A DNA stretch of 64,000 bases from assembly GCA_015059945.1 (NCBI GenBank), contig SUZJ01000003.1:124001-188000 (forward strand). The letters are read 5' to 3'. The DNA is from Rikenellaceae bacterium. GTDB taxonomy: Bacteria; Bacteroidota; Bacteroidia; Bacteroidales; Rikenellaceae. Each line of letters opens with the position of its first letter. Position 1 is the stretch's first letter. Shown here piece by piece: positions 1 through 64,000 of the stretch. The notes under the pieces are model-generated. The model saw only the letters and a program-made list of their open reading frames with translations. It did no database searches and was not told where the DNA came from. The position numbers were made by a program, and so were the translations under genes.

Positions 1-226
1 TGTTGTGAGCGGGAATGGTCAGAGTGGTACCCTTCGAGATGTTGCGAGCCACTTTCTGAGCACGCTGTTTGATGATGAAGCTACCAAAACCCCTCAGGTA
101 AACGGGCTCGTTCTCGATGAGCGAACCTTTTACGTTCTCCATAAATGCCTCTACGATCTCCTGAACAAGAACTTTCTCTGCGCCAGTCTGTTTAGCAATG
201 TTGCTTACGATATCTGCTTTAGTCAT
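1..226 (-). CDS. hup: HU family DNA-binding protein, 3' end cut by window edge
   Basis: Read on the minus strand from the ATG at 224-226, the frame stays open to the window edge and gives 75 residues beginning MTKADIVSNIAKQTG. It continues through the HU/IHF core with YLRGFGSFIIKQR and ARNISKGTTLTIPAHN, which is the beta-arm region of the family. HU proteins are small dimeric nucleoid proteins that bend DNA; about 15-20 residues of the usual 90 are missing off the left edge. A good sigma-type promoter lies 76 bases upstream. The plus-strand frame across this region is a chance shadow. The family call is firm; which HU/IHF paralogue this is cannot be decided. Confidence 0.93.
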   Translation of the reverse strand, partial: MTKADIVSNIAKQTGAEKVLVQEIVEAFMENVKGSLIENEPVYLRGFGSFIIKQRAQKVARNISKGTTLTIPAHN

Positions 227-301
227 AACTTTAAGTTTTTATTTGTAAAACGAATGAATAATCTAACTAACCATTCTGCCGAAGGTTTTCTTTTCGGACT
301 G

Positions 302-333
302 CAAATATACACTATTATTCGGTTAATTTACAA
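302..333 (-). promoter_or_regulatory. HU gene promoter
   Basis: On the minus strand TTG (331-333) is followed after 21 bases by TATATTTG (302-309). This matches the Bacteroidetes primary-sigma consensus TTG/TTTG-N19-21-TAnnTTTG. The resulting leader would be roughly 70 bases. Confidence 0.7.
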
Positions 334-339
334 CAAACT

Positions 340-657
340 AACGAAATTTTTGCAATTTTTTTACCCTGCAAGGGGCCAACCCTGCCCGCCTACACAGGTT
401 TTTGCTCAACTTTCGTGCCCCACGGATGTTCATTTTTGCACCAACCCTCTACCCCAACACCACACCAAGAATGAAAATATGGACATAAATATAAAAAATA
501 GGTGCAAAAAATTTGTTCTCCACAAAAAAAAGTGTACTTTTACACTTAACTACACACACGCTCTGTGGCCACTCCGACTAACCCAACCACACCTTGTGGC
601 CGCCATCAGCGAATACAAACAAACACAAAATACTAACAACAAACACATTACGGACCT
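340..657. other. AT-rich intergenic region between divergent HU and WG-repeat genes
   Basis: No convincing gene is seen here. The plus-strand frame crossing it has atypical composition, runs through both promoters and has no family resemblance. The stretch holds the upstream part of the HU promoter and, at 512-541, the promoter of the WG-repeat gene, leaving about 100 bases of A-rich leader before the ATG at 658. Confidence 0.6.
512..541 (+). promoter_or_regulatory. Promoter of WG-repeat gene
   Basis: TTTG (512-515), a 19-base spacer, then TACTTTT (535-541) matches the Bacteroidetes promoter except for the last base of TAnnTTTG. It implies a leader of about 110 bases. Confidence 0.55.
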
Positions 658-3600
658 ATGAAGAAGGTATTACTTATTTTGGTTTCGGCTCTGTTGTGCC
701 TTGCAGCTACCGCTCAGGACCTCACTCCTAAGAAAAACGCTCGCGGCAAATGGGGCTATGTAGACAACAAAGACAACTGGCTCATCAAAGCCCGCTACGA
801 CATCGCCGAAGAGTTTGGCCCCGACGGATTGGCCAAAGTGCAGAAAGATGGCGAGTGGGGCTTTGTTAACAAAGCGGGCCGCGAGGTGGTTAAACCCAAA
901 TACGACGAGGTCAGCTACTACACCATCGAGGGCCTCTCGTATGTCAAGAACAAAGACAAATGGGGACTGGTAGACCGCGAGGGTAAAGTGGTTGCCAAGG
1001 TTAAGTATGACGAAATCGGTAAATTCTCTGAGACCGGTGCCGCTCTGGTGCGTATCAACGACAAGTATGGTATGATCAACATCGAGGGCGACGAGATTAT
1101 CAAGGTTAAATACCAAGAGGTTACCGACTTTGCCGAGAATGGTCTGGCTTGGATTAAGCTCAAAGACAAATGGGGTCTGCTCAACCGCGATGGCAAAATC
1201 ATTGCCAAACCCCGCTATGACGAGGCCGGTGTATTCGGCAATGGCGGCACCGCAAAGGTTAAAGAGGATGGCCTCTATGGTATCATCTCGCTCACCGGTA
1301 AGGTGATTGTTCGCCCCAACTACGACGAGATTGGCGAGTTCAGCGAGGAGGGCCTGGCTTGGACCACCAAAGAGGGCCTCTATGGTCTGATTAACGTAAC
1401 CGGCAAAAAGCTCACCGACAACAAGTTCGACGAGTATGGCGAGTGGAGCGAGACCGGCTCATCGCGCGTACGCATCGGCTCGAAGTGGGGTATGATTAAC
1501 AAAGATGGTAAAGAGGTACTGAAAGTTACCTACGACGAGATTGGCCCCTTCAACGAGATGGGTATCGCTCAGTTGCGTATCGACGACCTCTATGGTCTGG
1601 CCGACTTCAATGGTCGCCTGCTGACCAACATCAAATACAACGAGATTTTTGGTTTCGAGGGCGGCTTCGCAAAAGTACGCGTGGGCGACCTCTATGGTAT
1701 TATCGACACCAGCGGTCGCGAGGTTGCCAAGGCGCAGTACGCTTCGTTCGAGCCCTATGCTATGAACGGCCTGGCAAAGGTTACCACCCCCGAGGGTTTC
1801 ATCGGTTGGGTTGATCGCAATGGTAAAGAGATTGTACCCGTAATCAACACCGAGGTTGGCGAGTGGACCGAGGATGGCCTGAACTGGATTAAACAGGGCG
1901 AGCTGTACGGCTGGATTGACGTAAACGGCGAGTTCTTGACCAAAGTTATCTACAACGCCATTTGGCCCTTCGAGGCTAACAATCTGGCCAAAGTACAGTT
2001 GGGCGAGGAGTTCAACTGGATTACCAAAGAGGGTAAAACCATATCGAGAAAAGGCTTCTTGGAGGTTGGCGAGTGGACCGAGCAGGGCCTCGTTTGGATC
2101 AAACAGGAGGGCAAGTATGGTATGATTAACACCGAGGGTAAGAAAGTTGTTAAGACCAAATACGACACCCTCAGCCCCTTCAACGAGTATGGCGTGGCCA
2201 AAGTGTCGATTGCCGACAAGTGGGGCTGGATTAACCTCGAAGGCAAAGAGGTCGTAAAAGTAAACAACCAGCAGGTTTGGGACTTCAATAGCGAGGGCCT
2301 GGCCAAAGTGCTCAATGCCAAAGGCAAATATGGCTTTGTGAACGCTCTGGGCAAAAAGGTTGTCCCCTTCAAGAACGACTATGCCGACGACTTCGTAAAT
2401 GGCTTGGTTAAGGTGGGCGTTAAGGGTACTCGCGACGAGGCCGGCAACTACACCGATGGTAAGTGGGGCTTCTACAACGCCAAGGGCAAAGCTGCTGTAA
2501 AGGTTAAATATGACTATGTAGAGGACTTTACCGACGGACTGGCACTGGTTAGCACCGGTGGCGTTTGGGAAGAGGGCAAATATAGCGGTGGCAAATGGGG
2601 CTTTGTAAATCAAGCTGGCAAAGCCGTTATCAAACTCCAATACACCTCGGCCGGCAACTTCTCGGAGATGCTCGCTTGGGTAGGTGTGGCTGACAAGTAT
2701 GGCTACATCAACAACGCAGGCAAACTGGTTATCCCCGCCGAGTACGACACCGTTAGCGACTTCGATGGTGGCTTGGCACAGGTGAGCAAAGGTGGCCTGT
2801 GGGGTTGGCTCGACCGCTCGGGCGTAGAGGCTATCGCTATCGAGTACACCACTGCCGACAACTTCGACCAGGGTGGCCTGGCTCGCGTAGAGAAAGATGG
2901 CAAGTGGGGTTGGATTAACCGCGACGGTTTTGCTGCTATTCCTTTGCAGTACACCGCAGCCGAGCCCTTCAATGAGGAGGGTATCGCAAGGGTTAAGAGC
3001 GACGACTTGTGGTTGGAGGTTAACCGCCAGGGTGTTATCACCGTATCGCTCAAATTCTTGGGCACCTGCACCTTCACCGAGGGCTACGCCCCCGTACAGA
3101 TTAACGGCAAGTGGGGCTTTATCGACACCAAGGGCGCAATGGTTGTACCCGCCGACTACGAGGCAGTAGAGCCTTTCAGCCAGGGCGCAGCAATGGTACA
3201 GAAGGATGGCAAGTACTTCTGGGTTGATGCCACAGGCAAGGCCGTGAACGAGCAGGTTTACGACTCGGTGAGCCTCTTCGACCAGAGCGGTATTGCTAAG
3301 GTACAGCTTGGCGACAAGGTGGGCTACGTTAATCGTGGCGGCAAGGTTGTGCTGGCTCCCGAGTACGACTCGGTTGGCGAGTGGAACGAGTTTGGCGTTT
3401 CGGCCATCACCAAAGAGGGCCGAGTAGGTTGGGTAGACCGCAATGGCAACATCGTGGTAGAGCCCAAGTACGAAGAGGTTGGCGAGTGGAGTGCCGACGG
3501 CCTGGCAATGGTTAAGATTGGCGGCAAGATGGGCTTCATCAACAACCAGTATGTAGAGGTTATCGCTCCCGAGTACGATGCAGTAGGCGAATTCAAGCTG

Positions 3601-4446
3601 GGCATTGCACAGGTAGAGAAAGAGGGCCTGAAAGGCTTTGTAGACATCAATGGTGGCAAGGTTACCGAGCTCAAATATCAGGAGATTGGCGAGTGGGTAG
3701 GTGGCTTGGCACTGGTTAAGTCGGGCGACCTGTATGGCTACCTCGATTTGAAATACGACGAGATTATCCCCGTTATCTACCAAGAGATTGGTGCCTTCAC
3801 CGAGGGTATCGCTTGGATGAAACTCGACGGCAAGTATGGCCTTATCGAGCAGAATGGCCGTAGCATCACCCCCAACCGCTACACCTCGATGGGCGAGTTT
3901 GTAGAGGGCATTGCTCTGGTGAGCATTGACGACCAGTGGGGCTACATCAACCGCACCGGCGTAGAGGTGGTACCCCTGCTCTACACCCGCGAGGAGGCCG
4001 AGGCTTACGGCACCGACTACATTCACAACCAGCACTTCTCGAACTTTGCAGAGGAGTATATGGCCGAGAAGGTGGCTGCATTTGAGGCAAAAGACGAGTT
4101 TGAGACTGCCGAGCAGCACGCCGCTCGCGTAACTCCCGAGAGTGTTGCCGCTCTGAAAGAGCAGTTGACCGCCGAGGCCGAGAAGGCATTCATCGAGGCT
4201 CGCAGCGCAAGCGTAGTATTGCAATTGCAGTTGGGCGAGTACGATGCCGAGAACCAGATTTTCACCGTTACCGACTTGGTTTATGGCCAGTACATCGTGA
4301 ATGTACCTCTGGATGTTGCACGTGAGTTCAAGTCGCTGTGGGACAACATCACCAAAACTCCTACCTTGTGTGTAGAGAACGACACTCTGGCGGTCGACAA
4401 GATTACCTTCCGCCTGCCCGATGGCAAAGAGTACATCACCAAATAG
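658..4446 (+). CDS. Giant secreted WG-repeat protein
   Basis: The 1262-residue product opens with a signal peptide (MKKVLLILVSALLCLAATAQ). It then consists of WG/beta-propeller-like repeats of roughly 35 residues to about residue 1125. I count about 31 copies of the core motif (KWGYVD, EWGFVN, KYGMIN, LYGLIN and variants), many followed by a YDE element. The last ~135 residues are non-repetitive: a charged helical stretch rich in Glu and Ala, then a small beta-rich tail. WG repeats (KWG Leptospira family) are of unknown function, probably protein-binding surfaces. No lipobox is present, so the product is likely periplasmic or secreted. The gene is monocistronic: its own promoter upstream and a strong bidirectional terminator right after the stop. 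Adjacent repeats are near-identical at DNA level, so copy number may vary by recombination. Confidence 0.9.
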   Translation: MKKVLLILVSALLCLAATAQDLTPKKNARGKWGYVDNKDNWLIKARYDIAEEFGPDGLAKVQKDGEWGFVNKAGREVVKPKYDEVSYYTIEGLSYVKNKDKWGLVDREGKVVAKVKYDEIGKFSETGAALVRINDKYGMINIEGDEIIKVKYQEVTDFAENGLAWIKLKDKWGLLNRDGKIIAKPRYDEAGVFGNGGTAKVKEDGLYGIISLTGKVIVRPNYDEIGEFSEEGLAWTTKEGLYGLINVTGKKLTDNKFDEYGEWSETGSSRVRIGSKWGMINKDGKEVLKVTYDEIGPFNEMGIAQLRIDDLYGLADFNGRLLTNIKYNEIFGFEGGFAKVRVGDLYGIIDTSGREVAKAQYASFEPYAMNGLAKVTTPEGFIGWVDRNGKEIVPVINTEVGEWTEDGLNWIKQGELYGWIDVNGEFLTKVIYNAIWPFEANNLAKVQLGEEFNWITKEGKTISRKGFLEVGEWTEQGLVWIKQEGKYGMINTEGKKVVKTKYDTLSPFNEYGVAKVSIADKWGWINLEGKEVVKVNNQQVWDFNSEGLAKVLNAKGKYGFVNALGKKVVPFKNDYADDFVNGLVKVGVKGTRDEAGNYTDGKWGFYNAKGKAAVKVKYDYVEDFTDGLALVSTGGVWEEGKYSGGKWGFVNQAGKAVIKLQYTSAGNFSEMLAWVGVADKYGYINNAGKLVIPAEYDTVSDFDGGLAQVSKGGLWGWLDRSGVEAIAIEYTTADNFDQGGLARVEKDGKWGWINRDGFAAIPLQYTAAEPFNEEGIARVKSDDLWLEVNRQGVITVSLKFLGTCTFTEGYAPVQINGKWGFIDTKGAMVVPADYEAVEPFSQGAAMVQKDGKYFWVDATGKAVNEQVYDSVSLFDQSGIAKVQLGDKVGYVNRGGKVVLAPEYDSVGEWNEFGVSAITKEGRVGWVDRNGNIVVEPKYEEVGEWSADGLAMVKIGGKMGFINNQYVEVIAPEYDAVGEFKLGIAQVEKEGLKGFVDINGGKVTELKYQEIGEWVGGLALVKSGDLYGYLDLKYDEIIPVIYQEIGAFTEGIAWMKLDGKYGLIEQNGRSITPNRYTSMGEFVEGIALVSIDDQWGYINRTGVEVVPLLYTREEAEAYGTDYIHNQHFSNFAEEYMAEKVAAFEAKDEFETAEQHAARVTPESVAALKEQLTAEAEKAFIEARSASVVLQLQLGEYDAENQIFTVTDLVYGQYIVNVPLDVAREFKSLWDNITKTPTLCVENDTLAVDKITFRLPDGKEYITK

Positions 4447-4465
4447 GTTATACCTATTATAATAA

Positions 4466-4506
4466 AAAGAGAGAGGCTCACCAAGTTTTGGTGAGCCTCT
4501 CTCTTT
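4466..4506. terminator. Bidirectional terminator between WG-repeat gene and pth
   Basis: A perfect 19-bp inverted repeat (AAAGAGAGAGGCTCACCAA at 4466-4484, its complement at 4488-4506) has a 3-base loop and T-rich tails on both strands. It serves the two convergent genes. Confidence 0.85.
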
Positions 4507-4564
4507 ATGGTCGGTCGGCCACAAGGTCGGTCGGCCAACAAAACGTACCAATCGCCGGCGAGGG

Positions 4565-5140
4565 TTAGTTCTTTTTGTTTCGGTGGTTGTGGGCGTTCAT
4601 TGTGCGCTCGATGCCTATGGTCGTAAAGTCCTTTATGGCCGCCACAGCCTTATCGACCGCCTCATCGAACAGTTTGCGCTCGTCGGGTCTCAGCTTGCCC
4701 AGCACAAAGTCTACCTGATGGCCCTGCGGAAAGTCGCCACCCACACCCATACGTATACGGGCATAGTTGCCACCACCGCACAGAGCGTCGATATTTTTGA
4801 GTCCATTGTGGCCGCCATCGCTACCTTTGGCACGTATGCGCATAGTGCCTACGGGTATGGCTATATCGTCTACTACCACGATCAGGTTCTCCTTGGCGAT
4901 GTTCTCTTTATCGAGCCAGTAGCGCACCGCCTTACCGCTGAGGTTCATATAGGTCGAGGGCTTGATGACAACCATTGTGCGCCCCTTCCACTTAACCTCG
5001 GCACGCGAGGCGTAGCGGTCGGGCGAGAAGCTAACGCCCGCTCCCTCGGCCAATCGGTCCACCACATCAAAGCCCGCATTGTGTCGCGTGGCCTCATACT
5101 CGGCCCCTATATTGCCGAGTCCTACAACAAGATATTTCAT
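4565..5140 (-). CDS. pth: Peptidyl-tRNA hydrolase
   Basis: Pth cleaves peptidyl-tRNAs released prematurely from ribosomes. The start at 5140 gives MKYLVVGLGNIG, the family's N-terminus; the frame also allows 15 more residues (from 5185), which look like an unrelated basic leader. Conserved elements are all present: RHNAGF with the catalytic His, KPSTYMNLSG with the substrate-binding Asn, the catalytic DD in VVVDDIAIP, and GSDGGHNGLK. The length of 191 residues is normal. It follows rmuC on the same strand with a repeat-filled 155-bp gap and converges on the WG-repeat gene at the shared terminator. Confidence 0.95.
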   Translation of the reverse strand: MKYLVVGLGNIGAEYEATRHNAGFDVVDRLAEGAGVSFSPDRYASRAEVKWKGRTMVVIKPSTYMNLSGKAVRYWLDKENIAKENLIVVVDDIAIPVGTMRIRAKGSDGGHNGLKNIDALCGGGNYARIRMGVGGDFPQGHQVDFVLGKLRPDERKLFDEAVDKAVAAIKDFTTIGIERTMNAHNHRNKKN

Positions 5141-5195
5141 ACTATCGGGTTCTACTTTTTTCTTACGAAACAGATTCCAAAACATACTGCTTTTT

Positions 5196-5280
5196 GTCTA
5201 ACGTCTGGCGTCGAGCGCCTAACTGACCTAAGTCATTAAGGACTTTAAGGACCTTAGGGACCTTAAAGAAAATTATATAG
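5196..5280. repeat. Intergenic 7-bp array followed by 9-bp array
   Basis: Four degenerate heptamers (GTCTAAC, GTCTGGC, GTCGAGC, GCCTAAC at 5196-5223) are followed by a 9-bp-period run from 5227 (CCTAAGTCA, TTAAGGACT, TTAAGGACC, TTAGGGACC, TTAAAGAAA, ATTATATAG). Similar modules recur in most intergenic gaps of the window. Confidence 0.75.
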
Positions 5281-5295
5281 TTCCTATAACTCTTA

Positions 5296-6591
5296 TTACT
5301 CCTCACTCTCCTCTTCTTGTGTGGCTACGAGGTGTTCGGGCAGTCGCTTGGCAGCCTTGGCACCCAGAGTGCGCAGCCCCTCGACACGCGAGAGTATATT
5401 GCCACGCCCCGTAGATAGTTGCTCCATAGCCTTCGAGCAGCTCTCCGAGGCCTTGCGGATATTCTTATCAACCTCGCCCAGCGTATCGACAAACCCCACA
5501 ACCTTGTCGTAGAGCTTACCACCCGCATCGGCAATCTGCAAGGCGTTTTTGTTCTGTGTATCGCGCTGCCATAGGTCGTAGACTATGCGCAACATTGCCA
5601 GCAGGTTTGTGGGCGAACTGATAACCACATTGCGTTTGTAGGCATCGGACCACAGATTAGGCGAGTTTTGCAGAGCACACATAAAGGCGGGCTCGTTGGG
5701 CACAAACATAATCACAAATTCGGGAGCCTTCGCCAGAAGGTCCTGGTAACGCTTGGCGGCCAGCTCCTGTACGTGTTTGGTAACCGATGTGATATGTGAG
5801 CTCATAGCGGCATTGCGCTGAGCCTCATCCTCGGCTCCACACCACTCGGTGTATGCCGTGAGCGACACCTTCGAGTCGATGATTATCTGCTTGCCCTCGG
5901 GCAGCGAGAGCACCACATCGGGCCTCTGGTTGCGCCCCTTGTCGTCTTTAATGCTCTCTTGAGTAGAGTAGTGGATGCCCTTTTGCAGGCCGCTGTGTTC
6001 GAGCAGGCTATCAAGTATCATCTCGCCCCAATCGCCCTGCACCTTGCTGTCGCCTTTGAGTGCGCGGGTGAGGTTTTTGGTCTCGGCGGTGATGGTGCTG
6101 TTGAGCTCCATAAGGTTTTTGAGCTCGGCTTTCAGCGCACCAGTCTGCTCGTTCTGGGCCGAGTAGATAGTCTCTATACGAGTGCGGAACTCGGTAATGT
6201 TGTCGCGAAGAGGTTTGAGTATAAGGTCGATAGCCTCTTTGTTGGTGGCGGTCATCGACTTCTGCTTCTCGTCGAGGATGTCGTTTGCAAGGTTTTTGAA
6301 CTCGGTGCGGAACGAGGCTTGCAACTGCTCCAACTGCTGCTTATCCTGCTCGGCCTTGCTACGCAGGGCTTCGTTCTCGGAGGCGAGCAGAGCATTCTGC
6401 AACTCGTGGGCGTGAATCTTCTCGCCCAGGGTGCGCACCTGCTCTTCGAGCGATAGGTTGCGCTCGACCTGCTCGATGAGCTTGGCATCTACAATGCGGT
6501 TTTGCCTGCGGTCAAAACGGAGCACAACGGCCATTGCCACCACAACCAGCGCCAGCACTATGCAAACTATCAGAATAATCGTATTAGCCAT
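5296..6591 (-). CDS. rmuC: DNA recombination protein RmuC
   Basis: The 431-residue protein starts with a membrane anchor (about residues 3-24), followed by a long coiled coil (about 30-115). The RmuC nuclease-like domain runs from about 190 to 400, with the typical segments VQGDWGEMILDSLLEHSGL, RPDVVLSLPEGKQIIIDSK and VMFVPNEPAF-like. RmuC limits recombination at inverted repeats and has a restriction-endonuclease-like fold. The C-terminal tail is acidic. A TACTTTTG element at 6624-6631 on the minus strand gives a short leader. pth follows downstream. Confidence 0.93.
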   Translation of the reverse strand: MANTIILIVCIVLALVVVAMAVVLRFDRRQNRIVDAKLIEQVERNLSLEEQVRTLGEKIHAHELQNALLASENEALRSKAEQDKQQLEQLQASFRTEFKNLANDILDEKQKSMTATNKEAIDLILKPLRDNITEFRTRIETIYSAQNEQTGALKAELKNLMELNSTITAETKNLTRALKGDSKVQGDWGEMILDSLLEHSGLQKGIHYSTQESIKDDKGRNQRPDVVLSLPEGKQIIIDSKVSLTAYTEWCGAEDEAQRNAAMSSHITSVTKHVQELAAKRYQDLLAKAPEFVIMFVPNEPAFMCALQNSPNLWSDAYKRNVVISSPTNLLAMLRIVYDLWQRDTQNKNALQIADAGGKLYDKVVGFVDTLGEVDKNIRKASESCSKAMEQLSTGRGNILSRVEGLRTLGAKAAKRLPEHLVATQEEESEE

Positions 6592-6623
6592 ATATACCTA
6601 TGTATAAATTTATCTTGATAGAA

Positions 6624-6661
6624 CAAAAGTACTAAATTTTTCGGTTTTTTGGCTACCTTTG
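6624..6661. promoter_or_regulatory. Divergent promoters for rmuC and rpe
   Basis: The minus strand carries TACTTTTG at 6624-6631, toward rmuC. The plus strand carries TACCTTTG at 6654-6661, toward rpe. Both match TAnnTTTG; upstream TTG elements are weak. Confidence 0.6.
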
Positions 6662-6705
6662 CATAAAATCACAAACATCACAACCAGAAAAGAGTATCAA
6701 TACTT

Positions 6706-7359
6706 ATGAGAAAGCGTATTGTTTCCCCCTCGATGCTGTCGGCCGACTTTGGCCACCTCGACCGCGATACCCGAATGATTGACCGCAGCGCAGCCGAATG
6801 GGTGCACATAGACGTTATGGATGGCGTATTTGTGCCCAACATATCTTTTGGATTTCCTGTGCTGAAAGCCATTACCTCGGCCACCGACAAATTTATGGAC
6901 GTACACCTGATGATTGTCGAGCCAGAGAAGTATGTCGAGCGCTTTGCTCAGGCGGGTGCCGACTTGGTGGTGTTCCACTGGGAGGCCACCGAGGACCCCA
7001 AGGGGTGTATCGAACTCATTCGCCGCAGTGGTGCAAAGGTGGGTATTTCGATTAAGCCCAAGACTCCTGTGGAGGTGCTCGACGATCTGCTGCCATTGGT
7101 AGACTTGGTGCTGATTATGAGTGTCGAGCCCGGCTTTGGCGGCCAGAGCTTCATTGAGGGCAGTACCGACAAGGTGCGAGCCCTGCGCAGGATGATTGAC
7201 GAGCGCGGGCTGGATGTGATGATAGAGATTGACGGCGGAGTGAGCCGCCACAACGCTGCCGAACTCTACGAGGCCGGTTGCGATGCACTGGTTGCGGGTA
7301 GTGCGGTGTTCAAGGCTGCCGATCCCGAGGCCGAGATTGTGGCCATTCTGAACGCTTAA
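6706..7359 (+). CDS. rpe: Ribulose-phosphate 3-epimerase
   Basis: Rpe interconverts ribulose 5-phosphate and xylulose 5-phosphate in the pentose phosphate pathway. The 217-residue TIM barrel shows SPSMLSADFG at the N-terminus, the metal/catalytic segments HIDVMDGVFVPNISFG and DVHLMI, MSVEPGFGGQSFI (phosphate-side loop) and EIDGGV with the second catalytic Asp. Length is normal. It has its own TACCTTTG promoter element 44 bases upstream. The ABC-F gene follows after 182 bases on the same strand with no clear terminator between. Confidence 0.96.
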   Translation: MRKRIVSPSMLSADFGHLDRDTRMIDRSAAEWVHIDVMDGVFVPNISFGFPVLKAITSATDKFMDVHLMIVEPEKYVERFAQAGADLVVFHWEATEDPKGCIELIRRSGAKVGISIKPKTPVEVLDDLLPLVDLVLIMSVEPGFGGQSFIEGSTDKVRALRRMIDERGLDVMIEIDGGVSRHNAAELYEAGCDALVAGSAVFKAADPEAEIVAILNA

Positions 7360-7456
7360 CGTCTAACCGACCTAATAGCAAATTATATTAACGCCGAGCC
7401 ACCCCACAACCCGAAAAAATTCTATTGTGAGGTGGTTTCAAGGCCCTCGAAGGGCT

Positions 7457-7558
7457 CGAAAACCGCAGTTTACTGGGTGGTAAATGAGGTTTTCGGGAAC
7501 AAGAGAAACGCAGAAAACACCAACAAGAGGATTTTTTCCAGATGGTATCTATCGATAA
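7457..7558 (+). promoter_or_regulatory. Structured leader with short ORF overlapping the ABC-F start
   Basis: CGAAAACC (7457-7464) pairs with GGTTTTCG (7488-7495), enclosing a second short stem (TTTAC with GTAAA). A 24-codon frame starts at the ATG 7484-7486, inside the downstream stem region, and ends at TAA 7556-7558, overlapping the ABC-F start at 7542. This geometry is compatible with translational attenuation, known for some ABC-F genes, but could be chance. Confidence 0.3.
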
Positions 7559-9479
7559 CGTAACGGTCAGCTTTGGTGGCTGGGATTTGTTCAAAGACAT
7601 CTCGCTCTTGATAAATCCCCGCGACCGCATAGGTCTTGTGGGCAAGAATGGCGCAGGCAAGACTACCCTGCTGAAAGTGATTATGGGGTTGCAACCCCCT
7701 ACCGCAGGAGCTATAACAATGAGTGGCGACACCTCGCTGGGCTACCTGCCACAGCAGATGAAGGTGCACGACACCACCACGCTGGTCGAAGAGACCTCCA
7801 AGGCGTTTGAGGAGGTGCTTACCCTCGAAGCCGAAATGGAGCGCCTGACAGCCCAGATTGCCAGCCGTGAGGACTACGAGAGCGAGGAGTATGCCGAGCT
7901 GATACACCGCCTAAACGAGGCCACCGACCGTCACCAACTGTTAGGTGGCGAGAGTCGTAGTGCACAGGTAGAGCGCACACTGCTCGGCTTGGGCTTCAAG
8001 CGTACCGACCTCGACAAGCCCACCAGCACATTCAGTGGTGGCTGGCGTATGCGTATCGAGTTAGCCAAGTTGCTGCTGCGTAGGCCCTCGATACTGCTAC
8101 TCGACGAGCCCACCAACCACCTCGACATCGAGAGTATCCAGTGGTTGGAGAACTACTTGAAGGACTACAACGGAGCGGTGTTGCTCATCTCGCACGACAG
8201 AGATTTTCTGGACAACGTGACCAACCGCACCGTAGAGCTACTGCTGGGCAAGGTCTACGACTACAAGGTGCCCTACAGCCAGTATGTGCAGCTGCGCAAG
8301 GAGCGCCGCGAGGCTCAGGTGGCCGCCTACAACAATCAACAACGACTGATTGAAAAGACCGAGGAGTTTATCGAAAAATTCCGCTACAAACCCACCAAGA
8401 GCAACCAAGTGCAGAGCCGCGTCAAGCAGCTCGAAAGGCTCGACCGCATAGAGATTGACGAGGAGGACCTGAGCGCACTGAACTTGAAATTCCCCCCTGC
8501 CCCACGCAGCGGCCAGATTGTGGCCGAGATTAAGGAGGTGGGCAAGCAGTTCGACATCAAGCGCGTATTTTCGGGTGCCAACTTCACCATCGAGAAGGGC
8601 GACCGCATAGCCCTCGTGGGGCGCAATGGCGAGGGCAAGACCACCCTGGCACGCATACTCATAGGCGAGTTGGAGCCCAGCGAGGGCAGCATTAAGGTGG
8701 GCGCAAATGTGAGCCTGGGCTACTATGCCCAAAACCAAGACGACCTGATGGATGGCGAATTTACGGTCTACGACACCCTCGACAAGGTGGCCGTTGGCGA
8801 CATCCGCACCCGATTGAGGGATATTTTGGGCGCCTTCCTGTTCCGAGGCGAGGATGTAGACAAGAAGGTGAAGGTGTTGAGCGGTGGCGAGCGTTCACGC
8901 TTGGCTATGGCCCGTATGATGCTCTCGCCCCACAACCTGCTGGTACTCGACGAGCCCACCAACCATATGGATATGCGCTCGAAGGACATCTTGAAGGAGG
9001 CCTTGATGAAGTACGACGGCACACTGGTGGTAGTGTCGCACGACAGGGAGTTTCTCGACGGGTTGGTCGACAAGGTCTACGAGTTCCGCGATGGCGGAGT
9101 GAAGGAGTACCTGGGTGGCATACGCTACTTCCTCGAGAAGCGCAAAATAGAGGATATGCGCCAGATTGAGGCCAAAGAGAGTGTGGCCAAAGAGCAGAAG
9201 AGCACCACTGGTCGCGATGACTACCTGGCCAAGAAGGAGAACGAAAAGCAGATACGCAAGACACAGCGAGCCATCGACGAGAAGGAGGCCCTGGTGGCAC
9301 AGCTCGAGGAACAGGTGGCCGAGTGGGACCAGAAGTTGGCCTCGCCCGACGAGCACGGCATCGACCTGACAGACAGCAGCGTATTTGAGCAGTACAACGC
9401 CCTGAAACAGAAGCTCGCCTTCGAGGAGCACGAGTGGGAGAAGCTCTGCTACGAGCTCGAACTATTGCAAGAGAATTGA
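7542..9479 (+). CDS. ABC-F family ATPase (ribosome-associated)
   Basis: The 645-residue protein has two ABC nucleotide-binding domains on one chain and no membrane segments, the hallmark of ABC-F. NBD1 carries Walker A GKNGAGKTT (34-42), signature FSGGWRMR and Walker B LLLDEPTNHLD. NBD2 carries GRNGEGKTT, LSGGERSRLAMA and LLVLDEPTNHMD. A charged linker of about 80 residues lies between them, and a coiled-coil C-terminal domain (about 550-640) resembles Uup. ABC-F proteins act at the ribosomal E site to relieve stalling or drug block; which subfamily this is cannot be told from motifs. The upstream leader is structured. The stop codon is formed by the first unit of a 7-bp repeat array. Confidence 0.93.
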   Translation: MVSIDNVTVSFGGWDLFKDISLLINPRDRIGLVGKNGAGKTTLLKVIMGLQPPTAGAITMSGDTSLGYLPQQMKVHDTTTLVEETSKAFEEVLTLEAEMERLTAQIASREDYESEEYAELIHRLNEATDRHQLLGGESRSAQVERTLLGLGFKRTDLDKPTSTFSGGWRMRIELAKLLLRRPSILLLDEPTNHLDIESIQWLENYLKDYNGAVLLISHDRDFLDNVTNRTVELLLGKVYDYKVPYSQYVQLRKERREAQVAAYNNQQRLIEKTEEFIEKFRYKPTKSNQVQSRVKQLERLDRIEIDEEDLSALNLKFPPAPRSGQIVAEIKEVGKQFDIKRVFSGANFTIEKGDRIALVGRNGEGKTTLARILIGELEPSEGSIKVGANVSLGYYAQNQDDLMDGEFTVYDTLDKVAVGDIRTRLRDILGAFLFRGEDVDKKVKVLSGGERSRLAMARMMLSPHNLLVLDEPTNHMDMRSKDILKEALMKYDGTLVVVSHDREFLDGLVDKVYEFRDGGVKEYLGGIRYFLEKRKIEDMRQIEAKESVAKEQKSTTGRDDYLAKKENEKQIRKTQRAIDEKEALVAQLEEQVAEWDQKLASPDEHGIDLTDSSVFEQYNALKQKLAFEEHEWEKLCYELELLQEN

Positions 9480-9524
9480 AAATTGAAAATTGACGGTCGA
9501 CGGTTGACGGTCGACGGTCGACAA
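9476..9524 (+). repeat. Seven-unit 7-bp array with consensus T-Y-G-A-N3
   Basis: Contiguous heptamers TTGAAAA, TTGAAAA, TTGACGG, TCGACGG, TTGACGG, TCGACGG, TCGACAA run in one register. The first supplies the TGA stop of the ABC-F gene, and the array ends 11 bases before the rlmB start. It shows that the TTGAAAA and GGTCGAC arrays seen elsewhere belong to one period-7 family. Confidence 0.85.
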
Positions 9525-9534
9525 AAGAAGGTAT

Positions 9535-10455
9535 ATGCAAGAATTTCTGAAAGACAAACGCGAGCGCAAGCCTCGCACCGAAAGCTACACCAACCCCAAT
9601 GCCGAGCCCGCCACCACCGAGGCCCGCGACATCAACTGGGAAGAGCGCACCCGTGAGCACAAACCAACCGGCCCACGCAAAGAGTACAAACCCCGCAACA
9701 ACGATGACAAGCCCCGCGCCGGCGAAGAGAACATCATCTACGGTCTGAGGCCCGTAATCGAGGCTATCGAGACCGAAAAGCAGATCGAGAAGCTCTACGT
9801 CAAGAAGGGTGCCGAGGGCCAGCTGATGGCCGACCTGAGGGACCTCTGCTACCGCAGCCGCATACGCTACCAAGAGGTGCCCGTCGAGAAGCTCAACCGA
9901 CTGACTCGAGGCAATCACCAGGGCGTGGTGGCCGTAATTGCCCCCATCGAGTATGTTGGTTTGGAGGACATTTTGGACCGTATTCCCGACGACGAGAAGG
10001 CCCTGATTGTGGTCTTTGATGGCGTTACCGACGTGCGCAACTTTGGCGCCATTGCCCGCTCGGCCGAGTGCGCAGGTGCCCACGGACTTATCACCCCACT
10101 GAAGAACTCGGCCCCCGTAAATGGCGAGGCCATACGCTCATCGGCAGGAGCTCTTACGCGCATACCCGTACACCGCGCAGGCAGTATTCGCAACACACTC
10201 AAAACCCTCGCACAGCAGGGTATGCAGATTGTGGCCGCCACCGAGAAGGCCGACACTCTGCTCTTCGATGCCGACCTGACGGGCCCCACCGTCATTGTTA
10301 TGGGCAACGAGGAGAGCGGTATCAGCAAAGAGGTGCTCAAGCTCTGCACCTGCAAGGCTGCAATCCCTATGGTGGGCGCAATCGAGAGCCTGAATGTGTC
10401 GGCAGCAGCTGCCGTAATGCTCTTTGAGACCGTTCGCCAGCGCTTCTGCAAGTAA
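9535..10455 (+). CDS. rlmB: 23S rRNA (guanosine-2'-O-)-methyltransferase, RlmB/TrmH type
   Basis: This SPOUT methyltransferase transfers methyl from SAM to a ribose 2'-OH of rRNA. After a charged, low-complexity N-terminal extension of about 60 residues comes a substrate-binding domain starting IIYGLRPVIEAI, with the NHQGVVAVIAP segment at its end. The SpoU catalytic domain follows with the three motifs: DVRNFGAIARSAECAGAHG, VIVMGNEESGI and IPMVGAIESLNVSAAAAV. The total of 306 residues is longer than E. coli RlmB because of the N-terminal extension. It lies between the ABC-F gene and a YgjP-like gene, all on one strand with small gaps, so co-transcription is likely. The exact target nucleotide is inferred from family only. 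Confidence 0.9.
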   Translation: MQEFLKDKRERKPRTESYTNPNAEPATTEARDINWEERTREHKPTGPRKEYKPRNNDDKPRAGEENIIYGLRPVIEAIETEKQIEKLYVKKGAEGQLMADLRDLCYRSRIRYQEVPVEKLNRLTRGNHQGVVAVIAPIEYVGLEDILDRIPDDEKALIVVFDGVTDVRNFGAIARSAECAGAHGLITPLKNSAPVNGEAIRSSAGALTRIPVHRAGSIRNTLKTLAQQGMQIVAATEKADTLLFDADLTGPTVIVMGNEESGISKEVLKLCTCKAAIPMVGAIESLNVSAAAAVMLFETVRQRFCK

Positions 10456-10482
10456 CCCTTCGCCCCCACCCTCTCTATCGCA

Positions 10483-11025
10483 ATGGCACAGGGCTACACC
10501 ATAGAGGTTGTCAGGAGCCGTAGGACCCGACGCATCTCGCTCCGCATAACCCGTAGCGGAGGGGTGCGACTAACGATACCCTGGTGGCAACCCAAAGGGG
10601 CGGCACTCCGCTGGGCCGAGAGTAGGCACGAGTGGATTGTGCAGGCCCTCGAACGACAAGCCCAACGCCAAGCAGCCACCCCACCTCTGAGTGACCAAGA
10701 GGTGGAGGCTCTGCGCAAGGTGGCCCACCAGAAGTTGCCCCGGATGCTTGCCGCCGCCTCCGAGCGCATAGGCATTGGCTACAACAAGCTGACCATACGC
10801 AAGGCCCACACACGCTGGGGCAGTTGCACGCGCGAGGGCAACATTTCGTTGTCGCTCTACCTGGCGGCCCTGCCCGACGAACTGATTGACTTTGTGTGTG
10901 TTCACGAGCTGTGCCACCGCATTCACCCCAATCACTCGGCCGACTTCCACTCGCTTGTTGACCACCACCTGGGCGGCCGCGAAAAGGAGCTCAACGCCAA
11001 GCTGAAAAAGTATCGCCCACAATAA
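10483..11025 (+). CDS. YgjP-like zinc metallopeptidase domain protein (DUF45 / M48-like)
   Basis: The 180-residue protein carries RWGSCTREGNISLS followed by VCVHELCHRIHPNHSADFH. The HELCH zincin helix plus downstream His is the signature of the YgjP/DUF45 family, relatives of SprT and WSS1-type peptidases. The family is predicted to be a soluble metal-dependent peptidase; substrates are unknown. The N-terminal part (about residues 1-60) is beta-rich and basic (RSRRTRRISLRITRSGGVRL), as usual for the family. It starts 27 bases after rlmB, consistent with an operon. Confidence 0.85.
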   Translation: MAQGYTIEVVRSRRTRRISLRITRSGGVRLTIPWWQPKGAALRWAESRHEWIVQALERQAQRQAATPPLSDQEVEALRKVAHQKLPRMLAAASERIGIGYNKLTIRKAHTRWGSCTREGNISLSLYLAALPDELIDFVCVHELCHRIHPNHSADFHSLVDHHLGGREKELNAKLKKYRPQ

Positions 11026-11383
11026 GCCGACGATTGGAATTGAAAATTGAAAATTGACAGACCCCTCAGTCGCTTTACGACAGCTCCCCTAACTTAGGAG
11101 AGCAGTTATCCCTAAACTCCTCAAAATCGGTCGACGGTCGACGGTCGACGGCAAAACACACGCCCCCGACCTTCGGCCACCCCCTCTAACTTAGAGGGGG
11201 AATTGGACAAAAACTCTCCCCCTAAGTTCCTTAAATTCCCTAAACTCCCTATCTCTACCGAAGCACTTCCACCCATCGGAGCACACCCAAATCACCCACA
11301 TAGGAGCAGAAATTTGCTCCGATTTTTTTGTTTGGAGAAAAAATTGTACCTTTGGCAATACCTATAAAAACTATGCACTCGCT
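11026..11383 (+). repeat. Repeat-filled intergenic region upstream of arginine deiminase gene
   Basis: No gene is seen. In order it contains TTGAAAA heptamers (11039-11057), a two-hairpin palindromic element (11061-11107), GGTCGAC heptamers x3 (11131-11151), a second two-hairpin element (11157-11205) with GGCC-TTCGG-type and CCCCCTCTAA/TTAGAGGGGG arms, and a 9-bp array (11221-11256: CCTAAGTTC, CTTAAATTC, CCCTAAACTC-like). The arginine deiminase promoter element TACCTTTG follows at 11347-11354. Confidence 0.75.
11347..11354 (+). promoter_or_regulatory. Promoter -7 element of arginine deiminase gene
   Basis: TACCTTTG matches TAnnTTTG and lies 29 bases before the ATG. A T-rich stretch with TTTG occurs upstream at non-ideal spacing. 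Confidence 0.6.
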
Positions 11384-12565
11384 ATGATTATCTTGATGCA
11401 CGAACCTACCGACGAACTCTTTCTGGGCGTAATGCACCCCGATGCCGCCTTGTTCGCCGACTACTTTGACATAGAACTCGCCGCCAAAGAGCACGCCGAC
11501 TATCGCGCAGCACTCGAACGCGCAGGCGCAAAGGTATTGACCGTAAGGCAGATACTGCTCGAAGGCACTCTCGACAAACAAGGCCGCCCTGTGGAGGGCA
11601 AAGAGCTGGTCGAGCTGCGCAAGTTCGCATCGAAGTATCTCACCTTCAACACCGACAACATCCCCGAAGAGCACAAGGCACAGGAGCGTTACAAAAAGAT
11701 GATTATAGGTCGTGCACACCCCAAAGACCTGGTGAAGATGATTATGTTGCAGCCCGAAATTGTACTCTCCTACACCGAGAGCAACACCGGCTTTGCGGCC
11801 ACCTACATCCAGAGGCCCATTATGAACATCTTCTTTATGAGGGACCAGATGATATCGACCGCCAAAGGTATAGTCATCGGCCGTATGAACTCGGCCCAGA
11901 GGCAGTTGGAGTGCGAGATTGCCGAGTTCTGTCTGAACAAGATTGGCTTCCCACCCATTCACCACATCACTGGCGACGACGCCTACCTCGAGGGTGGCGA
12001 CTTCTTGCCCTTCGGCGACTACTCGTTCATAGGCTGCGGACTGCGCACCACGCAGTCGGCCGTAGACCAGCTGATGGAGCACGACCTGCTGGGTACCAAC
12101 AAGGTGGTAGTCGTGAAGGATTCGTGGGGCGAGCAAGAGCAGATGCACCTCGACACCTACTTCAACATCATCGACCGCGACCTGTGTACCCTCTCCGAAG
12201 CCCGCTACCTGTCGGCCAAGGGCGACCCCCAGTATCTGAAAATCGACATCTGGGAGCGCGAGTCACCCACCGAGCCTTATCACAAGGCCTTTGAGGATAT
12301 CAGCTTTGTAGACTTCATAGAGGATGAACTGAAAATGAAGATTATACCCATCTCGCGCAAAGACGAGCTCACATATGCCAACAACTTCCTCACCGTTGCG
12401 CCACGCAAGATTATGGCGGTTGCGGGCCAGTCGGTCGAGCTGCAAGAGGCTTTCAAGGCCAACTATGTAGACGTGACGTGGGTACCTCTGACCAACCTGA
12501 CCAAAGGCTACGGCGCCGCCCACTGTATGACCCAACTTGTCGACGACGGCGACGTGCTGTTTTAG
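11384..12565 (+). CDS. arcA: Arginine deiminase family protein
   Basis: The 393-residue guanidino-group-modifying enzyme belongs to the amidinotransferase fold. Visible active-site pieces are FFMRDQ, YLEGGDFL (EGGD), the His region EQMHLDTYFN and the nucleophile Cys in AAHCMTQL near the C-terminus. Arginine deiminase hydrolyses arginine to citrulline and ammonia. Length is close to bacterial ArcA (about 400). No carbamate kinase or ornithine carbamoyltransferase gene is adjacent, so an ATP-yielding deiminase pathway cannot be shown from this locus. A free-standing role in nitrogen supply or acid tolerance is possible. The start at 11384 was chosen over the out-of-frame ATG at 11373. Confidence 0.82.
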   Translation: MIILMHEPTDELFLGVMHPDAALFADYFDIELAAKEHADYRAALERAGAKVLTVRQILLEGTLDKQGRPVEGKELVELRKFASKYLTFNTDNIPEEHKAQERYKKMIIGRAHPKDLVKMIMLQPEIVLSYTESNTGFAATYIQRPIMNIFFMRDQMISTAKGIVIGRMNSAQRQLECEIAEFCLNKIGFPPIHHITGDDAYLEGGDFLPFGDYSFIGCGLRTTQSAVDQLMEHDLLGTNKVVVVKDSWGEQEQMHLDTYFNIIDRDLCTLSEARYLSAKGDPQYLKIDIWERESPTEPYHKAFEDISFVDFIEDELKMKIIPISRKDELTYANNFLTVAPRKIMAVAGQSVELQEAFKANYVDVTWVPLTNLTKGYGAAHCMTQLVDDGDVLF

Positions 12566-12623
12566 GGTTCTTCGTCTTGCCACGCCTCTTCGTAGGAGAG
12601 GCGGTTGGCATCTACCGCTCTTC

Positions 12624-12901
12624 CACCCCCTCTGCGTGAGGACACGCAGATAATTTCGACCACCCCTCGGCCCTAACGGGCCACTCCCCTTTCGTAGGGG
12701 AGATTGTGGTGGGGATTGGTAAGGGCGTGCAATTCCTTTTACACACGCCCCCGCCCTTCGGGCACCCCCTCTGCGTGAGGACACGCAGACAATTTCGACC
12801 ACCCCTCGGCCCTAACGGGCCACTCCCCTTTCGTAGGGGAGATTGAGATTGGGCTTGGCAAGGGTGTGCAATTCCTTTCACACACGCCCCCGTCACTTCG
12901 C
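12624..12901 (+). repeat. Two tandem copies of a 139-bp palindrome-rich unit
   Basis: Unit 1 begins at 12624 and unit 2 at 12763. They share the CTGCGTG-AGGA-CACGCAG hairpin, GGCCC-TAAC-GGGCC hairpin, CTCCCC-TTTCGTA-GGGGAG hairpin and the GTGCAATTCCTTT tail, with a handful of substitutions in the last third. The reverse complement of part of the unit recurs at 22690-22755. Confidence 0.8.
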
Positions 12902-13090
12902 GCCACCCCCTCTAACTTAGAGGGGGAATTATCCTATATATCCCATTAGTCCTATTGGTCCTATTACTCCTATAAATCCTATAAGAGCTATGGGAGTTAT
13001 AGGAGTTCTATGATTTTTGTCAAGGGCCTTAAAGTCCTTAATGACCTTAACAAGGTCGAGGACCAACAAACGCGCACACAAAAATGTCCT

Positions 13091-13139
13091 AAACTCCCCT
13101 ACCGATAGGCAATAATTCCTTAGGTGGTGGGAGTTTTTT
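13091..13139 (+). terminator. Hairpin terminator upstream of lipoprotein gene
   Basis: AAACTCCC-CTACC pairs with GGTGG-T-GGGAGTTT and is followed by TTTTTTG. It probably ends the arginine deiminase transcript. Confidence 0.6.
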
Positions 13140-13252
13140 GTACTATTATTATAAAATAGGTATGCAGGTGAACAACTTTGCAAAATTTTTTGTATCTTGT
13201 AGCCAAATACAGCTACGCAAAATCAACAAATTAACATAAACATCTGTAAGTT

Positions 13253-15640
13253 ATGAAGAAATTCTACCGTACAACACTATCACTGGCGGTAGCCTCGATT
13301 ATGGCCCTGGTGGGCTGTAACACCGACTACAACTTCGACAAACTCTCGCTCGAAGTGACCGTAGGCGATACCGAGGGCATTGTAGTACCGCTGGGTAGCA
13401 CCGGCGAGATTAAACTCTCCGAACTGCTGACCGACACCCCGCTGACTCCCGACGAGAATGGCTACTACTCGTTCTCGAGCGAGGACTCGTTTACCTACAC
13501 CGTTGAGTTGGGCACTCTCGACCCCATCAGTGGCATTGTACCCCACATCGAGCCCCAGACCTTCGAATTTATGGGCGCCATCAACCCCTCGTTGCCCGCA
13601 GTTAGCGGCAGCCACGAGATTCCTCTGCCCAGCGGCATCACCTCGGGTGTTACCATTCCCGACGCCCTGGCAGGCATCACCGCCCCTCTGGAGGTGGGCC
13701 CCAGCTCGTTTGAGAACAGCTTTGAGGTTGAGTTGCCCTCGCAGGTAGCCTCGATTGGCACTATCGTATTCGGTACCAAGGGCGAAGGCTCATCGGCCGA
13801 GGTGGTATTCCACCTGAACAACTTGGCCGACGTAACCACAGGCCGCCTGATTGAGGAGTTTATGATTGAACTGCCCGCAGGCTTTACCCTTGCAGTGCCC
13901 AATGGCGGCATTGGCGCGGTAACCGAGGGCGAGAACTCCAAAACCCCCAACCGCTACACCGTAACCAATCAGACCATATCGGGTAGCGAGCTAAGGCTCG
14001 GTTTCATAATCAAGAGCCTCGATATGAGCGGTGCCTCCATCTCGAATGGCAAGGTGTCGTTCGATGCCGACGTTAAGTATGGCTTCAAGTTCACCTCTAC
14101 GACCAAAGCGGGTTATGTTTCGACCACTATGCCCAAGGTAGACCTGTCGGCTCAGTTGGATATCACCAGCATCAGTGTCAAGACGGGCCTGATTGAGGAG
14201 AGCGTGGAGGTTGCGGAAGAGATTAACCAGACCATCGACGTTCCTGCCGAGATTAGTCGCATCGACTACCTGGCCGTTAGCGATGCCAAAGATGCAACCA
14301 AAAATCCCGTGCTGAACATCAAGCTCGGTCTTGAGGGTGCGCCCATTGACCATATGCAGCTGAGAGATGTGAAGATTGAACTGCCCCTATTTGTAGACGT
14401 AGAGACACCTCAGGGCTGGACTCTCGACAAAGACAACACACTCACTTGTGCCCAGTTGGATATCGACAACGACACCACCAACGACATCATTGCTCTGACC
14501 ATCAAGGGTATCAAGAACATACAGATTGCCGACAGCAAGGTGATGCTCAACGGCAAGGTTGGCGTAAGTGCCAAAGCCGTAGTGCCCCAGGGTCAGGAGC
14601 TTAAAGTGGATATGTCGGCCCAGAAACTTACCGTCACCCCCAGCGTAACCCTCAGCGATATTGCCATTGAGGAGGTTACGGGCATTATTGACCCCGACTT
14701 GGGCGACCTTATCGAGCCCCAGGAGATTGACCTGAGCGGCATTAGCGAGGCTCTGGGCGATGCCGATATTGAGCTTAACCTCTGCTCGCCAACCCTCAAA
14801 CTCAGAGTCGAGAACCCCATTGGTGTGGGTATTGATGCAGTGGTTAAGATTATCGCCTACAAGGGTGGCGCTGTGTCGCAGACCGTTATCACTCCCACCA
14901 TCGCCATTCAACCCGCACAGGGCACTACCCCTGCAATTACCAACTTGACACTTTCGGGCAACTCTCTCCTACCCGATGAGCCCAGCTACATCTACATCGC
15001 AGGTCTGGCCGATATTATCAACTCGCTGCCCGAGAAGCTGACCGTAGAGCTCTCGGCCGAGACCAACAAGAACAGCGCACACCGACTGGTACTCCAAGAC
15101 TCCTACACCTTCAAGGCATCTTACTCGGTAGAGGCAAGCCTTAGGTTCGACGAGCAGAAAGAGGGCCACATCAACTACTCGACCGTGATTGAGGATATCG
15201 ATTTGGCCGACTTGGCCGATATTGACCTCGACATCGACAAGGCTACTCTGAACGTAGCAGCCAAGAGCACCCTGCCTATGGATGCAGCTTTGGAGGTTGA
15301 GTTCCTTGATGGCGAGCAGAACGTAATCCCCGGCATTAAGGTTACCAGCGAGGGCACCATAAAGGGTAGCACCTCGGCCGAGCCAGCAACCTCTACCACA
15401 GCAATCGTTATCGAGCTGAACGTAGACCCCACCTCGTCGGCCCTCTCGCCCATTGCACTGCTGGCCCAGACCAAGGCTGTGCGTTGCACCTTCAAGGGCA
15501 AAACCCTGGCAGGCGGTGGCCTTAGCCCCGACCAGTATCTGTCGGCCGAGCTGAACGTAGTGCTCGACAACGGTATTACCGTCGACCTCGGCTCGCTGCT
15601 CGACACCGATGATGACAAAGAAAATGCAGACAACAAATAG
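13253..15640 (+). CDS. Large lipoprotein of unknown function, beta-rich
   Basis: The 795-residue protein begins with a lipoprotein signal peptide; the lipobox LVGC places the lipidated Cys at residue 22. The rest is almost wholly predicted beta-strand, Thr/Ser/Val-rich, with recurrent segments such as AVPQGQELKVDMS and LTIKGIKNI. It looks like several stacked beta-sandwich domains and ends in an acidic tail (DTDDDKENADNK). I recognise no catalytic motif. It is followed after 35 bp by a DUF5723 outer-membrane protein, and the pair ends at a strong terminator, so a lipoprotein/beta-barrel partnership at the outer membrane is likely. Function is not assigned. Confidence 0.85.
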   Translation: MKKFYRTTLSLAVASIMALVGCNTDYNFDKLSLEVTVGDTEGIVVPLGSTGEIKLSELLTDTPLTPDENGYYSFSSEDSFTYTVELGTLDPISGIVPHIEPQTFEFMGAINPSLPAVSGSHEIPLPSGITSGVTIPDALAGITAPLEVGPSSFENSFEVELPSQVASIGTIVFGTKGEGSSAEVVFHLNNLADVTTGRLIEEFMIELPAGFTLAVPNGGIGAVTEGENSKTPNRYTVTNQTISGSELRLGFIIKSLDMSGASISNGKVSFDADVKYGFKFTSTTKAGYVSTTMPKVDLSAQLDITSISVKTGLIEESVEVAEEINQTIDVPAEISRIDYLAVSDAKDATKNPVLNIKLGLEGAPIDHMQLRDVKIELPLFVDVETPQGWTLDKDNTLTCAQLDIDNDTTNDIIALTIKGIKNIQIADSKVMLNGKVGVSAKAVVPQGQELKVDMSAQKLTVTPSVTLSDIAIEEVTGIIDPDLGDLIEPQEIDLSGISEALGDADIELNLCSPTLKLRVENPIGVGIDAVVKIIAYKGGAVSQTVITPTIAIQPAQGTTPAITNLTLSGNSLLPDEPSYIYIAGLADIINSLPEKLTVELSAETNKNSAHRLVLQDSYTFKASYSVEASLRFDEQKEGHINYSTVIEDIDLADLADIDLDIDKATLNVAAKSTLPMDAALEVEFLDGEQNVIPGIKVTSEGTIKGSTSAEPATSTTAIVIELNVDPTSSALSPIALLAQTKAVRCTFKGKTLAGGGLSPDQYLSAELNVVLDNGITVDLGSLLDTDDDKENADNK

Positions 15641-15675
15641 ACCTTCAACCCACAACTAAACCAAGACAAAAAGCT

Positions 15676-17052
15676 ATGAAAAAACAGATTACAACATTGG
15701 CACTTGCACTCTTGGCAACCATTGGTGTTGTAGGTGCACAGGTACACAGTGCTTACTTTATGACCGGAGCAAGCCAGCGCTACGATCTGAACCCCGCACT
15801 GACTCCCGACAGGGGCTACTTTGTAGTGCCCGTAGTGGGCCTCCACGCAGGCCTGTACAGCAACTTCCTCTCGGCCGACAACTTCTTCTACCCCACGGCC
15901 GACGGCCTTGTAACCTATATGAACAAGGCTGTATCGAGCGAGGACTTCCTGGCCAAGCTGCCCGACGTAAACCGTCTGTCGATGGATATCAACGACCAAA
16001 TTTTAGGACTTGGTAACTACTTCCGCGCAGGCTTCTGGTCGGTGGGCGTAAACCTGCGCTCGCAGACCGACTTCAACATCCCCAAAGATTTCTTTGCCCT
16101 GACCAAAACCCTTGCCCCGGGCGAGTACAACATCACCGGCTTTGGCATCGAGAGCAACAACTTTGTAGAGGCTTCGTTTGGCTACACCTTCCCCGTGCAA
16201 GATGTCTTTACCATTGGCGTTAAGGCCAAAGCTCTGGTGGGCCTGGCACATATGGGTATGAACCTCGAGCAGATGAATGTCAAAATTAGCGACACCGAGT
16301 ACAGGGCCGAGATGGCAGGTAGTTTTGAGGCCAACGTAAACGGTATGGACTTCTCGAACCTCAAAGGCGAGATGACTATGGAGGAGTTTGGCGACCAGTT
16401 GAGCAATCTGGGCAACAGCTTCTCGACCGGCAACATCGGTAGCTACGGCTTTGCATTTGATGCGGGCTTGGAGTGGTTGCTGATGGATGGCGACCTGAAA
16501 CTCTCGGCAGGCGTAACCGACTTGGGCTGGCTCACTTGGAGCGAGCAGAACTCCTATTGCGCCACTATCGACAACGTGGCCTACGCATTCCAGGGCTTCG
16601 ACTTCAAGGCCGGTGAGGCTAAGTTCGAGAAGAGCGACAACATCAACCTCTCGACCTCCAACGAGAAGATTTCGCACAAGAAACAGCTCCACACTACCTA
16701 TTTGGCAGGTATCGAATACAACTATCTGAACGACCTGCTGGGCTTTGGTGCACTGTGGACCAGCAAGCAGTATGGCGACTATCTGTTCCACCAAGCTACT
16801 ACTGCCGTTACGGTTAGGCCCACCCGCTGGTTTACCTTCACACTGAGCGACACCTTTGCGAGCCACAATATGAACACCATAGGCTTTGCGCTGAATTTCC
16901 ACACCAGCTTTGTGAATGTATTTGCAGCTATGGACTACGTATCGCTCAAATATGGTACCGCAAACGGAGGTGCAATACCCATTCCTCTGACACAGAAATC
17001 GCTCAACTGCCAGTTGGGCCTGTCACTCCCCTTGGGTGTGAAGAATTACTAA
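15676..17052 (+). CDS. DUF5723 family outer-membrane beta-barrel protein
   Basis: The 458-residue protein has a cleavable signal peptide ending GVVGAQ. The mature N-terminus HSAYFMTGASQRYDLNPAL, with its repeated aromatic and Gly-rich strands, fits the DUF5723 family of Bacteroidetes outer-membrane proteins (related to PorV/FadL-like barrels). Near the C-terminus are PTRWFTFTLSDTF and QLGLSLPLGVKNY strands. It lies 35 bp after the large lipoprotein, the likely partner. The terminator at 17063-17104 follows immediately. Substrate and role are unknown. Confidence 0.82.
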   Translation: MKKQITTLALALLATIGVVGAQVHSAYFMTGASQRYDLNPALTPDRGYFVVPVVGLHAGLYSNFLSADNFFYPTADGLVTYMNKAVSSEDFLAKLPDVNRLSMDINDQILGLGNYFRAGFWSVGVNLRSQTDFNIPKDFFALTKTLAPGEYNITGFGIESNNFVEASFGYTFPVQDVFTIGVKAKALVGLAHMGMNLEQMNVKISDTEYRAEMAGSFEANVNGMDFSNLKGEMTMEEFGDQLSNLGNSFSTGNIGSYGFAFDAGLEWLLMDGDLKLSAGVTDLGWLTWSEQNSYCATIDNVAYAFQGFDFKAGEAKFEKSDNINLSTSNEKISHKKQLHTTYLAGIEYNYLNDLLGFGALWTSKQYGDYLFHQATTAVTVRPTRWFTFTLSDTFASHNMNTIGFALNFHTSFVNVFAAMDYVSLKYGTANGGAIPIPLTQKSLNCQLGLSLPLGVKNY

Positions 17053-17062
17053 TAACAAAAAC

Positions 17063-17104
17063 AAAGAGAGAGGTGCTCCTTCACAGAGCACCTCTCTCTT
17101 TTTT
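17063..17104. terminator. Bidirectional terminator between DUF5723 gene and korB
   Basis: AAAGAGAGAGGTGCTC (17063-17078) pairs perfectly with GAGCACCTCTCTCTTT (17086-17101), with T runs on both sides. It serves the two convergent transcripts. Confidence 0.85.
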
Positions 17105-17123
17105 GTATCAAATAAAAACCTTG

Positions 17124-18143
17124 TTACTCAATAACCCAAGTCTCGCCGCTATTGAGCAGGTCGTCCATACATTTAATCTTGCTGGTGGCCTTGACCTCCT
17201 CTACCTGACGAGCAACCTCGTTGTTGTAGGTCTTGTCATCAACATCGCGGATAACACCCAGTGCCACGGGGAACTCGGGGTACTTCATCGAGGCCAGAGC
17301 GTTGTGGATATAGGTGCTCTGCTCGTGCGAGTCGTGGGTAAGCACGTCGTCGATAGTATAGCCATCCTGACCAACGGTAACCACTTTCAGGCGGAAGCCG
17401 TCGAGTACCAAACCCTTCTCCTTATTGGCGCCGAAGAGCATCTTCTCGCCATCTTTGAGCAGAATGGTGTTCTCGGCACGGGTAGCCTTGTCCTTTGCAA
17501 AGGTTGCGTGGGCACCATCGTTGAAGATGACGCAGTTCTGCAACACCTCGGTAATCGAGAAGCCGTCGTGCTGGGCAGCCCTCACGAGGCACTGGCGGGT
17601 AACCTCCACCTCTACATCAATCGAGCGGGCAAAGAAGGTACCCTTAGCACCGATAATCAACTCGCCTGGGTTGAAAGGTTTTTCGATAGTGCCATAGGGC
17701 GAGGTCTTGGTAATCTTACCCAGCTTAGAGGTGGGCGAATACTGACCTTTGGTCAGACCATAAATCTCGTTGTTGAACAGCACCACGTTCAGGTCGATAT
17801 TCCTACGGATAGCGTGGATAAAGTGGTTACCACCGATTGCGAGCGAGTCGCCATCGCCGGTTGCCACAAATACGCTCACCTTGGGGTTGGCAACTTTCAG
17901 ACCCGTAGCAATGGCGTTGGCACGGCCGTGAATCGAGTGGAAGCCGTAGGTTTTCATATAATAGGGGAAGCGTGACGAGCATCCGATACCCGACACTACT
18001 ACAAACTCCGAACGGTTACGGCCTGCAATCTCGGCCACGTCGGGCATTGCTTTCTGCACTGCGTTGAGGATGAAGTGGTCGCCACAACCGGGGCACCATT
18101 TAACTTCCTGATCGCTCTTAAAATCTGCTTGTGTGTATTTCAT
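17124..18143 (-). CDS. korB: 2-oxoacid:ferredoxin oxidoreductase beta subunit (2-oxoglutarate type)
   Basis: The TPP-binding subunit of the enzyme oxidatively decarboxylates a 2-oxoacid (probably 2-oxoglutarate) to the acyl-CoA while reducing ferredoxin. Its 339 residues show KWCPGCGDHFI with Cys ligands, the TPP motif GDGDSLAIGGNH and the NNEIYGLTKGQYSPTS segment typical of KorB/PorB. It lies 27 bases after korA on the same strand, so the two form an operon. No separate ferredoxin-type delta subunit is adjacent, as in other two-subunit enzymes. Substrate specificity is inferred from similarity to KorB and is not proven. Confidence 0.93.
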   Translation of the reverse strand: MKYTQADFKSDQEVKWCPGCGDHFILNAVQKAMPDVAEIAGRNRSEFVVVSGIGCSSRFPYYMKTYGFHSIHGRANAIATGLKVANPKVSVFVATGDGDSLAIGGNHFIHAIRRNIDLNVVLFNNEIYGLTKGQYSPTSKLGKITKTSPYGTIEKPFNPGELIIGAKGTFFARSIDVEVEVTRQCLVRAAQHDGFSITEVLQNCVIFNDGAHATFAKDKATRAENTILLKDGEKMLFGANKEKGLVLDGFRLKVVTVGQDGYTIDDVLTHDSHEQSTYIHNALASMKYPEFPVALGVIRDVDDKTYNNEVARQVEEVKATSKIKCMDDLLNSGETWVIE

Positions 18144-18170
18144 AGCGTTGTTTTACTTCTGCTCGTTTGA

Positions 18171-20018
18171 CTATTTCTCCAATAACTCGTTAAATTTGGC
18201 CTCCAACTCTACGGTCGTAAAGGGCAGACCTTGGCACTTGTTGTACTGCTCGTAGTGGAACTGCTGGAAGTTCATACGCAGGTAGTTGGCAAACTGCCCC
18301 TCGTTGAGCTCGCATACAACAATCTTCTTAAACTTGCCAAAAATCTCCTCAACGCCTTTGGGCAGGGGGTTGATGTAGTTGAAGTGGCACAGCGAGATGC
18401 TCTTGCCCTCCTGCTGCATCTTCTCTACGGTAGCCTGCAAGTGGCCCTTAGTACCACCCCAGCCTACAACCAGCAGGTCGCCCTCCTCGGCGCCATAGAC
18501 GCTCTGGGTGGGGATAAAGTCGGCAACTTTGGCCACCTTGGCAGCCCTCAGCTCGACCATCTTCTGGTGGTTCTTGGGGTCGTGCGAAACGCTACCTTTC
18601 AGCGCATCCTTCTCCAAGCCGCCAATGCGGTGCTCCAAGCCCTCGGTACCGGGGATAGCCCAACGGCGAGCCAAACGCTCGGGGTCACGCTTGTAGGGCA
18701 GGTATACGGGCTCATCCTCGTCGAGGTGGTCGATGATGGGAGGATTGATGGTGGGATAGTCGCTCATCGAAGGAATCTTCCAGGGCTGCGAGCCGTTGGC
18801 AATAAATCCGTCGGTAAGCAGAATAACGGGAGTCATATGCTCCATAGCAATCTTACCCGCTGTAAATGCGTAGTCAAAGCAGTCGCTGGGCGAGCTGGCA
18901 GCAAGCACTACCATAGGGCACTCGCCATTGCGGCCCCATAGCGCCTGCAACAGGTCGCTCTGCTCGGTCTTGGTGGGCAGACCAGTCGAAGGGCCACCCC
19001 TCTGAACGTCTACCACTACCAGGGGCAGCTCGGCAATAACAGCCAAGCCCATAGCCTCGCTCTTGAGCGACAGACCGGGGCCCGAAGTGGTGGTTACCGC
19101 AAATGCGCCACCAAAGGCAGCACCAATCGAGGTGCAGATACCTGCAATCTCGTCCTCGGCCTGAACGGTCTTAACACCCAGCTCTTTGTGCTTGGCCAAC
19201 TCTTCGAGGATGACGGTAGCGGGAGTGATGGGGTACGAGCCGCAGAACAAGGGGCGACCACTCTTCTCCGAAGCAGCCATAAAGCCCCAAGCAGTAGCCA
19301 CATTGCCGCTAATGCTGCGGTAGCGGCCCTTCTCGAGCGATGCAGGCTGAACGGTATAGGTGTTGGCAAACGAGTGGGTATTGTGGGCGTAGTTGTAGCC
19401 TGCGTTGAGCACTGCTACGTTGGCCTCGGCCACTGCGGGATTCTTCTTGCCAAACTTGGTCTTGATATAGCTTGTTGCGTGCTCCAACGACTTGTCGTAG
19501 AGGTAGAGGCAGATGCCCAGCGCAAACATATTCTTACACTTAACAACAGCCTTGTTGTCGAGTCCCGAGTCTTTCAGTGCCTCTTTGGTCATAGAGGTAA
19601 TATCGGGGGTGAGGATGTTGTAGCCCTTGATGCCGAGCTCTTCCAGAGGGTCGTTGGTCTTGAAACCTGCGCGAGCCAGACTCTTGTCGTCGAGCGAGTC
19701 GCCATCGAGGATGATGGTCGCATCTTTTTTGAGCCACACCACGTTGGCTTTCAGCGCTGCGGGGTTCATAGCGATAAGGGTATCGCAGTAGTCGCCAGGG
19801 GTGAGCATTCGGCTACTACCGAAGTGTACCTGGAAGCCCGATACGCCTGCAACGGTGCCCTGAGGAGCGCGGATTTCGGCTGGGTAGTCGGGGAAGGTCG
19901 AGATGCCGTTGCCAAACAGAGCAGCGGTATCCGAAAAGAGGGTACCTGTGAGCTGCATTCCGTCGCCCGAGTCGCCCGAGAAGCGGATTACAACATCTTT
20001 CAACTCTTTTACATTCAT
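18171..20018 (-). CDS. korA: 2-oxoacid:ferredoxin oxidoreductase alpha subunit (fused gamma-alpha)
   Basis: The 615-residue subunit joins the gamma domain (N-terminal, RFSGDSGDGMQLTG) to the alpha domain (from about residue 190, with the EDEIAGICTSIGAAFGG and TTTSGPGLSLKSEAMGLA segments). The start at 20018 gives MNVKELKDVVIRF. An upstream in-frame extension to 20099 reads as basic low-complexity sequence and sits in the leader downstream of the TATCTTTG promoter, so it is rejected. Together with korB it makes the catalytic heterodimer. In an anaerobe it links the reductive or oxidative branch of the TCA cycle to ferredoxin, which NfnAB (39.9-42.3 kb) could draw on. Confidence 0.93.
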   Translation of the reverse strand: MNVKELKDVVIRFSGDSGDGMQLTGTLFSDTAALFGNGISTFPDYPAEIRAPQGTVAGVSGFQVHFGSSRMLTPGDYCDTLIAMNPAALKANVVWLKKDATIILDGDSLDDKSLARAGFKTNDPLEELGIKGYNILTPDITSMTKEALKDSGLDNKAVVKCKNMFALGICLYLYDKSLEHATSYIKTKFGKKNPAVAEANVAVLNAGYNYAHNTHSFANTYTVQPASLEKGRYRSISGNVATAWGFMAASEKSGRPLFCGSYPITPATVILEELAKHKELGVKTVQAEDEIAGICTSIGAAFGGAFAVTTTSGPGLSLKSEAMGLAVIAELPLVVVDVQRGGPSTGLPTKTEQSDLLQALWGRNGECPMVVLAASSPSDCFDYAFTAGKIAMEHMTPVILLTDGFIANGSQPWKIPSMSDYPTINPPIIDHLDEDEPVYLPYKRDPERLARRWAIPGTEGLEHRIGGLEKDALKGSVSHDPKNHQKMVELRAAKVAKVADFIPTQSVYGAEEGDLLVVGWGGTKGHLQATVEKMQQEGKSISLCHFNYINPLPKGVEEIFGKFKKIVVCELNEGQFANYLRMNFQQFHYEQYNKCQGLPFTTVELEAKFNELLEK

Positions 20019-20109
20019 AACTAAAAGGAGTTTTTTGGTTTTTGTAGTTATTGTAAGTTTCTTTGTTTGAGTCTTTTGAAAGTTGTGCCCATAGGGCACG
20101 AATCAACCA

Positions 20110-20117
20110 CAAAGATA
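20110..20117 (-). promoter_or_regulatory. korA promoter -7 element
   Basis: TATCTTTG on the minus strand lies directly downstream of the terminator hairpin of the preceding lipoprotein gene. The -33 region falls inside that hairpin. The implied leader is about 85 bases. Confidence 0.6.
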
Positions 20118-20119
20118 AT

Positions 20120-20149
20120 AAAAAAAGCCACAATGTTGAACATTGTGGC
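20120..20149 (-). terminator. Terminator of the C10 protease/lipoprotein operon
   Basis: GCCACAATGTT-C-AACATTGTGGC (minus-strand sense, 20127-20149) is followed by a run of seven T. Confidence 0.85.
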
Positions 20150-20187
20150 TAATAATTATTTGCAATTTGCATCAAAAACTCGTTATC

Positions 20188-20892
20188 CTACTCTTCGTTG
20201 TGCACCCCAAAATCGACCGTAGTGTAGTAGGCAAATTCCGAACCGGTGTCGCTTGTGAATTTAATCTTGAAATTGTGAACTTTGCTTGCAGTGGGCAGAC
20301 TAAGGAAATTAAACCTAAAATCTGGCTTCCCACTTTCAAACTTGGTCAATACCGCTAAGTCCTCACAGGTGAGTGTATTTAGCACTTTTTTCACCTCCGT
20401 CGCATCGTACAAATCAATTCCTGTCGAGTATAGATATTGCCTGTCTAATAATGGTTTATAAGTATAGCCTTGGAATTCAATTATATCACCCAAAGATGCG
20501 CCTGCCGGATGCTCCTCGTCGAAGTCTGCATCGCTGGTAATCTGGATGGAAGTATAGTCGTGAATTAGCGCAACTGCCACACTTGTAACCAGAAATGGCA
20601 TATATACCCACTGATTCCAAGAAGTGTCATTGTGTTTGTTTGCTAAATAAGCAAACTTCTCTTTGTCGGCAGGGAGTTGTGAATCTTGTCGCAGTTCTCT
20701 ACTTGGCTTTACATATGCTACCAGTTGGGCTTGGTCGGGTTTGTACTCCATAGGAAGTTCTCCGATGTTTACATAACAGAAAATGTAAGATCGACAGAAT
20801 GTGCTTGTGCTATTACTCCCACCGCCGCCACCAACACATCCTGCCAAACAAACACAGATAAGAATCAGTGTAAATAAGTTTATTCGTTTCAT
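20188..20892 (-). CDS. Small lipoprotein, unknown function, partner of C10 protease
   Basis: The 234-residue protein has lipobox CLAGC (lipidated Cys19), then a Gly-rich spacer and a globular domain of mixed alpha/beta character. I recognise no catalytic motif; it resembles the many DUF5034-like Bacteroidales lipoproteins. Its start lies 6 bases after the stop of the C10 protease gene, so they are translated from one mRNA ending at the terminator at 20120-20149. Many C10 proteases are encoded beside small inhibitor (Spi-like) lipoproteins, so an inhibitor or accessory role is a reasonable guess, not shown. Base composition is clearly lower in GC than the surrounding genes. Confidence 0.8.
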   Translation of the reverse strand: MKRINLFTLILICVCLAGCVGGGGGSNSTSTFCRSYIFCYVNIGELPMEYKPDQAQLVAYVKPSRELRQDSQLPADKEKFAYLANKHNDTSWNQWVYMPFLVTSVAVALIHDYTSIQITSDADFDEEHPAGASLGDIIEFQGYTYKPLLDRQYLYSTGIDLYDATEVKKVLNTLTCEDLAVLTKFESGKPDFRFNFLSLPTASKVHNFKIKFTSDTGSEFAYYTTVDFGVHNEE

Positions 20893-20898
20893 AATCGT

Positions 20899-22356
20899 TT
20901 AGTTATTAGGTTTGTCGTAGGTTATTACTCTTCTCCACCATGAGTAATTACGGGAAAAAGTCGAATTTTCATCCGAATCATATTCCTCTTCCTTGGTTGT
21001 GTCAAATAAATTTGATGTAAACCATCCATTTAGATCTCCATCCCAACCCCAATTGCAATGTACATAATAGTTGGTAACTGTCTTGTATAATGTGTTATCG
21101 TCGGCATAATACCATTTTTCTATCTCTTCGTGGTACCCATCAATTACCCAAGCGTGCCCACCCCAGCAATCGATATCTTGTTCTAAGGAAGCTAGTGCTC
21201 CTATCAAAACAGGACAATCGTTTCGTAGCATTTGTCGTATGATACTTGTTGAATAATAAATATGTCTTGTTACATTTTGATAACCGAGTTGCTCCATATA
21301 GTCACGAGCTCTTTTGGGTGTGGAAAAACTCTGGGTATCACCGCCAAATCCATAGTACATATTACATCCCACTCCAATTGTGTACATAAGACTGGAAATG
21401 TGGTCTATATGTGTAGGAATTGAGTCTGTGCTCAATTCGATTGGAAAATCGGCCCAATCTGTAACATCCGACTCTCCAAGAATAGTATCAGTGTTTGGAT
21501 AGTTGTGATATGCCAAAATTTGCGCCAATGCTGTCGCAATACACCCAGTAGCAATAAGCTTTTGATCAACATAACCATAGAATGTGTCGTATGGAAAATC
21601 GTAATCTGCTTTACAGCGAATCGTACCTGTTTGTGGGTTCGAATAATAATAATAACGAGGACACTTGTAGTTATAAGGCTCATTTTGTCCCCATTTGGTA
21701 GATATCAGAGGGGAAATGAGTTCTTCGGTAGTTTCGATGATTCGATAATTTCCTCCACCACCAGTTCCTCCACCGTCTCCATTATCTATGGGGTTTTCAA
21801 TATTGCTATCCAAGATATCAATAGCTCGGCTAAGAAAGTTGTTGCCATCATCTTTGCCACCTCCCAACAGATAGTCATCCTCTTCGGGAACATAGAGGTC
21901 TTCTAATGTGAGTGTGTCGGCGCTTGTGTCTAGAGTGTCTACTGGCCAACTACGTGTTTCAGACTGACCTAAGGGGATATATGTAAAATTACCTTGCTCG
22001 CCAATGCCAATAACATCGGCCGAGATTCGAGTGTCAGCAGCAAGGATAGCAAAGCCCTCGTCGTTTTCAAAGTTTACCACATAAAATGCGCCAAGAGCAT
22101 CGCCAGAGCGAGTTTGCCTTCTTGCAGATGGAATTAGTTGAACGTCTTTAACAACCCTACACTTGGCACGTGTTCCCAAATTCAAGGCATCCATTGTTGA
22201 ATACATATTGTTGAGAGCCTGCTCTAAGGTAATATGGTAGGGAGATGAGGTTTGTTCGGTGTTATTACTAATATAAATACCGCCATCTTCTAATTTGTTT
22301 TCACAGGACAATAGCACAATGGCGCACATTGTCAAAAATAGTGATATGCGTTTCAT
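20899..22356 (-). CDS. C10 (streptopain-like) cysteine peptidase lipoprotein
   Basis: The 485-residue protein has a lipoprotein signal (IVLLSC, Cys18) and an N-terminal propeptide containing the FYVVNFENDEGFAILAAD segment found in C10 proenzymes. A linker with a Gly-rich patch (around 193-203) follows. The catalytic domain has nucleophile Cys272 in TGCIATALAQILAYHNYP and His401 in GGHAWVIDGY, then NWGW. Relatives are streptopain, interpain, PrtT and the Bacteroides Bfp proteases. The expected location is the outer membrane, with self-cleavage of the propeptide. DNA here is AT-rich and uses TTA, TCA and ATA codons that most neighbours avoid, suggesting acquisition by transfer. It heads an operon with the small lipoprotein. 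Confidence 0.92.
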   Translation of the reverse strand: MKRISLFLTMCAIVLLSCENKLEDGGIYISNNTEQTSSPYHITLEQALNNMYSTMDALNLGTRAKCRVVKDVQLIPSARRQTRSGDALGAFYVVNFENDEGFAILAADTRISADVIGIGEQGNFTYIPLGQSETRSWPVDTLDTSADTLTLEDLYVPEEDDYLLGGGKDDGNNFLSRAIDILDSNIENPIDNGDGGGTGGGGNYRIIETTEELISPLISTKWGQNEPYNYKCPRYYYYSNPQTGTIRCKADYDFPYDTFYGYVDQKLIATGCIATALAQILAYHNYPNTDTILGESDVTDWADFPIELSTDSIPTHIDHISSLMYTIGVGCNMYYGFGGDTQSFSTPKRARDYMEQLGYQNVTRHIYYSTSIIRQMLRNDCPVLIGALASLEQDIDCWGGHAWVIDGYHEEIEKWYYADDNTLYKTVTNYYVHCNWGWDGDLNGWFTSNLFDTTKEEEYDSDENSTFSRNYSWWRRVITYDKPNN

Positions 22357-22571
22357 AAGGTGTAAGTAGAGTAAAAGTGAAACGGTTTAGTAAATGCGAT
22401 TCTAATGAGTTACACAGCAGGAATCGGAGCTATGCGATTGGCACCTATGGAGTTGTGAGCAATCGTTGGAGTGTTAGGAGTTCATCGGTTTGGTGCGCTG
22501 AGGCTGTTCAAAATTCTGCTCAAATATAATAAATTTATGATTATAAGACAACCTTTCTCAGAAAAAAGACT

Positions 22572-22579
22572 TACCTTTG
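22572..22579 (+). promoter_or_regulatory. Promoter -7 element of CoA-transferase gene
   Basis: TACCTTTG matches TAnnTTTG. It implies an unusually long leader of about 235 bases that includes a palindromic repeat. Confidence 0.5.
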
Positions 22580-22689
22580 GAGTGCGAAATGCGTTTTGGC
22601 TCGCCGCAGGGGTGGGCGGAAATGGAATTGGCAAAACCTTGCACAAAGATTTGGGTTGCCCACTGCGAGTCGGCGCAAAGCCATCGGGT

Positions 22690-22755
22690 ATCATCCCTTT
22701 GGCCTCCCCTACGAAAGGGGAGTGGCCGTAGGCCGAGGGGTGGTCGAAAGTGGAA
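22690..22755 (-). repeat. Two-hairpin palindromic element inside the CoA-transferase leader
   Basis: CTCCCCT-ACGAA-AGGGGAG is followed by GGCC-GTA-GGCC and GAGGGGTGGTCGAAA. The reverse complement closely matches the 139-bp unit at 12.62-12.90 kb, including the following GGAATTG stretch. Confidence 0.7.
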
Positions 22756-22822
22756 TTGGCACAACAGACAATAGAATTACAACAACACAATACAATACTA
22801 ACTCTCAAAAAAAGTTCATACT

Positions 22823-24133
22823 ATGAACCACAAAATTACTTTTACTACTCCCGACGAGGCCGTAAAGGTTATTAAATCGGGCGACCACGTACACCTCAGT
22901 TCAGTTGCAAGTGCTCCCCAGTGCCTCATTCAGGCTATGTGCCGTAGGGGCGAGGCAGGCGAGCTGCGCGATGTTCACATCCACCACCTCCACACCGAGG
23001 GTCCTGCACCCTATGCCGATCCCAAGTTCGAGGGCATCTTCCAGCTCGACTCGTTCTTTGTAGGTGGCAACGTGCGCAAGGTTACCCAGAGCGGTTATGC
23101 CGACTATATTCCAATCTTCCTGAGCGAGACTCAAAAGCTCTACCGCGCAGGCGTACTGCCCTGTAATGTGGCTATGATTCAGGTATCGCCCGTAGATGCT
23201 CACGGCTACGTTTCGCTGGGTACCTCGGTCGATGCTACTCTGGCAGCTATCGAGTGCGCCGACTATGTTATTGCTGTGGTTAACAAATACGTTCCCCGCG
23301 CATTTGGCGACGCATTTATCCACATCTCGCAGATCGACTACTTCGTAGAGGACGACCAGCCTCTGATGGAGGGCCACATTGCCGAGATTACCGAGACCGA
23401 TGCAGCTATCGGTCGCCACTGTGCAGCCCTGATTGAGGATGGTGCTTGCTTGCAGATGGGTATTGGCGCTATTCCTAATGCTGTGCTCTCGCAGCTGGGT
23501 GGTCACAAAGACCTCGGTATCCACACCGAGATGTTTGCCGACGGTGTACTTCCTCTGGTAGAGAAGGGCGTTGTGAACGGCCGTAACAAAGTTACCGACA
23601 AGGGCAAAATCGTTTCGACCTTCCTGATGGGCTCGCAGCAGGTTTACGACTTCATCGACAACAACCCCGGTGTGCTGATGAAAGACGTTGCCTACACCAA
23701 CGACCCCTTTGTAATTGCCCAGAACCCCAAATTCTGCGCTATCAACTCGGCTCTGCAGATTGACCTCACCGGTCAGGTATGTGCCGACTCGCTGGGTACC
23801 AAGTTCTACTCGGGCGTAGGTGGCCAGGTTGACTTCATCTACGGCTCGTCGCTGTCGAAGGGCGGTAAGGCCATTATTGCTATGCCTTCGGTTACCAACA
23901 AGGGCGTGAGCAAGATTGCCAACACACTGACTCTGGGTGCAGGTGTTGTTACTACCCGTAACCACGTACACTGGGTAGTTACCGAGTATGGTGCAGCCGA
24001 CCTGTATGGCAAGTCGTTGCAGGAGAGGGCCAAAGCGCTTATTAACATTGCACACCCCGACCACCGCGAGCAGTTGGAGCGTGATGCCTACGAGCGTTAT
24101 GGTGCTCACTATACCTACATCAAGAACTTGTAA
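22823..24133 (+). CDS. Acetyl-CoA hydrolase/CoA-transferase family protein (4-hydroxybutyrate or butyrate CoA-transferase type)
   Basis: The 436-residue protein spans the two family domains (about 10-190 and 260-430). The catalytic Glu lies in IHTEMFADGV, and the CoA-site motif GVGGQVDFIYGSSLSKGG is present. The family moves CoA between acetate and another acid, here most like 4-hydroxybutyrate CoA-transferase and butyryl-CoA:acetate CoA-transferase. It could serve acetate, succinate or butyrate fermentation; the acyl substrate is not decidable from sequence alone. No partner subunit is needed in this family. It has its own promoter and a strong terminator. Confidence 0.88.
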   Translation: MNHKITFTTPDEAVKVIKSGDHVHLSSVASAPQCLIQAMCRRGEAGELRDVHIHHLHTEGPAPYADPKFEGIFQLDSFFVGGNVRKVTQSGYADYIPIFLSETQKLYRAGVLPCNVAMIQVSPVDAHGYVSLGTSVDATLAAIECADYVIAVVNKYVPRAFGDAFIHISQIDYFVEDDQPLMEGHIAEITETDAAIGRHCAALIEDGACLQMGIGAIPNAVLSQLGGHKDLGIHTEMFADGVLPLVEKGVVNGRNKVTDKGKIVSTFLMGSQQVYDFIDNNPGVLMKDVAYTNDPFVIAQNPKFCAINSALQIDLTGQVCADSLGTKFYSGVGGQVDFIYGSSLSKGGKAIIAMPSVTNKGVSKIANTLTLGAGVVTTRNHVHWVVTEYGAADLYGKSLQERAKALINIAHPDHREQLERDAYERYGAHYTYIKNL

Positions 24134-24158
24134 TTGAAAGTTGAAAATTAAAAATTGA

Positions 24159-24196
24159 AAAAATCCCCTCGCCAACCACGGGCGAGGGGATTTTTC
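24159..24196 (+). terminator. Terminator after CoA-transferase gene
   Basis: AAAAATCCCCTCGCC pairs with GGCGAGGGGATTTTT around a short loop. The T run continues as TTTTTCTTTA. Confidence 0.85.
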
Positions 24197-24202
24197 TTTA
24201 CG

Positions 24203-24290
24203 GGCTTTAAGGTCCCTAAGGCCCTTAAAGAGAAAAAATTTGCAGAAAAGGGAAAATTCTCAATTCTCAATTCTCAATTCTCAATTCAAA
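24203..24290. repeat. 9-bp array then reverse-oriented 7-bp array ahead of the lptF promoter
   Basis: CTTTAAGGT, CCCTAAGGC, CCTTAAAGA (24205-24231) are followed by repeated TTCTCAA heptamers (24259-24287). These end four bases before the TATATTTG promoter region, covering the -33 zone. Confidence 0.75.
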
Positions 24291-24294
24291 TACC

Positions 24295-24302
24295 TATATT
24301 TG
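24295..24302 (+). promoter_or_regulatory. Promoter -7 element of LptF/G permease gene
   Basis: TATATTTG matches the consensus and excludes the upstream in-frame TTG start at 24240. Confidence 0.65.
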
Positions 24303-24347
24303 TGGATTACTTTGGCCGTCAAAGGCCGCAACCGCAACAACAACACT

Positions 24348-25481
24348 ATGGGCGACTATCGTCAGGAACAAAAAAACAAGCGCAGCTGGTGGCCGGGGTT
24401 TAAGATTCTGGACGGCTATATTACGCGCAAGTTTCTGGGTACGTTCTTCTTCGCCATTGCGCTGATTATCATCATTGTAGTAGTGTTCGATGCGGTCGAG
24501 AAAATCGACGACTTTATAGAGATGAAGGCCCCTTTGAAGGCCATTATCTTTGGCTACTACCTCAACTTTGTGCCCTACTTCATAAACCTATTCTGCGGTC
24601 TGTTTACCTTCATTGCGGTAATCTTCTTCACGTCGCAGATGGCAGGGCGCACCGAGATTACGGCCATCCAGTCGGCCGGAGTGAGCTTCCGTCGTCTGCT
24701 GTGGCCCTACTTCCTTTCGGCAATGGTCATTACGGGCGTGTCGCTCTACCTGAATATCAACGTCATACCTCAGGCCAACAAGCACCGCGTAGAGTTCGAG
24801 AGCCAATATCTGCGCAAGAATAGGCGACAGCAGTTCGAGCCCAACATCTACCGCCAGATTGAGCCCGGTGTGTTTGTCTACGTGCGCAATTTCAGCGCCA
24901 AGACCAACAAGGCCTCGTTTATGAGTATCGAGAGGTTTGAGGGCAACTCCATAACCGAGTCGTTAGAGGCTTCGGACATCACCTTCAACGAGGAGAATGG
25001 TCGCTGGACAGCTCCCAAGTATGTAACCCACAAGTTTGTGGGCGAGGACGACATCTTCGAGCGCCACGAGAAGCTCGACACCCTCATCAACCTCACCAAG
25101 CAGGAGCTCGGCAAGGTTGAGCAACTGATTACCACAATGAAGCTCACCGAGCTGAACGAGTTTATAGACCAACAAAAGGCCAAAGGTAGCGACCAAGTGG
25201 GTATCTTCGAGGTCGAGAGGCAGAAGAGGTTTTCGTACCCGCTGTCGGTATTTATCCTTACGGTCATAGGCGTATCGCTCTCCTCGCGCAAGATGCGTAG
25301 CGGTACGGGTGTAAACATCGGTATTGGCGTAATCTTGTGTTTTACGTACATTATGCTGGGCCGAGTGTTCGAGGAGATAGCCAAGGGCAGCGACGGAGCA
25401 ATGGCTATATTGATGGTGTGGTTGCCCAACATACTCTTTGCCATCATTGCGGCCTACATCTACCGCAGGGCACCCAAATAG
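24348..25481 (+). CDS. LptF/LptG family permease
   Basis: The inner-membrane permease of the LptB2FG machine extracts lipopolysaccharide for transport to the outer membrane. The ATG at 24348 gives MGDYRQEQKNKRSWW and 377 residues. The in-frame extension to 24240 is translated repeat (NSQF-like) upstream of the promoter and is rejected. The profile is typical: two N-terminal TM helices (about residues 28-50 and 65-90, including FVPYFINLFCGLFTFIAV), a third near 105-125, a periplasmic beta-jellyroll of about 150 residues, and three C-terminal helices. RLDGYITRKFLGTF-type entry and GRTEITAIQSAGVS are family motifs. Whether it is the F or G subunit cannot be told. Confidence 0.9.
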   Translation: MGDYRQEQKNKRSWWPGFKILDGYITRKFLGTFFFAIALIIIIVVVFDAVEKIDDFIEMKAPLKAIIFGYYLNFVPYFINLFCGLFTFIAVIFFTSQMAGRTEITAIQSAGVSFRRLLWPYFLSAMVITGVSLYLNINVIPQANKHRVEFESQYLRKNRRQQFEPNIYRQIEPGVFVYVRNFSAKTNKASFMSIERFEGNSITESLEASDITFNEENGRWTAPKYVTHKFVGEDDIFERHEKLDTLINLTKQELGKVEQLITTMKLTELNEFIDQQKAKGSDQVGIFEVERQKRFSYPLSVFILTVIGVSLSSRKMRSGTGVNIGIGVILCFTYIMLGRVFEEIAKGSDGAMAILMVWLPNILFAIIAAYIYRRAPK

Positions 25482-25528
25482 ACAGACTAAACCTAAAACT
25501 ATAATATACTAACACTACCACTTTTATT

Positions 25529-26965
25529 ATGATTGACATTACACAAACCACCCTTTCGGGCAAGACCCGTGAGGAGCATGACCTGTTGGGCTACAAACAG
25601 GTGCCTGAGGAGTACTACTTTGGCGTACAGACTCTGCGTGCAGTAGAAAACTTCAACATCTCGAGAGTAAAACTCTGTATGTACCCCGAGTTTGTGAGGG
25701 GACTTGCCGAGACCAAGGCCGCCGCCGCAATGGCCAACCGCGACCTGGGACTGATGGACAAAGAGGTTGCCGAGGCTATCGTAGCCGCTTGCAAAGAGGT
25801 TGCCGAGGGTAAGTTCGACGGCCACTTTGTTGTGGATATGATTCAGGGCGGTGCAGGTACTTCGACCAATATGAACGCCAACGAGGTTATTGCCAACCGC
25901 GCACTCGAACTGTTGGGCCACGCAAAGGGTGAGTACAAATATTGCCACCCCAACAACCACGTAAACCTGTCGCAATCGACCAACGACGCATATCCTACGG
26001 GTGTGAAGGTTGCAACCGTCAGGAGCATCGAGGGGCTGATTGTAGTTTTGCAGAGGCTCATTGGCTCGTTTGAGGCCAAGGGCCGAGAGTTTGCCGAGGT
26101 TATCAAGATGGGCCGTACTCAGTTGCAGGATGCAGTGCCTATGACCTTGGGCCAGGAGTTCGAGGCCTACGCTGCCACCCTGAAAGAGGAGGTTGCAAGG
26201 CTCAACAAGTGCAAGACTCTGTGCTACGTTCAGAATATGGGTGCTACCGCCATTGGTACGGGTATCAACTCCGACCCCGACTATCCCGAGCTGTGCAACC
26301 GCTACTTGTGCGAGGTTACGGGTATGCCTATGACCGTTGCAGCCAATATGATTGAGGCCACCAACGATACCAGCGCTCTGGTGTCGATTTCGTCGGCTCT
26401 GAAACGCTTGGCCATAAAGATATCGAAGATTTGTAACGACCTGCGACTGATGTCGAGCGGCCCTCGCTGCGGTCTGCACGAGATTAACCTGCCCCCAATG
26501 CAGCCCGGCTCGTCGATTATGCCCGGCAAGGTAAACCCCGTAATTCCCGAGGTTGTTAATCAGGTTGCCTTCAAGGTTATCGGCAACGACCTAACCGTCA
26601 CCTTCGCAAGCGAGGCTGCCCAGTTGGAGCTGAACGTGATGGAGCCCGTGATGGTACAGTCTATCTTTGAGAGTATCGATATGCTCAACAACGCTATGGA
26701 TACCCTGCGCTTGCGCTGCGTAGACGGCATTACCGCCAACGAGCAGGTGTGCAAAGACTTGGTTTACAATAGCATTGGTCTGGTTACCGCACTCAATCCC
26801 TACTTGGGCTACGAGACCTCGACCTCGCTGGCCAAAGAGGCCCTCGAGAGTGGCAAGGGTATCTATGACTTGGTATTGGAGCGCAAACTGATGAGCCAAG
26901 AGGAGTTGGACAACATCCTCAGGCCCGAGTATATGGTTAAGCCCCGCAAGTTCCCCAAACAGTAA
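25529..26965 (+). CDS. aspA: Aspartate ammonia-lyase
   Basis: AspA reversibly deaminates L-aspartate to fumarate and ammonia. The 478-residue protein has the fumarase/aspartase signature GSSIMPGKVNP with the mobile catalytic Ser loop, plus the aspartase-type N-terminus EYYFGVQTLRAVENFNIS and the GAGTSTNMNANEVIANRA segment. These favour aspartase over fumarase C. In anaerobic Bacteroidales it feeds fumarate respiration from aspartate. It starts 47 bases after the LptF/G gene and is closed by the terminator at 27003-27043. Confidence 0.93.
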   Translation: MIDITQTTLSGKTREEHDLLGYKQVPEEYYFGVQTLRAVENFNISRVKLCMYPEFVRGLAETKAAAAMANRDLGLMDKEVAEAIVAACKEVAEGKFDGHFVVDMIQGGAGTSTNMNANEVIANRALELLGHAKGEYKYCHPNNHVNLSQSTNDAYPTGVKVATVRSIEGLIVVLQRLIGSFEAKGREFAEVIKMGRTQLQDAVPMTLGQEFEAYAATLKEEVARLNKCKTLCYVQNMGATAIGTGINSDPDYPELCNRYLCEVTGMPMTVAANMIEATNDTSALVSISSALKRLAIKISKICNDLRLMSSGPRCGLHEINLPPMQPGSSIMPGKVNPVIPEVVNQVAFKVIGNDLTVTFASEAAQLELNVMEPVMVQSIFESIDMLNNAMDTLRLRCVDGITANEQVCKDLVYNSIGLVTALNPYLGYETSTSLAKEALESGKGIYDLVLERKLMSQEELDNILRPEYMVKPRKFPKQ

Positions 26966-27002
26966 CGAGCCGAGGGTAACACCTTATTAACCCATAAAAA
27001 AG

Positions 27003-27043
27003 AACAACCAACCTGCCGCTCAAATGGTAGGTTGGTTGTTTTT
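27003..27043. terminator. Bidirectional terminator between aspA and the HAD gene
   Basis: AACAACCAACCTGCC pairs with GGTAGGTTGGTTGTT (one G-T), with T runs on both strands. It separates convergent genes. Confidence 0.8.
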
Positions 27044-27075
27044 GTATGGTGCACCTTGTGTGGTGGGGGGGGCGG

Positions 27076-27672
27076 CTAAATGTTGGCCTCTTGACTGTCA
27101 ATCACAGCCCTCATCTGCTCTAAGCCGTCGTTGCCGAAGGTTACGGTGTGCAGGCCCAGGGCTGCTGCTGCGGCAGTATTTACGGGCTTGTCGTCGGCAA
27201 AGAGGGTTTCCGAGGGGTTGAGCCCGTAGCGGTCGAGCAGTATCTGGTAGATGCGTGGGTCGGGCTTGTTGATGTGCTCGTAGCCCGATATAACCTCGCC
27301 ATCGAAGTATTGGAATACCTCGAACTGCTTCAAGTGGGCATAGAACTCGGGCGACATATTGGAGAGCACAAAGAGCTTGCGTCCCTCGGCTTTGAGCTGG
27401 CGTATAAACTCTTTGGTTTCGGGCACCTCTTGCAGCAAGAGGAGCAGGTGCTGAATTTTGTCCTGAGCCTCCTCAACAGAGCACTGGCGGTCGTTGGCCA
27501 ACAGCTGTGCCACCTCCTCGCGAGTGTACAGACCTGCATCGAAGTCGTGCCAGTAGGGTGGAAATTCGTGGCCCGCAAGGAACGAGAAAGCATCGCCTGC
27601 CAGCTTTGCAAGATTATCAAAATCGCGACCTACTACTACACCTCCGAGATCGAAAACTACATTTTTAATCAT
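27076..27672 (-). CDS. HAD superfamily hydrolase (subfamily IA, YihX-like)
   Basis: The 198-residue protein shows HAD motif I as VVFDLGGVVV, where the usual second Asp is Gly as in YihX-type phosphatases. Motif II (FVLSNMS), motif III Lys in HINKPDPRIYQ and motif IV (LFADDKPVN) follow. A helical cap lies between motifs I and II. A small sugar phosphate is the likely substrate class, but the exact one is unknown. It is the third gene of a dapF-tsaE-HAD unit, starting 27 bases after tsaE. Confidence 0.88.
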   Translation of the reverse strand: MIKNVVFDLGGVVVGRDFDNLAKLAGDAFSFLAGHEFPPYWHDFDAGLYTREEVAQLLANDRQCSVEEAQDKIQHLLLLLQEVPETKEFIRQLKAEGRKLFVLSNMSPEFYAHLKQFEVFQYFDGEVISGYEHINKPDPRIYQILLDRYGLNPSETLFADDKPVNTAAAAALGLHTVTFGNDGLEQMRAVIDSQEANI

Positions 27673-27699
27673 CTGGTTGTGATATACTTACGTTGTTTG

Positions 27700-28116
27700 C
27701 TATTCAATTACAATGGTGCGCTTGGTGGGCGAGGTGGGGGTGATAGTTACCTTCATAACCTCGTCGGGCAACAGTTCGGCCACCCTCTCGGGCCACTCTA
27801 CCAAGCAGAGGCCGTCGGAATAGAAATACTCCTCGTAGCCCATATCGAAGGCCTCTTCGGGGCGCTCGATGCGGTAGAAGTCGAAGTGGAAGATGGGGCT
27901 TCCGTCGGCAGCATCGTAGCGGTTGATGAGTGCAAAGGTGGGGCTCGTTACGGTATCGGTCGAGCCGAGCTGGGCGCAAATCTCGCGTATGAGAGTGGTT
28001 TTACCCGCACCCATAGGGCCAAAGAAGGCCACCACATTACGCCTATCGAGCATAGCGAGTATCTCTTCGGCCGCATCGGGCAGATCGCCCAAACCATTTA
28101 TGTTCAACTCTTTCAT
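27700..28116 (-). CDS. tsaE: tRNA threonylcarbamoyladenosine biosynthesis ATPase TsaE
   Basis: TsaE is the small P-loop ATPase of the TsaBDE complex that makes t6A37 in ANN-decoding tRNAs. The 138-residue protein has Walker A GPMGAGKTT, the switch segment TVTSPTFALINRY and HFDFYRI, then CLVEWPER near the C-terminus, all diagnostic. It sits between dapF and the HAD gene on the minus strand. A short 7-bp repeat (TTGAGAA/TTGAAAA sense orientation) lies immediately upstream of its start. Confidence 0.95.
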   Translation of the reverse strand: MKELNINGLGDLPDAAEEILAMLDRRNVVAFFGPMGAGKTTLIREICAQLGSTDTVTSPTFALINRYDAADGSPIFHFDFYRIERPEEAFDMGYEEYFYSDGLCLVEWPERVAELLPDEVMKVTITPTSPTKRTIVIE

Positions 28117-28125
28117 AATATCTTA

Positions 28126-28206
28126 ATTTTCAATTCTCAATTCATTTCCCCCTCTAAGTTAGAGGGGGTGCCCGTCAGGGCGGGGGCGTGTGTCAGTTAT
28201 CAATTC
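28126..28206 (-). repeat. Heptamers plus two-hairpin palindromic element between dapF and tsaE
   Basis: Heptamers (28129-28142) are followed by CCCCCTCTAA/TTAGAGGGGG arms and a GCCC/GGGC arm (28146-28190). Further heptamer sequence abuts the dapF stop. Confidence 0.75.
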
Positions 28207-29016
28207 TCAAAAATTCTCCGTTTCCAGCTCGCCTCCAAATACCAGCCTTGCAGGGCCGGTGAGGAAGATGTCGGTATAACGGCCTCCCTCGGTGTGGTCA
28301 AACTCCACCTCCAAGTCGCCACCCAAGGCCTTCAAACAGAAGTGGCGTACATTGGGTTGCAGAGTGTGGCAGACAGCTATGGCGGTAGCGGTGGCACCCG
28401 TACCGCAAGCCAGCGTTTCGTTCTCAACCCCACGCTCATAGGTACGCAGGGCCAGTTGTCCCTCGCCAACCACCTCCACAAAGTTGATATTGGCTCCGCG
28501 AGTTGGGGCAGTCTTGGGCCCATAGCGCAGCTCGGCACCGAGGCCCACAACATCCACACTCTCGACACTCTCCACTCGCCTAACCAAGTGGGGCGAGCCG
28601 GTATCAAGCAGCACATCGCCCTCGGTATCAACCTCTACGGCCTCTACGTCTACCATTTGGAGCCTTATGCGGGCCACACTGCCACAGCGCTCCAAGATTG
28701 TGGCGGTGTGGATGCCGTCAACAGCCTCAAAGACCTTGTGGTCGCCACCAATGCCCAGCAGGTCGGCAAACCAGCAGATACACCTGCCCCCATTGCCACA
28801 CATAGTGGCCTCGGGGCCGTCGGCATTGAAGTAGCGCATCGAAAAGTCGGCCACCTCCGACATGCCCAGCACCATTGCTCCATCGGCACCAATTCCTGTG
28901 CGAGGCGAGCAGATGGCGTGGATAAACTGTGGTGTCGGCTCGAAATTTGCGTTCCTCAGGTCGAGCAGCACAAAGTCGTTGCCGGCCCCTTCGTATTTCC
29001 AAAAATTCAGTTTCAT
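28207..29016 (-). CDS. dapF: Diaminopimelate epimerase
   Basis: DapF converts LL- to meso-diaminopimelate for lysine and peptidoglycan synthesis. The start at 29016 gives MKLNFWKYEGAGNDF, the conserved N-terminus; a 9-residue extension to 29043 would begin upstream of the expected transcription start. The two active-site Cys lie in MCGNGGRC and ACGTGATATA. The length of 269 residues is normal. A TATATTTG element at 29041-29048 drives it, divergent from tamL. It leads the dapF-tsaE-HAD cluster. Confidence 0.95.
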   Translation of the reverse strand: MKLNFWKYEGAGNDFVLLDLRNANFEPTPQFIHAICSPRTGIGADGAMVLGMSEVADFSMRYFNADGPEATMCGNGGRCICWFADLLGIGGDHKVFEAVDGIHTATILERCGSVARIRLQMVDVEAVEVDTEGDVLLDTGSPHLVRRVESVESVDVVGLGAELRYGPKTAPTRGANINFVEVVGEGQLALRTYERGVENETLACGTGATATAIAVCHTLQPNVRHFCLKALGGDLEVEFDHTEGGRYTDIFLTGPARLVFGGELETENF

Positions 29017-29040
29017 CAGCAAAAAGCTCCTTTCGTCAGA

Positions 29041-29068
29041 CAAATATAGTGAAAGTTTTGTATATTTG
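29041..29068. promoter_or_regulatory. Divergent promoters for dapF and tamL
   Basis: The minus strand has TATATTTG at 29041-29048 and the plus strand has TATATTTG at 29061-29068. The two -7 elements are only 12 bases apart, so the polymerases would compete. Confidence 0.65.
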
Positions 29069-29106
29069 TATGTTTTAAGCCCAATGTTTGGGCCGCCAAA
29101 TAGCCA

Positions 29107-31482
29107 ATGAGTCGTCGCAGTACCATATCAGCCATTGCGTTTTTTGCGCTTGCAGCAGCCTTGCTGTCGGGTTGTAGCCTTCGTGGCCTCATACCCGAGG
29201 GGCAGTATGTGCTGCACCGCAATGTGGTTGAGACCGACCACTCGGTGGCCCGCAACGAGCGCATAACCCGCGAGGAGATTACCAAATACATCAAGCAGCG
29301 CCCCGCAATGGACCTGTGGGGAGTGAGGGAGTGGCTCTATATGAAGGCCGACACCAATACCCCCAAGTGGCTCGGAGGCATTATGCGTAGCCTGGGCACC
29401 GCACCCGTACTGCTCGACACCACCCTCACACGCAAGAGTGCCGACAACATAAAGGCCTACATAGCCTCGCGCGGTTTCTTTGGCGTGGAGGAGGAGTTTT
29501 CGCTCAGGCTTAACCCCTCGAACCGCACCGCCTCGGTAACCTACTCGACCTTCCAAGGCGAGCCCTACCGCATCGACCGAGTAAGCTATCTGTTTGAGGA
29601 TGACTTTATCGAGAGTATTATCGACAACGACTCGACCGAGATGCTCCGCACCGGCGAGATATTGGACATCAACCGCCTTGGCGAAGAGCGTTCGCGACTG
29701 ACCGCAATGCTACGCAACAACGGCTACTACGACTTCTCGCCCTCTAATATCGAGTTCAAGGTCGATACCACCATAGGCCACCACTTGGCCAATGTAGAGA
29801 TGGTCGTAAAGCGTCGCGAGGTGGAAGGTTACGACGAACTTGGCAATCCCCTGACGGCCAACAACTCGGTCTACCGCTTGGGCAACATAACCGTTCTGCC
29901 CGACTACGATGCTACTCGTGCTGCCACCGACCCCGACTATCTGCTCTCGCTCGACACGATGACATACCAGGGACTAAACATCGTATTCACTGGCGATAGG
30001 CCCAACATACGCCCCTCGATGCTGCGCCGACTGGTAAAGTTGCAAGATGGTACCCTGTATAGCGACAGCCGCGTGAGCGCTACCTACGACAACCTGATGA
30101 GGCTCGACTATGTACGTAGCGCCAACATAATCTTCAGCCCCGACAAGAGCGGCTCGATGCGCCCCGTAACCTACATTGGCGACCATTGGAGCGACACTGC
30201 CGAGACCACCGAGGGTGTACTCGACTGCGAGATAAGGTTGGCCCCCGCCCTGCGCCAGAACTACAAGATTGAGTTGGAGGCCTCGACCACATCGAGTTTC
30301 TACGGCTTGGCCACCACGCTCGGTTACCAAAACCGCAACCTCTTCCGCGGGGCCGAGCTCTTTGACCTGAGCTTCACCTTTGGCTACGAATTTCTGAAGA
30401 TAGACGACCCCACCCTCAACCGCAACTCGGTCGAACTGGGAGGTCGCGTGGGTATTACCTTCCCCCAGTTCCTCTTCCCCGTAGACTTGGACCCTGCGGG
30501 TGCGCTCCACTCGCCCCAGACACGTATCGAATTCTCGATTAACGACCAAAATCGTCGCTACTACGACCGTGTGCTCTCTAACTTGACCTTTGGCTACAAC
30601 TGGTCCGACAAGCGGGGCAACTACTACTCGCTGCGCCCATTCGACATCAGTCTGGTGAAGATGAACCACGTGAGTCAGGAGTTTTTGGACCGCCTGCAAA
30701 ACCCCTATCTGAAAGATAGTTACACGACACAGATGATGGCGGGCCTGTCGGGCAGCTTTGTTTTTGGCCCCCAGAATGTTACCGAGCTCACAGACTATAC
30801 GAACCTGAGGGTAAACTTTGCCACAAGCGGCAATCTGCTCTCGGGCATCAACTCGCTCTTTGGGGCCACCAAGACCGACGGCCACTACACAATGTTCGGC
30901 ATACCCTACGCCCAGTACGTGAGGGCCGATGTGTCGTGGGCCGAGTCGCTGCTGGTAGGCGAGGAGAGCAGCTTTGCCTACCGACTCTATGGCGGACTTA
31001 TCTTCCCCTACGGCAACTCGCGCCACGAGTCACTGCCTGCCGACCGACTCTTCTATGCAGGTGGCATCAATAGTATGCGTGGTTGGACTGTGCGCACCCT
31101 GGGCCCTGGTGGTTCGGCCGAGGTGAATAGCGGCTACCCCAGCCAGTTTGGTAACCTGCGTTTGGAGGCCAATGCCGAGTTGCGCTTCCCCCTGGGCGGC
31201 ATATTCGACGGAGCTCTGTTTGTCGATGCGGGTAACATCTGGTACACCCCCGACATCAAGGGTATTCCCAATGGGGCCGAGTTTAAGTTTGGCACTTTTG
31301 CCGAGCAGATTGCGCTCAATACGGGCTTGGGCCTGAGGCTCAACCTGAGCGTGTTGCTGCTGCGCCTCGACTGGGGTATTCAGCTCCACAACCCCAACAA
31401 GCCCGAGGGCCAGAGGTGGGTTATTGGCGACTTCAAGTTGGCCAACACCGCCCTCAACTTCGGTATCGGCTATCCGTTTTAG
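29107..31482 (+). CDS. tamL: TamL-type BamA/TamA-like lipoprotein (Omp85 superfamily)
   Basis: The 791-residue Omp85-superfamily protein of Bacteroidetes is lipid-anchored: lipobox LLSGC with Cys at residue 23. It has POTRA-like N-terminal domains (about residues 30-390) and a C-terminal 16-strand barrel (about 400-791). The barrel includes the Omp85 signature region FYAGGINSMRGWTVRTLGPGG and the terminal strand ending GIGYPF. TamL is thought to pair with TamB to place proteins or lipids into the outer membrane. No tamB is visible in this window. It is divergent from dapF. Confidence 0.92.
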   Translation: MSRRSTISAIAFFALAAALLSGCSLRGLIPEGQYVLHRNVVETDHSVARNERITREEITKYIKQRPAMDLWGVREWLYMKADTNTPKWLGGIMRSLGTAPVLLDTTLTRKSADNIKAYIASRGFFGVEEEFSLRLNPSNRTASVTYSTFQGEPYRIDRVSYLFEDDFIESIIDNDSTEMLRTGEILDINRLGEERSRLTAMLRNNGYYDFSPSNIEFKVDTTIGHHLANVEMVVKRREVEGYDELGNPLTANNSVYRLGNITVLPDYDATRAATDPDYLLSLDTMTYQGLNIVFTGDRPNIRPSMLRRLVKLQDGTLYSDSRVSATYDNLMRLDYVRSANIIFSPDKSGSMRPVTYIGDHWSDTAETTEGVLDCEIRLAPALRQNYKIELEASTTSSFYGLATTLGYQNRNLFRGAELFDLSFTFGYEFLKIDDPTLNRNSVELGGRVGITFPQFLFPVDLDPAGALHSPQTRIEFSINDQNRRYYDRVLSNLTFGYNWSDKRGNYYSLRPFDISLVKMNHVSQEFLDRLQNPYLKDSYTTQMMAGLSGSFVFGPQNVTELTDYTNLRVNFATSGNLLSGINSLFGATKTDGHYTMFGIPYAQYVRADVSWAESLLVGEESSFAYRLYGGLIFPYGNSRHESLPADRLFYAGGINSMRGWTVRTLGPGGSAEVNSGYPSQFGNLRLEANAELRFPLGGIFDGALFVDAGNIWYTPDIKGIPNGAEFKFGTFAEQIALNTGLGLRLNLSVLLLRLDWGIQLHNPNKPEGQRWVIGDFKLANTALNFGIGYPF

Positions 31483-31502
31483 AGAAAATATTACCACATA
31501 AC

Positions 31503-31535
31503 AAAGGCTGACAGCACTGAGTGTTGTCAGCCTTT
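31503..31535. terminator. Terminator between convergent tamL and prfC
   Basis: AAAGGCTGACAGCAC pairs with GTGTTGTCAGCCTTT with one G-U. The T tract is modest. Confidence 0.65.
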
Positions 31536-31566
31536 AATATATAAGATAAGTATATATCTTCCTAAC

Positions 31567-33144
31567 CTAAAACTCGCTCGTAAACTTGAAGCGGATATCG
31601 GGGAATTTCTCGATGGCCAGTTGCAGAGCGTAGCTGGTGTCGGCCAAAAAGACATCGCGGCCGTGTTTGTCCACCGCCATATTGGTAAACTTGCGACGTT
31701 TGAAGTCGGCCAACTGCTCAGCATTGTCGCTCTCGATCCAGCACGCCTTGTGGATACCTATGGGCTCCCAACGGCACTTGGCGCTATACTCGTGCTCCAA
31801 GCGGTACTGGATAACCTCAAACTGCAACGCACCCACCGTGCCGATAATCTTGCGACCATTCAGACTCGAGGTAAACAGCTGGGCCACACCCTCGTCCATC
31901 AGCTGGTCGATACCCTTGGCCAACTGTTTGAACTTCTGGGGGTCGGCATTCTCAATGTAGCGGAACATCTCGGGCGCAAACGAGGGTATGCCCGTAAATT
32001 TGAGCTGCTCGCCCTCGGTGAAGGTGTCGCCAATGGCAAAGTTGCCCGTATCGTGCAGGCCCACAATATCGCCTGCGTATGCAGTATCGATAACCGACTT
32101 CTTCTCGGCCAGAAAGACACTGGGCGACGAAAACTTCATCTGCTTGCCCGAGCGCACGTGCAGATAGTTCTTACCCCTTTCAAAAGTACCACTACAAATC
32201 TTCAAGAATGCCAAGCGGTCGCGGTGGTTGGGGTCCATATTGGCGTGAATCTTAAACACAAAGCCTGTCATCTTATTCTCGGTGGGCTCGACCTGTCGGG
32301 TTTCGGTTGGCGAGGGCTGGGGCGAGGGGGCTATGCGTATGAAGGTTTCGAGCAACTCTCTCACACCAAAGTTGTTAACCGCACTACCAAAGAATACGGG
32401 GGCCAGCAGTCCTTGCAGGTACAAATCCCTATCGAAGGGCTCGAACAACTCCTCTACCATCTCCAGGTTCTCGTGCAGCTCGTCGGCATACTGACTGCCG
32501 ATGTGGTCGGCCAGTGCAGGGTCGTCGAGCTCGAGGTGGATGCTCTCGGCAATATACTGGCGGTCAATCTCCTTGAAGAGTGCCAGGCTCTGGTCGTAGA
32601 TGTTGTAGACGCCCTTGAAGGCGGGTCCGCTCGCAATGGGGAACGAGAGGGGCCTGACGGCAATCTGCAACTCCTGCTCAATCTCCTCCAACAGCTCGAA
32701 GGGGTCTTTGCAGGGGCGGTCGAGTTTGTTGATAAAGACCATCACCGGCGTAGACCTCATACGGCATACGTTCATCAGCTTGCGGGTCTGGCTCTCGACA
32801 CCCTTTGCACCGTCAATAACGATAATTACGGCATCGACTGCGGTAAGTGTGCGGTAGGTATCCTCGGCAAAGTCCTCGTGACCAGGGGTATCGAGGATAT
32901 TGATTTTGATGCCCTGGTACTCAAACTCCATAACCGACGTAGCGACCGAGATACCCCTCTGTCGCTCGATCTCCATAAAGTCCGAGGTGGCGGTCTTTTT
33001 AATTTTGTTGCTCTTGACAGCACCTGCCACGTGGATAGCGCCACCAAAGAGCAGCAACTTTTCGGTCAGTGTGGTCTTACCCGCATCGGGGTGAGCAATT
33101 ACGGCAAATGTGCGCCTACGCGCAATCTCTTCTTGGAATGTCAT
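31567..33144 (-). CDS. prfC: Peptide chain release factor 3
   Basis: RF3 is the translational GTPase that recycles RF1/RF2. The 525 residues show G1 AHPDAGKTTL, the switch region ATSVMEFEYQG, G3 DTPGHEDF, G4 NKLDR and SFPIAS-type G5, then the EF-Tu-like domain II and C-terminal domain (FEVIQYRLEHEY). It is monocistronic or heads a transcript; three GTCTAAC heptamers lie just upstream of its start (33157-33178). Confidence 0.96.
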   Translation of the reverse strand: MTFQEEIARRRTFAVIAHPDAGKTTLTEKLLLFGGAIHVAGAVKSNKIKKTATSDFMEIERQRGISVATSVMEFEYQGIKINILDTPGHEDFAEDTYRTLTAVDAVIIVIDGAKGVESQTRKLMNVCRMRSTPVMVFINKLDRPCKDPFELLEEIEQELQIAVRPLSFPIASGPAFKGVYNIYDQSLALFKEIDRQYIAESIHLELDDPALADHIGSQYADELHENLEMVEELFEPFDRDLYLQGLLAPVFFGSAVNNFGVRELLETFIRIAPSPQPSPTETRQVEPTENKMTGFVFKIHANMDPNHRDRLAFLKICSGTFERGKNYLHVRSGKQMKFSSPSVFLAEKKSVIDTAYAGDIVGLHDTGNFAIGDTFTEGEQLKFTGIPSFAPEMFRYIENADPQKFKQLAKGIDQLMDEGVAQLFTSSLNGRKIIGTVGALQFEVIQYRLEHEYSAKCRWEPIGIHKACWIESDNAEQLADFKRRKFTNMAVDKHGRDVFLADTSYALQLAIEKFPDIRFKFTSEF

Positions 33145-33156
33145 ATCTTTTCTTTT

Positions 33157-33403
33157 GTCTAACGTCTAACGTCTAACGACGAGTTTTTTAATTGAAAATG
33201 GAAAATGGAAAATTTTGGTGTGCCTTCGGCACGAGTATTAAAGCAGACCCCCTCGGCCTTCGGCCACTCCCCCTATCTTAGGGGGAGAGTTATCTACCCT
33301 CTTCACAACACCTCCCCTAAGTTAGGGGAGGTGCCCGAAAGGGCAGAGGGGTCTGTCAATTCTCAACTCTCAACTCTCAACTCTCAATTCTCAATTTTCA
33401 ACT
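33157..33403. repeat. Mosaic of 7-bp arrays and two palindromic elements between prfC and nadB
   Basis: GTCTAAC x3 (33157-33178) are followed by TTGAAAA-like units (33190-33212). Next come a two-hairpin element (33248-33295, CGGCC-TT-CGGCC-like and CTCCCCCTA/TAGGGGGAG arms) and an inverted one (33307-33353, CCTCCCCTAA/TTAGGGGAGG). A long heptamer run (33355-33403, TTCTCAA/CTCTCAA in plus sense) supplies the TGA of nadB on the minus strand. Confidence 0.8.
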
Positions 33404-34963
33404 CTGCGGTGGGTAGTCGAGCGTGTAGTGCAGACCGACGCTCTCTTTCAGGGCCTGGGCCTGCTTGATGATGAGGTAGCCCACCTCTATCAGGTTGCGC
33501 AGCTCGCACAGCTCTACGTTGATGCGGCTCTTCTGGTAGAGCTCCTCGGTCTCGCGATATATTATCTCCATCCTTCGCAGAGCCCTCTCCAATCGCAGGT
33601 TAGAGCGCACGATGCCCACATAGTAGCTCATAATCTGCTGCATCTCTTTGTAGTTCTGGGTGATGAGAATCATCTCCTCGGTAGCCACCATTCCGTCGTC
33701 GTTCCAGTCGGGTATGCGCTCCTCGACCTCCAACGAGGGCAGTAGCTCGATAGAGTGACGTGCCGCGGCCTGGGCATATACCACCGCCTCGATGAGCGAG
33801 TTGCTGGCCAGTCGGTTGGCTCCGTGCAGACCCGTACACGAACTCTCGCCCAGAGCGTAGAGCCTATGGATGGTGCTCTGGCCATTGAGGTCTACCTTTA
33901 TGCCGCCACAGCAGTAGTGGGCCGCAGGGGTTACGGGTATCATATCTTTGGTGATGTCGATACCCACCGACAGGCACTTCTGGTATATATTGGGGAACGA
34001 GCGAATGGTCTCGTCGGCATCTTTGTGGGTAACGTCTAAGTAGAGGTGCTCGGCACCGCTAATCTTCATCTCGTGGTCTACACAACGGGCCACCACATCT
34101 CTGGGGGCCAAAGAGCCCATAGGGTGGTACTTGTGCATAAACTCCTGACCATTGGGCAGCTTCAATATAGCTCCATAGCCTCGCATAGCCTCGGTAATGA
34201 GGAAAGCAGGTCTCTCTCCAGGGTTGTAGAGCGTAGTGGGGTGGAACTGTATGAAGGCCATATTCTCAATGATACCCTTTGCGCGGTGTACCATAGCAAT
34301 ACCGTCGCCCGTAGCCACCTTGGGGTTAGTGGTGGTGTGGTAGAGGTTGCCTACGCCACCGGTGCTTACCACCGTAACCTTCGAAAGGATGGTGTAGACC
34401 TTGTCGCGCTTGATGTCCAAAACGTAGGCTCCGTAGCACTCGATGTCGTCCATATGGCGGTTTACCTCGCGCCCCAGGTGGTGCTGAGTGAGTATGTCTA
34501 CGGCAAAGTGGTGCTCCAAGATGTCGATATTGCGGTGGCGCTTGACGGCACTGACCAGCGCACGCTCAATCTCGGCCCCTGTGAGGTCTTGGTGGTGGAG
34601 TATGCGGTGCTCGGTGTGGCCACCCTCGCGGTGGAGCGAGTAGCGCCCATCGCTGCTCTTGTCAAAGCGGGTACCCCACCTGATGAGCTCCTTGATACCC
34701 TCGGGGGCTCCGCAAACCACCTGCCTTACGGCCTGCTCATCGCACTTGCCTGCGCCACAAACCAGCGTATCTTGGATGTGCTTGTCGAAGGTGTCGGGTG
34801 GGTAGGTAACACAGCAGATGCCACCCTGAGCGTAGTTGGTGTTACACTCGTTCAGCTCGCCCTTGGTAACAATAGTAACGTGCCCCTTATCGGCCGCTTT
34901 GAGGGCGAATGTGAGCCCTGCAACGCCACTGCCTATAACCAAAAAATCGGTCCTTTTTTTCAT
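33398..34963 (-). CDS. nadB: L-aspartate oxidase
   Basis: NadB oxidises aspartate to iminoaspartate, the first step of de novo NAD synthesis; in anaerobes it can use fumarate. The 521-residue protein starts MKKRTDFLVIGSGVAGL (FAD-binding GxGxxG). It has the succinate-dehydrogenase-like segments NYAQGGI, HREGGHTEHRILH, FIQFHPTTLY and APRDVVARC, then CTGLHGANRLASNSLIEA. The start at 34963 is preferred to the in-frame 35020, which gives a non-conserved basic extension. nadA and nadC are not in the window. A perfect 20-bp palindrome lies in its leader (34993-35012). Confidence 0.95.
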   Translation of the reverse strand: MKKRTDFLVIGSGVAGLTFALKAADKGHVTIVTKGELNECNTNYAQGGICCVTYPPDTFDKHIQDTLVCGAGKCDEQAVRQVVCGAPEGIKELIRWGTRFDKSSDGRYSLHREGGHTEHRILHHQDLTGAEIERALVSAVKRHRNIDILEHHFAVDILTQHHLGREVNRHMDDIECYGAYVLDIKRDKVYTILSKVTVVSTGGVGNLYHTTTNPKVATGDGIAMVHRAKGIIENMAFIQFHPTTLYNPGERPAFLITEAMRGYGAILKLPNGQEFMHKYHPMGSLAPRDVVARCVDHEMKISGAEHLYLDVTHKDADETIRSFPNIYQKCLSVGIDITKDMIPVTPAAHYCCGGIKVDLNGQSTIHRLYALGESSCTGLHGANRLASNSLIEAVVYAQAAARHSIELLPSLEVEERIPDWNDDGMVATEEMILITQNYKEMQQIMSYYVGIVRSNLRLERALRRMEIIYRETEELYQKSRINVELCELRNLIEVGYLIIKQAQALKESVGLHYTLDYPPQS

Positions 34964-34992
34964 CTTGTGCTTGTTAATTCTGCGCCTTTGGT

Positions 34993-35012
34993 TATTCTTC
35001 TGATGAAGAATA
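34993..35012 (-). promoter_or_regulatory. Perfect palindrome in the nadB leader
   Basis: TATTCTTC-N4-GAAGAATA is a perfect 8-bp inverted repeat 30 bases upstream of nadB and just downstream of its promoter. It could be an operator or an RNA hairpin; the binding factor is unknown. Confidence 0.45.
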
Positions 35013-35027
35013 GTTCGCATAATGTGG

Positions 35028-35035
35028 CAAAAGTA
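35028..35035 (-). promoter_or_regulatory. nadB promoter -7 element
   Basis: TACTTTTG on the minus strand matches TAnnTTTG. It places the transcription start near 35021. Confidence 0.6.
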
Positions 35036-35076
35036 CGAAAGAAATTGCTAATTTCGCCTATCGAAACCGATTTTTA

Positions 35077-36027
35077 ATGACCAAGCCCGCCAAACATACC
35101 GCCACCGAGTCCCCTACTCTACCCCCTCCAAGCCCCGAATGGGCCACCGAGATTGAGGAGTGGCAGGTGTTTTTGCGCCTCGGCAAGTCGATGTCCGACA
35201 ATACCCTAAAAAGCTATGGGCGTGATGTTTACACCTTTGGTCAGTGGGCCACCGACAAAGGGCTGTCCCCCCTCGATGTTGGGCGCAAAGATATAGAGGC
35301 CTACATCGACTTTTCGGCCCGCGAGCGAGGCCTTAGTGTCAACTCTCAGGCCCGCCTGTTGTGTGCCCTGCGCTCGCTATACGACCATCTGGTGGCCGAC
35401 CGCCGTCTGGCCTCGTCGCCCTTGGAGGGGATACAGGGGCCCAAGACCGAGCGACACCTGCCCGATGTGCTCACGACCGACGAGATTGACCGAGCCATAG
35501 CCGCCATAGATGTGAGCCGCCCCACGGGCCACCGCGACCGAGCCATCTTCGAGATGCTTTACAGCTGCGGACTGAGGGCATCAGAGCTGACAGCCCTCAA
35601 CATCGACAACCTCTATACCGACGAGCAGGTTGTGCGCATTGTGGGCAAGGGCAACAAGCAGCGACTTGTCCCGCTGAGCCCCGAGGCGTTGCGCCAACTG
35701 AAACTCTACCTTTCGACCCGCCCCCAGTTTGCAACCCAAGCGAGTCAGGGGGCTCTGTTCGTAAACCAGCGTGGCGGAAGGTTGAGCCGTATGAGTGTCT
35801 TTAACATTGTGTGTAAAGCCGTTAGCGATGCGGGCATCAACAAAGAGATTTCGCCCCACACCCTGCGCCACAGCTTTGCCACCCACCTATTGGAGGGCGG
35901 AGCGAGCATCCGACAAGTGCAACAGCTGCTGGGCCACGAGAGCATCACCACCACCGAAATATACACCCATCTCGACCGTCGTCACCTCCACCAAGCCATA
36001 GGGGACTATTTGAGAATTGAAAATTGA
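35077..36027 (+). CDS. xerD: Tyrosine recombinase XerD/XerC type
   Basis: The 316-residue recombinase probably resolves chromosome dimers at dif. The N-terminal SAM-like core-binding domain spans about 22-110. The catalytic domain follows with Arg in CGLRASELTAL, Lys in GKGNKQRLVPL, HTLRHSFATHL, His in LLGHESI and the nucleophile Tyr in TTEIYTHL. No phage or integron genes surround it, so a housekeeping Xer is more likely than a mobile-element integrase. The final codons (RIEN) and the TGA stop are read from the first units of a 7-bp repeat array. It is divergent from nadB. Confidence 0.92.
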   Translation: MTKPAKHTATESPTLPPPSPEWATEIEEWQVFLRLGKSMSDNTLKSYGRDVYTFGQWATDKGLSPLDVGRKDIEAYIDFSARERGLSVNSQARLLCALRSLYDHLVADRRLASSPLEGIQGPKTERHLPDVLTTDEIDRAIAAIDVSRPTGHRDRAIFEMLYSCGLRASELTALNIDNLYTDEQVVRIVGKGNKQRLVPLSPEALRQLKLYLSTRPQFATQASQGALFVNQRGGRLSRMSVFNIVCKAVSDAGINKEISPHTLRHSFATHLLEGGASIRQVQQLLGHESITTTEIYTHLDRRHLHQAIGDYLRIEN

Positions 36028-36196
36028 AAATTCACACACGCCCCCGCCCTTCGGGCACCCCCTCTAACTTAGAGGGGGAATAATCCTAAAACTCTTATAA
36101 CTCCTATCGCTCCTATATTCCTTAAAGTCCTTAAAGGCCTTAATATCCTTAATAATCCTCAATTTTCAACTTTCAATTTTCAATTTTCAATTCAAA
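36012..36196 (+). repeat. Ordered mosaic: 7-mers, two-hairpin element, 9-mers, 7-mers before ileS
   Basis: TTGAAAA units (36012-36031) contain the xerD stop. The two-hairpin element follows at 36033-36080, with a GCCC-TT-CGGGC-type arm and the CCCCCTCTAA/TTAGAGGGGG arm at 36058-36078. Seven clean 9-mers run from 36085 to 36147 (CCTAAAACT, CTTATAACT, CCTATCGCT, CCTATATTC, CTTAAAGTC, CTTAAAGGC, CTTAATATC). Reverse-oriented heptamers (36159-36194) end at the ileS promoter. Confidence 0.85.
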
Positions 36197-36200
36197 TCTC

Positions 36201-36208
36201 TATCTTTG
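36201..36208 (+). promoter_or_regulatory. ileS promoter -7 element
   Basis: TATCTTTG lies directly after the heptamer array and is preceded by CAATTCAAAT, the same context as at the LptF/G promoter (24295). Confidence 0.65.
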
Positions 36209-36244
36209 TGGGTTAAACGACAAATCAAACACAAACATACAGCT

Positions 36245-39200
36245 ATGAGCAGCAACAAATTCAACGAATACAAGGGTCTCGACCTGCCCGAGGTGGGCAA
36301 CGAAATCCTCAAAAAGTGGGACACCGACGACACGTTCCACAAGAGTATCTCTATGCGCGAAGGCTCGCCTACCTTCGTATTCTACGAGGGCCCACCCTCG
36401 GCTAACGGTATGCCCGGTATCCACCACGTAATGGCACGTACACTGAAAGATGTAATCTGCCGCTACAAAACCCAAAATGGTTACCTCGTACACCGCAAAG
36501 CCGGTTGGGATACCCACGGTCTGCCCGTCGAGCTGGGCGTAGAGAAGAAACTCGGTATTCGCAAAGAGGATGTAGGCACCAAAATCTCTATCGAAGATTA
36601 CAACCGCACTTGTCGCGAGTCGGTGATGGAGTTTACCGGCGTGTGGGAGCAGCTCACCCGTCAGATGGGCTACTGGGTTAATATGGACGACCCCTACATC
36701 ACCTACGACAACAAATATATCGAAACCCTCTGGTGGATGCTCAAACAGCTCTACGACAAGGGGCTGCTCTATAAGGGCTTTACCATTCAGCCCTACTCGC
36801 CCGCAGCAGGTACCGGTCTGTCTAACCACGAGCTCAACCAGCCCGGTTGCTACCGCGATGTTAAGGACACCACTTGTACCGCACAGTTCAAGGTAGTTCG
36901 CAACGCCCAGAGCGAGAAGCTCTATGAGGGTGTAGAGGGCGACCTGTACATAATGGCGTGGACCACCACCCCCTGGACCCTGCCATCGAACACCGCCCTG
37001 GCTGTTGGCCCCAACATTGACTATGTGAAGGTACACTGCGAGAATCCCTACACTGCCATAAAACAGACCGTAATCGTAGCCAAAGAGTTGGTGGGCAGCT
37101 ACTTCACCAAGAAGATGGAGGGCACCTTCACCGTAGAGGAGAGGCTGTGGAAGGGCAGCGAGTTGGAGGGTGTTCGTTACGAGCAACTCATCCCCTGGAT
37201 TAAGCCTATCGAGAGCCTGGGCGATGCGTTCCGCGTGATTGCAGGCGACTACGTAAGCACCTCTGACGGTACGGGTATTGTTCACATTGCCCCCACCTTT
37301 GGTGCCGATGACGACAGGGTTGGTAAACAGGCAGGCATTGCCCCTATGCTGCTCGTTGACAAGGCAGGCAAGCACCAGCCTATGGTCGATAAGACGGGTA
37401 AGTTCTTCCTGATGGAGGACTTGGATGCCGACTATGTTGCCAAGTATGTCGATGCCGAGGCTTATGGCCAGTGGGAGGGCAGGTTTGTGAAGAACGCCTA
37501 CGACGACAAGCTGACCGATGCCGACTCGACACTCGATATCGACATTGCCGTAACCCTCAAGGCCGAGAACAAAGTATTCAAGATTGAGAAACATACCCAC
37601 AACTATCCCCACTGCTGGCGTACCGACAAGCCCGTATTGTACTATCCTCTGGACTCGTGGTTCATCCGCACCACCGCAGTTAAGGATAGGCTCATCGAGC
37701 TGAACAAGACCATCAACTGGAAGCCCGAGTCGACCGGTAGCGGTAGGTTTGGCCGTTGGTTGGAGGGCCTGGTAGACTGGAACCTCTCGCGTAGCCGCTT
37801 CTGGGGTACTCCCCTGCCCGTATGGGCCACCGAGGACTACTCGGAGATGAAGTGTATCGGCTCGATTGAGGAGCTGAAAGCCGAAGTCGAGAAGTCGGTT
37901 GCCGCAGGCCTGATGAGCGAGAACCCCTATGCCGACTTTGTTGTGGGCGACTATTCGAAAGAGAACTACGACAAGGTAGACCTCCACAGGCCCTATGTCG
38001 ATAATATCATACTCGTTTCGAGCAAGGGCGAGCCTATGCGCCGCGAGAGCGACCTGATTGACGTATGGTTCGATAGCGGTGCTATGCCCTACGCACAGGT
38101 ACACTACCCATTCGAGATGAGCCAAGAGGAGTTCTTAAAGGTTTACCCTGCCGACTTTATTGCCGAGGGTGTTGACCAGACCCGTGGTTGGTTCTACACT
38201 CTCCACGCACTGGCAACAATGCTGTTCGACAGCGTGGCATTCAAGAATATCATCTCCAACGGTCTGGTGCTCGACAAAAATGGCAACAAGATGTCCAAAC
38301 GTCTGGGCAATGCCGTAGACCCATTTGAGGTTATGGACAAATATGGCCCCGACGCCACAAGGTGGTATATGATTAGCAACTCGCAGCCTTGGGACAACCT
38401 CAAATTCGACGTTGATGGCGTAGATGAGGTGCGTCGCAAATACTTCGGCACACTCTACAATACCTATGGTTTCTTTGCCCTGTATGCCAACGTAGACGGT
38501 TTCTCTGGCAAGGAGGCCGAGGTACCCGTAGAGCAGAGGCCCGAGATTGACCGCTGGATATTGTCTACCCTCAACTCGCTGATTAAAGAGGTAAGCGAGC
38601 GACTCAACGACTACGACCCCACCCCCGCAGCAAGGGCTATACAGGAGTTTGTGGGCGAGAACTTGTCGAACTGGTACGTAAGGCTCAACCGCAAGCGCTT
38701 CTGGGGTGGCCAGATGACCACCGACAAACTGGCAGCCTACCAGACTCTCTACACCTGCTTGGAGGTTGTGGCACAGCTGTCGGCACCCTTTGCACCCTTC
38801 TTCAGCGAGAGGTTGTTCAGCGACCTCAATGCTATCAGCGGCCGCCACGAGGGCTCGGTTCACCTGAACCTCTTCCCCACCTACGACGAGGCACTCATCG
38901 ACCGCGACTTGGAGGAGATGATGGCTCTGGCTCAGAAGAGCTCGTCGATGGTACTCGCCCTGCGCCGCAAGGTGGGTATCAAGGTGCGCCAGCCACTCAC
39001 CAAGGTTATCATCCCCATCCTCGATGCCGATATGGGCCGCCGCTTGGAGGCTGTGAAGGCTCTGATTATGGGCGAGGTGAATGTTAAAGATATCGAGCTC
39101 ATTAGCGATACTACCGGTCTGATTACCAAGCGCATTAAGCCCAACTTCAAGACTCTGGGCCCACGCTATGGCAAGCAGATGAAACAGATTGCCGCACTGG

Positions 39201-39652
39201 TTGCAAGCTGGTCGCAGGCCGAGATTGCAAAGGTCGAGGCTGCCGACGAGTTTACCATCACCGTTGATGGCCAGGAGTTGAGCGTATGCCGTGGCGACTT
39301 CGACATCACCTCGGAGGATATGCCCGGTTGGCTGGTAGCCTCGGAGGGTAAGCTGACCGTAGCGCTCGACGTTACTGTTACCGACGAGCTGCGCCGCGAG
39401 GGTATTGCCCGCGAGCTGGTAAACCGCATCCAGAATGCACGTAAGGATAGTGGCTTGGAGGTTACCGACCGCATTGTGGTAGAAATTGAGAACAAGGTGG
39501 CCTTGGCCGAGGCTCTGGCACAATATGGCGACTACGTAGGCCAGCAGACTCTGGCTGTGAAGGTATCGCTTGTAACCGAGCCACAGGGTACGTTTGTCAT
39601 CAATAGCGACCTCGACGACGAGCCCCTCACCTTCGCCATCACCAAGGCCTAA
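36245..39652 (+). CDS. ileS: Isoleucyl-tRNA synthetase
   Basis: The 1135-residue class I synthetase attaches isoleucine to tRNA-Ile. The start at 36245 gives MSSNKFNEYKGLDLPEV; the longer frame from 36206 begins inside the promoter. The HIGH-like motif lies in PSANGMPGIHHVMAR. The CP1 editing domain follows (TTTPWTLPSNTALAVG; DGTGIVHIAPTFGADD), the KMSKS motif is NKMSKRLGN, and the anticodon-binding and C-terminal domains complete it. The length and lack of a C-terminal zinc-finger pattern fit the eukaryote-like IleRS type, which is often mupirocin-tolerant; that is an inference from family type. It is monocistronic with its own promoter and terminator. Confidence 0.97.
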   Translation: MSSNKFNEYKGLDLPEVGNEILKKWDTDDTFHKSISMREGSPTFVFYEGPPSANGMPGIHHVMARTLKDVICRYKTQNGYLVHRKAGWDTHGLPVELGVEKKLGIRKEDVGTKISIEDYNRTCRESVMEFTGVWEQLTRQMGYWVNMDDPYITYDNKYIETLWWMLKQLYDKGLLYKGFTIQPYSPAAGTGLSNHELNQPGCYRDVKDTTCTAQFKVVRNAQSEKLYEGVEGDLYIMAWTTTPWTLPSNTALAVGPNIDYVKVHCENPYTAIKQTVIVAKELVGSYFTKKMEGTFTVEERLWKGSELEGVRYEQLIPWIKPIESLGDAFRVIAGDYVSTSDGTGIVHIAPTFGADDDRVGKQAGIAPMLLVDKAGKHQPMVDKTGKFFLMEDLDADYVAKYVDAEAYGQWEGRFVKNAYDDKLTDADSTLDIDIAVTLKAENKVFKIEKHTHNYPHCWRTDKPVLYYPLDSWFIRTTAVKDRLIELNKTINWKPESTGSGRFGRWLEGLVDWNLSRSRFWGTPLPVWATEDYSEMKCIGSIEELKAEVEKSVAAGLMSENPYADFVVGDYSKENYDKVDLHRPYVDNIILVSSKGEPMRRESDLIDVWFDSGAMPYAQVHYPFEMSQEEFLKVYPADFIAEGVDQTRGWFYTLHALATMLFDSVAFKNIISNGLVLDKNGNKMSKRLGNAVDPFEVMDKYGPDATRWYMISNSQPWDNLKFDVDGVDEVRRKYFGTLYNTYGFFALYANVDGFSGKEAEVPVEQRPEIDRWILSTLNSLIKEVSERLNDYDPTPAARAIQEFVGENLSNWYVRLNRKRFWGGQMTTDKLAAYQTLYTCLEVVAQLSAPFAPFFSERLFSDLNAISGRHEGSVHLNLFPTYDEALIDRDLEEMMALAQKSSSMVLALRRKVGIKVRQPLTKVIIPILDADMGRRLEAVKALIMGEVNVKDIELISDTTGLITKRIKPNFKTLGPRYGKQMKQIAALVASWSQAEIAKVEAADEFTITVDGQELSVCRGDFDITSEDMPGWLVASEGKLTVALDVTVTDELRREGIARELVNRIQNARKDSGLEVTDRIVVEIENKVALAEALAQYGDYVGQQTLAVKVSLVTEPQGTFVINSDLDDEPLTFAITKA

Positions 39653-39667
39653 CCCACTTAGGCAGGA

Positions 39668-39714
39668 CAAAAGCAAAGCCGCAACCCTTTTTGGGGGTTG
39701 CGGCTTTGCTTTTG
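39668..39714 (+). terminator. ileS terminator
   Basis: A 20-bp perfect stem (CAAAAGCAAAGCCGCAACCC at 39668-39687 with its complement at 39695-39714) has a 7-base loop. The T tract is part of the stem end. Confidence 0.8.
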
Positions 39715-39979
39715 TCAACTCTACGGCTACTATTTCAACGTCAGTTTCGCCAGTTATAACGCACTGATTTTTAGCCCAAACCACCCCTCAAAGAGCCTTG
39801 CTCTTTGACCAAGTCCCCCTTTGTCAAAGGGGGATTTAGGGGGAATGTATAAGTTTGTCGGTCTGCGAAGCAGACTTGGGCTTTCGTAGAAAGCCTTAAT
39901 GTATGTTTGGCGAATTGGCGCACTTAAAATATCATTGATTAACAACAACTCTCTTTGCGCCAAATTCGCCAAATACACA
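39715..39979. repeat. Hairpin-dense intergenic region between ileS and nfnB
   Basis: No gene is seen. Hairpins in succession are CAAAGAGC/GCTCTTTG, CCCCCTTTG/CAAAGGGGG-like, GTCTGC-GAA-GCAGAC and GGCTTTC-GTA-GAAAGCC. They are followed by a 24-25-bp imperfect inverted repeat (39899-39922 and 39956-39980) around a 33-bp spacer, whose right end touches the nfnB stop. The CCCCC-TTTGTCAAAGGGGG element resembles a palindrome common in Bacteroidetes genomes. Confidence 0.65.
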
Positions 39980-41362
39980 TTATTTGAGGTAGTCGTGGAT
40001 GGCTTTGGCAGCCTTACGGCCTGCACCCATAGCCAAGATAACGGTTGCTGCACCCGTTACAGCGTCGCCACCTGCAAAGACACCCTTACGAGTGGTTGCG
40101 CCCTCCTCGGTAGCCACCAGACAGCCCCTGCGATTACGCTCCAAGCCCTCTGTGGTCGAAGCAATCAGGGGGTTAGGCGAGGTACCAAGTGCCATAATAA
40201 CGGTATCGCACTCAATCTCGAACTCCGAGCCGGGGACCTCCACTGGCGAGCGACGGCCCGAAGCATCGGGCTCGCCAAGCTCCATACGCACGCACCTGAG
40301 TGCCTTAACCCAACCCTTCTCGTCGCCCACTACGGCCACAGGGTTGGTGAGCATTGCAAACTGAATACCCTCCTCCTTGGCGTGGTGTACCTCCTCAACT
40401 CGTGCGGGCAGCTCGGCCTCCGAGCGACGGTAGACAATATAGGCATCGGCACCCAGACGTTTGGCCGAGCGCACAGCATCCATTGCCACGTTACCACCAC
40501 CAACTACGGCCACCTTCTGGCCACGCCTTACGGGGGTGTCGTTCTCCTCGGGGGCAAAAGCACCCATCAGGTTGATACGGGTCAGGAACTCGTTGGCCGA
40601 GAATACACCATTGAGGTTCTCGCCCTCGATGCCCATAAACTTGGGCAGACCTGCGCCCGAGCCTACGAATACTGCATCAAAGCCCTCCTCATCCATCAGG
40701 CTGTCGATAGTTACGGTACGGCCTACGATGATGTTCTTCTCGAACTTAACGCCCAAGCGGGCAACCTTCTCGATCTCTCTCTCCACGATACGCTCTTTGG
40801 GCAGACGGAACTCGGGGATGCCGTAGCTCAACACACCACCCAAGCGGTGCAGAGCCTCAAATACGGTAACCTCGTAGCCCAGTTTGGCCAAGTCGGCAGC
40901 ACAAGCCAGACCGGCAGGGCCACTACCAACAACTGCCACCTTCTTGCCATTTTTCTCAATCTCGGGCACCTCTTTCGAGCCATTCTCCAACTGCCAGTCG
41001 CCCACAAAGCGCTCCAACTTACCGATAGCCACGGGCTCGTGTTTAACACCCAAGATGCACGAGCCTTCGCACTGGCTCTCCTGGGGGCACACGCGGCCGC
41101 AAATCGAGGGCAACAGCGAGTCCTCGGCAATGATCTGGGCAGCCATAGCATAGTCGCCCTCGCCAATGGCGGCAATGAAGTTGGGAATCTGGATACCCAC
41201 GGGGCAAGCACCTACACAACGAGGATTGCGACAGTGCAGACAGCGCGAAGCCTCCCTCTGTGCCTCCTCTACATTAAAGCCGTAGCATACCTCCTCAAAG
41301 TTGGCTGCACGTTTTGCAGGCTCTTGCTCCCTGACGGGGGTGCGTGAAATTATATTTGCCAT
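39980..41362 (-). CDS. nfnB: NfnB: FAD/Fe-S large subunit of electron-bifurcating transhydrogenase (GltD/GltA-like)
   Basis: The 460-residue flavoprotein has an N-terminal Fe-S domain (CLHCRNPRCVGACP, then CGRVCPQESQCEGSC). The FAD fold follows (VAVVGSGPAGLACAADL) with an NADPH Rossmann motif (VAVVGGGNVAMD) and a C-terminal FAD closure (GVFAGGDAVTGAATVILAMG). Homologues are often labelled homotetrameric glutamate synthase. Its position 50 bp after an NfnA homologue points to NfnAB, which couples NADH and reduced ferredoxin oxidation to NADP+ reduction. The reduced ferredoxin could come from korAB. No large glutamate-synthase subunit is adjacent. Confidence 0.85.
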   Translation of the reverse strand: MANIISRTPVREQEPAKRAANFEEVCYGFNVEEAQREASRCLHCRNPRCVGACPVGIQIPNFIAAIGEGDYAMAAQIIAEDSLLPSICGRVCPQESQCEGSCILGVKHEPVAIGKLERFVGDWQLENGSKEVPEIEKNGKKVAVVGSGPAGLACAADLAKLGYEVTVFEALHRLGGVLSYGIPEFRLPKERIVEREIEKVARLGVKFEKNIIVGRTVTIDSLMDEEGFDAVFVGSGAGLPKFMGIEGENLNGVFSANEFLTRINLMGAFAPEENDTPVRRGQKVAVVGGGNVAMDAVRSAKRLGADAYIVYRRSEAELPARVEEVHHAKEEGIQFAMLTNPVAVVGDEKGWVKALRCVRMELGEPDASGRRSPVEVPGSEFEIECDTVIMALGTSPNPLIASTTEGLERNRRGCLVATEEGATTRKGVFAGGDAVTGAATVILAMGAGRKAAKAIHDYLK

Positions 41363-41412
41363 AATCTTATCTTCTTTCTCTCTATAAGGTTCAACACTCT
41401 ATCTACATAACT

Positions 41413-42282
41413 CTATTTGTCCAGACCGATGCGGCAACGGTGGTCTTTGTACTTCTCCATGCGGCGCTGCTCCTCATCGCGATACTGGCCGCTACGGCGC
41501 ATAGCCTCATCGAAGTCTACTTGGTGAGCATCAAACTCGGGACCATCTACGCAGGTAAACTTGGTCTGGCCACCCACGCTCACGCGGCAAGCGCCACACA
41601 TACCCGTACCGTCTACCATCAGCGAGTTGAGCGATGCGATGGTGGGGATGCCGAGCTCTTTGGTCGCAAGGGCCACAAACTTCATCATAATCATAGGGCC
41701 GATGGTGATAACAGTGTCGTACTGCTTGCCATCCTCCTGAACAAGCTTTTTCAGCAGCCCCGTAACCATACCGTGGTAGCCCTCCGAGCCGTCGTCGGTA
41801 GCTATGTAGAGGTTACCCACGCTACGCATCTCATCGGTCAGGATGAGCAGATCTTTGGTCTTGGCACCAATGATAACGTCAGCCTCGATACCACGCTCGT
41901 GGAGCCACTTAACCTGGGGATATACGGGTGCAGTACCCACGCCACCTGCCACAAAGAGCAGGCGTTTGCCTTTGAGTTCGTCGAGGTTCTCGTAGATAAA
42001 CTCCGAGGGGCGGCCCAGGGGACCTGCAAAGTCCTCAACCGCCTCTCCCTCTTCAAGAGCAGCGAGTTTGAGTGTCGACACGCCCAGTGTCTGCACCACA
42101 ATCTGTACGGTGCCACGCTCGATGTCGTAGTCCGAGATAGTAAGCGGGATACGCTCGCCCTCTTTGGTCGAACGCAAAATAATAAACTGTCCGGGGTGAG
42201 CCGACTTGGCAACCCTGGGTGCATAAATGTCCATCAAATAGATGTTTTCGGCAAGTTTTACCTTCCTCTCAATTTTGTACAT
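41413..42282 (-). CDS. nfnA: NfnA: FAD/[2Fe-2S] small subunit (ferredoxin-NADP reductase-like)
   Basis: The 289-residue protein of the dihydroorotate-dehydrogenase electron-transfer-subunit family has FAD-binding PLTISDYD and the NAD-binding LLFVAGGVGTAPVYPQ. The C-terminal [2Fe-2S] cysteines lie in DGTGMCGACRVSVGGQTKFTCVDGPEF. With nfnB directly downstream it forms the NfnAB complex of anaerobes. The DUF1573 gene ends 40 bases upstream on the same strand, and no clear promoter lies between, so all three may be co-transcribed. Alternative names for the family are sulfide dehydrogenase subunit B or SudB. Confidence 0.87.
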   Translation of the reverse strand: MYKIERKVKLAENIYLMDIYAPRVAKSAHPGQFIILRSTKEGERIPLTISDYDIERGTVQIVVQTLGVSTLKLAALEEGEAVEDFAGPLGRPSEFIYENLDELKGKRLLFVAGGVGTAPVYPQVKWLHERGIEADVIIGAKTKDLLILTDEMRSVGNLYIATDDGSEGYHGMVTGLLKKLVQEDGKQYDTVITIGPMIMMKFVALATKELGIPTIASLNSLMVDGTGMCGACRVSVGGQTKFTCVDGPEFDAHQVDFDEAMRRSGQYRDEEQRRMEKYKDHRCRIGLDK

Positions 42283-42322
42283 CTCTCTAATAGTAGTTTT
42301 TGAATGGTTATGTTGTTTTAAG

Positions 42323-43456
42323 TTATTTGTTTATACTCTTTATATTAGCAGCCACGCGCAACTCTCTGACGGGCCTGAGCGGGTCGTTTACCACCACCAT
42401 TGCTCCGCCAAAGACAGTGTCGTAGCCCTCAATGGGTACCACAAAGGTAACCTTGGCCACCACACTCTGGCCTGGTGCAAGTGTCAGCCCCTCGGTCAGC
42501 CCCTCGATGGTTGTTCCCTCGCGGGGCAACACGCTACGCACCACCAGCGGTGCAGTGCCGCCATTTTTGACCGTCAGCTCGGTTGTGAGCCACTGCCCCT
42601 TGCGAGCATCGCCGAAGTCGTGGTATACAGGCTCTATGTCGGCCTTTGCACGACCTGCCCCCTTGTCGGAGAGCTCAAAGTTGTCGATGCCTATGGCTGT
42701 TGCCACAATCTCGTGACCATAGCGCTCGCCATCTATTATGGGCTCAATCCTATCTCTCAGCAGCCCATACTTGTCGCCATTGGTGAGCGAATAGGTGAGC
42801 GTAACCAGTGCCACCTCGCCTGCGCCCAAGTCGGTGGGCATATCCACCTCCAATGCGCCACTGGCCTCATGCCACACATAGTCGAGCGTTATGGGGTGGT
42901 CAAGAGTGTTTATCAGCGCGACGGTCATACTGCGCGTAGTTCCCTGAGCCATATTGCCAAAGGCTCTGTAATTGGCATCGGCCCTCACACCACCGCCCAG
43001 CGACTGGGGGTAGTAGTCGGCCACCGAGCGTGGTCGGCCCTCAACGCGCCCCTTCACTCGCAAGTGGGTGCGCCCGGTGCCGTTGTTGTAGACGATAGTT
43101 ACCTTCTTGTCGAACTTACCCTCTCGCCCCTCGGGATCGAACTCAACGGTAAACGTGCCCTGCTCGCCAGGCCTTGTGGCCTTGCGCGAGTAGTCGGTGT
43201 GGGTGCAGCCGCAACTGGTGTATACCCTTTCGATGGCTATGGGGTGGTCGAAGGGGTTGGTAAAGACAAAAGAGTGCCTAACGGGCCCATCGACCTCTTT
43301 TATGCGGCCAAAGTCGTGTACAAGGCTGTCGAAAACGAGCTCTTTGGCAGTGCCCAAATCTTCACTCACAGCCCCAGCATCCTCACTTACAACCTCTTGC
43401 CCGCAGGCTATCGAGGCGAGAAACAGTGCCACAACTATTGCAAAAACTCTGCGCAT
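42323..43456 (-). CDS. DUF1573 domain exported protein
   Basis: The 377-residue protein starts at the ATG 43454-43456, giving signal peptide MRRVFAIVVALFLASIACGQ. Longer in-frame starts (to 43603) lie upstream of the promoter and read into the tRNA promoter region. It contains DUF1573 immunoglobulin-like modules: HDFGRIKEVDGPVRHSFVF, TSCGCTHTDY and YHDFGDARKGQWLTTELTV. The family is abundant in Bacteroidetes and of unknown role, probably periplasmic adhesion or assembly. The promoter TTG-N19-TACCTTTG (43463-43492) ends only 6 bases before the ATG, implying a nearly leaderless mRNA. Confidence 0.87.
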   Translation of the reverse strand: MRRVFAIVVALFLASIACGQEVVSEDAGAVSEDLGTAKELVFDSLVHDFGRIKEVDGPVRHSFVFTNPFDHPIAIERVYTSCGCTHTDYSRKATRPGEQGTFTVEFDPEGREGKFDKKVTIVYNNGTGRTHLRVKGRVEGRPRSVADYYPQSLGGGVRADANYRAFGNMAQGTTRSMTVALINTLDHPITLDYVWHEASGALEVDMPTDLGAGEVALVTLTYSLTNGDKYGLLRDRIEPIIDGERYGHEIVATAIGIDNFELSDKGAGRAKADIEPVYHDFGDARKGQWLTTELTVKNGGTAPLVVRSVLPREGTTIEGLTEGLTLAPGQSVVAKVTFVVPIEGYDTVFGGAMVVVNDPLRPVRELRVAANIKSINK

Positions 43457-43462
43457 AACACG

Positions 43463-43492
43463 CAAAGGTACCATTTTAGTCCGAGAATACAA
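43463..43492 (-). promoter_or_regulatory. Promoter of DUF1573 gene, adjacent to start codon
   Basis: On the minus strand TTG (43490-43492), a 19-base spacer and TACCTTTG (43463-43470) form an excellent consensus match. Only six bases separate it from the ATG. Confidence 0.7.
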
Positions 43493-43553
43493 CACCCCGA
43501 GGGCATTATATTTATAGGTATGTAAAAATTTTTCAACTTTTTTCGCAAAAATG

Positions 43554-43584
43554 TTTGCAGAGAAGAATTTTTGCCATATATTTG
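43554..43584 (+). promoter_or_regulatory. tRNA-Asn promoter
   Basis: TTTG (43554-43557), a 19-base spacer and TATATTTG (43577-43584) are a perfect match to the Bacteroidetes consensus, 40 bases ahead of the tRNA. Confidence 0.8.
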
Positions 43585-43624
43585 CACTCGCAAAACGGAA
43601 CAAACCGTTGAGCGCACAAAAAAT

Positions 43625-43701
43625 TCCTCAGTAGCTCAGTTGGTTAGAGCACCTGACTGTTAATCAGGGGGTCCTAGGTTCAAGTCCTAGCTGAGGAGCC
43701 A
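43625..43701 (+). tRNA. tRNA-Asn (GTT)
   Basis: The cloverleaf is clear: acceptor stem TCCTCAG/CTGAGGA, D arm GCTC...GAGC, anticodon arm CTGACTGTTAATCAG with anticodon GTT, and T arm CCTAGGTTCAAGTCCTAGG-like. CCA is encoded at 43699-43701. A single-gene transcript is indicated by its own promoter and an immediately following terminator. Confidence 0.97.
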
Positions 43702-43728
43702 AAGCCGCAAGAGATTGCGGCTTTTTTT
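43701..43728 (+). terminator. tRNA-Asn terminator
   Basis: AAAGCCGCAA-GAGA-TTGCGGCTTT is followed by TTTT. Confidence 0.85.
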
Positions 43729-43819
43729 GTTTTTGTATGGGAGGTGGGTGGTATAGTAGACCTATGTGAGGATGTCGCCTTTCGAAGTGCGGTGCAAAAA
43801 GCACCCGCTATTTGCGTTT

Positions 43820-44971
43820 TTACTCTTCGGGGCACTCGACGGCATTGGAGTAACTCTCCCACTTGGCCAGTACGGCGCGGAAGTCGTCGGGCAACTCGGA
43901 GTCGAGGTAGAGTTCCTGCTTGGTGGTGGGGTGAATAAAGCCCAAGCAGCGTGCGTGCAAGGCGTGGCGGGGCATCAGCTCAAAGCAGTTCTCGACAAAC
44001 TGTTTGTACTTGCTGAACGTGGTGCCCTTCAAGATACGGTCGCCACCATAGCGTTCGTCGTTGAACAGCGGGTGGCCCAAGTACTGCATATGCACGCGAA
44101 TCTGGTGGGTGCGGCCCGTTTCGAGCCTACACTCAATAAGTGTAACATAACCAAAGCGGCGCAGCACTTTGTAGTGTGTTACGGCGTGTTTGCCATAGTC
44201 GCCATCGGGATAGGCCGCCATATTCATAGGGTCTTTTTTGCTACGCCCCACGTGAGCCACTACGGTACCCTCATCCTCATCGAAGTTGCCCCACACCAGA
44301 GCCAAATAGCGGCGTGTGATGGTGTGCTCGAAGAATTGGTGGGCCAAAAATGCGTGGGCATACTCGGTCTTGGCCACCACGAGCAGTCCCGAGGTGTTTT
44401 TGTCGATGCGGTGAACGAGGCCTGCGCGTATGTCGCCACTACCCTCCTTGAAGAGTTCGGTATTTTTCAGGTGGTAGGCCAGGGCATTGACCAGCGTACC
44501 ATCCCAGTTGCCGTGGCCGGGGTGAACGACCATGCCTGCCTTTTTATTAACCACCAGCAGTTGGTCATCCTCGTAGACAATCTCGATGGGGATATCCTGA
44601 GGCACCAGAGTAGTGTCACGCTTGGGATAGGGCATCACAATAGAGATGCGCTCGAGGGGCTTAACCTTGTAGCTCGACTTGACGGCCTTGCCATCGACCA
44701 ATATGTTGCCACAATCGGCTGCGGCCTGTATGCGGCTGCGCGAACAAGCCTCCATATGGGTAGCCAGGTAGCGGTCGATGCGCATAAGCGACTGGCCCTT
44801 ATCGACCACTATGGCAAAGTGTTCGTAGAGTTCTTCGCCCTCTTCGCCATCCTCATCATCTGCGCCCTCGATGTCGGCATCGTAGGGCTGAGTGGCGATA
44901 GGTTTGCTGTCGCCCTCGTAGACCACTCCGCGACGGGGTTCTTCGGCTCGGTCAAATTGACGTGCTTTCAT
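43820..44971 (-). CDS. rluD: RluA family pseudouridine synthase (RluD-like)
   Basis: The 383-residue enzyme isomerises uridines in 23S rRNA. It has an acidic N-terminal extension (about residues 1-55), an S4 RNA-binding domain (about 60-115, RIDRYLATHMEACSRSRIQ) and the RluA catalytic domain with the nucleophile Asp in LVHRIDKNTSGLLVVAK. GRTHQIRVHMQYLGHPLFND follows. It is the last gene of a minus-strand operon: GT2, ECF sigma, PASTA protein, rluD. The PASTA gene ends 25 bases upstream. The exact uridine targets are inferred. Confidence 0.93.
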   Translation of the reverse strand: MKARQFDRAEEPRRGVVYEGDSKPIATQPYDADIEGADDEDGEEGEELYEHFAIVVDKGQSLMRIDRYLATHMEACSRSRIQAAADCGNILVDGKAVKSSYKVKPLERISIVMPYPKRDTTLVPQDIPIEIVYEDDQLLVVNKKAGMVVHPGHGNWDGTLVNALAYHLKNTELFKEGSGDIRAGLVHRIDKNTSGLLVVAKTEYAHAFLAHQFFEHTITRRYLALVWGNFDEDEGTVVAHVGRSKKDPMNMAAYPDGDYGKHAVTHYKVLRRFGYVTLIECRLETGRTHQIRVHMQYLGHPLFNDERYGGDRILKGTTFSKYKQFVENCFELMPRHALHARCLGFIHPTTKQELYLDSELPDDFRAVLAKWESYSNAVECPEE

Positions 44972-44996
44972 TGTAGTAGGGTGTGGAGTGGGATGA

Positions 44997-45860
44997 TTAT
45001 TTGGTTTGCTCCTCGATGCGGAGTTTTACGGCCACCTCGCGGCCCTGACGTCCTTCGGTGTCGGCTGCGGGCCACTGGAAGTAGACCTTGGCCGAGTTCT
45101 GGCCCGCCATATCGAGCGAGCCGTCAAACTCTACGTCGCCCAAGTTGAAGCCCTTGTCCCAAAGGGTGTTCTTCACTTGGCGCAGAGTCATACCCGTAAG
45201 GTTGGGGATGGGCTCCAAGTGGTTGCCGTCGCGACCTACGACCAGGGTGATGCGCGAGCCCATAGGGGCCACTACGGTCGAGTCTTTCTGCATCTGCTCA
45301 CCGCGATACTTCTGGCCCAGCACATAGTTATTGGCAATATCATCTACATATTCGAGGCGGTCAATTTCGAGCCCTGCGGCCATCAGGTTGCTCTTGGCCT
45401 GACGCAACGAGAAGCCCGCAACATAGGGCACCTCTACTTTGCGCTGCTGCGAGGCGTTGATGGTAACATAAATCTTGCGACCGCTCTTCACCTTGTCTTT
45501 GCCTGCCGAGGGCCTCTGCTCCAAAATCACTCCACCTGCATAGAGGGGTACATAGAGCGAGTCGTTTACGATTATTTCGAGCCTACCCTTGCGGGCCATA
45601 TCCTCGGCCTGCTCGACGGTAGCACCCACAAAGTTGGGTACATCTTTGTTGGCTCCGTGACGGGTAATGATGCCCAGAATAATGTTTACCACAAAGAGGG
45701 CTATAACCAGCAGACTCACAGCCAGTACAATATTGCGCAGTAGCGACTGGAAGCCCGTGCGCTCGTGCTTTTGGGTGGTCTTGTTGGTGTTCTTCTTTGG
45801 GCTGTTCTGGGGAGCATTGGTTGCTCCCTTCTTGGGGGTAGTATTGCGTGTAGGTTTCAT
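44997..45860 (-). CDS. PASTA domain membrane protein
   Basis: The 287-residue protein starts at 45860 (MKPTRNTTPKKG); the five-residue longer frame is translated repeat. It has a Lys/Thr/Asn-rich cytoplasmic tail and one TM helix (about residues 40-65, LLRNIVLAVSLLVIALFVV). Three extracytoplasmic PASTA domains follow (DVPNFVGATVEQAEDMARKG; VEVPYVAGFSLRQAKSNLMAAG; PIPNLTGMTLRQVKNTLWDKG). PASTA modules bind muropeptides or beta-lactams in Gram-positives. Here there is no kinase or transpeptidase domain, so a wall-sensing or scaffold role is only inferred. A 7-bp array separates it from the sigma gene. Confidence 0.9.
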   Translation of the reverse strand: MKPTRNTTPKKGATNAPQNSPKKNTNKTTQKHERTGFQSLLRNIVLAVSLLVIALFVVNIILGIITRHGANKDVPNFVGATVEQAEDMARKGRLEIIVNDSLYVPLYAGGVILEQRPSAGKDKVKSGRKIYVTINASQQRKVEVPYVAGFSLRQAKSNLMAAGLEIDRLEYVDDIANNYVLGQKYRGEQMQKDSTVVAPMGSRITLVVGRDGNHLEPIPNLTGMTLRQVKNTLWDKGFNLGDVEFDGSLDMAGQNSAKVYFQWPAADTEGRQGREVAVKLRIEEQTK

Positions 45861-45861
45861 A

Positions 45862-45887
45862 TTCTCAATTCTCAATTTTCAACTTGT
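45862..45887 (-). repeat. Short 7-bp array between sigma factor and PASTA genes
   Basis: In minus sense TTGAAAA, TTGAGAA, TTGAGAA units run right up to the PASTA start codon. Confidence 0.75.
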
Positions 45888-45890
45888 CCT

Positions 45891-46460
45891 CTATTCGTTC
45901 TCTTTCATCTGTTTGCTGAGCCTTTCGCGCAGGCGGTGTATCTGTGTCTTTACGGTACCCATCGGCACACCCAAGTGGGCAGCAATCTCTTCGTAAGAGT
46001 ACTCCCTGACAAAGCGCAGCTCGGCCAGAGTGCGGTACTTTTCGGGCAGCGAGGCCATAAATCGCTCGACCTGTGCCTGATGCTGCTCGTTGATGATACG
46101 CTCCTCGGGGCTCTCCTCGGGTGCCAAAGGCGAGTTGCTGTTGGGCAGCGAGTCGATCGACACATCCTCTCTGCGACGGCGGCGCACATAGTCGATAAAG
46201 GTGTTGTGGGCAATGGTGTAAATCCACTGGCCAAAGGTAAACCTTGCGTCGTACTTGTCGAGGTGGACAAAGACCTTCACAAAGGTATCTTGGAGCATAT
46301 CCGAAGCATCATCCTCGTCGCCCTGAGTGAGCTTCAAGAAGTACTTGTATATGCCGTCGTGGTAGCGCTCGGAGAGGGTACCAAAGGCCGCCGAGTCGCC
46401 ATCCAACGCAAAGACAACAAGCTGTGCATCAGAGAGTATTATATATTTCTCTATCTCCAT
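45891..46460 (-). CDS. ECF-type RNA polymerase sigma-70 factor
   Basis: The 189-residue sigma factor begins MEIEKYIILSD at 46460. It has region 2 (YHDGIYKYFLKLTQGDEDDASDMLQDTFVKVF, binding -10 and core; FGQWIYTIAHNTFIDYVRRR) and region 4 (LPEKYRTLAELRFVREYSYEEIA with the helix-turn-helix GVPMGTVKTQIHRLRERL). No anti-sigma gene is adjacent, though the downstream PASTA membrane protein could conceivably tie into the same envelope response. The ATG overlaps the end of the GT2 gene by 10 bases, suggesting translational coupling. The 16-residue longer frame is rejected. Confidence 0.92.
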   Translation of the reverse strand: MEIEKYIILSDAQLVVFALDGDSAAFGTLSERYHDGIYKYFLKLTQGDEDDASDMLQDTFVKVFVHLDKYDARFTFGQWIYTIAHNTFIDYVRRRRREDVSIDSLPNSNSPLAPEESPEERIINEQHQAQVERFMASLPEKYRTLAELRFVREYSYEEIAAHLGVPMGTVKTQIHRLRERLSKQMKENE

Positions 46461-47614
46461 TTGTACGAAGGTATAAAGTGTCGCTCGATAGCAATCCACG
46501 CCTCCCACAGCGGGGCAATCAAGTCATACAGTGGCCAAGCAATAAGCAACTTTCGCTCCGAGAGCCTTCGTGCAATACGTTTGGCAATGAACCATACCAC
46601 CAGCAGTCTCAACACCACTGCACCCAGAGCCACAAGACCCGCAACAGGGGGCAGCATAACACCCACACCAACAGCCACTGCAAAGAACAGAGCTCTGGTC
46701 CACAACTCAAAGCCTGTACTCCACTTGGCCCTGCGGGGGTAGAACTTATAGGGGTACGACAGCCTAACCCTGCGCTTGCGCCACCAGTTTACCCCACCCC
46801 AAGCCTTCTGGCTGACGGCCGAAGCCCCGCCCAGCGTAAGGGTGGTATTGTTGCGGTTGGCAATCTTTTGTATAAAGAGGTCGTCCTCGCCCATATTGAT
46901 ATTCAGGTGGTTGAAGCCCCTAGCTTGGAAGTAGGCCTGCTTGGTGAAGCCAATGTTACCCAGCACACCTCGGTAGGGCCTGTGCCTTACGGCTGCCGAT
47001 ATCCAGCGCATCGACTGGCCCATATTGGCGCAGCGCATAGTGCGACTCCACAGCCCCTTGCGAGGAGCAATAGAGGTATAGCCCAGCACCACGTCGTGGT
47101 CAACAAACCCTCGGGCAAACATCTCGGCCCAGCGGTCCGACAAGGGCATACAGTCGGGCAGGGTAAAGACCAAATGGTCGTAGCGGGCGGCCTTGATGCC
47201 CACATTCAGCGCCATCTTGGTAGAGATGGGAAAGGCGGGGTCTACTTTCAGCTTGGTGCTACTAAGGCGATACTCCTTTATTTTGAGGAGTTTTATCTGC
47301 TCCGAGAAATCCTCATCGCCCGTAACATTCACCAGCACCACCTCGTAGTTCTTCAACTTTTGGGCCAACAGCTTGGGCAGTCGCTCTTTGAGAAAGCCAA
47401 AGTCGGCATCAAACAGAGGCACAATTACCGACACCCCCACCTCCTTGGCCTCGGCCGAGGGCTTGGGGTTGTGGTAGGTCGATATGCGCCCATAAGCCAC
47501 TATGTGATAGACCATCTGCACAACCCACAGCAGCACCAACAGGCCCAGCCCCACAAGGCTCGCCAGAGGGTAGCCGTCGGCTACAAATGGTTCGAGAAAG
47601 CCTAAATTATCCAT
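46451..47614 (-). CDS. Family 2 glycosyltransferase, membrane-bound
   Basis: The 387-residue protein has an N-terminal TM helix (about residues 18-40), a GT-A catalytic domain and C-terminal hydrophobic helices (about 305-350). The catalytic domain shows VSVIVPLFDADF, FTLPDCMPLSDRWAEMF and the acceptor-site NMGEDDLFIQK. This layout resembles poly-sugar or lipid-linked GT2 enzymes. Donor and acceptor are unknown. It is the first gene of the GT2-sigma-PASTA-rluD operon; its TAG stop lies inside the sigma start region. Divergent from tgt, with a TACCTTTG element at 47636-47643. Confidence 0.85.
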   Translation of the reverse strand: MDNLGFLEPFVADGYPLASLVGLGLLVLLWVVQMVYHIVAYGRISTYHNPKPSAEAKEVGVSVIVPLFDADFGFLKERLPKLLAQKLKNYEVVLVNVTGDEDFSEQIKLLKIKEYRLSSTKLKVDPAFPISTKMALNVGIKAARYDHLVFTLPDCMPLSDRWAEMFARGFVDHDVVLGYTSIAPRKGLWSRTMRCANMGQSMRWISAAVRHRPYRGVLGNIGFTKQAYFQARGFNHLNINMGEDDLFIQKIANRNNTTLTLGGASAVSQKAWGGVNWWRKRRVRLSYPYKFYPRRAKWSTGFELWTRALFFAVAVGVGVMLPPVAGLVALGAVVLRLLVVWFIAKRIARRLSERKLLIAWPLYDLIAPLWEAWIAIERHFIPSYKWR

Positions 47615-47635
47615 CGTGCGTGTCTAAAATAAATA

Positions 47636-47672
47636 CAAAGGTATGCTTTTTTTAGAATAATCCGTACCTTTG
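47636..47672. promoter_or_regulatory. Divergent promoters for GT2 operon and tgt
   Basis: The minus strand has TACCTTTG at 47636-47643 and the plus strand has TACCTTTG at 47665-47672. The plus-strand element ends only 6 bases before the tgt ATG. Confidence 0.6.
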
Positions 47673-47678
47673 TGGCCT

Positions 47679-48809
47679 ATGAAATTTACACTCCAACACA
47701 CCGACCCCGCCAGCCGTGCCCGAGCAGGCGAATTAGTTACCGACCACGGTACTATCCAGACGCCAATTTTTATGCCCGTAGGCACCGCCGCAACTGTCAA
47801 AGGAATCTTCCACCGCGACTTGCGCGACGACGTTAAGGCCCAGATTATTCTGGCCAATACCTACCACCTCTACCTGCGCCCCGGTATGGAGGTGATAGAG
47901 GCTGCCGGTGGCGTTCATCGTTTCAGCACTTGGGACAAACCTATGCTTACCGATAGCGGTGGTTTTCAGGTATTTTCGCTCGCTGCAAGGCGCAAGATTA
48001 CCGAAGAGGGTGTCCGTTTCAGCAGCCACATCGACGGCAGCAAACATATCTTTACCCCCGAGAACGTAATCGACACCGAGCGCACCATCGGAGCCGATAT
48101 TATGATGGCCTTCGACGAGTGTCCCGACGGTCGCAGCGACTACTCCTACTCCAAGCGCTCGCTCGAAATGACTCAGCGCTGGCTCGACAGGTGCTTCAAC
48201 CAGTACGAGCGCACACAGCCCAAGTATGGCCACTACCAGGCCCTCTTCCCCATTGTGCAGGGTTGCACCTACCCCGACCTGCGCGCCCAAGCAGCCGAGT
48301 TCGTACAACAGTACAATGCCGACGGCTACGCCATAGGCGGACTGGCCGTAGGCGAGCCCGCACCCGTTATGTACGAGATGATTAACGTGGTAAACAGCAT
48401 CCTGCCCACCGACAGGCCCCGCTACCTGATGGGCGTAGGAACCCCCATCAACATTTTGGAGGGCATCGAGCGAGGCGTGGATATGTTCGACTGCGTAATG
48501 CCCACCCGCAATGGCCGCAATGGTATGCTCTTCACCTCAGAGGGTATCATAAACATACGCAACGAGAAGTGGAAAAACGACTTCTCGCCCATTGACCCCG
48601 CAGGCACCAGCTTTGTAGACACGCTCTACACCAAAGCCTACCTGCGCCACCTGAGCGTAAGTGGCGAGATGATGGCGGCCCAGATAAGCTCGCTTCACAA
48701 CGTAGCCTTCTACCTGTGGCTGGTCGGCGAGGCCCGCAAACATATCATCGCCGGCGACTTCAAACCCTGGAAAGACGCAATGGTCATCAAACTCGCCCGC
48801 CGCTTGTAA
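47679..48809 (+). CDS. tgt: tRNA-guanine transglycosylase (queuine/preQ1)
   Basis: Tgt inserts preQ1 for G34 in tRNAs for Tyr, His, Asn and Asp. The 376-residue protein starts MKFTLQHTD; the in-frame TTG at 47670 lies inside the promoter element. Conserved blocks are IQTPIFMPVGTAATVKG, NTYHLYLRPG, DSGGFQVFSLA with the catalytic Asp, GGLAVGEP and the second Asp in FDCVMPTRNGRNG. The C-terminal Zn site ligands seem reduced relative to E. coli Tgt: I do not see the CxCxxC cluster, and the segment after FSPIDPAG is short in Cys. A leaderless mRNA is suggested by promoter position. Confidence 0.93.
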   Translation: MKFTLQHTDPASRARAGELVTDHGTIQTPIFMPVGTAATVKGIFHRDLRDDVKAQIILANTYHLYLRPGMEVIEAAGGVHRFSTWDKPMLTDSGGFQVFSLAARRKITEEGVRFSSHIDGSKHIFTPENVIDTERTIGADIMMAFDECPDGRSDYSYSKRSLEMTQRWLDRCFNQYERTQPKYGHYQALFPIVQGCTYPDLRAQAAEFVQQYNADGYAIGGLAVGEPAPVMYEMINVVNSILPTDRPRYLMGVGTPINILEGIERGVDMFDCVMPTRNGRNGMLFTSEGIINIRNEKWKNDFSPIDPAGTSFVDTLYTKAYLRHLSVSGEMMAAQISSLHNVAFYLWLVGEARKHIIAGDFKPWKDAMVIKLARRL

Positions 48810-49349
48810 CGATTTTTTGCCTTAGGCGGTTGGACTGCCACCTAAAACTGCCCCCTTTTGTAAAAAGTGGCACCAAAAACCCTCGACAACTCCTCCCCTA
48901 AGTTAGGGGAGGTGGCGCGAAGCGACGGAGGGGTCTGTCAATTTTCAATTTTCCATTATCCATTTTCAATTCCTTTCCGTCTTGCCACGGCTCATCGCAG
49001 ACGAGGCGGTGGCATCTACCGCTCATTTAAGGTCCTTAAAGCCCCTAAGGACCTTAAATGACTTAGGTCGCTTAGACGTTTGTCGTTAGACGTTAGACCG
49101 CCCGAAAAGGCCCTTTCGGGCGACAACTTTCCCCCTTTGGGTGTCGTAAAATTTTGATGTTGGGGCGTGGCAAAATGGGCGGTAAATCAGCCCGATACAC
49201 CCCTTACATATTTGCGAGCAGCAAAAAAGTTGTGCAATTGAACATCGGAACACTTTGAGCTTTGTGGCTCCCAAAGTGCTCTTTTGGTCTTATTTTCGCA
49301 CACCTTAATAATAAATGCGCACGCAAACAAAACATCAAAATAGACACTT
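48810..49349. repeat. 540-bp repeat- and hairpin-rich intergenic region before acyl-CoA ligase
   Basis: No gene is seen. Contents in order: a two-hairpin element (48890-48939, CCTCCCCTAA/TTAGGGGAGG); heptamers (48939-48972); the 47-bp module shared with 12573-12620 (48978-49024); six 9-mers (49026-49079); and inverted GTCTAAC heptamers (49072-49098). A perfect 9-bp hairpin CGCCCGAAA/TTTCGGGCG follows (49099-49122). A GC-rich stretch comes next and a CACTTTG...CAAAGTG hairpin (about 49250-49278) with a T-rich tail 75 bases before the start. The last part may be a structured leader. Confidence 0.65.
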
Positions 49350-51029
49350 ATGGTAAAAGACAATCTTATTAGAATGTATCAGGAGAGCTTCCGCAACAAC
49401 AGCGAACTCCCCGCACTGACCGACTATTTCAAAAAAACAACCCTTACCTATTTTGACCTCGCACAGTTGGTCGCCAAAAACCACCTCGTGTTTGAGAAAT
49501 ACGGCATCAAGGCCGGCGAGAAGATTGCCCTCATTGGTCGCAATACACCTATGTGGGTGTCGGTATACGCCTCGGTAATCACCTATGGCGCAGTTATCGT
49601 GCCCATCTTGCAGGACTTCAACCCCATCGACGCCACCAACATCATCAACCACTCCGACTCGCGCATCCTCTTCCTCAGTAGCGACGTGTGGGCCAAGATG
49701 GACACCACCAAGTTCACCCAGTTGGAGGCCGTAATTGACTACGAGACTATGGAGCCCCTCTGGGAGCGTACAGCCGACACTATGGTTCCTCTGTACAAAA
49801 ACCTCGACACTCTGTTTGCCGAGCGTTACCCCAAAGGTTTTACCACCAACGATATTGTATACCCCGAGGTAACCAACGACAAGGTCTGCATCATCAGCTA
49901 CACCAGTGGTACCACCGGTTTCAGCAAGGGGGTAATGCTGACCGTAAACAACGTAACCGCCAACGTGGCATTTGCTATTCTCTACAAGTTCCACTATCGC
50001 GGCTCGCGCGTATTGGGCATCCTGCCTTTGGCTCACGCCTTTGGTTGCGCATTCGATATGCTCACCCCCCTGGCTACCGGCTCGCACATCACTCTGCTGG
50101 GTAAGCTGCCCGCAGCTCCCATCCTGCTCAAAGCACTCAAGGATGTCAAGCCCGACCTGCTGCTGACCGTACCCCTGCTGGTAGAGAAGATTATCAAGGG
50201 CAAGGTTATGCCTACGCTCAACAAGCAACCCATCAAAACCCTCGTGAAGATTCCTCTGCTCAACCAGATTGTCTACAAGAAGGTACGCACCCAGCTGATG
50301 GATGCCTTTGGTGGTGCTCTGACCGAGCTGATTATGGGTGGGGCTGCGCTGAATAGCGATGTAGAGAAGCTGCTCAAAAAAATCAACCTGCCCTACACCG
50401 TAGGTTATGGTATGACCGAGACCGCTCCACTTATCTGCTACGCTCACCACACCGAGTACAAGTCGCTCTCGTGCGGCAAACTTGTTCCAGGTATGGAGAT
50501 GAAGATCGACTCGACCGACCCCTATAATATCCCTGGCGAGATTTGCGTGCGTGGCGAGAATGTAACCGTAGGTTACTACAAAAACCAGGAGGCTACCGAC
50601 GCCGCTCTGGATGCCGACGGTTGGTTCCACACCGGCGATATGGGCGTAGTTGATAAGGCAACCAACTGCTTTATTCGTGGTCGCTGCAAGACTATGCTGC
50701 TGTCGAACAATGGCCAGAACATCTACCCCGAGGAGATTGAGGCCAAACTGAACAACCTCGAGGCTGTGGTTGAGTCGCTGGTAGTACAGGAGGACGGTGG
50801 CAAACTGACCGCTCTGGTAGTGCCCGACTACGCCAAGGCCAAAGAGAACGGCTGGGATAACGCCAAGTTGCAGGAGGTTATGAACGAGAACTTGGTTGCG
50901 CTTAACAAACTTGTTGCCCCCTATGAGAGGGTTGCAAATATCAAGATGTGCGAGGGCGAGTTCGAGAAGACCCCCAAGAAGTCTATCAAACGCTTCCTCT
51001 ACCCCGCAGCTGCGAAGATTGTTTCGTAA
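49350..51029 (+). CDS. AMP-binding long-chain acyl-CoA ligase
   Basis: The 559-residue adenylate-forming enzyme activates fatty acids to acyl-CoA via acyl-AMP. It has the P-loop-like motif YTSGTTGFSKGV, HGMTETAP-type motif in YGMTETAPLICY, GWFHTGDMG, IRGRCKTMLLSNNGQNIYPEE and the C-terminal catalytic Lys in KTPKKSIKRFLY. The length and the FACS-like segments suit a long-chain fatty-acid ligase (FadD/Acs-type). Specificity cannot be read from sequence. It is flanked upstream by a long structured intergenic region and downstream by a terminator. Confidence 0.9.
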   Translation: MVKDNLIRMYQESFRNNSELPALTDYFKKTTLTYFDLAQLVAKNHLVFEKYGIKAGEKIALIGRNTPMWVSVYASVITYGAVIVPILQDFNPIDATNIINHSDSRILFLSSDVWAKMDTTKFTQLEAVIDYETMEPLWERTADTMVPLYKNLDTLFAERYPKGFTTNDIVYPEVTNDKVCIISYTSGTTGFSKGVMLTVNNVTANVAFAILYKFHYRGSRVLGILPLAHAFGCAFDMLTPLATGSHITLLGKLPAAPILLKALKDVKPDLLLTVPLLVEKIIKGKVMPTLNKQPIKTLVKIPLLNQIVYKKVRTQLMDAFGGALTELIMGGAALNSDVEKLLKKINLPYTVGYGMTETAPLICYAHHTEYKSLSCGKLVPGMEMKIDSTDPYNIPGEICVRGENVTVGYYKNQEATDAALDADGWFHTGDMGVVDKATNCFIRGRCKTMLLSNNGQNIYPEEIEAKLNNLEAVVESLVVQEDGGKLTALVVPDYAKAKENGWDNAKLQEVMNENLVALNKLVAPYERVANIKMCEGEFEKTPKKSIKRFLYPAAAKIVS

Positions 51030-51048
51030 GGAATACAATTTACACACA

Positions 51049-51087
51049 AAAAAAGGCTCTCAACTTTCGTGATTGAGGGCCTTTTTT
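51049..51087 (+). terminator. Terminator after acyl-CoA ligase gene
   Basis: AAAAAGGCTCTCAA pairs with TTGAGGGCCTTTTTT, with one G-U. Confidence 0.75.
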
Positions 51088-51098
51088 GTTCCAACCGA

Positions 51099-51190
51099 CA
51101 TAAGTCATTAAGGACTTTAAGGGCCTTAATGAAAATCATATAACTCCTATCGCCCTTATAGGATTTATAGGAGGTATAGGACTGATAACT
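51099..51190. repeat. Ten-unit 9-bp array
   Basis: CATAAGTCA, TTAAGGACT, TTAAGGGCC, TTAATGAAA, ATCATATAA, CTCCTATCG, CCCTTATAG, GATTTATAG, GAGGTATAG, GACTGATAA run in perfect 9-bp register between the acyl-CoA ligase terminator and the 3' end of the kinase-like gene. Confidence 0.8.
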
Positions 51191-51195
51191 GATAA

Positions 51196-52098
51196 CTACT
51201 CGCCAAAGATGGTGCTACACGACAGGTGGGCGGCTGCGGCATCGGGCAGGCACGAGAGGTGGTAGGCCTTAGTGGTGGTGAGTATATCCGATAGGGTTGC
51301 GCATATCTGGTCGAGTGTGCGTTCCTCTTTTTGGAGCGTGGGCAGTGTTGAGGGGAGCAGGGCTCCGAAAGCGCCAAACTTGGAGAGCTCCTTAATCACA
51401 TTTGCGGGGCCTTGACTCAGTCGCAGGAAGGCGGCTATGGGCTGCCACTCTTGCTTCCACACGCATCCTTTGCCGCTCCAAGGCGAGCCATAGACGCGCA
51501 CACTGCCGTCGTTCATCACGCGCACTACGGGCCCGTCGTCGTTAAGGCGCTCGGTACCCTCGATATTTTCGAGCCACAGGCGGGTGTGGGTACTCTTGCC
51601 GGTACCGCTCTCGCCCAAGCACATAACGGCTGCGCCACCCCTAACAATGACCGACGAATGTATGAGCAGGGTTTTGCAGGGCAGTGTGGCAAACGAGTAG
51701 GCAAAGACCAGTGCGTGGTCGTAGATTATACCATTTGCGCTACGGCCATCGAAGTACATATCTGTGTAGAATCTACAGGTGGGGCCAAAGCGGTAGTTCG
51801 AGCGTGCAAAGGGGCACACCACCGTAGCCTCTTTGCCTCGGCTGCGCAGGGTTAGGCGGTACTCGTCGTCATAGATGCAGAGTGTGCAGTCGCCATCCTC
51901 GAGGTCGTAGTCGAAGATTTGTGTGGGGTTGTCGCTACGGGGCACCACCTCTTGGTCGAGCACCATCTCAAAGAGTGGCTCGCTCGAGGGGTGGTCGATG
52001 CGGAAGGGTGCAAAGTTGAGCGATACGGGGGGCACACGCTCGGGCTCACGCCTTGTAAGCGCAAATATGTGGTCGGCAACGCAATAGTGGAGAGTCAT
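51196..52098 (-). CDS. HPr-kinase-like P-loop protein, probable RiPP-type peptide kinase
   Basis: The 300-residue protein resembles the C-terminal half of HPr kinase/phosphorylase. It has HSSV (147-150), Walker A GESGTGKST (162-170), NDDGP (186-190) and the GSPWSGK segment (204-210) seen in PqqD-linked kinases of lasso-peptide and related clusters. An N-terminal domain of about 130 residues is beta-rich. The start at 52098 (MTLHYCVADH) is used because the longer frame is translated 7-bp repeat. It is the last of four minus-strand genes: ABC exporter, S24/S26 peptidase, PqqD, kinase. In lasso-peptide pathways such kinases phosphorylate the C-terminal Ser; that role is inferred only. No HPr gene is nearby. 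Confidence 0.8.
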   Translation of the reverse strand: MTLHYCVADHIFALTRREPERVPPVSLNFAPFRIDHPSSEPLFEMVLDQEVVPRSDNPTQIFDYDLEDGDCTLCIYDDEYRLTLRSRGKEATVVCPFARSNYRFGPTCRFYTDMYFDGRSANGIIYDHALVFAYSFATLPCKTLLIHSSVIVRGGAAVMCLGESGTGKSTHTRLWLENIEGTERLNDDGPVVRVMNDGSVRVYGSPWSGKGCVWKQEWQPIAAFLRLSQGPANVIKELSKFGAFGALLPSTLPTLQKEERTLDQICATLSDILTTTKAYHLSCLPDAAAAHLSCSTIFGE

Positions 52099-52128
52099 CG
52101 GAATTGAGAATTGAGAATTGGGAATTAT
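52099..52128 (-). repeat. 7-bp array inside the peptide-export operon
   Basis: TTCTCAA units in minus sense (GAATTGAGAATTGAGAATT on the plus strand) fill the 45-bp gap between the pqqD-like stop and the kinase start. Confidence 0.7.
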
Positions 52129-52143
52129 TCTATTCTTCACTAC

Positions 52144-52413
52144 CTACTCTTCGACCAGGTCGGCTTTGCGGAGCGACTCAATCCAGGCGTTGGCATCGGC
52201 AAGGGCTACGGCGGGCTCGACCTCGTATTCGGCGCCGAGCAGATCAGCCACCTTCTGGGCATCGAACTCGACACCCTGAAGTTGCTCCCACAGCCACTCG
52301 CTGGTGGGGTTGAGCGAGATGATGGTGGTCATCTTCACATTCTGTACGCCCATACGCACAATTACACTCTCGCCCGCAATTTTGCGGACCTTGTAGTTTT
52401 GTTTGAGTTTCAT
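52144..52413 (-). CDS. PqqD family protein (RiPP recognition element)
   Basis: The 89-residue small winged-helix protein has the PqqD profile: KVRKIAGESVIV..., MTTIISLNPTSEWLWEQL (the I-L-N-x-S/T-x-x-x-W core) and a helix-rich C-terminus with LLGAEYEVEP and WIESLRKADLVEE. PqqD-like domains bind leader peptides of ribosomally made, modified peptides and hand them to enzymes. It lies 10 bases after the S24/S26 peptidase gene and 45 before the kinase, in one operon. No radical SAM, lasso cyclase or transglutaminase gene is visible beside it, which is unusual. A short precursor was not found in the gaps. Confidence 0.85.
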   Translation of the reverse strand: MKLKQNYKVRKIAGESVIVRMGVQNVKMTTIISLNPTSEWLWEQLQGVEFDAQKVADLLGAEYEVEPAVALADANAWIESLRKADLVEE

Positions 52414-52423
52414 ATATCTTGGT

Positions 52424-52879
52424 CTATTTTAATAATTTACGCTTTATGTCAATGGCCAGTGTGCGCACCCTCTTGCGACATAGGCTTCGGGCCGAGCGAC
52501 GTCGCCATCTGAGGCTGTCGTAACCAAACGCCCCACCCTCGGCCAACTTAACCTCGGCAACATAGGCCACCACATCGGCTGCTTGGGCCAACTCTTGTAT
52601 TCGGTAGTTGCCGTCGCCCTCAAAGGTGAGCCTCCCGCCCTCAATCTTGCGTATGCGGTGCAAAACGTGGCCACCTCGGTAGCGAAAAAGTATCACCATA
52701 CCCACACGCAACCGGGCAGGGGCTATGGGGGCCAACACCACCACATCCTTCTCATTACGCAGGAAGGGCCTCATACTGAACCCCTTGACGGTCATCTCTA
52801 CCCTCTGCCCCTCGGCAATCAGTTGCTCGACCGAGGCGAAGAACAGGTCGTTGGCTATTATCTTTTTTGTTGCTACCAT
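52424..52879 (-). CDS. S24/S26 family peptidase with Ser-His dyad
   Basis: The 151-residue protein carries the signal-peptidase-like core: the nucleophile Ser35 in KGFSMRPFL and, where LexA and bacterial signal peptidase I use Lys, a His74 in HVLHRI. This is the SipW/ER-type arrangement. No N-terminal TM helix is evident and the C-terminus is very basic (RWRRRSARSLCRKRVRTLAIDIKRK), so the protein may lie on the membrane surface or in the cytosol. In this operon it is the best candidate for leader-peptide cleavage in export. It sits 24 bases after the ABC exporter gene. Family membership is firm, substrate inferred. Confidence 0.82.
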   Translation of the reverse strand: MVATKKIIANDLFFASVEQLIAEGQRVEMTVKGFSMRPFLRNEKDVVVLAPIAPARLRVGMVILFRYRGGHVLHRIRKIEGGRLTFEGDGNYRIQELAQAADVVAYVAEVKLAEGGAFGYDSLRWRRRSARSLCRKRVRTLAIDIKRKLLK

Positions 52880-52903
52880 TGTTGTCGCTAAACTTTGCCC
52901 CCA

Positions 52904-54610
52904 CTACAACTCCACGATTCGGTCGCAGAACGAGAGGGTTTTGGGGTTGTGGGAGATGAAAAGTATGGTCAGTGTGGCGTTCTCTCTGGAGAGTTGCTCT
53001 ACGGCCTCGACAATTTCGCGCTCGGTGACCTCGTCGAGCGAGCTTGTAGCCTCATCGAGCATCAGCACCGATGCCTCGCGATAGAGTGCTCGGGCAATGC
53101 CAATGCGCTGTCGCTGACCACCCGAAAGGCGACAACCTCCCTCGCCAGTGATGGTATCAATTCCGTCGGGCAACTGGGCCACCAGTTCGCCCAACTGGGC
53201 CCTCTCTATAACCTCGACAACCCTCTGGCGGTCAATCTCTTCGGGCGCCACGCCAAAGGCCACATTCTCGGCAATAGACAGGTCGGGTATGTAGAGGTCT
53301 TGCGACACATAGGCAATGTTGTTCTGCCACTTGCGCCTTGTCTCGGCCCCTTCGATGGCAACTCCGTCTACCCTCACACTACCCTCTTGCGGTGCAAAGA
53401 GCCCTGCCACGATGTTGAACAGCGTGGTCTTGCCCTTGCCCGAAGCACCTCGGAAGCCCACCTTCTCGCCCTTGCGGATGGTGAGCGAAAGGTTTTCGAT
53501 AACATTTTCGCCCTCGGTATAGCCGAAGGTTATATTATCCAACTCGATTGAGTTGTCGAAAGGTAGTTTCTCCTGCGTGAGCGATGTGGGCTCAACGGGG
53601 TGGCTCAACTCGTCGGCGAGCACCTCTACCACATAGACGTTGCGCTTGTACTCGGTCCAAGCCGAGGCTATGCGGCTAATGGAGGGGATGATGCGGTAGG
53701 CAGCAACAGCAAATACGCCCAGGAAAACTTTGAGCGAGCCCACCGTATGGCCCGATGCAAGGCCTATAACTATTACGGCCACAACGCCCAGCACCAGCGC
53801 AAACTCAATCACATAGCTCGATGCTCCACGCATCAGCATTGCCTTGAGCGAGTAGTGGCGCAACTGGCTGATACCGCGCATAAAACGGTCGGTGATATAG
53901 GGCTTGGCACCTGCTATTTCAATATCGGCATAGCCCCTCAGAGCCTCGAACATTGTCTTGTTCTGACTCACCTGCAGGCGGTTTTCCTCGCGGCCATTCT
54001 CGGCCATACGTCGGCGTATGATGCGCGAGTAGACCAGCGCCACGGGCACAAACACCGCCACAATAAGTGCCACCACCAAGGGGTTATATATAAAGAGTGC
54101 TACCAGCAACACTACGACCACAATGGCCTCGGTCAGAATCATCATCAACGTGCTGACCACTCCGTGAGCAAAGCGGTGGCAGACGGCATTGACATTATTG
54201 ACCAGCGTAGTAGTGTGGTGCGAGCGCACAAAAAGCAGACCTCGGCTGAGGTAGTTCTGGTACATTGCCTGCGACATATCGGCAAAGAGCTCCATCATAA
54301 AGCGGCCCCTATACTGGCTCAAGGCCAGGCCCGCAACACCCTTCAAGGCTATGAGCAGCAGCACGACCAGACATACTGCACCAATAAAGGCCCCCTCGGA
54401 GCCAAAGCCCAGCGAGGTGTAGATGTGTGCCACAGTGGGGTTGTTGGCAATGAGGTTTTCGTCGAGCACGAGCAGCAGCACCGACACCAGCGCAGCGATG
54501 CCCACCAGATCGACCACCGCCGAGCACAGAGCCGACAGCAGCACTCTGGGCAAGCGACGTCGCCTTGCCTGAGGTACCAGATTAAGCCAATTATGTTTCA
54601 CTCCTGCCAT
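52904..54610 (-). CDS. ABC exporter, permease-ATPase fusion (type IV)
   Basis: The 568-residue half-transporter has six TM helices in the first 310 residues. The ATPase domain has Walker A GASGKGKTT, signature CRLSGGQRQRIGIA, Walker B VLMLDEATSSLDE and the H-loop FISHNPK. No C39 peptidase domain is present, so cleavage must come from elsewhere, possibly the S24/S26 protein encoded next. Its start at 54610 is preferred to the 7-residue longer frame, which would begin upstream of the TACCTTTG element (54618-54625). First gene of the four-gene operon. Substrate is unknown; peptide export is inferred from PqqD and kinase neighbours. Confidence 0.87.
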   Translation of the reverse strand: MAGVKHNWLNLVPQARRRRLPRVLLSALCSAVVDLVGIAALVSVLLLVLDENLIANNPTVAHIYTSLGFGSEGAFIGAVCLVVLLLIALKGVAGLALSQYRGRFMMELFADMSQAMYQNYLSRGLLFVRSHHTTTLVNNVNAVCHRFAHGVVSTLMMILTEAIVVVVLLVALFIYNPLVVALIVAVFVPVALVYSRIIRRRMAENGREENRLQVSQNKTMFEALRGYADIEIAGAKPYITDRFMRGISQLRHYSLKAMLMRGASSYVIEFALVLGVVAVIVIGLASGHTVGSLKVFLGVFAVAAYRIIPSISRIASAWTEYKRNVYVVEVLADELSHPVEPTSLTQEKLPFDNSIELDNITFGYTEGENVIENLSLTIRKGEKVGFRGASGKGKTTLFNIVAGLFAPQEGSVRVDGVAIEGAETRRKWQNNIAYVSQDLYIPDLSIAENVAFGVAPEEIDRQRVVEVIERAQLGELVAQLPDGIDTITGEGGCRLSGGQRQRIGIARALYREASVLMLDEATSSLDEVTEREIVEAVEQLSRENATLTILFISHNPKTLSFCDRIVEL

Positions 54611-54617
54611 AACAGAG

Positions 54618-54625
54618 CAAAGGTA
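54618..54625 (-). promoter_or_regulatory. Promoter -7 element of the ABC exporter operon
   Basis: TACCTTTG on the minus strand ends 7 bases before the exporter ATG. It implies a leaderless or near-leaderless mRNA. Confidence 0.6.
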
Positions 54626-54708
54626 ACACATTTAGTCGAAAGGCAGGTCAAAAGCGGTCAAGTTTTGAGCATTTTTTTGCAAAAAGTGCCCTTGTGGGCG
54701 GAAATTTG

Positions 54709-54751
54709 TTGATGAGCCAAAAAAAATCGCTACCTTTGGGCGCCAAAGCGC
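54709..54751 (+). promoter_or_regulatory. Promoter of BACON/OB lipoprotein gene, with palindrome at the start site
   Basis: TTG (54709-54711), a 19-base spacer and TACCTTTG (54731-54738) make a strong match. The sequence GGGCGC-CAAA-GCGCCC (54736-54751) overlaps the expected start of the transcript. The leader is about 95 bases. Confidence 0.65.
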
Positions 54752-54842
54752 CCAGCAAAACAACCCGCCAAGGGCGCAAAAGAGCAGTTAGGAAACGAGA
54801 TTTTTAACACAATAACAACTAATTAAACAAACAAGTAAAGCT

Positions 54843-56936
54843 ATGAGTATTAAGAAATTTTTGATGCTTTTTGCACTTCCTCTGGCACTGGTGCTTGGCG
54901 GTTGCGAGGGTATGACCCCCGACGCTGGTGGCATCCTGCCCGAGTTTGAGTTGACCGACGCTACCGGTGCCGGTACCAACAAAGTTGAGTTCCCCGCCGA
55001 GGGTGGCGAGCTGACCTTAAACATCACCGCCAACCGCGCTTGGAGCATTGCAGTTGCAGCCGACTGGTTTGCCGTAACCCCCAGCTCGCAGCCCAATGCC
55101 GACCACAAGTCGATTACCACCCAGGTTAAGTTCAACGCATTTGCCAACACCACCGGTGAAGCCCGTCAGGCCGAGATTTCTATCTCTATCGAGGGCTTTG
55201 GCGATGCCAAACTGACCGTAAGCCAGCTGGCCGAGGGCCAGGTAGCTACCGGCAAGGTTATCTACTACGACAACTTCGACAAGGGTACTGCTGTTGACAA
55301 TAGTGGATGGCCTGCATTGGATGACTTTGTAAACCCCACTGGCGAAGCTGCCGAGGGTGTTACTTACAGCATCGCAAATGTTCAGGCTCGTTCCAACTCA
55401 CAATCGAACAATAGTCATTCGGGCTACAAAGATGAGGCATCGGGTGGTAACAATGCTTTCTTCCGCACCAGTGGTGTTTTAACCATCAACAACCTTAATC
55501 TTGCAGGTCAAGATAGCAAAGACTACACCCTTTCTTTTGGTTGCTACCGCAGCGTTTTTGGCGATACTGACAATTCTTTCAAAGCTTCGGAGTTCCATGT
55601 TTACGTCAGTGGCGATGGCGAGAAATGGACTGAATTGGCGTACACTCGACCCGCAGACGAAGTTAGCTCGTATGGTACTTGGAATTTGGCCACAGCAACT
55701 TTCACACTAAAAGAGAAGCCCTCAACTCTTAGCATATGCTTCGTATCTGACTTGGTATCCTCACACCGCTTAGATGACGTAAAACTCAACATAGGTGGTG
55801 GCGGCGCAGAGATTGACCTCTCGCAGGGCACCGCTATTGGTAGCGGCAACACTACCCCCAGCACCGGCGAGCCCACCAGCTTGAAAGAGGTTACCATTGC
55901 CGAGTTCAACGCAGCGACCGTAGACAACACCACTTGGTACAAACTCACCGGCGAGATTATCAGCATCGCCAAAGAGGACTATGGCAACTTCACCATCAAA
56001 GATTCGACCGGCGAGGTTTACATCTATGGTATGACCAACGGTTGGGTAGGTAGCAACGACAAGTCGTTCTCGCAGATTGGTTTGAAGGTTGGCGACACCG
56101 TAACTCTGGGTACCCTGCGTGGCGAGTTTAACGGCACTATCCAGGGTGGTGGCAACAAAGTTCCTGCCTACTACATCAGCCACACCGCAGGCAGCGGTGG
56201 CAACGACACCCCCGTAACTCCTGGCGAGGTACAGGAAATCAGTGTTATCGACTTCTTGGCCAAGAGCCCCGCAAGCAATGTTTGGTACAAGCTGACCGGT
56301 AAGATTTCCAACATCGCCAGCACCGCCTATGGTAACTTTGACCTGGTAGACGAGACCGGCACCGTATATGTTTACGGTCTGACCAAAACTCAGGTAGAGA
56401 AGAACGACCAGTCGTTCAGCTCGTTGGGCCTGAAAGAGGGCGACATCGTAACCTTGATTGGTGTTCGCGCAGTATGCAACGACTCGCCTCAGGTGGGTAG
56501 CGCTTACTACGTTTCGCACGTCGAGGGCGAGGCTCCCGAGGTTGATGAGAATGTTGTCAAAATCTCGTTTGCCGATGTAGCCAACCGCACCAGCCTGAGC
56601 GAAACCCAGCAGGTATGGCAGCAGAACGGCATCACCGTAACCAACGACAAGGGCGCTTCGACTACCGACGTGGCCGACTACTCGGGTCCTGCAAGGTTCT
56701 ACAAGAACTCGAACCTGACCATCGAGGCAGAGAAAGAGATGACTCAGATTGTGGTTAATACCACTGGTGGTAACAAGTACTTCCTCAACCTGTCGGATGG
56801 CAATGGCTACACCGTTAGCGGCTCGGGCACCTCAAAGGCCACCATTACCCTTGACACTCCCACCAAATCGTTCACCATCACTGGTCTTGCAAACCAAGTT
56901 CGTTGCACCACCATTGAGGTAACTTTGGCCGAGTAA
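54843..56936 (+). CDS. Lipoprotein with BACON domain and two OB-fold domains
   Basis: The 697-residue lipoprotein (LVLGGC, lipidated Cys21) has a BACON domain (about 45-130, NKVEFPAEGGELTLNITAN) and a jelly-roll-like domain (about 135-315). Two OB-fold, DUF5689-like domains follow (about 345-450 and 460-565), sharing the pattern WYKLTG-I-N-F-L-D-G-VY-YG-LKxGDxVTL. A C-terminal beta domain ends it. The OB folds resemble nucleic-acid-binding modules of exported nucleases, and the next genes encode such nucleases. The region coding the jelly-roll (55.28-55.80 kb) is more AT-rich than the rest and looks foreign. It has its own promoter and terminator. Nucleic-acid binding is inferred. Confidence 0.85.
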   Translation: MSIKKFLMLFALPLALVLGGCEGMTPDAGGILPEFELTDATGAGTNKVEFPAEGGELTLNITANRAWSIAVAADWFAVTPSSQPNADHKSITTQVKFNAFANTTGEARQAEISISIEGFGDAKLTVSQLAEGQVATGKVIYYDNFDKGTAVDNSGWPALDDFVNPTGEAAEGVTYSIANVQARSNSQSNNSHSGYKDEASGGNNAFFRTSGVLTINNLNLAGQDSKDYTLSFGCYRSVFGDTDNSFKASEFHVYVSGDGEKWTELAYTRPADEVSSYGTWNLATATFTLKEKPSTLSICFVSDLVSSHRLDDVKLNIGGGGAEIDLSQGTAIGSGNTTPSTGEPTSLKEVTIAEFNAATVDNTTWYKLTGEIISIAKEDYGNFTIKDSTGEVYIYGMTNGWVGSNDKSFSQIGLKVGDTVTLGTLRGEFNGTIQGGGNKVPAYYISHTAGSGGNDTPVTPGEVQEISVIDFLAKSPASNVWYKLTGKISNIASTAYGNFDLVDETGTVYVYGLTKTQVEKNDQSFSSLGLKEGDIVTLIGVRAVCNDSPQVGSAYYVSHVEGEAPEVDENVVKISFADVANRTSLSETQQVWQQNGITVTNDKGASTTDVADYSGPARFYKNSNLTIEAEKEMTQIVVNTTGGNKYFLNLSDGNGYTVSGSGTSKATITLDTPTKSFTITGLANQVRCTTIEVTLAE

Positions 56937-56964
56937 TTTTGCTCTAAAAAGCAACAATCCGTAT

Positions 56965-57003
56965 AGATAGGGCACCCATTTTGGGTGCCCTATCTCTTTT
57001 TTT
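56965..57003 (+). terminator. Terminator after BACON/OB lipoprotein gene
   Basis: AGATAGGGCACCCA (56965-56978) pairs with TGGGTGCCCTATCT (56982-56995) and is followed by a T run. Confidence 0.85.
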
Positions 57004-57037
57004 GCTCGCGCGCGTGCGATTTTCTAAGAAAAAGATG

Positions 57038-57045
57038 TAAATTTG
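57038..57045 (+). promoter_or_regulatory. Promoter -7 element of the nuclease operon
   Basis: TAAATTTG matches TAnnTTTG and lies 45 bases before the first possible start. No ideal -33 element is seen. Confidence 0.45.
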
Positions 57046-57089
57046 AGCCCTAATAGGCCCCTACGAATAGGCCGACAAACGCAGAGCAG

Positions 57090-58265
57090 ATGAGTATGAC
57101 TTACAAAGCAATGAAATATCTGGCCACCATAGCAGTAATGCTTGTGGCTGTGAGTTGCCAGTTCCAGGGGTTTGAGAACCCCAACCACACCCCCAGTAGC
57201 GCAACCTTCTCGGTAGGTGCCACTGTGAGCGGCAACACTGCCCAGCAGTTCCTCTCGCTCACCACCGAGGGCGACTGGTCGCTCACAATCGACTACCCCA
57301 CCGAGGGCGAGAATTGGTGCACCCTCAGCCCCACAAGCGGCACGGGCAATACCAATGTGATGATGAGCTTTGGCAAAAACGAGGGCGATGGCGAGCGCTC
57401 GGCTGTCATTACGGTCAAGTTCGACGACACCACCCTGCACCTCGACTTTGTGCAGAGGTCTACCTTCAGCCTTGCCAACAACACCCAACTGAAAGGTTGG
57501 GCCGAGCTGCCCGAGTTTGCCGACGACCGCCAGCGCTACTACTTCACCAAGCATATGCTGCCCTCATCGGGCAACACCCAGCGTAGTTTCTCGGCCCTCT
57601 ATGATGCGCAGTACAAGATACCCATCTGGGTAGCCTACCCCCTCTGCAAGTCTTATATGGAGGGTAATACCCGTACCAACCAGTGGGGCCCCAAAGATCC
57701 CAACATCCCTGCCGACAAGCAGCCCGATATGGGGTTGTCGTACCAGGGCAACTACGACCGAGGCCATATGTTGCCCTCTGCCTCGCGCGACAACAACGGG
57801 GCCGACAACAACCAGACCTACTACCCCTCGAACATAACCCCCCAGTTGGACCGCCTAAATCAGGCCAAGTGGGCAAACGCAGAGAATTTGGTACGCAGTT
57901 GGGCCGAGGGGTGCGACACGCTGTATGTGGTTACGGGCGCCGTGTTGCAGACCGCAGGTGGCAACGAGAGCATCAGCTACACCTACGCCAAGCGCAGCCC
58001 ACAGATGAAGGTGGCCATTCCAAACTACTACTACAAGGCGCTGTTGCAGTACAACGAGATTGACGGCCAGAAGGTCTACCAAGCCATAGGTATATGGATG
58101 GAGCACAAGGCTGCCAGCGGAGCCGTCACCACAGCCGACCTGATTACAATCGACAAGTTGGAGGAGAAACTCGGCTATGACCTGTTTGCCAACATCGACC
58201 CCACCATACAGAGCCAAATCGAGGCCAAGTACAACCTCATCTACTGGAACGGCATAGAGAACTAA
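57090..58265 (+). CDS. BACON domain lipoprotein with DNA/RNA non-specific endonuclease domain
   Basis: The 391-residue protein (or 384 from the ATG at 57111, which gives a tidier signal MKYLATIAVMLVAVSC) has its lipidated Cys at 23. A BACON-type domain spans about 36-122. The NUC endonuclease domain spans about 135-390, with the DRGH motif at 223-226 (NYDRGHMLPSASR) and the metal-binding Asn248 in SNITPQ. NUC enzymes cut DNA and RNA without sequence preference. A lipid anchor suggests surface or periplasmic digestion. It begins a tight run of four more genes (gaps of 31, 50, 58 and 30 bases), so an operon is likely. Confidence 0.9.
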   Translation: MSMTYKAMKYLATIAVMLVAVSCQFQGFENPNHTPSSATFSVGATVSGNTAQQFLSLTTEGDWSLTIDYPTEGENWCTLSPTSGTGNTNVMMSFGKNEGDGERSAVITVKFDDTTLHLDFVQRSTFSLANNTQLKGWAELPEFADDRQRYYFTKHMLPSSGNTQRSFSALYDAQYKIPIWVAYPLCKSYMEGNTRTNQWGPKDPNIPADKQPDMGLSYQGNYDRGHMLPSASRDNNGADNNQTYYPSNITPQLDRLNQAKWANAENLVRSWAEGCDTLYVVTGAVLQTAGGNESISYTYAKRSPQMKVAIPNYYYKALLQYNEIDGQKVYQAIGIWMEHKAASGAVTTADLITIDKLEEKLGYDLFANIDPTIQSQIEAKYNLIYWNGIEN

Positions 58266-58296
58266 ACCACACGCACCAACACAGACCAAAACATAA

Positions 58297-59883
58297 ATGA
58301 TGAAGTTTATGAAGAACATAATCGTTAGGGTTGCAGCCATTGTAGCATTGGTTGCAGCAACAGTGGCGGGTTGCACCCCACTTCCCACCCCCGAGGGCGA
58401 GGACCAGTTGACGGTAGATATTACCACTCTCACCCTCGACCAAAAAGAGGGTATAGCCTCGTTCAACCTAATAGCCAACGTAGCCTGGACAATCAGCTGT
58501 TCGGCCGATTGGCTCACCATTCTGCCCACCAGCGGCAGTGGCTCGAGCAAGGTGTTGTGTGGCTACCAGGAGAACACCTCGGCCAATGGTCGCAACACCA
58601 AGATTGAGATTGCACCCGTCGAGGCGGGTTTAGTCCCTTCGCACACCATATTGGTACTCCAAGACGGCACCAGTGGCGGCAGCGACACTCCCGACACTCC
58701 AGATACTCCAGATACTCCAGATACACCAGACACACCTGATGTTCCGGATGCTCCCGAGGGCGTGATTGAGGCTACCGTTGCCGAGTTCTTAAATGCCGAG
58801 GTAAACACCACCCAGTGGTATCAGCTCACAGGTACAATCACCAATCTGACCAACACCACCTATGGCAACTTCGATCTGCAAGACGAGAGTGGTTGGGTAC
58901 TTATCTACGGACTTTGCGCCAACAAGGTCGACAAGAACGACAAGTCGTTCAGCTCGCTGGGACTCAAAGAGGGCGACATCGTTACGCTCCACACCCTGCG
59001 TAGCGAGCACAATGGCCAGCCCCAGGGTGGCGGCAGTGCCAATGCTCCTGCCTACTACATCTGCCACACCCCTGGCGAGAGTGGCGGCAATGAAGGAGGT
59101 GGCAATCAGGACAACCCCAATGGTAGCGCCTACACCTACCGCACCGGTTGGGCCGAGCTGCCCGATGAGGACCCCAACAACAGCGACTACTACTACGCCC
59201 ACCACATAATTCCCGACGTAAGTGGCCAGGTGCGCAACTTCTCGGTATGCTACTCCGAGAGCCTGGGTTGCCCCGTATGGGTGGCCTCGCCTATGCACAG
59301 CTACTACACCCAGAAGAACACCAGCCGTAGCGATGCCTACGCACCCGATCCCGATATTCCATCCAGCATTCAGGTACACAAACGCGAAGGCTACACTCGT
59401 GGCCATATGCTCGGCAGTGCCGACCGTCTGGTGAGCGTGGGTGCCAACCACCAGGCCTTCTACTACTCTAACATCGCCCCACAGCTTTCGAGCGGCTTCA
59501 ATACGGGCGGTGGCGTGTGGAACAACCTGGAGAGTTTCTGCGACCAGCAACTCTGCGCCGACACCCTCTATATGGTCAATGGCTGCTACTGGGCCAACCA
59601 CAACAAGGTATCGAGTGGCACCGTCATACCAACCCACTACTACAAGGTGTTGCTCCGCACCAAGAAGGGCAACAGCAAAAAATGGGTAGTGAACTGCTCG
59701 GCCGACGAGCTCAAGTGCGTGGTATTTATGGTCGAGCACAACTCGAGCCAGCACGGACAGAAACCCACAAGAGATATGATGATGAGCGTAGCCGAGTTGG
59801 AGGAGCTCACGGGCCACAAGTTTTTTACCAACGTGCCCAACGCCCCCAAAGATACCTTCAACCCAAGCGACTGGGGATTGTAG
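58297..59883 (+). CDS. BACON/OB-fold/endonuclease fusion lipoprotein
   Basis: The 528-residue lipoprotein has its lipidated Cys at 26 (TVAGC), a BACON domain (about 35-125) and a low-complexity linker of DTP tripeptides (130-152). An OB-fold, DUF5689-like domain (about 155-265) resembles those of the 54843 gene (WYQLTGTITNLTN...YGNFDLQDESG, KNDKSFSSLGLKEGDIVTL). A NUC endonuclease domain (about 280-525) completes it. The active site reads TRGH (367-370, GYTRGHMLGSADR), with Thr where DRGH is usual, while the catalytic His and Asn392 (YYSNIAPQ) remain. The binding module fused to a nuclease supports nucleic acid as the OB ligand. Confidence 0.88.
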   Translation: MMKFMKNIIVRVAAIVALVAATVAGCTPLPTPEGEDQLTVDITTLTLDQKEGIASFNLIANVAWTISCSADWLTILPTSGSGSSKVLCGYQENTSANGRNTKIEIAPVEAGLVPSHTILVLQDGTSGGSDTPDTPDTPDTPDTPDTPDVPDAPEGVIEATVAEFLNAEVNTTQWYQLTGTITNLTNTTYGNFDLQDESGWVLIYGLCANKVDKNDKSFSSLGLKEGDIVTLHTLRSEHNGQPQGGGSANAPAYYICHTPGESGGNEGGGNQDNPNGSAYTYRTGWAELPDEDPNNSDYYYAHHIIPDVSGQVRNFSVCYSESLGCPVWVASPMHSYYTQKNTSRSDAYAPDPDIPSSIQVHKREGYTRGHMLGSADRLVSVGANHQAFYYSNIAPQLSSGFNTGGGVWNNLESFCDQQLCADTLYMVNGCYWANHNKVSSGTVIPTHYYKVLLRTKKGNSKKWVVNCSADELKCVVFMVEHNSSQHGQKPTRDMMMSVAELEELTGHKFFTNVPNAPKDTFNPSDWGL

Positions 59884-59893
59884 GAGGAGTCAA

Positions 59894-59928
59894 TTGAAAA
59901 TTGAAAATTGAAAATTGAAAATTGAAAA
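59894..59928 (+). repeat. Five perfect TTGAAAA heptamers next to a start codon
   Basis: Five tandem copies end 5 bases before the ATG at 59934 of the endonuclease/exonuclease/phosphatase gene. The array is A-rich, as leaders of well-translated Bacteroidetes genes often are. Confidence 0.85.
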
Positions 59929-59933
59929 TTGAT

Positions 59934-60983
59934 ATGAAACGTAACATTTTTGTAGTTAGTATGGTGGTGGCGATGTTGCTCTCGTTGGGCAGCGCAGCCG
60001 CACAGAGCAAGCGTTACACCGTCTTGTTCTACAATGTCGAAAACCTCTTCGACACCATCCAAGACCCCACCATTTATGACACCGAGTTCATACCCAGCGG
60101 CAACAAAGAGTGGAACTCGACCAAGTATTACAAGAAACTCGACAACCTCGAAAAGGTGTTCTACTCGATTGCCGAGCAAAACCGCGCCTACCCCACCATT
60201 ATTGGTGTGAGCGAGGTCGAAAACCGCAACGTGCTCGAGGACATCGCCTCGATGCCAAAGTTGCAGAGGGCAAACTACCAGATTTGCCACTACGACGGCC
60301 CCGATGCTCGTGGTGTTGATGTGGCCTTCTTCTACCGCCCCGACCAGTTTGAGTACGAGGGCAGCGAGTCGATTAAGGCCAACATACCTGGTGCAAGGGA
60401 GAACTTCCACACCCGCGACCTGCTGACTATGTGGGGCAAGATTGATGGCGAGCCCTTCTTCTTTGTGGTGAGCCACTGGCCCAGCCGCAGGGGTGGTCAG
60501 AGCTCATCGGCCTACCTGCGCGAGGGACTGGCTTCACAGATTAAGAGCATCTGCGACTCGGTACGCAACGAGAACCCCTCGACCAAGGTGGTTGTGATGG
60601 GCGACTTCAACGACGACCCGGGCGACAAGAGCGTATCGGAGTGCTTGGGTGCCAAGTTGAAGAAGAACAAGCTGGACAAAAACGATATGTGGAACCCCTA
60701 CTGGCAGATGCACCGCGACGGCTACGGCACACTGGTCTACAACGACCTGTGGAACCTGTTCGACAATATCGTAGTGAGCGAGAACGTGGCCAACGCCCCC
60801 AAAGGTACCCTCGAGATTTGGAAACCCAAACAGAACAGCTACTACGGCAATGTATTCAAGGCCGAATTCCTATTCCAGAAGGAGGGCCAGTACAAGGGCT
60901 ACCCCCTGCGCACCTATGTTGGCAACAACTTCCAGGGCGGATTCAGCGACCACTTGCCCGTCTACATCTACCTGGTAAAGTAG
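59934..60983 (+). CDS. Exported endonuclease/exonuclease/phosphatase family protein
   Basis: The 349-residue protein has a cleavable signal peptide (MLLSLGSAAAQ). It carries the EEP core: FYNVENLFD (metal-binding Asn), GVSEVENRNVLED (catalytic Glu), RGVDVAFFYRPD, HWPSRRGG, MGDFNDDPGD and the terminal SDHLPVYIYL (catalytic Asp-His). The family includes DNase I-like nucleases and phosphatases; an extracellular or periplasmic nuclease fits the neighbours. The TTG at 59922 gives an in-frame extension out of the repeat and is rejected for the ATG at 59934. It lies between the fusion nuclease and the TonB receptor. Confidence 0.9.
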   Translation: MKRNIFVVSMVVAMLLSLGSAAAQSKRYTVLFYNVENLFDTIQDPTIYDTEFIPSGNKEWNSTKYYKKLDNLEKVFYSIAEQNRAYPTIIGVSEVENRNVLEDIASMPKLQRANYQICHYDGPDARGVDVAFFYRPDQFEYEGSESIKANIPGARENFHTRDLLTMWGKIDGEPFFFVVSHWPSRRGGQSSSAYLREGLASQIKSICDSVRNENPSTKVVVMGDFNDDPGDKSVSECLGAKLKKNKLDKNDMWNPYWQMHRDGYGTLVYNDLWNLFDNIVVSENVANAPKGTLEIWKPKQNSYYGNVFKAEFLFQKEGQYKGYPLRTYVGNNFQGGFSDHLPVYIYLVK

Positions 60984-61041
60984 CCCCAAGCAGAGAATTA
61001 ACTAAAAACACACGATAAGAAGAAACACACACAAGAACAGT

Positions 61042-63960
61042 ATGATTAAGAGAGCATTTATCACTCTGTTGGTTGCCGTAGCTACGCTTGTGAGCGCCTC
61101 GGCACAGATGCAGGTCGGCACCATTACCGGTAAGGTGGTGGCTCGCCAAGACCGCCAGCCAATCGAGATGGCAAGCGTAACCCTCGACGGGCAGACCGTA
61201 CAGACCGATGCCCAGGGCCGCTTTACCTTCGAGGGCATCCCCTATGGCACAGTTACCATTTTTGTCGAGGCCATTGGCTACTCGTCGTCGAATGTGAACG
61301 TAAAAGTTGACCGCCCCGAGAAGGATATCAACTACATTTCGCTGGCAGTGAGCGACTTTATGACTGGTAGCGACCTGCTCGACGACGGCTCGTTCGTGGA
61401 GTTCGACAGCGATTCGTTCAGCGACTCGCAGTCTACCCCCGTATCGCTCAGCTCGTCGAAAGATGTATTCAGCAACATCGCAGGCTACAAGTTCAGCCCC
61501 CTGAGGTTCCGCACCCGTGGTTATGACCAGAACACCGAGATTATCTATCTGAACGGTGTAGAGATGACCGACGCCAACAGTGGCAACGGCACCTGGTCGT
61601 TGTGGAGCGGTCTTAACGAGGCTACCCGCAACCAAGAGGCCACCTATGCCACCTCGGTAGGTACCAGCGGTGTGGGCGGTATCAATGGTACCACCAACAT
61701 CTTGGCTCGCGCCTCGCAGATGCGTCAGGGCTACCGCGCAAGTGTGGTAACATCGAGCGGCTCGTATCGCTACCGACTGATGACCACCTACACCAGCGGT
61801 ATGCAAGACAACGGCTGGGCCTATGCAGCCAGCTTGTCGGCCCGCTTGGGTGGCAACGACTTTGTAGAGGGCGTAACCTACAACGCTTGGGCCTACTTCC
61901 TCAGTGCCGAGAAGAGGTTTAACGACCGCCACCAGCTCTCGTTCACCTTCTTTGGCGTACCCACCGAGAGGGGTGCCCAGATGGCCGCAACCGACGAGGC
62001 CTATCAGCTTGTGGGCAGTTGGTACTACAACCCCAACGTGGGTATGCAGAACGGCAAGCTGCGCAACGCTCGTATGCGCGAGTACCACGAGCCCGTAGCT
62101 ATGGTAAACTGGTTCTACACCCCCGATGACAATACCCGCATCACCGCCGCAGCCCTCTACCGCTTTGGTCAGAACGGCTACTCGGCCCTCGACTGGAACA
62201 GCGCAGCCGACCCCAAGGCCGACTACTACCGCAACCTGCCCAGCTACTGGGTGCAGAAGGGCGATATGGACCACGCACGAGAGATGCTCGATGCTTGGAC
62301 CAACAACCGAGAGAAGATGATGTATATCGACTTCGACAAACTCTACAACATCAACTACCTGAGCAACCCCGCCAATGGCGACGCTCCAACGCTCAACCAC
62401 TCGGGTAGCGGCTTAGAGGAGAGTGTACAGGGCCTAAACCGCTCGCGCTATATCATCTCCGAGCGCCACACCGACCAGAGGGACTTCCGTCTGAAATTGC
62501 AGATTGACCGCACCCTGTCGGCTCGCCAGAGCGTAGCAGGTGGTCTTGATTTGCGTCGCAACCGCACCGAGTACTACACCTCTATCAAAGACCTGCTGGG
62601 TGGCGACTACTGGGTGAATGTAGACAACTTCGCCGAGCGCGATGTTCACGGCACCGGTAACCGCAAGATTACCCTCAACGATATGCGCCACTCGACCAAC
62701 TACATCGTGGGCGAGGGCGACAAGTATGGCTACGACTACTATGCCCACTCGATGTTGGGCAAACTGTGGGGTGCCTACAACCTGCGCTTGGGCCACTACA
62801 AGTTGGCTCTGGCAGGTGAGGTTTCGTACACCCAGTTCTGGCGCGAGGGCCTCTATCGCAAGGGCCTCTTCCCCGACAACTCGTTTGGCGACAGCGAGCA
62901 CCAGAACTTCTTTGGCTACATTGGTAAGGCCAACTTTATCTATGAGCCCAGCGGCTCGACCAATGTGCAGCTCTCGTTGGTGGCACAGCAGAACGCCCCC
63001 TACTTCCAGGATGCGTTTGTATCGGCCCGTACCCGCAATACCGTAGCTCCAAACCTGACTACCGAGAAGATTTTGAGCGGCGACATTGCCTACACCTACA
63101 AGGCCCCCTGGATTAGCCTGCGCGCTTCGGCCTACCTGACCACCATCAAGGATCAATCGAAGCTGATTAGCTACTACGACGATGTTTGGTCGGCCTTCTC
63201 AAATATGTCGCTCAGCGGTATCGACTCGCGCTACGCAGGTGTTGAGTTGGGTGTGAGGGTGCCCATCATTGCCGACCTGAGCCTGTCGGGTGCAGCAAGC
63301 ATTGGCGACTACGTCTATACCTCTAACCCCATCTTTACCCAGACCCGCGACAACACTGCCGACATCCTCATCGAGAATGCTAAGGTTTACTGGAAGGGTA
63401 TGAAGGTAGAGAGCACTCCCCAGGTGGCAGTTAGCTTGGGACTGAACTACAAGACCTCGAACAACATCTACCTGAGCCTCGATGCCGAGTACTTCGACAA
63501 GATGTATCTGAGTATGAACCCCCTCTACCGTACTCTGGCTGCTATGGGTGGCAGGGTTGATACCAACGTAGATATGAGCGGCTTTGACGGCACTATCGAC
63601 GAGCTGCTGACCTACCAGAGCACATATATCGACGAGAATGGTCAGCTCCAAAGCGCTCCCTTTGTGCTGGCAGGCTACCAGAACGCCATCACCACTCTGA
63701 CTGCACAGGAGAGGTTCAAACCCGCCGTTATACTCAACGCCAGCATTGGCAAGACTTGGTATATCGGTGGCCAGCAGTTGGGCTTCAGCCTCGAAATCAA
63801 GAACCTGACCAACAACCGTTGCCGCACAGGTGGTTTTGAGCAGATGCGACTCTTCTCTAACGACGAGTACACCACAGGTACCCAGTACACCCGCTTTGCG
63901 TCGAAGTACTACTACCTCTATGGCACCAACTACTACCTCAACATCTACTACCGCTTCTAA
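61042..63960 (+). CDS. TonB-dependent receptor with carboxypeptidase-like N-terminal domain
   Basis: The 972-residue outer-membrane protein has a signal peptide ending SASAQ, a CarboxypepD_reg-like domain (about 25-105, GTITGKVVARQDRQPIEMASVTLDG) and a plug (about 115-235, KFSPLRFRTRGYDQNTEIIYLNGVEM). A 22-strand barrel ends in aromatic YYLNIYYRF. No SusD-like partner gene follows immediately; the next frame begins with a short signal at 63991. It is not the classical SusC length (about 1000-1100). With three exported nuclease genes before it, the receptor probably imports oligonucleotides, nucleosides or a phosphate-bearing product; that is inference. Confidence 0.9.
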   Translation: MIKRAFITLLVAVATLVSASAQMQVGTITGKVVARQDRQPIEMASVTLDGQTVQTDAQGRFTFEGIPYGTVTIFVEAIGYSSSNVNVKVDRPEKDINYISLAVSDFMTGSDLLDDGSFVEFDSDSFSDSQSTPVSLSSSKDVFSNIAGYKFSPLRFRTRGYDQNTEIIYLNGVEMTDANSGNGTWSLWSGLNEATRNQEATYATSVGTSGVGGINGTTNILARASQMRQGYRASVVTSSGSYRYRLMTTYTSGMQDNGWAYAASLSARLGGNDFVEGVTYNAWAYFLSAEKRFNDRHQLSFTFFGVPTERGAQMAATDEAYQLVGSWYYNPNVGMQNGKLRNARMREYHEPVAMVNWFYTPDDNTRITAAALYRFGQNGYSALDWNSAADPKADYYRNLPSYWVQKGDMDHAREMLDAWTNNREKMMYIDFDKLYNINYLSNPANGDAPTLNHSGSGLEESVQGLNRSRYIISERHTDQRDFRLKLQIDRTLSARQSVAGGLDLRRNRTEYYTSIKDLLGGDYWVNVDNFAERDVHGTGNRKITLNDMRHSTNYIVGEGDKYGYDYYAHSMLGKLWGAYNLRLGHYKLALAGEVSYTQFWREGLYRKGLFPDNSFGDSEHQNFFGYIGKANFIYEPSGSTNVQLSLVAQQNAPYFQDAFVSARTRNTVAPNLTTEKILSGDIAYTYKAPWISLRASAYLTTIKDQSKLISYYDDVWSAFSNMSLSGIDSRYAGVELGVRVPIIADLSLSGAASIGDYVYTSNPIFTQTRDNTADILIENAKVYWKGMKVESTPQVAVSLGLNYKTSNNIYLSLDAEYFDKMYLSMNPLYRTLAAMGGRVDTNVDMSGFDGTIDELLTYQSTYIDENGQLQSAPFVLAGYQNAITTLTAQERFKPAVILNASIGKTWYIGGQQLGFSLEIKNLTNNRCRTGGFEQMRLFSNDEYTTGTQYTRFASKYYYLYGTNYYLNIYYRF

Positions 63961-63990
63961 TCCCCCCGTAAAAAAGCAGATTGAACAGAT

Positions 63991-64000
63991 ATGAAAAAGC
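63991..64000 (+). CDS. Start of next gene in the nuclease/TonB operon (cut by window edge)
   Basis: ATGAAAAAGC follows the TonB receptor stop by 30 bases. It begins MKK, typical of a signal peptide. Too short to identify; a lipoprotein partner of the receptor is plausible. Confidence 0.4.

Follow-up and report, generated by a model that had tools for sequence, protein, structure and literature searches.

A four-gene operon in a Rikenellaceae bacterium is very probably the central machine of an RiPP pathway of the linear polyphosphorylated peptide (LPP) type in Bacteroidota, with precursors encoded at scattered sites. The operon lies on the minus strand at positions 51196–54610 of the window, by which we mean the whole 64,000-nucleotide stretch of DNA that was analyzed, and its genes are separated by exactly 24, 10 and 45 bp; position, strand and gaps all agree with an earlier reading made from the sequence alone (the sequence-only reading). 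The operon and its flanking sites are as follows.

54618–54652, minus strand: promoter-like site of Bacteroidota type (TTTG-23-TAnnTTTG), 7 nt 5′ of the ABC start codon
52904–54610, minus strand: MsbA-type ABC exporter (permease and ATPase; ABC_membrane and ABC_tran), 568 aa, the operon's first gene
52424–52879, minus strand: archaeal/SipW-type signal peptidase-like protein (S24/S26), 151 aa, with Ser35-His74, the proposed leader peptidase
52144–52413, minus strand: PqqD-like RiPP recognition element (RRE), 89 aa, with a PqqD domain match
51196–52098, minus strand: HprK-like kinase, 300 aa, with invariant His147, P-loop Lys168, Asp187 and Asp188, the proposed peptide kinase
51048–51087, no strand assigned: hairpin with T/A-rich flanks, found by eye and absent from the list of the hairpin scan

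We take TTTG-23-TAnnTTTG to be a Bacteroidota-type promoter motif; the window holds 8 matches, against 0.70 expected. The hairpin lies between the kinase gene and the acyl-CoA synthetase gene that converges on it, and is a possible terminator common to both. Alternative in-frame starts are possible for the ABC gene (54631) and the kinase gene (a GTG at 52140).

The four-gene set is conserved far beyond chance. In the neighborhood search that the sequence-only reading had proposed, 16 of 18 fetched congener loci shared this gene order, three of the 16 having one more ORF ahead of the kinase, and kinase homologs turned up in 35 (30 strong, 5 weak) of 100 genomes, a sample that included the window's own genome and comprised 23 genomes of its genus. 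Relatives of the kinase are encoded in at least 561 of 593 scanned stretches. One culturable species with the kinase and PqqD genes is Bacteroides oleiciplenus.

The domain assignments of that reading also held. The exporter matches ABC_membrane (3.3e-11) as well as ABC_tran (5.3e-31); the Pfam matches listed up to E = 1 include no C39 protease domain, and the exporter's top NCBIfam match is MsbA (TIGR02203, 2.9e-81, under the family cut-off). The putative Ser-His peptidase matches TIGR02228, signal peptidase I of archaeal type, at 1.3e-7, also under the cut-off, and PF00717 (S24) at merely 0.15; an alignment of 30 sequences retains H74 throughout and S35 in no fewer than 90% of its rows. The PqqD-like protein exceeds the cut-off of PF05402 (2.2e-13) and is the sole PqqD match in its genome; exactly one occurs in 21 of the 23 genus genomes and none in the other two. 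For the kinase, the best family match is HprK-related kinase A (TIGR04352, 4.4e-4), which covers a 40-residue stretch around the P-loop and scores 19.4 bits, where the cut-off is 200. Although this match is weak, H147, K168, D187 and D188 are in every row of a 31-sequence alignment, and we count the protein as HprK-like by its motif. Comparison of the kinase profile with PDB sequences was uninformative, as it returned solely P-loop stretches of transporters, PEP carboxykinases and other ATPases.

Known peptide exporters carry C39 at the exporter N-terminus, and these C39-containing exporters (PCAT) couple leader removal to ABC export. Fused peptidase-exporter proteins occur here too: at two loci (L061 and L063), the ABC exporter carries an N-terminal S24 domain, the S24 model matching there in reading frames 807 and 748 codons long. 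We count these fusions, as a parallel to C39, in support of an LPP-type pathway, although the PCAT domain is a cysteine peptidase and the one here is serine and signal-peptidase-like, and the window's own exporter has no recognized peptidase domain.

The LPPs are an RiPP family described in May 2026 and called “restricted to the Bacillota” by its authors (PMC13381572). Their parts, as in the lpp cluster of Paenibacillus alginolyticus, are an archaeal-type signal peptidase, a free PqqD/RRE, an HprK-like kinase, a nucleotidyltransferase and an MsbA-like exporter, and the Bacillota counterparts have been shown to bind, phosphorylate and cleave a YxxP precursor (PMC13381572). Counterparts of the same five proteins are encoded here, the nucleotidyltransferase being mostly unlinked and a candidate member of the core set, and judged from its sequence the operon looks like the Bacteroidota counterpart. 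Since the primary modifying enzyme of LPPs is the HprK-like kinase (PMC13381572), the earlier description of the operon as lacking a core modifying enzyme has to be corrected.

Where are the precursors? In all, 1,747 small ORFs were clustered; a first filter gave no cluster, a looser one gave a peptide family from seven loci, and the positive control (PqqD ends) grouped as expected. The candidate precursors, of about 35–60 aa, show a YxxP leader (consensus YxxPx[IV]EVxEVxVExG[IF]A) with a Gly-[Ile/Phe]-Ala motif, followed by a conserved Ser/Thr and then an acidic tail of variable sequence. Seven peptides that were checked have no match in Pfam and a single one in NCBIfam, to a cyanobacterial lasso-peptide model (E 0.11, nine residues of one peptide). 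The family is coding, with pS 0.458 versus pN 0.130 pooled across 13 pairs, and its Ser/Thr is conserved: among 60 further matches to a leader-only model, which is blind to this position, the residue at Gly+4 is Ser 49 times and Thr 11 times, or Ser/Thr in 60/60 versus 11.6% elsewhere in the tails. Peptide-model searches found no precursor within the window and six candidates elsewhere in the same genome, one of them 42 aa long (L304), as the sequence-only reading had surmised when it saw none.

Other candidates were set aside. Small-ORF clusters of 5 and 4 loci are apparently frames over tRNA-type sequence, and the remaining clusters, of 2–3 loci, include many duplicate copies of one locus or gene fragments. 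No recurrence with the cassette was seen outside their own groups for a ~246 aa membrane protein between PqqD and kinase (L042, L045 and L046; the L045 copy has no Pfam match), a DUF3332 protein (L055) or a Cys/His-rich protein of ~145 aa after PqqD in Alistipes-type loci. In 12 loci a secreted protein of ~150 aa is encoded 1–2 genes 5′ of the kinase, in some of them next to an rpoD-like gene; its recurrence appears to be plain synteny.

The peptides track the machinery across genomes. All but one of the 23 genus genomes contain the family, as do 32 of the 100 searched overall, and the leader-only model recovers the identical 32 at E ≤ 0.01. The archaeal-type S24 peptidase, at E < 1e-30, and the strong kinase matches occur in one identical set of 30 genomes; peptides are found in 29 of these 30, in 1 of the 5 with a weak kinase match and in 2 of the 65 with none. 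Outside the genus, peptides are present in 8/9 strong-kinase genomes versus 2/68 others (p = 1.9e-8, a value that ignores shared ancestry), and none of the 19 PqqD-positive genomes there that lack any kinase match carries them. The two peptide-bearing genomes without a kinase match (G009 and G051), in which searches for kinase, PqqD and S24 found none, are 59% and 54% complete. Conversely, no peptide match at E ≤ 0.01 was obtained in G054, a strong-kinase genome that is 84% complete.

Up to about ten peptide genes are scattered through a genome, and most lie just upstream of a lipoprotein gene. The spacing to the following gene is short (medians of 25 and 22 nt in two sets) and paralogous peptides and lipoproteins duplicate jointly, as would be expected if the small ORFs were mere regulatory leader ORFs of the lipoprotein genes, unrelated to the cassette. 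We regard this as very unlikely: the peptides co-occur with the S24 peptidase and kinase genes, such ORFs would not be expected to conserve a Ser/Thr or to carry an RRE-type motif, and two peptide genes lie immediately 5′ of the kinase gene itself (L054 and L092). With a third cassette-linked locus (L084), these show that cassette and precursors, unlinked in the window's genome, are linked in some relatives.

A second question is whether the cassette acts on peptides at all. The fifth enzyme, a PF14907 nucleotidyltransferase, is encoded in the window's genome on a different contig from the operon; at E ≤ 0.001, PF14907 matches occur in 18 of the 23 genus genomes, with 16 exceeding the cut-off, and among 52 well-flanked loci only 4 have the gene near the cassette. 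In most of the relatives whose loci were fetched, its neighbors are surface-polysaccharide genes, a setting that, together with the MsbA-like exporter, would suit another substrate, for example an HPr-like protein or an intermediate of surface polysaccharide, the co-occurrence with peptides then being indirect. As the PqqD family binds peptides and the matching Bacillota set acts on a YxxP peptide (PMC13381572), we think this very improbable.

The phosphorylated lasso peptides of the paeninodin/pseudomycoidin type also resemble the system, in a PqqD-like B1, an HprK-like kinase with an essential His-Lys-Asp-Asp motif and a nucleotidyltransferase tied to hexose on phospho-Ser (PMC9266682). Given these shared enzymes and a YxxP leader in both, the cassette could belong to a lasso pathway whose cyclase and transglutaminase-like protease are encoded elsewhere in the genome. 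This is highly improbable, since the B2 protease (PF13471), whose absence had been remarked on earlier, has no match at E ≤ 0.001 in any of the 23 genus genomes, and no lasso enzyme was recognized beside the cassette among recurrent neighbors of the loci examined. The peptidase here is instead of signal-peptidase type, and the lasso acceptor is at the C-terminus, whereas the conserved residue here is just past the leader.

An LPP-type pathway is our preferred reading. The compact route that the sequence-only reading proposed, in which PqqD and kinase act on a precursor that the S24/S26 protein trims and the ABC protein exports, gains support from a matching peptide family that tracks the cassette and from Bacillota LPP parts that act likewise (PMC13381572). 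We infer every biochemical step, phosphorylation, cleavage and export included, as follows. The several scattered small genes would give rise to precursors with the consensus leader, whose YxxP part would be bound by the free PqqD/RRE. The kinase would then phosphorylate the conserved Ser/Thr, four residues past the Gly, and the Ser-His signal-peptidase-like protein would cut off the leader near the G-[IF]-A motif. The MsbA-type protein would export the acidic core of ~18 residues. By analogy with pseudomycoidin PsmN, the unlinked nucleotidyltransferase may add a sugar to the phosphate.

Like the LPPs, the system has a YxxP leader, a conserved residue just past it and an association with polysaccharide loci (PMC13381572), and no lasso B2 was found. 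It is new in its phylum, in its single machine for dispersed precursors and in the pairing of peptide and lipoprotein. LPP clusters contain one to three precursors (PMC13381572), whereas the cluster in the window's genome contains none. Beyond YxxP, the leader differs from YxxPxVLxHQxIxFETxxS of LPPs (PMC13381572). We count against the likeness that in LPPs a Thr in the acceptor position is reported to stay unphosphorylated (PMC13381572), while Thr occupies the predicted acceptor site in 20 of 117 peptides here.

A literature search, mostly at record level and without subscription papers or preprints, found no description of a Bacteroidota version of the cassette or peptide. Our findings would extend to many Bacteroidales an RiPP family reported as Bacillota-restricted (PMC13381572), and they supply an unannotated candidate precursor family with a directly testable predicted modified residue. 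More tentatively, and with the odds somewhat against it, one cytoplasmic machine in gut Bacteroidota may make secreted peptides that are phosphorylated and perhaps carry sugar, each dedicated as a partner to the surface lipoprotein encoded directly downstream, as a display, signaling or recognition system linked to surface polysaccharide. As the biological role of LPPs is called unknown in the same source (PMC13381572), the layout of one machine with dispersed, lipoprotein-paired precursors offers a handle on the purpose of phosphorylated RiPPs.

The four genes of the operon lie on the minus strand at window positions 51196–54610, and both these positions and the gaps of 24, 10 and 45 bp proposed in the sequence-only reading were borne out on recheck. 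As judged by Pfam and NCBIfam, the ABC exporter is MsbA-type, with no recognised C39 domain, and the PqqD protein is backed by a family match, while the S24 protein resembles archaeal-type signal peptidases below the cut-off and the kinase is weakly matched as HprK-related. A promoter-like site of Bacteroidota type lies upstream of the ABC gene, its end 7 nt from the start. Kinase residues His147, Lys168, Asp187 and Asp188 are unchanged across all 31 aligned sequences; an essential His-Lys-Asp-Asp motif is described for lasso-peptide kinases (PMC9266682). All 30 aligned peptidases keep His74 and at least 90% of them keep Ser35, and the 39-residue spacing between the two in the window's protein equals that of S29–H68 in LppS, the SipW-like peptidase described for linear polyphosphorylated peptides (LPPs) (PMC13381572). 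Divergent from the operon, at 54843–59883 (+), are three secreted lipoprotein-like genes in a row with repeated modules in common, two of which resemble nucleases by eye.

The window's genome comprises 1.81 Mb in 13 contigs. Since the closest named relatives among the matches listed in the kinase scan of named genomes were Tidjanibacter, a Rikenellaceae genus, this was adopted as the window's genus. Kinase matches were found in 35 of the 100 genomes searched (30 strong, E ≤ 1.2e-32, and 5 weak) and in 21 of 23 genus genomes, including the window's own. Scanning named genomes confirmed at least 561 kinase relatives among at least 593 stretches; for the best 80, all groups named in the titles are Bacteroidota. 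The order ABC-S24-PqqD-kinase is kept in 16 of 18 congener loci, three of them carrying an additional ORF ahead of the kinase; the remaining two (L047 and L048) hold PqqD and kinase together and nothing more of the cassette. In loci from other genera the order is shuffled. Within 6 kb of the kinase, in the 52 of the best 80 loci flanked on each side by more than 4 kb, we counted S24 in 49, PqqD in 32, ABC in 31 and the nucleotidyltransferase (PF14907), a proposed fifth enzyme, in 4. For the 20 loci without a nearby PqqD, it was found elsewhere in the genome in all 17 searched.

In two loci (L061:1018–3435 and L063:1716–3956, in oriented copies), a signal-peptidase-like S24 domain forms the N terminus of the ABC exporter; the kinase gene lies upstream, and downstream, on the opposite strand, is a gene that looks by eye like a nucleotidyltransferase. 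This fusion indicates a functional link between peptidase and exporter. It appears to be a serine counterpart of C39 exporters. Three congener loci (L042, L045 and L046) have a membrane protein of ~246 aa inserted between PqqD and kinase, the L045 copy of which had no Pfam match. In Alistipes-type genomes (L235, L236, L239, L242, L243, L244, L247, L248, L252 and others), a Cys/His-rich protein of ~145 aa and a TonB-dependent receptor are encoded closely downstream of the unlinked PqqD gene, and in several loci a heavy-metal-binding-like protein comes next (labels by eye).

Candidate precursors came from clustering 1,747 small ORFs in the neighbourhood of cassette genes and of PqqD and nucleotidyltransferase genes: one peptide family emerged at 7 loci, and a motif scan contributed another 3. 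Y, P, E, E, G, F and S are invariant among these ten peptides. A model built from their alignment has matches in 32 of the 100 genomes at E ≤ 0.01 and, at the looser E ≤ 1, in 22 of 23 from the genus. The window's own genome encodes six, all outside the window and the nearest ~24 kb before its start (contigs C2, C3, C7 and C12):

C2:23007–23108, candidate precursor peptide, alignment-model match
C2:7192–7269, candidate precursor peptide, alignment-model match
C3:5288–5362, candidate precursor peptide, alignment-model match
C3:100356–100475, candidate precursor peptide, alignment-model match
C7:346013–346096, candidate precursor peptide, alignment-model match
C12:16057–16134, candidate precursor peptide, alignment-model match

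The window's own short ORFs gave nothing against the leader model at E ≤ 1. Among the first 56 peptides, Pro-to-Gly spacing is 11 in 54, Gly+2 is Ala in 49, and the tails are acidic (240 D+E versus 16 K+R) and without Cys, with W, F or Y within the last three residues in 41. Pooling 13 gapless pairs gave pS 0.458 against pN 0.130, and the peptide frames are therefore coding. A weak relative (L081:4496–4807, minus strand; E 0.3), which carries YLPPVVEVIEVENEGVMALS, suggests that Bacteroides has a looser class of peptides outside the G[IF]A type.

Gly+4 is Ser or Thr in all 56 first-set peptides, found with a model trained with the Ser included. A second, leader-only model was therefore built, stopping at Gly+2; at E ≤ 0.01 it matched the identical 32 genomes, and no match elsewhere was better than E 0.144. 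In the set of 60 leader-only matches from loci new to the collection (E ≤ 0.014, weaker ones excluded), Gly+4 is Ser in 49 and Thr in 11, with no other residue, against a Ser/Thr share of 11.6% elsewhere in the tails. Altogether 119 distinct peptides were collected, of which 117 align with the Gly (Gly+4 Ser in 97, Thr in 20) and two do not. If cleavage occurs after the Ala of G-[IF]-A, the predicted acceptor would be core residue 2; if before it, core residue 3, as in LPPs.

The 30 genomes (of 100) with strong kinase matches are exactly those with strong S24 matches, and every one has PqqD; peptides occur in 29 of these (G054 being the exception). They also occur in one of five weak-kinase genomes (G097, the genome of the fusion locus L061, with one peptide) and in two of 65 without a kinase match, G009 (59% complete) and G051 (54% complete), in neither of which a search found PqqD or S24. 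Outside the genus, peptides are present in 8/9 strong-kinase genomes versus 2/68 others (p = 1.9e-8, kinship ignored) and, within the same family, in 6/7 versus 1/30 (p = 2e-5, kinship likewise ignored). They are absent from all 19 PqqD-positive genomes outside the genus without a kinase match. Some seed peptides of the model were drawn from kinase-positive genomes within the 100, and the sample includes many incomplete MAGs. Inside other genera, three contrasts agree (G037, with kinase and peptides, versus G055, with neither; G058 versus G043; G024 versus G044), whereas two do not: G035 has both and G054 the kinase without peptides, and G032 has both and G051 peptides without the kinase.

Most of the peptide genes are paired with lipoprotein genes. 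Of 60 leader-only loci, 59 had at least 400 nt downstream, and 58 of these carry a co-directional ORF (at least 80 codons, start −20 to +150 nt), with a lipobox-like Cys near the N terminus in 57. In the first set, scored with a different lipobox pattern, 53 of 56 likewise carry such an ORF (at least 100 codons), 44 with a lipobox. A lipoprotein gene follows five of the six peptides in the window's genome (L306 is the exception), and at L054 and L092 the next gene is instead the cassette's own kinase. The downstream proteins are diverse: for ten of them, Pfam at E ≤ 0.01 gave one BspA-type LRR, one TIG below cut-off and one marginal phage domain, and NCBIfam gave below-cut-off matches only, including four N-terminal lipoprotein-type and two LRR-type. 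Within genomes, core likeness correlates with lipoprotein likeness (r = 0.66; 88 pairs, 174 comparisons), a value reached in 0 of 2000 permutations but driven by a few duplications; this shows joint inheritance of peptide and lipoprotein, not binding.

The nucleotidyltransferase lies on a different contig from the operon in the window's genome (C8:179461–180189), and matches occur in 18 of 23 genus genomes at E ≤ 0.001, 16 above cut-off. An RmlA-like gene is the next ORF in 11 of 17 genus loci, and in 18 of 20 loci from other genomes one or more polysaccharide-type genes stand no further than six ORFs away (labels from sequences read by eye and BLAST between loci). PMC9266682 links PsmN, a lasso-cluster protein annotated as a nucleotidyltransferase, to hexose on phospho-Ser. 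In Bacteroides oleiciplenus (L084 and L258), a tandem pair of peptide, secreted lipoprotein-like gene, Wzz-like gene, ABC and kinase is followed after the second copy by the nucleotidyltransferase, with peptide, cassette and polysaccharide-type gene all at one site.

As described in PMC13381572, LPPs undergo RRE-dependent cleavage by the SipW-like peptidase and kinase-dependent phosphorylation of core Ser3, an S3T variant lacks the phosphorylation, and the family is stated to be restricted to Bacillota; a word search of the main text found neither "bacteroid" nor "lipoprotein". Compared with that description, the system reported here belongs to Bacteroidota rather than Bacillota, its leader consensus is not that of LPPs, and Thr occupies the proposed acceptor position in 20 of 117 peptides. 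Its candidate precursors are scattered, its peptide genes are mostly paired with lipoprotein genes, and its nucleotidyltransferase is unlinked. What the Bacteroidota system, as judged from its sequences, would share with LPPs as described in PMC13381572 is the protein set and the YxxP leader.
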